Below are positions 1-11,222 of a DNA stretch of 11,222 nucleotides, in pieces. Origin of the DNA: Clostridia bacterium (lineage in GTDB: Bacteria; Bacillota_A; Clostridia; Christensenellales; UBA1242); contig JAQVQJ010000028.1 of the NCBI GenBank assembly GCA_028701635.1, positions 1 to 11,222 of the forward strand, given 5' to 3'. Within the stretch, counting starts at the first letter, position 1. The number at the start of each line of letters is the position of its first letter. A program made the translations under genes and the position numbers. Under the pieces are notes generated by a model. It ran no database searches and had not been told where the DNA came from. It saw nothing but the letters and a program-made list of their open reading frames with translations.

Positions 1-1358
1 ACCTTACCTACATAAGCCCCTATTCCAGTGTCTTGGAATTCTTTATTGAGTAGATTCTTTTTAGTTTCATAATCAAGCCAATAATTAGATAATTCTTCAG
101 AATCATAATATCCCGTAGTGATTATTTCTCCAGTCATTATATTGCTATATCCAGCGTCTCTAATGGCTTTGGAATATGGATATTTACTTTTCTCATTTTT
201 ACCCATTAACTCAACTTCATTGTTTTCGATAATAGATTTGGCTCTAGCTAAAGCAGCTTTTTCTAGTTTTTCGTTCCTCTTTAATGGTTTTAAATTATTG
301 TCTTCTCTGATTTTGTTAATTCTTTGATAATAATCATCTAAATCAAAAGATGGTAATCCATGATCAACACCATCATTTGAAGCATTTCTCAATCTGTCTT
401 TAAATTGATTTTGTTTATTTACTGGCAATATACTTTCAATTTCATTTATTGAAACTAAACCGACTTCTCTTGAATCTTTACTTCTCTTTCTATTGTCACC
501 AAGAACAAAATAATAATCATCAGGTATTTTAATAGTTTTACAGTCTGGTAAAAAAGATCCTCCAAAAGTAGACCTTGGTTTAACAGTATATGGTTCTTTA
601 ATTAGTTGATTATTTACATATAAAAAACCATCACGAATGCTGACTTCATCTCCACTGGTGGCAACAACTCTTTTAATATAACTGGCAATTTGTCCATCTG
701 CATTAGCAGTCATCCCTGATTCAAAAGTAACAATATCTCCTTTTTGTGGTTTAAAAAACAATTTATTTAAAATTGTAAATGAACTTAACCCAACTTTTTC
801 ATTATCAAGAATGGTTGGGTTCATTGAATTACCTACCACCGGTGTACTACCCCTAATTATTCCTAATACTAAAAGAGTAAAAATAATACTTAATCCCCAT
901 ATTGGTAAGAGAATAAAAAAGCCAAACAAAACCTTATTTTGTTTTTTTATGACGAAAAAAGGAAGAAATATAATTGACAAAATGAAAGTAATTATCTTAA
1001 CTAAAATACTTTTTTCTTTTTTATCTACAAATGAAAAATAAATAGCCAAAGTAAAAACCATTAATGAAAAAGAGCAAATTCCTATTATAACGGTGGCATA
1101 TAGACCAATTTGAGAAAAAATATTTTTATATTCTGGATCAATTTTATTTAAAACAAAAGCTAAAATCAAAAAAATACCCATACTAACAAACCATGTTATT
1201 TTTGAAATTTTGGCTATTTTTGTAAAAACAGAATTGTTTTTTAATTTTTGATATTTAGTATTTTTGTCACAAATCAGTTCGTGTTTATCTGATTCTTTTT
1301 TTGTTTTAAATTCTTCACCACAATAATCACAAGTCCAGACTGTTTTATATTTTTTCAT
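1..1358 (-). CDS. lepB: Signal peptidase I with N-terminal zinc-finger-like motif and C-terminal CAP/SCP domain (partial, 3' end off the window)
   Basis: The frame starts at the ATG at 1358-1356 and stays open to base 1, giving about 452 visible residues. Residues 10-30 hold a C-x2-C-x16-C pattern with a His four residues before the last Cys (C10, C13, H26, C30), like a C2HC zinc finger. Hydrophobic segments follow at about 54-70, 87-109, 119-136 and 144-168. The S26 leader peptidase domain then shows all core boxes: GNSMNPT with nucleophile Ser178, YIKRVVA with general base Lys229, and GDNRKRSKDSREVG at 287-300. Known family role: cleavage of signal peptides from exported proteins at the outer face of the membrane. 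From about 340 the sequence matches a CAP/SCP domain (INKIR, a KLEKAALARA helix, GEII, and a final F-x4-GIG). No His is present in its visible part, so the usual CAP metal-site histidines are absent. The chain is much longer than an ordinary LepB. It lies 14 bases after the upstream gene, so it is probably the last or a late gene of an envelope operon. The peptidase call is firm; the fusion roles are inference. Confidence 0.93.
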   Translation of the reverse strand, partial: MKKYKTVWTCDYCGEEFKTKKESDKHELICDKNTKYQKLKNNSVFTKIAKISKITWFVSMGIFLILAFVLNKIDPEYKNIFSQIGLYATVIIGICSFSLMVFTLAIYFSFVDKKEKSILVKIITFILSIIFLPFFVIKKQNKVLFGFFILLPIWGLSIIFTLLVLGIIRGSTPVVGNSMNPTILDNEKVGLSSFTILNKLFFKPQKGDIVTFESGMTANADGQIASYIKRVVATSGDEVSIRDGFLYVNNQLIKEPYTVKPRSTFGGSFLPDCKTIKIPDDYYFVLGDNRKRSKDSREVGLVSINEIESILPVNKQNQFKDRLRNASNDGVDHGLPSFDLDDYYQRINKIREDNNLKPLKRNEKLEKAALARAKSIIENNEVELMGKNEKSKYPYSKAIRDAGYSNIMTGEIITTGYYDSEELSNYWLDYETKKNLLNKEFQDTGIGAYVGK

Positions 1359-1372
1359 TTTTATTTCTTACT

Positions 1373-1615
1373 CTAACTACCAGTAGTATAAACACTATTT
1401 TGTAATGCTATTACATTTTGTTTATTTTTAATTCTCCAATTAAACTTAATCCACAACTCTGCTAAGCCAGCTAGATTGTTGGCAATTTCTATTACTTCAC
1501 CATCAGTAAGTGTTCTTTTATATAGAGGTTCAAACATATTAATAACCTCCTCTTTTAATTCATCACTAAGCCAATCTTTATATTTCATTGGTATTACTTT
1601 TTTAGAACATTTCAT
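1373..1615 (-). CDS. Small helical protein of unknown function (80 aa)
   Basis: I do not recognise this gene. I chose the ATG at 1615-1613, which lies two bases after the TAA stop of the upstream gene (TAATTATG), so translation is probably coupled. A TTG six codons earlier (1633) would overlap the upstream gene and is less likely. The product is soluble and mainly helical, with no signal peptide or membrane segment. A charged segment (YKDWLSDELKEEV) is followed by LTDGEVIEIANNLAGLAEL, a pattern like the short helical proteins often found in mobile or accessory bacterial DNA. The C-terminus is a short polar tail ending TTGS, and the stop is TAG, the only TAG among these genes. It lies between the large membrane protein and the signal peptidase, 14 bases before the latter. 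Its position suggests co-expression with them, but the sequence gives no function. Confidence 0.7.
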   Translation of the reverse strand: MKCSKKVIPMKYKDWLSDELKEEVINMFEPLYKRTLTDGEVIEIANNLAGLAELWIKFNWRIKNKQNVIALQNSVYTTGS

Positions 1616-1617
1616 AA

Positions 1618-2994
1618 TTATCTTCCACTCCAAAAATCTTTTGCAAATTCTGTATATTCAACCGATTCTTTAGTCATTTCTGTTTTTTTTAACAAACTTG
1701 AATCAGCTCCATCAATCATTCCAAAATATTTATCATAATTTTCACCTGTTTGAGCTTCAAAATATTTCCCATTATATACATAAATATTCCAAACGACCCG
1801 TAAACCTTTGTCGTTTTTTTCCATCTCAGCAATTTTTATTGCACTTCTTGAATCATCTTTAAAAGTATTACTAATCATGTCTTTAGTTTTATTATCAAGT
1901 TTCCCAGCAACTGAAGGATATTCGTCAACAAATTCAATAATTCCCAATTTACCATCATTAAACCCACCTAACATTCCACCTTTAGTTTCCAGTTCTCCGC
2001 TTGAGTTATAAAACAAACAATCATCTATACTATTAGGTTTTTCTACTTTACAGACGGGAAGTAGCAAATCACCTTCAAGTTTTAAAAACATCGTCTCGGT
2101 CTGGTGTGGACCAATACTTACATCAATTTGTGCTAAATCATTTAATTCTATTCCTATGGGTGGAGTAACAAAGTCCAAATGAGAAGAATTTGGAGCAGAG
2201 CCAAACCAATCTGGTGTTGTTGCAATTTTTTTAGCTTCACTGTTATAAAGGGTTAGATATTGTTTTGCTGATTCGGTTGATTCTATATAATCATCAGCCA
2301 TTAAAGGGTTGACTAACATTTCATATATTCCATCACCATTCATATCAAGAGCCACTCTGTCTTTATAAAGCTTCTCTTCTAATTCCATCTTCTTATTTAT
2401 AGTGAAATCAAGTTTTGTACTTTTTTTGTTATAAAAAAACAAACCAAATAAAAATACTGTTGTAAGTAATAATCCAAAGCAGACATATACTCCAAAACGG
2501 GATTTTAATAGTTTTATTATTTTTTTTGGATGAATAATAACTACAGCTAAAACCATAGCAATAAAAGTAAATAAATCATCCAATTTAATATTACTAGATT
2601 CAAAGATTGAAATTCTTATAATATTAAGCGTAGGTAATATAACTAACACCCATGACATTAGAAACTTTTTAGACGGAACAATTATTGTTCCTATAAAGAT
2701 AAACCCAAATCCAAATAATATTCCAGCAATAATATAGTATGGAAGTAATTCCGATTGGTTGGGAGCTTCTAAACCAGGTATTAGATCAGTAAGAAATTGA
2801 TATTTGAACAAGTCTGGTTTAATCTCAGTGCATTTTTCAATAAACAAAAAAGATAGCCCAGAAGCAATAAAGAAAGACAATGGCAAGAAAAGTAGCCATC
2901 TAAGTAAAGTAAATAACCATTTTATCTCCATAACCACTTTTTTAAAAAAACTTTTAGGTTTGTCTAATTGATTATCTTTAAGTTTATTTTTCAT
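1618..2994 (-). CDS. Five-helix membrane protein with large exported C-terminal domain bearing a DxNxDG calcium-loop-like motif
   Basis: This is a 458-residue protein of unknown function. A basic, Lys-rich N-terminus is followed by hydrophobic segments at about 29-52, 86-107, 112-131, 139-155 and 168-188, which would place the remaining 270 residues outside the cell if the N-terminus is inside. Just after the last helix is VALDMNGDGIYEML (residues 214-227), a DxNxDGxxE loop of the kind seen in FG-GAP/VCBS and dockerin-like calcium-binding repeats. Only one copy is visible. The rest of the exported part is beta-rich and includes IGPHQTETMFLKL and WNIYVYNGKYFEAQTG. C315 and C327 could form a disulfide. 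Its stop TAA is two bases before the next ATG, so the two genes are coupled. The start ATG has no clear ribosome-binding site. I see no catalytic motif; a sensor or envelope role would be a guess. Confidence 0.85.
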   Translation of the reverse strand: MKNKLKDNQLDKPKSFFKKVVMEIKWLFTLLRWLLFLPLSFFIASGLSFLFIEKCTEIKPDLFKYQFLTDLIPGLEAPNQSELLPYYIIAGILFGFGFIFIGTIIVPSKKFLMSWVLVILPTLNIIRISIFESSNIKLDDLFTFIAMVLAVVIIHPKKIIKLLKSRFGVYVCFGLLLTTVFLFGLFFYNKKSTKLDFTINKKMELEEKLYKDRVALDMNGDGIYEMLVNPLMADDYIESTESAKQYLTLYNSEAKKIATTPDWFGSAPNSSHLDFVTPPIGIELNDLAQIDVSIGPHQTETMFLKLEGDLLLPVCKVEKPNSIDDCLFYNSSGELETKGGMLGGFNDGKLGIIEFVDEYPSVAGKLDNKTKDMISNTFKDDSRSAIKIAEMEKNDKGLRVVWNIYVYNGKYFEAQTGENYDKYFGMIDGADSSLLKKTEMTKESVEYTEFAKDFWSGR

Positions 2995-3059
2995 TTTGAT
3001 TATTACTTTTAATAAGTATTACCTTAAGTTTACAAACACTTGTTATTCTATTATTTTAT

Positions 3060-3389
3060 TTATTTAAATTTTAATAATTCATTACCATATTTATTAAAAA
3101 TCCAATTCTCATAGTCTGAAGTATGCGGTATCTCTTCAAAGTATTTTTTCAATCTAACTTTTTCAATATATTCTTCTATCTCTTTAAAATCTTTTTTATT
3201 AATTTCTTCGCCAACTAATTTAAACAAATGTTTATATGGAATATAAGTAGGAACAACAAAACTTAATAAATATTGCAATATTAAAAATATAATTAAAAAT
3301 ATTAATGAATTTAATAAGAAATACCCAATTATTAATCCTGTTAAAAATGATTTAATAAATAATAGAAAAGAAATAAAATCATTAGTCAT
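3060..3389 (-). CDS. Small two-helix membrane protein (109 aa), possibly the 3' half of a gene split by TGA
   Basis: The predicted product has hydrophobic segments at about residues 5-25 and 27-48, followed by a charged, helical cytoplasmic-type tail (GEEINKKDFKEIEEYIEKV) and an aromatic C-terminus. No family is recognised. The ATG at 3389-3387 has no Shine-Dalgarno sequence. It lies nine bases, exactly three codons (CAA ATT TTA), after the TGA that ends the preceding ORF, and both ORFs are in the same frame. It may therefore be a separate coupled gene, or the second half of one 186-codon four-helix protein interrupted by a nonsense codon. The opposite strand has no better candidate. Base composition matches the neighbours. 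Confidence is moderate that this is protein-coding and low for any role. Confidence 0.62.
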   Translation of the reverse strand: MTNDFISFLLFIKSFLTGLIIGYFLLNSLIFLIIFLILQYLLSFVVPTYIPYKHLFKLVGEEINKKDFKEIEEYIEKVRLKKYFEEIPHTSDYENWIFNKYGNELLKFK

Positions 3390-3398
3390 TAAAATTTG

Positions 3399-3620
3399 TC
3401 ATTCTTGTATTGAAAACTGAGATTTATTTAATTTAGCAACTCTTGAAATCATAAAAGTTATGCGTTGATACTCAAAAGCTATTTTCTGTAACCATATATC
3501 AAAATAACAAAGAAACAAAATACAAATAATAGGTATCAGTTTTATCTCATGAAAAAAGAAGAAAATCAAAACAGCAACAATAACTATTATTATATTTCCA
3601 ATATTTGCTTTAATAAACAT
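3399..3620 (-). CDS. Small two-helix membrane protein (73 aa), possibly the 5' half of a gene split by TGA
   Basis: The product has two strongly hydrophobic segments, at about residues 7-23 and 27-42, joined by a short loop (HEIKL). A basic helical tail (about 45-73) with AFEYQRITFMISRVAKLNKS follows. No family is recognised. It begins 17 bases after the stop of the exported Ser/Thr/Pro-rich protein. It ends in TGA, the only TGA stop among the genes in this window. The base after it is C, a context known to favour readthrough in some organisms, and the frame continues without another stop into the next ORF. Either two coupled small membrane proteins or one interrupted protein is possible. An AT-rich TGTTAAATA element lies seven bases before the ATG, but it matches an extended -10 poorly. 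Confidence 0.62.
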   Translation of the reverse strand: MFIKANIGNIIIVIVAVLIFFFFHEIKLIPIICILFLCYFDIWLQKIAFEYQRITFMISRVAKLNKSQFSIQE

Positions 3621-3637
3621 ATTTATATATTTAACAG

Positions 3638-4405
3638 TTAGAGACCATATCCTCTTAAAAGAGTATTAAGGTCATTAGTATATCGGCTACCTAAAATTGC
3701 CGAGTATATAGAAGAATTATTATTAATCCAATCTTGATATGCTCTTTGTTTTTGTCCTTCAATTATATTCATTGATATTGGTTTATTTTGAATATTTTCC
3801 AATGTTTGTCTCAATTCAGCCAACTTAGTTTCAACTTCTGAATTTACATATATTGGAACTGGTGTCGGTGTTTGTTTTAATTGAGATACATTTTGTTGAG
3901 TATTAGCAATTTCTTCTCTGAGCATACGAGCATAAATACCAACCAAAATTTCTATTTGAGTTGCATCATCCAATTGATTAATATTTGAGGTTCTTAGAAA
4001 TTCTTGATACGCCTTTTGGGCAACTACCTGTAAGACTGGTGTCATAGATGCAATATTCATAGTGCTAATAGGGACAATTGAATATGTTTTAGATTGGGTG
4101 TTATTTGAAGTTGGAGATGTATTACTTGTTGTTTTAGGGGCTATTGATGGAGATACAACTGATGTCGGAATTAAGTTTATTTTTATGTTTTCAGTTTTAC
4201 TTTGGGCTTTTAGAGTGGGAGTTACTGTAAGTGAAGCGGATGGAGTGGATGATTCTATAATAGTTGATGAGACCTGTTCTGCAGGGGTAATTGTGGGTTT
4301 ATCTATCTTATCTCCCGACCATGGCAATATACTTGTTATAGAGATCACTACTACAGTAAAAAAAGTTGTTATTTTGGTAGTTATTATCTGAAAAAAATTA
4401 TTCAT
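3638..4405 (-). CDS. Exported, membrane-anchored protein with Ser/Thr/Pro-rich linker and two helical AYQ-type repeats
   Basis: This is a 255-residue protein of unknown function. A hydrophobic segment at about residues 8-28, with Lys at position 11, acts as a signal peptide or single membrane anchor. Residues 35-125 are dominated by Thr, Ser and Pro and resemble a flexible surface stalk that is often glycosylated in exported proteins. From about 125 the chain becomes helical. Two related stretches occur, KAYQEFLRTSNI (131-142) and RAYQDWINNNSSI (221-233), suggesting an internal duplication. Between them are a Gln-rich helix with coiled-coil character (160-178), a second TPTPVP linker and another helix. 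There is no enzyme motif. It is the first gene after the divergent promoter region, so it probably leads the leftward envelope operon. The start ATG has no Shine-Dalgarno sequence. A surface or stalk role is inferred from composition only. Confidence 0.85.
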   Translation of the reverse strand: MNNFFQIITTKITTFFTVVVISITSILPWSGDKIDKPTITPAEQVSSTIIESSTPSASLTVTPTLKAQSKTENIKINLIPTSVVSPSIAPKTTSNTSPTSNNTQSKTYSIVPISTMNIASMTPVLQVVAQKAYQEFLRTSNINQLDDATQIEILVGIYARMLREEIANTQQNVSQLKQTPTPVPIYVNSEVETKLAELRQTLENIQNKPISMNIIEGQKQRAYQDWINNNSSIYSAILGSRYTNDLNTLLRGYGL

Positions 4406-4442
4406 TTTTACACAGCATCTTAATATTATCTATCTAACTCAA

Positions 4443-4451
4443 AGTATACCA
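4443..4451 (-). promoter_or_regulatory. Candidate extended -10 promoter for the leftward envelope operon
   Basis: Read on the minus strand this is TGGTATACT: the TGn of an extended -10 followed by TATACT, five of six matches to TATAAT. No good -35 is found at 16-18 bases. Transcription would start near 4436, leaving a leader of about 30 bases before the ATG at 4405. The leader is AT-rich and has no ribosome-binding site. Confidence 0.5.
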
Positions 4452-4477
4452 CTCAGTTTTGTTCTATTAGCAAACAA

Positions 4478-4505
4478 AAGACTATCAACCCCCGCTGACA
4501 GTCTT
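4478..4505. repeat. Inverted repeat (10-base arms, one mismatch, 8-base C-rich loop) in the divergent spacer
   Basis: AAGACTATCA at 4478-4487 pairs with TGACAGTCTT at 4496-4505, with one A/C mismatch around the loop ACCCCCGC. The loop is one of the most GC-rich spots in an AT-rich region. Read on the minus strand, the hairpin is followed by TTGTTTGC, loosely like a terminator tail. It lies between two genes that both point away from it, so it is more likely an operator, an upstream RNA structure, or a terminator for spurious transcripts. The role is unproven. Confidence 0.5.
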
Positions 4506-4515
4506 GTGACTGGTT

Positions 4516-4531
4516 ACAATATTTGTATTGT
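4516..4531. promoter_or_regulatory. Perfect 16-base palindrome, candidate operator
   Basis: ACAATA TTTG TATTGT has perfect 6-base arms around a 4-base centre, the size and symmetry of a dimeric repressor site. It lies about 45 bases upstream of the rightward -10. A second short palindrome, TTAATATTAA, is at 4541-4550. In DNA this AT-rich some palindromes arise by chance, so this is only a candidate. No regulator gene is present in the window. Confidence 0.3.
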
Positions 4532-4575
4532 TTACTACAATTAATATTAACAGAATTCAGTCATAAATTTACTTG

Positions 4576-4584
4576 TGTCATAAT
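4576..4584 (+). promoter_or_regulatory. Candidate extended -10 promoter giving a leaderless mRNA for the HAD-like gene
   Basis: TGTCATAAT is an extended -10: TGn plus CATAAT, five of six matches to TATAAT. A weak -35-like TTCAGT sits at 4556-4561 with 17-base spacing. The -10 ends five bases before the ATG at 4590, so transcription would begin at or next to the start codon. The absence of any Shine-Dalgarno sequence before that ATG agrees with this. Confidence 0.55.
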
Positions 4585-4589
4585 GAGTT

Positions 4590-4979
4590 ATGAATATCTA
4601 TCTAGATGTTGATGGTGTTTTATTAACCAAAGCAGGTAAAGAAACTAACTTTGTTAAAGAATTTTTGGAACATGTTGTTAAAAATCATCAAGTTTATTGG
4701 CTAACTACTCATTGTAATGGCGATGCCATGTTTACGGTTCGTTTTTTAGAGAGATTCTTTGATGATGAAACGATTGAAATAATGAAGAATATTTTGCCAA
4801 CTAGTTGGATTACTTTAAAAACAGAAGCTATTGATTTTTCCAAACCATTTTTATGGTTTGATGATAATGTTTTTAATTTTGAAAAAGAAATTTTAAAACA
4901 ACATAACTGTTTAAAGTCACTGATTGAAATTCTTCTAGAAGAAGATCCAGACCAATTAAATAAATATTTGAAGATTTAA
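4590..4979 (+). CDS. HAD-superfamily-like hydrolase (129 aa)
   Basis: Haloacid-dehalogenase fold proteins are mostly phosphatases that use an Asp nucleophile and Mg2+. All four HAD motifs can be placed. Motif I is LDVDGVL, with nucleophile Asp6 and acid/base Asp8. Motif II is WLTTH, with Thr39 or Thr40. A lysine candidate is Lys77 in WITLKTEA. Motif III is WFDDN, with Asp91 and Asp92. The protein is short and has no obvious cap insertion between motifs I and II, so the substrate may be large, such as a macromolecule or nucleotide end, but this cannot be told from sequence. It is soluble, with no signal peptide. The ATG at 4590 is preceded by an extended -10 rather than a ribosome-binding site. 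Its stop is four bases before the next ATG, so it is co-transcribed with the alpha/beta hydrolase. Confidence 0.85.
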   Translation: MNIYLDVDGVLLTKAGKETNFVKEFLEHVVKNHQVYWLTTHCNGDAMFTVRFLERFFDDETIEIMKNILPTSWITLKTEAIDFSKPFLWFDDNVFNFEKEILKQHNCLKSLIEILLEEDPDQLNKYLKI

Positions 4980-4983
4980 AATT

Positions 4984-5688
4984 ATGAACATAGAAAGAAC
5001 AAAATTAAATTGGATAAAATCAAAAAATGAAATTTCAATGGATTTTGAACTTGATGTGGCAATCCATCCTTTTAATAATGGAAAAATTATAATAAATTAT
5101 CCTGGGGCTGATGGTTCTATTGATGGCTACAATGATAAATATGTAAAGATTGCTGATTATCTAATTGACCAAAAAATTGGAGCAGTGGTTAGGATTCCAA
5201 ATATTTCATCTCTTGGTTTTGGTTGGGATATAAATCTAAGAAAAACCTTAACTTATGTATTAGATAATTCAAAAAAAATCTGTGGTAATAATAAACCAGA
5301 AATATATTTAATGGGAACTTCTGCAGGGGCTGGGGCTATTGCTATGACAGCTTGGGAGTATCCTGAAGTTACAAAAATACTCCTAACTGAACCAGCGATA
5401 ATATTCAGTGGTGAACATGGAGTTGAAGGGATTAGGGAATATAAGGGTGATGTGACAATTGTGGTTGGTAAAGGGTCAAATGCCTTGGGGAAAGAAATTG
5501 GTGATAAATTTTTTGATTATTTTATAAATGCTAAACATAAAGAGATTATTGAAATAGAAAATTGCGACCATCAATTTAAAGGAGAAATTAATGGCAGAAT
5601 TATGAGTGAATCCCCTATTTATGCTTTTGCTGAGGGAGAAAAAATTAAATTCCCAGATCCAAATGGTGGAATTAAGCTTTATGACTAA
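4984..5688 (+). CDS. Alpha/beta-hydrolase-fold protein (234 aa)
   Basis: The fold is shown by the nucleophile elbow YLMGTSAGAGA, a GxSxG motif with Ser113, and by a late histidine, His196, in NCDHQFKG. This spacing and context are typical of small alpha/beta hydrolases (esterases, lipases, peptidases). NYPGADGS at 38-45 sits where the oxyanion-hole loop is expected. The catalytic acid is less clear: after the strand DVTIVVGKG (156-164) the usual Asp is replaced by SNALG. Another residue such as Asp174 or Asp195 may serve, or the triad may be incomplete. The protein is cytoplasmic, with no signal peptide. It follows the HAD-like gene by four bases, forming a two-gene unit. Its 3' end overlaps the converging FtsK-like ATPase gene by 17 bases. 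The substrate is unknown. Confidence 0.85.
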   Translation: MNIERTKLNWIKSKNEISMDFELDVAIHPFNNGKIIINYPGADGSIDGYNDKYVKIADYLIDQKIGAVVRIPNISSLGFGWDINLRKTLTYVLDNSKKICGNNKPEIYLMGTSAGAGAIAMTAWEYPEVTKILLTEPAIIFSGEHGVEGIREYKGDVTIVVGKGSNALGKEIGDKFFDYFINAKHKEIIEIENCDHQFKGEINGRIMSESPIYAFAEGEKIKFPDPNGGIKLYD

Positions 5689-6385
5689 GTAAAAAATTTT
5701 TTAAAAACCCATTACAAATGATTTCTTTCTTATTTTTTAGTTGAAATATTCTTGTCCAAGGTTTAGGAATTCCTTCATATGAATGACCTAATATCCGAGA
5801 GGAATAGTCATTTACTTCCCCGTCATAAAATCTATACCATTCATCTCCAGGGATAAAATAACCTTTTAGAGCTGAGTGTTTGATAATTTCTGGAGTAATA
5901 ACACTGGAGGCTGGTCTACTTGTGGAAAATAGTATATATATATTGTTTTTGGAAGACTGTTCGTCAATTGCCGTCCAAACTTCACTTAATAAACTTGGAG
6001 CTTGAAAAACTATGTCACACTCTTCTATTTGGACAATTATTGCTTTTTTTGAATTATCTATTCCAGCATACCTTTCTTCACTTTTTTGAATTAAATTTTT
6101 TAAGACAACTATTGCTTCTTGAATGTCATATATAACTGGGTGGAGTAAATATTCTGAATCTTTATATTCTCCAAATTCAATCCTTTTAAAATCCATAAAA
6201 ATAAAACCAACTTCTTCTGGGGTATTATTACTCATAATTTGTTCAGCAATATTGTGATTAAATATGGTTTTACCTGAACCTGTTGGGCCAGAAATTATAG
6301 TTGTATGAATATTATCCTTATTAAGGTCTAAAAATATTTCTTTTTTACTATCTAATGTTTTTCCTATTGATATTTTTAAATTCAT
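5672..6385 (-). CDS. Short FtsK/SpoIIIE-type P-loop ATPase (active-looking motor subunit, 237 aa)
   Basis: FtsK/SpoIIIE proteins pump double-stranded DNA using a RecA-like motor. This chain is the motor domain almost alone. Walker A is GPTGSGKT (residues 33-40). MDFKRIEF (64-71) corresponds to the family's DPKr-eL segment, and KSEERY (101-106) to its MexRY segment. Walker B is IIVQIEECD (116-124), with Glu121 and Glu122 in place of the usual Asp-Glu pair. FSTSRPASSVITPEIIK (153-169) corresponds to the ATQRPs-dVItg-IK block. There are no membrane helices, no N-terminal alpha region and no C-terminal gamma winged helix, so the chain is far shorter than a complete FtsK. It starts eight bases after the stop of the degenerate paralogue, which carries the missing gamma-like domain. 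I infer that the two proteins assemble. There is no Shine-Dalgarno sequence. The 3' end overlaps the hydrolase gene on the other strand by 17 bases. Confidence 0.9.
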   Translation of the reverse strand: MNLKISIGKTLDSKKEIFLDLNKDNIHTTIISGPTGSGKTIFNHNIAEQIMSNNTPEEVGFIFMDFKRIEFGEYKDSEYLLHPVIYDIQEAIVVLKNLIQKSEERYAGIDNSKKAIIVQIEECDIVFQAPSLLSEVWTAIDEQSSKNNIYILFSTSRPASSVITPEIIKHSALKGYFIPGDEWYRFYDGEVNDYSSRILGHSYEGIPKPWTRIFQLKNKKEIICNGFLKNFLLSHKA

Positions 6386-6393
6386 TTTATATT

Positions 6394-7422
6394 TTATCTA
6401 AAAATCTCCTCATAAATTTCTTTTGGATTTAATTTTTTGATGGTTATTTTTTTCTTGCCTTCAAACATAGTTTCTAGAATGGCTTCATCAGGCGAAGTTA
6501 AATCAGCCGATTCAGGAATACCAGTATCTCTGGCGACTTTTCTATCAGTTGGTTTAAAGACTAATTTGGCTGGACTATTAGCAATAATTTCTTTTGAAGT
6601 TCGAGGATTTGGATAATCAGTGCCGATTACAAAATAAAAACCATATTTTCTACCTGTGACAATAATTCTATAAAGATTATCTTCAACTTCTGATGGTGAA
6701 AACATTAGTAATTGATTAAGTGAATTGATTAAAAATAAAATTTTAGGAAAGCCATTAAAATCAATATCTTTCATCCGTCTTTCAACTTCGGCTACTGACC
6801 ATTTTAAAGCACTAATACTTTTTTCTGCTTCCACAATTAATGGAGTTAATAAATGGGAAGCTTGACTGGGAACAATTAAGTCACCTCTAATTCCATCAAA
6901 AGCAATTATTCTTAACTCTTCAGGTGAATATTTAGCCATCGACTCAGCTAAAATATTATTTAACAGATCAACTGCTGAGGTAAATTGAGAACCAATAATT
7001 AATAAATTACCATAACGCTCAAGATTAAAATTTATTGGTTTATTATTTTCATCAACACCAAGATTAATTTCAAATTGATCTGACTTATTATTAGTATATT
7101 TTGTTTTATTCCATTTTATTTGGGGTTCTTCCTCTTCAATTATTTTTGGTTCTGGTGCTTTATTTATTATTTCCCATTCACCTGAGGAATTGTGTGTCAT
7201 TAAAATATCTCTGGCCTTAGCTCCATTTGAAGGGCCAATTAATCCAGCTTCTTCTATTTCGTCTAGAATCTTAGCTGATCTAGCATAACCAACACTTAAA
7301 CTTCTTTGAAGAAAAGTAGTCGAAGCCTTACCGGTATCTTGAATTAATTTAACAGCTGCATCAAAAAGAGGATCTTTATCCTCTGGGTTTCTTTTTTCAT
7401 TAGGAATAGTATAGTTAAGCAT
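6394..7422 (-). CDS. FtsK-like pseudo-ATPase with N-terminal gamma-type winged helix (342 aa)
   Basis: I chose the ATG at 7422; a TTG two codons upstream at 7428 is possible. Residues 16-75 match the FtsK gamma domain, a DNA-binding winged helix: DPLFDAAVKLI, then ASTTFLQRSLSVGYARSAK, then GLIGPSNGAKARDIL. In ordinary FtsK/SpoIIIE this domain is at the C-terminus and reads oriented sequence marks; here it is first. An acidic linker (EEEEP, about 96-100) leads to a motor-like domain. The Walker A site reads LLIIGSQFTSA (140-150) and has lost GK(S/T). The Walker B site reads KILFLINSLNQLL (227-239), with Asn-Ser where Asp-Glu is expected. Later blocks remain recognisable: VTGRKYGFYFVIGTDYPNP (255-273) for the gRA-gihl-ATQRP region and SKEIIANSPAKLVF for the IKaN-P-ri-F region. 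So the fold is kept but ATP hydrolysis is probably lost. An intact short ATPase follows eight bases downstream. Confidence 0.9.
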   Translation of the reverse strand: MLNYTIPNEKRNPEDKDPLFDAAVKLIQDTGKASTTFLQRSLSVGYARSAKILDEIEEAGLIGPSNGAKARDILMTHNSSGEWEIINKAPEPKIIEEEEPQIKWNKTKYTNNKSDQFEINLGVDENNKPINFNLERYGNLLIIGSQFTSAVDLLNNILAESMAKYSPEELRIIAFDGIRGDLIVPSQASHLLTPLIVEAEKSISALKWSVAEVERRMKDIDFNGFPKILFLINSLNQLLMFSPSEVEDNLYRIIVTGRKYGFYFVIGTDYPNPRTSKEIIANSPAKLVFKPTDRKVARDTGIPESADLTSPDEAILETMFEGKKKITIKKLNPKEIYEEIFR

Positions 7423-7428
7423 AAACAA

Positions 7429-7437
7429 ATAATAACA
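7429..7437 (-). promoter_or_regulatory. Candidate extended -10 promoter giving a leaderless mRNA for the FtsK-like pair
   Basis: The minus strand reads TGTTATTAT: TGn plus TATTAT, five of six matches to TATAAT. It ends six bases before the ATG at 7422, so transcription would start at the initiation codon. No -35 hexamer is evident. The spacing supports the ATG at 7422 over the TTG at 7428. Confidence 0.5.
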
Positions 7438-7451
7438 CTATAGGGTTAAAA

Positions 7452-7460
7452 TGATATTAA
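7452..7460 (+). promoter_or_regulatory. Candidate extended -10 for the small rightward membrane protein gene
   Basis: TGATATTAA gives TGn plus TATTAA, four of six matches. It ends seven bases before a second in-frame ATG at 7468, so a leaderless start there is plausible. It is back-to-back with the leftward element at 7429-7437 in a divergent gap of about 40 bases, so the two promoters would compete for polymerase. Confidence 0.35.
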
Positions 7461-7461
7461 G

Positions 7462-7674
7462 ATGAAGATGAGTCCGTGGTTTTTAAAATGGTTATGTAGA
7501 ATATTTATTTGGTGTTTAATTGTTTTTGCAATTACTGCAAAGTTAGGGATGACTGCCTTGTTACTTTTATTTTTTATTTCTTACCTTCTTCTCTCTCTAA
7601 TAATCCTTCAAACGATAATAAGAACTTTAATAAAACTATTTTATACTAGACTAGAAATCTATTTACACAATTAA
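7462..7674 (+). CDS. Small two-helix membrane protein (68-70 aa)
   Basis: No family is recognised. The product is almost entirely hydrophobic, with segments at about residues 10-26 and 29-52 and a basic C-terminal tail (RTLIKLFYTRLEIYLHN). Two in-frame ATGs (7462 and 7468) are possible; the promoter spacing favours 7468 if the mRNA is leaderless. The gene fills the gap between the divergent FtsK-like pair and the converging exported protein gene, whose stop is only five bases from its own. The opposite strand has no comparable frame here. Reality as a gene rests on a plausible membrane-protein composition, gene-sized packing and a nearby -10. A role with the DNA motor pair, for example anchoring it to the membrane, is speculation from position. 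Confidence 0.5.
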   Translation: MKMSPWFLKWLCRIFIWCLIVFAITAKLGMTALLLLFFISYLLLSLIILQTIIRTLIKLFYTRLEIYLHN

Positions 7675-7679
7675 TTCTT

Positions 7680-8663
7680 TTATTGACCAATTATTTTTCC
7701 CCAATTTTTTTTGATATTTTCACCAGCAAAATTTTCACCTTCTTGCTTTTCTATTAAGGCTTTATAAATATCACTTTCAATTTTATCTAGGTTTTTTTCA
7801 GGAAAACACCACCAATCATTAGATAATTCCGCCTTAAGTTTTTCTCTATTAACACCTGACAAAAACCCATATGTATATCGCGAAACTAAGCTGGCAAAAA
7901 CTTGATATTTTTCTATTTCATCTTTGACACAATTTTCTTTATTTATTTTTTCTTTTGAATCATTTTGGGAATTAACATAAAGTTTTGAGTATGAATCAAT
8001 AAATAATTCATTTCTATTCACAAATTCTAATGGATCAATTAATAATTCATAATAAGTTGTAAAAAACATTGAACCTGAATCAGCATAATCCATTTCAAAA
8101 TAGGCAAATCTATCATCAACAGATTCTGTAAAGAGTTTGCCATCTTTAATAAAAAAAGATTCACCGTTAAAAATGTCTATATTACCAAGATCTAAACCTT
8201 TTCCTTCAATAATTTTTTCACCATCAATAAGATAAGGAATTACAAGAGAACAACAATGTGCCCCACCAGAATAATAATTTATTAAAATAATGTTTTTCTC
8301 TTTAAATAAAATTTTAGAAATTGACGACACAGCATTTGTATATTTTTTAGAAATTACTGTTTTTGTTCCATTTTTAACAACAAGGTTTGTATCCATTGAA
8401 TCTTTTACTCTTGTAAATTCAAAATTAAATTTACCAATATCAAAAACAATATGGTCATTACTAGTTTCACTATCATAACCAAAAATTTCTTCTGACTCGG
8501 GTTTTTCTTTTGTAATATCTTCAGTAACCATACTTTGGTTTTCTTCTGAAGTTTCTTTAACTAATGGTTTTTCTACATTTTTATTTAAAAACAACCAAAT
8601 TGCAGTACTAATTACAGCAGAAATAAAAATAATTAAAGATAAAATTCTTATTATTTTTTTCAT
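7680..8663 (-). CDS. Membrane-anchored exported protein with GGAHCC motif, unknown function (327 aa)
   Basis: I chose the ATG at 8663, five bases after the stop of the upstream gene. A GTG nine codons earlier (8690) would overlap that gene and place non-signal residues before the signal. The N-terminus, MKKIIRILSL then a hydrophobic run to about residue 26, is a signal anchor. It is followed by a Glu/Lys-rich linker (about 30-62). The exported part is beta-rich and contains NYYSGGAHCCSLVIPYL, with GGAHCC at residues 133-138. I associate this motif with conserved extracytoplasmic proteins of unknown function. The adjacent cysteines, and further Cys at about 245 and 286, may form disulfides or a binding site. 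The C-terminal third is helical with charged repeats and a WWCF motif. No catalytic triad or transport motif is seen. It is the last gene of the right-hand minus-strand run. Confidence 0.82.
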   Translation of the reverse strand: MKKIIRILSLIIFISAVISTAIWLFLNKNVEKPLVKETSEENQSMVTEDITKEKPESEEIFGYDSETSNDHIVFDIGKFNFEFTRVKDSMDTNLVVKNGTKTVISKKYTNAVSSISKILFKEKNIILINYYSGGAHCCSLVIPYLIDGEKIIEGKGLDLGNIDIFNGESFFIKDGKLFTESVDDRFAYFEMDYADSGSMFFTTYYELLIDPLEFVNRNELFIDSYSKLYVNSQNDSKEKINKENCVKDEIEKYQVFASLVSRYTYGFLSGVNREKLKAELSNDWWCFPEKNLDKIESDIYKALIEKQEGENFAGENIKKNWGKIIGQ

Positions 8664-8668
8664 TTTTA

Positions 8669-9088
8669 TTAAAAATCTCCACGTAACCAATCATCACCGT
8701 CAAATCCGCCATCTAAACAATAATATTGTGGGCCTATATTTTGGTCTAACATATGTTGTTTCATATCTTGATTAGAATGGATTGAAGTAGCATATGTTCC
8801 CTCTAAAACACAATTTTTTTGACATTCCCATAAACTACCTAAATTGATATCTTTATCTTCAGGTCTTAAACCTCTTTCATTTATAGCCCAACCAACACAC
8901 TCTTCTTTTGAATTGAAATGTGGACTATAAATAGTAGAACCTACTTTATTACCATTTGGATAATAAAAACCTGTCCAATACTCTTCATTTACAAAAAGCA
9001 CATGGTAAGTCGCAGTTAATATTAAAAATATTAACAAAATAGATAGAATCTTCAGTATTAATAAAAATATTTTTTTCATATTTACCAT
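8669..9088 (-). CDS. Membrane-anchored small exported protein with four cysteines (139 aa)
   Basis: No family is assigned. After MVNMKK a hydrophobic segment (about 7-32) anchors or exports the protein; a second in-frame ATG three codons downstream (9079) is an alternative start. The external part begins YWTGFYYPNGNKVGS and continues FNSKEECVGWAINERG. In my experience this aromatic-Pro then EEC-x-WA pattern recurs in small exported proteins of candidate-phylum bacteria, but I cannot name a domain. Cysteines at 64, 89, 93 and 124 could make two disulfides. The acidic C-terminus has GGFDGDDW. The ATG at 9088 is preceded six bases earlier by an extended -10, so the gene may have its own leaderless transcript. 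It also follows the nuclease gene by only 16 bases. The next gene starts five bases after its stop, suggesting that the two exported proteins act together. Confidence 0.78.
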   Translation of the reverse strand: MVNMKKIFLLILKILSILLIFLILTATYHVLFVNEEYWTGFYYPNGNKVGSTIYSPHFNSKEECVGWAINERGLRPEDKDINLGSLWECQKNCVLEGTYATSIHSNQDMKQHMLDQNIGPQYYCLDGGFDGDDWLRGDF

Positions 9089-9094
9089 TAAGTA

Positions 9095-9103
9095 ATGTTA
9101 ACA
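9095..9103 (-). promoter_or_regulatory. Candidate extended -10 promoter for the two exported proteins
   Basis: The minus strand reads TGTTAACAT: TGn plus TAACAT, four of six matches to TATAAT. It ends exactly six bases before the ATG at 9088, the same layout as at 7429-7437. It lies in the 16-base gap after the nuclease gene. It would allow the exported pair to be expressed apart from the nuclease genes. Confidence 0.4.
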
Positions 9104-9104
9104 T

Positions 9105-9857
9105 TTAATCAAACTTATGGGTTGCTTTTCGATAATTACAAAAATCACAATCATCACCAGATTCTGGAATTTTTTTACTATTCAAACATTTATAAATATC
9201 TTTAATTGTTCCCTCAATCCAATCCGGATTGCCAACATATGGCAATAATTTAATATTAAATTCTAATTTTCCATCAAAAGCTTTATTATCAGTTCTACCA
9301 TTACAATAGACAAAATAACCAGTATCTGAAACCTTAAATCCATTTTTTCTAAATAACCATTGATAAACTTCCATCTGTCTCTTGTATCCATCTTGCCATT
9401 CAGCATCTAAAGTAACTTCAGCCTCTTTTGATGTTGCTTTATAATCCACAATAATCAACTCACCACCAGGTTTAACCCAAACATCATCAACTCCACCAGT
9501 AATTAATAAATTAGTTTCCGAATCAAGATAAGTTATCCCTCGACGCAAAGAATCTCGCCATTCATCCATTTTTTCATGTTCAAAAGGAATTGCATCCAAT
9601 TCATAAGCTTTCATTAATGGATGAGCTGTATGACCAGCTCGATGAATATCAAATTCTTTTTTAAGAAGTTTATCGACGGCTGAGTTAAGAGAAAAAGGAT
9701 AACCTGGTGGCTGTCCAATTCCTAAAACTCGATCTAAATAAAAACACTTAGGACAATTTAAAAACATATCAATTTTACTTCGGCTTATTCGAAAAGACTT
9801 TGTATCACTGGGATTATAAAGTCCAAATTGACGATTAGGGTTGTAATATTGAGACAT
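9105..9857 (-). CDS. PD-(D/E)XK nuclease of the RecB/Cas4-like type (250 aa)
   Basis: This family cuts DNA with two metal ions. All expected motifs are present. ISRSKIDMFLNCPKCFYLDR (residues 24-43) is the N-terminal S-x-S-x-CP block. ITGGVDDVWV (119-128) supplies the first acidic residue (Asp124 or Asp125). LIIVDYKAT (134-142) is the DxK core with Asp138 and Lys140. YKRQMEVYQW (158-167) is the QxxxY motif with Gln161 and Tyr165. Near the C-terminus is CDFC (Cys237, Cys240). With Cys35 and Cys38 this makes a CxxC pair at each end, positioned to hold a metal such as zinc or, as in AddB/Cas4 relatives, an iron-sulfur cluster. The single-domain size fits a stand-alone exonuclease; there is no helicase domain. 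No CRISPR array or cas1/cas2 is nearby, so I do not name it cas4. It follows a tail-anchored protein and an OLD-type nuclease. Confidence 0.92.
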   Translation of the reverse strand: MSQYYNPNRQFGLYNPSDTKSFRISRSKIDMFLNCPKCFYLDRVLGIGQPPGYPFSLNSAVDKLLKKEFDIHRAGHTAHPLMKAYELDAIPFEHEKMDEWRDSLRRGITYLDSETNLLITGGVDDVWVKPGGELIIVDYKATSKEAEVTLDAEWQDGYKRQMEVYQWLFRKNGFKVSDTGYFVYCNGRTDNKAFDGKLEFNIKLLPYVGNPDWIEGTIKDIYKCLNSKKIPESGDDCDFCNYRKATHKFD

Positions 9858-9860
9858 AGG

Positions 9861-10061
9861 TTATTTTAATTTTATAAATAAAGCAAAAAAACTAATGGTG
9901 ACTGCAACAAATGAAATTAAAACAGAAACCCATGATCGTAAATTATCCATTTTCTTTTCACTATCATCAATTTTTATAAGTTCAAGGGTAGCTTCAATTT
10001 CTTCAGGTTTATCACCTTGTAACTCGAGTATTTTTCTTAAAGCTTCTGTGTGGGAATTCAT
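9861..10061 (-). CDS. Small tail-anchored protein (66 aa)
   Basis: The first 40 residues are polar and helical: HTEALRKILELQGDKPEE then IEATLELIKIDDSEKK. The last third, SWVSVLISFVAVTISFFALF (about 43-62), is a single membrane helix ending in IKLK, so the protein would be held in the membrane by its C-terminus with its body in the cytoplasm. No family is recognised. It starts 31 bases after the stop of the OLD-type nuclease gene. AGGA lies about 12 bases before the ATG, too far for a strong site, and a TATAAA at the end of the upstream gene could be a -10. It ends three bases before the PD-(D/E)XK nuclease gene. Sitting between two nucleases, it might tether one of them to the membrane; this is inference only. 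Confidence 0.65.
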   Translation of the reverse strand: MNSHTEALRKILELQGDKPEEIEATLELIKIDDSEKKMDNLRSWVSVLISFVAVTISFFALFIKLK

Positions 10062-10092
10062 GTCTTGTTCAAATCCTATTCATTTTTGAAGT

Positions 10093-11222
10093 TTATACTG
10101 TTAATAACGGTATTTTGGTAACTAAAATTTTATTGATATTCATAATATTTTTATTAATATTTTCTTTAGTTTCCATATCAATATTTTTTTTAAAAGCTTT
10201 TTTATCTTTTTTAGAATAAAAAATATAGGTAATAGTCTTTTTTAAATCAGATAAATTGGCAAGTTTTTTTAATCTATCACTATCATTTTTTGAAAACATT
10301 CCCTCTAATAAAATTCTGTTTTCATTTTTATCACAATACTGAATCCAATTATCTGATTCTTTATTTCCAAAGAATTTTTTATATTTTTCAATTGCTTTGT
10401 CACCAGCATTATCTCCATCAAAAACAGCTGTATATCTTTTAGAAGTTCCTATAGCAATGCTAATTAAATATTCATTTTGTTCTGCACCAAATCCAGGTAA
10501 AATGACAATATTTTCTGGTAAAATCATTTTCCAAAAATAAAAATCAGTTATTCCTTCAAAAACTATAACTTTTTTACTTAATGTACTATTAACCGATATT
10601 TTTGTTCTTAAGGCATTATAAAGCGTGGTCATAGCTCCTTGGTTCCTTTTACCTTTTGCCTCAGATAAAGGTACTAAATTAATTTGTCTGTCACTTTTAT
10701 TTGCAATTTTTATTTTATTAATATTAATTATTTCTGGATCAAGTAAAAACTCAGAATGTGTGGAAAAAATAACAGGGTGATCAACGGACAAATCTTTTAT
10801 TGCTTTTAATAAAATACTTTGGGCACTGTTATGTAAATATGAACCTGGCTCATCAAATAAATATATAAATTTTTCCTGAGATCTAGCTCCATAACATTTT
10901 TTAGCACTAAAATTAAAAAACCATCTAAAACCTAGACTTCTTTCGCTGAGTTTCATTGATGGTGAACATTTTTTTTGATTACTATCCTCAAAATTTTCTA
11001 AAATATCAATTTTAATTGACATTTTGTTTTGTCTATCTTGTGACAATTTTATTTCTAAATTTTCCAATTTTCCTTCACCAACTTCATCGTCGATTAAATG
11101 CATCTTAATCCAATCATTTATCATATTTTTTGTAGTTTCTCTATTTATTTCTGTTAAATAAGTGTCTTTAGTATTATCATCATCTTCATTTAAAAATTCT
11201 TTTAAGGGATGTCCTGCTTTTG
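10093..11222 (-). CDS. OLD-family ATPase/TOPRIM nuclease (partial, 5' end off the window)
   Basis: The frame is open from the right edge to the TAA at 10093, about 376 codons. At least 32 codons precede the first visible ATG (11124), so that ATG is internal. The visible part begins within the ABC-type ATPase; Walker A must lie beyond the edge. LSERSLGFRWFFNFS (counted from the internal Met, residues 59-73) is the signature region. IYLFDEPGSYLH (87-98) is Walker B with its D-loop (Asp91, Glu92), and IFSTHSEFLLDP carries the switch His123. A TOPRIM domain follows: VIVFEGITDFYFW with Glu190, and AVFDGDNAGDKA with Asp236 and Asp238. ATPase plus TOPRIM in this order defines OLD (overcoming lysogenization defect) nucleases, several of which act in phage defence alone or with a partner. 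The tail is Lys/Asn-rich. The next genes are a tail-anchored protein and a PD-(D/E)XK nuclease. No UvrD/PcrA-like GajB partner is visible. Confidence 0.92.
   Translation of the reverse strand, partial: KAGHPLKEFLNEDDDNTKDTYLTEINRETTKNMINDWIKMHLIDDEVGEGKLENLEIKLSQDRQNKMSIKIDILENFEDSNQKKCSPSMKLSERSLGFRWFFNFSAKKCYGARSQEKFIYLFDEPGSYLHNSAQSILLKAIKDLSVDHPVIFSTHSEFLLDPEIININKIKIANKSDRQINLVPLSEAKGKRNQGAMTTLYNALRTKISVNSTLSKKVIVFEGITDFYFWKMILPENIVILPGFGAEQNEYLISIAIGTSKRYTAVFDGDNAGDKAIEKYKKFFGNKESDNWIQYCDKNENRILLEGMFSKNDSDRLKKLANLSDLKKTITYIFYSKKDKKAFKKNIDMETKENINKNIMNINKILVTKIPLLTV

What the first reader, a model, noticed from the sequence alone, without database searches (positions are those of the whole stretch)
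5672..7422. Split FtsK-like motor: an ATP-dead subunit with relocated gamma domain plus a short intact ATPase
Two adjacent genes eight bases apart both align with the FtsK/SpoIIIE motor. The first has a gamma-type winged helix at its N-terminus (QRSLSVGYARSAK, KARDIL) and has lost both Walker motifs (GSQFTSA; LINSLNQ). The second keeps GPTGSGKT and an acidic Walker B but has no gamma or membrane domain. Seen: the motif losses and domain order. Known: FtsK normally has alpha-beta-gamma order in one chain and works as a homohexamer. Inference: the pair forms a heteromeric DNA translocase in which the dead subunit supplies DNA reading, perhaps for plasmid or element transfer or an unusual segregation step. 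I know of no described system with this exact split, but could not search.
Basis: partly seen in the sequence, partly recalled or inferred. Interest (0 to 1): 0.78.

Follow-up and report, generated by a model that had tools for sequence, protein, structure and literature searches.

The report
Dead FtsK copy with host-type reader
In very small uncultured bacteria, a broken-looking copy of the DNA pump FtsK, with its DNA-reading domain moved to the front, turns out to be a conserved gene family found beside anti-virus defence genes, and its reading domain resembles the host's own pump, which suggests that it reads the host's DNA signposts rather than pumping DNA.

Summary
Observation confirmed. 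P1 (6394-7422, minus) is FtsK gamma followed by an FtsK beta fold lacking Walker A and B; P2 (5672-6385, minus) is a short beta domain with Walker A. P1 is a conserved family, not local decay: 133 proteins counting the window's own. In 116 aligned, 0 keep the Walker A lysine or either Walker B acid, yet 114 keep R or K at the trans arginine finger. The proposed fixed P1-P2 pair is not supported: no P2-type motor in 7 fetched reference-genome neighbourhoods.

New here: (1) the dead betas form one clade (long-branch warning) but their gammas do not (AU p 0.006); the window's gamma is 85% identical in DNA to a Shapirobacteria ftsK gamma over 177 bases, ending near the domain edges. (2) All 7 reference loci have restriction or modification genes within about 6 kb. 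(3) FtsK alpha, gamma-alpha and nuclease-gamma proteins also occur apart.

Best reading: an island-borne, non-pumping FtsK that reads host FtsK signposts and docks on an active FtsK-type subunit. Function is inferred.

The parts
6394..7422 (-). P1: gamma-first, ATP-dead FtsK paralogue, 342 aa
7195..7383 (-). FtsK gamma winged helix of P1 (residues 14-76); gene bases 49-225 (7198-7374) are 85.3% identical in DNA to the gamma of the chromosomal ftsK of genome G040
   Evidence: Pfam; blastn; tree
6397..7113 (-). FtsK beta (RecA-like) fold of P1 without Walker A and B
6970..6993 (-). Walker A position of P1, GSQFTSAV
6712..6732 (-). Walker B position of P1, LINSLNQ
6649..6651 (-). Arginine of P1 (residue 258) at the column of the FtsK arginine finger R620
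5672..6385 (-). P2: short beta-only FtsK-type ATPase, 237 aa; 8 bases downstream of P1
6266..6289 (-). Walker A of P2, GPTGSGKT
9105..9857 (-). Cas4-like PD-(D/E)XK nuclease upstream in the same direction; its family occurs fused to FtsK gamma in 2 genomes seen (G009, G315). Belonging to the system is not shown
10093..11220 (-). End of an OLD-type ATPase with Toprim domain, cut by the window end; defence-type neighbour. Belonging not shown
7462..7674 (+). 70-aa hydrophobic ORF divergent from P1; unsure whether a gene

Best explanation
P1 belongs to a conserved family of ATP-dead, gamma-first FtsK paralogues carried on accessory, defence-gene-rich stretches of Microgenomates (Patescibacteria) chromosomes. 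Shown by sequence: the gamma domain is of host-lineage type, the beta fold has lost both nucleotide motifs in every member examined, and the trans arginine-finger position stays basic. Inferred: P1 binds the same short polar sequences that the host's FtsK reads (KOPS/SRS type), does not translocate, and docks through its beta fold on an active FtsK-type subunit, as a rule the host's own FtsK and in this window perhaps also P2. It would so tie a nuclease- and restriction-rich island to the host's FtsK-marked chromosome, for example by keeping that machinery off, or steering it along, self DNA.
For: Conserved family: 133 proteins with E<=1e-3 including the window's own, 120 listed. Walker A lysine 0 of 116, Walker B D and E 0 of 116, arginine-finger column R 83 and K 31 of 116. 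Short gamma-beta ORFs in 7 of 373 class genomes drawn; none of the 7 read has a Walker A. 3 of 3 P1 genomes checked carry a full-length ftsK; the other 4 show a second match that I did not inspect. Dead betas are one clade, 100/99.8; P1 gammas are not, AU p 0.00636, and the window's gamma is sister to the canonical gammas of G001 and G040, 100/91. The window's gamma DNA is 85.3% identical to that of G040 over 177 bases. The gamma contact triplet is A-R-D or A-K-D in 105 of 115 P1 gammas and in 75 of 75 canonical ones (triplet positions recalled, rows picked by a QR motif). Restriction or modification genes within about 6 kb of 7 of 7 reference P1-type genes. Leave-one-out sharing of defence-type companions: 5 of 8 P1 loci against 0 of 38 canonical ftsK loci. 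Gamma is fused to a Cas4-like nuclease in G009 and G315.
Against: No function or binding was tested. In G023 and G020 the P1 gamma is not closest in DNA to the canonical gamma of its own genome, so gamma follows the lineage, not strictly the single host. The window's nuclease family is not enriched in P1-type genomes (2 of 7 against 116 of 373). Leave-one-out comparison with restriction seeds finds only 2 of 8 P1 loci (0 of 38 controls), because the restriction systems differ from locus to locus. The dead-beta clade carries a long-branch warning. In the P1-like proteins of G284, G161, G221 and G246 the arginine-finger position is not clearly kept (read by eye). Patescibacterial KOPS are not known to me.
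Confidence: 0.45

Rival explanations
1. P1 and P2 form a dedicated heteromeric translocase: P2 hydrolyses ATP, P1 reads DNA and supplies the arginine finger in trans.
For: The two genes lie 8 bases apart; P2 has an intact Walker A and keeps R632 as R or K in the relatives whose motif I read; P1 keeps R or K at the arginine-finger column in 114 of 116, so the two look complementary. P2's own basic residue lies one position off the R620 column (by eye).
Against: No P2-type motor in 7 fetched reference neighbourhoods; P2 in 0 of 43 genomes of the order; no shared longest-contig length among the listings other than the window's. P1 lost loop II grip residues R632 and K643. Neither window gene has an alpha domain, and none was found in the window.
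Confidence: 0.2
2. P1 is a DNA-binding regulator: the winged-helix gamma acts on the promoter that it shares with a divergent neighbour, often a restriction or modification gene, and the dead P-loop fold is a scaffold or sensor.
For: The upstream neighbour is divergent in 6 of 8 P1 loci (ORFs of 100 aa or more; background 32 of 112) or 7 of 8 (60 aa or more; background 41 of 136), gaps 32-116 bases. The divergent neighbour is a DNA methyltransferase in G161 and G221.
Against: A gamma that matches the host's FtsK gamma would be expected to bind sites all over the chromosome. No shared operator was searched for.
Confidence: 0.15
3. P1 is a trans-acting Xer activator: its gamma activates the host's XerD-type recombinase without FtsK translocation, for an element that uses dif.
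For: The gamma surface that binds XerD overlaps the DNA-reading surface, and a tethered 9-residue gamma peptide activates recombination in E. coli (PMC5052618, passages). P1 members keep the QR of this region in 116 of 120, QK in 1, gap in 3.
Against: No Xer gene or dif site was looked for or seen near P1; the same residues are shared with KOPS reading; the nuclease-gamma fusions lack this arginine (QQ and QG).
Confidence: 0.1
4. P1 is a decaying copy of ftsK without function.
For: Both nucleotide motifs are lost.
Against: A conserved GSQFT-type replacement and full-length reading frames across many sequence clusters, and one dead-beta clade.
Confidence: 0.02

Closest known systems
FtsK/SpoIIIE DNA translocase
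   Same: Beta fold (best PDB matches 6t8g, 2iut, 2ius) and gamma domain (PF09397), clearly homologous.
   Different: Gamma first, no alpha and no membrane domain, both Walker motifs lost, loop II grip residues lost.
Orphan FtsK_gamma proteins of phages, and the gamma-containing small terminase of Bacillus phages Sam46 and Sam112
   Same: A gamma domain detached from the motor; PMC8190038 says that single FtsK_gamma genes occur in phages with unknown role (passages). I saw such ORFs in viral contigs.
   Different: Those carry no FtsK beta in the ORFs read with gamma alone; P1's motor part found no viral contig match.
HerA/FtsK capture systems and DndH/SspH
   Same: FtsK-type motors with nucleases in defence loci (PMC10853773, passages); P2 matches SspH 5.4e-10 and DndH 6.6e-6 in PADLOC.
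   Different: P1 is ATP-dead with an FtsK gamma; the nuclease is Cas4-like; no Dnd/Ssp genes were recognised in the window.
Type VII secretion ATPases EccC/EssC
   Same: FtsK-like folds; weaker structural and sequence matches. That some of their ATPase domains are degenerate is recalled.
   Different: Several ATPase domains in one membrane protein, no gamma.

Membership tests
FtsK/SpoIIIE translocase (functional) | RecA-like beta domain of FtsK type | tested here: met
   Pfam and PDB matches for P1 and P2
FtsK/SpoIIIE translocase (functional) | Walker A and B motifs | tested here: not met
   P1: 0 of 116 aligned relatives with the lysine or either acid. P2 keeps Walker A
FtsK/SpoIIIE translocase (functional) | Alpha domain and membrane domain in the chain | tested here: not met
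   No FtsK_alpha match in P1 or P2; no match to the G023 alpha protein in the window's six frames
FtsK/SpoIIIE translocase (functional) | Gamma domain | tested here: met
   P1 PF09397 6.1e-23; absent in P2
FtsK/SpoIIIE translocase (functional) | DNA-grip loops (R632, K643, R661 of P. aeruginosa FtsK) | tested here: not met
   P1: R632 0 of 116, K643 gap in 116 of 116, R661 K in 85 and R in 3; residue numbers from PMC7321959 passages placed
FtsK/SpoIIIE translocase (functional) | ATP-driven DNA translocation | not testable with these tools
   Needs biochemistry
Heteromeric ring ATPase with a dead subunit | Dead subunit keeps the arginine finger | tested here: met
   R 83 and K 31 of 116; not clearly kept in the 4 P1-like proteins of other lineages (by eye)
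Heteromeric ring ATPase with a dead subunit | Constant genetic linkage to an active partner gene | tested here: not met
   No P2-type gene in 7 reference neighbourhoods
Anti-phage defence component | Location among defence genes | tested here: met
   7 of 7 reference loci; companions shared leave-one-out 5 of 8 against 0 of 38; but restriction seeds leave-one-out 2 of 8 against 0 of 38
Anti-phage defence component | Match to a described system | tested here: not met
   P1 has only marginal PADLOC matches, mad8 9.8e-4 and SspH 0.0031
Anti-phage defence component | Protection against phage | not testable with these tools
   No experiment

The most novel reading that the evidence does not exclude
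A self-recognition part of a defence island: FtsK-type gamma domains, on P1 or fused to Cas4-like nucleases, read the polar KOPS-type sequences that mark the host chromosome. The dead FtsK fold joins the host's own FtsK ring or sits as a static block at these sites, so that island nucleases are steered by, or kept off, FtsK-marked self DNA, much as Chi sites steer RecBCD. The gamma part is exchanged with host ftsK genes so that it stays matched to the host.
Probability: 0.2. Interest if true: 0.85.

Novelty: new variant of a known kind. Interest (0 to 1): 0.6.

Why it matters
A conserved ATP-dead FtsK with a host-type reading domain would be a pseudo-motor in bacterial chromosome segregation, sitting in defence-gene neighbourhoods of a group whose phage resistance is poorly known. 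It makes testable whether FtsK signposts (KOPS) serve other proteins than FtsK, and whether elements control the host's FtsK by adding a dead subunit. My paper searches did not find such a protein: FtsK with Shapirobacteria 0 papers; FtsK, pseudo-ATPase and Walker A 0; FtsK_gamma with nuclease and fusion 2, both seen as listings on other topics; the listings also show none by title. These cover one open-licence library only.

Tried and rejected
Local decay was rejected by conservation. One of 120 proteins (P0030) holds a GxxxxGK[ST] string, but not in the Walker A column. A phage or plasmid origin was looked for: the motor part found no relative in viral contigs, P2 none; the plasmid and phage matches to P1 were all below 60% identity (228 and 136 records), and I did not read each.

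The genome-contig scan with the full-length family gave 562 relatives, 80 kept; the 8 genome-contig loci read were all ordinary ftsK, so motor-only and profile searches followed. A first P1 search at E<=1e-40 saw 3 of 373 class genomes; the profile search saw 7 of 373, so the early counts were too low.

A tight link of the window's nuclease to P1 was considered and dropped: 2 of 7 P1-type genomes against 116 of 373. Of 42 nuclease loci examined, 3 had a non-canonical FtsK piece near (G315 fusion, G284 P1-like, G199 beta-only) and 2 a canonical ftsK (G305, G060); 5 of the 42 had been fetched for their long reading frames, which biases the count.

The link of P1 with free-standing alpha: both in 2 of 43 genomes and nowhere else among the 43 (P1 status of 9 of the 43 rests on handle numbers of the class search); Fisher 0.0011, but one of the two pairs is adjacent. 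Two other P1-type genomes, G252 and G246, have no free-standing alpha.

My first placing of the arginine finger (after) was by a number offset and was wrong; searches corrected it. In one search the BRO query was mislabelled, so its hit in L281 is a self-hit and is not counted; L281 still counts through the nuclease and the protease, though that locus was first met through the nuclease. In one search the seeds came from the same loci, so only the leave-one-out one search is used as a control.
Full report
WHAT IS THERE. On the minus strand, P1 (7422-6394, 342 aa) is followed after 8 bases by P2 (6385-5672, 237 aa). P1 matches FtsK_gamma (6.1e-23) and then FtsK_SpoIIIE (2.2e-14); P2 matches FtsK_SpoIIIE (1.2e-16). 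P1 lacks Walker A and B; P2 has GPTGSGKT. Models of both match FtsK motor domains best. No whole genome is held for the window.

P1 IS A FAMILY. A search of 5.8 billion proteins gave 133 with E<=1e-3, the window's own included; 120 are listed, nearly all about 340 aa, with both domains in the same order in the 32 aligned. Of the five listed names that give an organism, four are Patescibacteria (two of them Shapirobacteria) and one is Methanoperedens, a partial protein. In 116 members longer than 300 aa, aligned with 30 canonical FtsK motors, 0 have the Walker A lysine and 0 either Walker B acid; the finger column has R in 83 and K in 31; R632 is lost in all, K643 is a gap in all, R661 is K in 85. 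The residue roles are from PMC7321959 (passages), placed through the 2iut alignment. This is the pattern expected of a dead subunit that still faces an active neighbour, but not of one that grips DNA.

HOW COMMON. With a 14-member profile, 7 of 373 genomes drawn from the class carry a short gamma-then-beta ORF (frames of 311-361 aa): G023, G020, G252, G284, G161, G221, G246. In the 7 sequences read, Walker A is lost. Earlier, stricter searches with the single protein gave 2 of 34 (family), 3 of 373 (class), 1 of 88 (order of G252) and 1 of 379 (phylum draw). So P1 is accessory. 3 of 3 P1 genomes checked carry a full-length ftsK elsewhere; the other four show a second match that I did not inspect.

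P2. Its family is smaller: 18 proteins by sequence, 55 with the profile, the last of these merely other FtsK-type motors. It was found in 0 of 43 genomes of the order (without a positive control). It is not beside P1 in the 7 reference neighbourhoods. Of 120 and 37 listed longest-contig lengths for P1 and P2 relatives, only the window's is shared, a coarse test. A beta-only short motor with intact Walker A but a changed Walker B follows a relative of the window's nuclease in G199.

GAMMA AND BETA HAVE DIFFERENT HISTORIES. In a tree of 46 beta domains the 20 dead ones are one side of a branch (100/99.8; long-branch warning). In a tree of 73 gammas (58 columns) the 28 P1 gammas are not one clade (AU p 0.00636); the window's gamma is sister to the canonical gammas of G001 and G040 (100/91), and the P1-like gamma of G284 groups with Gottesmanbacteria and Daviesbacteria canonical gammas. 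In DNA the window's gamma is 85.3% identical to that of G040 over gene bases 49-225, falling to roughly 40-55% in windows outside; a 39-base patch in beta is 94.9% identical and a 73-base patch 75.3%. This suggests exchange with a chromosomal ftsK. It is not general: the P1 gammas of G023 and G020 are only 72% and 65% identical in DNA to the canonical gamma of their own genome and closer to others.

NEIGHBOURS. Window: OLD-type ATPase with Toprim (PADLOC Old 4.6e-12), Cas4-like nuclease, P1 and P2, all on the minus strand. G023: hsdM, hsdS-like, hsdR, a methylase-specificity gene, a PD-(D/E)XK protein, a trypsin-like membrane protease and an alpha-only FtsK protein directly before P1. G009: hsdM, hsdS-like, hsdR, a nuclease-gamma fusion, and a protease 39% identical to that of G023 over the aligned part. 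G020: Type ISP enzyme and DUF2130 near P1; elsewhere in the genome a gamma-alpha protein beside hsdM. G252: UmuD- and UmuC-type genes, DUF2779, hsdM and hsdR. G161: N6/N4 methylase and MutH-type gene next to P1. G221: C5 methylase next to P1, DUF2130 and DUF2779 near. G246: Eco57I-type enzyme and PLD helicase. G284: DpnI-type enzyme. So 7 of 7 reference P1-type loci have a restriction or modification gene within about 6.2 kb. Control: with seeds not taken from the same genome, restriction genes are found in 2 of 8 P1 loci and 0 of 38 canonical ftsK loci; other companions are shared in 5 of 8 against 0 of 38 (Fisher 4e-5). Canonical ftsK loci are not random loci, so this control is imperfect. 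P1 is divergent from its upstream neighbour in 6 of 8 loci (background 32 of 112) or 7 of 8 (41 of 136), by ORF cut-off (Fisher 0.012 and 0.002).

MECHANISM. Shown: sequence facts only. Established (papers, passages seen): gamma reads KOPS and activates XerD through one surface, and the motor needs the arginine finger in trans. Inferred: P1 reads the host's FtsK signposts, does not pump, and docks on an active FtsK-type beta. I put this at 0.45, the P1-P2 translocase at 0.2, a regulator of the divergent neighbour at 0.15, a Xer activator at 0.1.

NOVELTY. Free gamma domains are known from phages (PMC8190038, passages). HerA/FtsK motors captured by defence systems are known (PMC10853773, passages). 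A conserved ATP-dead gamma-first FtsK family was not found in my paper searches, which cover one open library. I file it as a new variant of a known kind.

Noticed in passing
L177:9769-10644 (G009) and L202:814-1767 (G315): Cas4-like PD-(D/E)XK nuclease fused to a C-terminal FtsK gamma; the fused gammas lack the QR arginine (QQ, QG) but keep the GYAR helix.
   Followed up: partly
L126:8653-9198 (G023) and L176:9475-10242 (G020): Free-standing FtsK alpha, and a gamma-alpha fusion, each with a hydrophobic C-terminal stretch; among 43 genomes of the order only the two with P1 have one.
   Followed up: partly
L228:7598-8365 (G199): Beta-only FtsK motor of 255 aa, 69 bases after a relative of the window's nuclease; Walker B reads IIIDTFSDLM, so the catalytic glutamate looks lost.
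   Followed up: no
L126, L177, L217, L229, L231, L278: A trypsin-like protein (Trypsin_2 by Pfam in L126 and L177, by sequence similarity in the others) recurs in these defence-type neighbourhoods.
   Followed up: partly
window 9105-9857: The window's Cas4-like nuclease family occurs in 116 of 373 class genomes (E<=1e-10), often near 70% identity, mostly as a separate gene; its role is unknown.
   Followed up: partly
window 3-1358: Signal peptidase S26 joined to a CAP domain, cut by the window end.
   Followed up: no
viral contigs L087-L092: ORFs of about 250 aa with a C-terminal orphan FtsK gamma, similar to each other.
   Followed up: no
L246 (G305) and L239 (G060): Full-length ftsK next to, or 2.2 kb from, a relative of the window's nuclease.
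   Followed up: no
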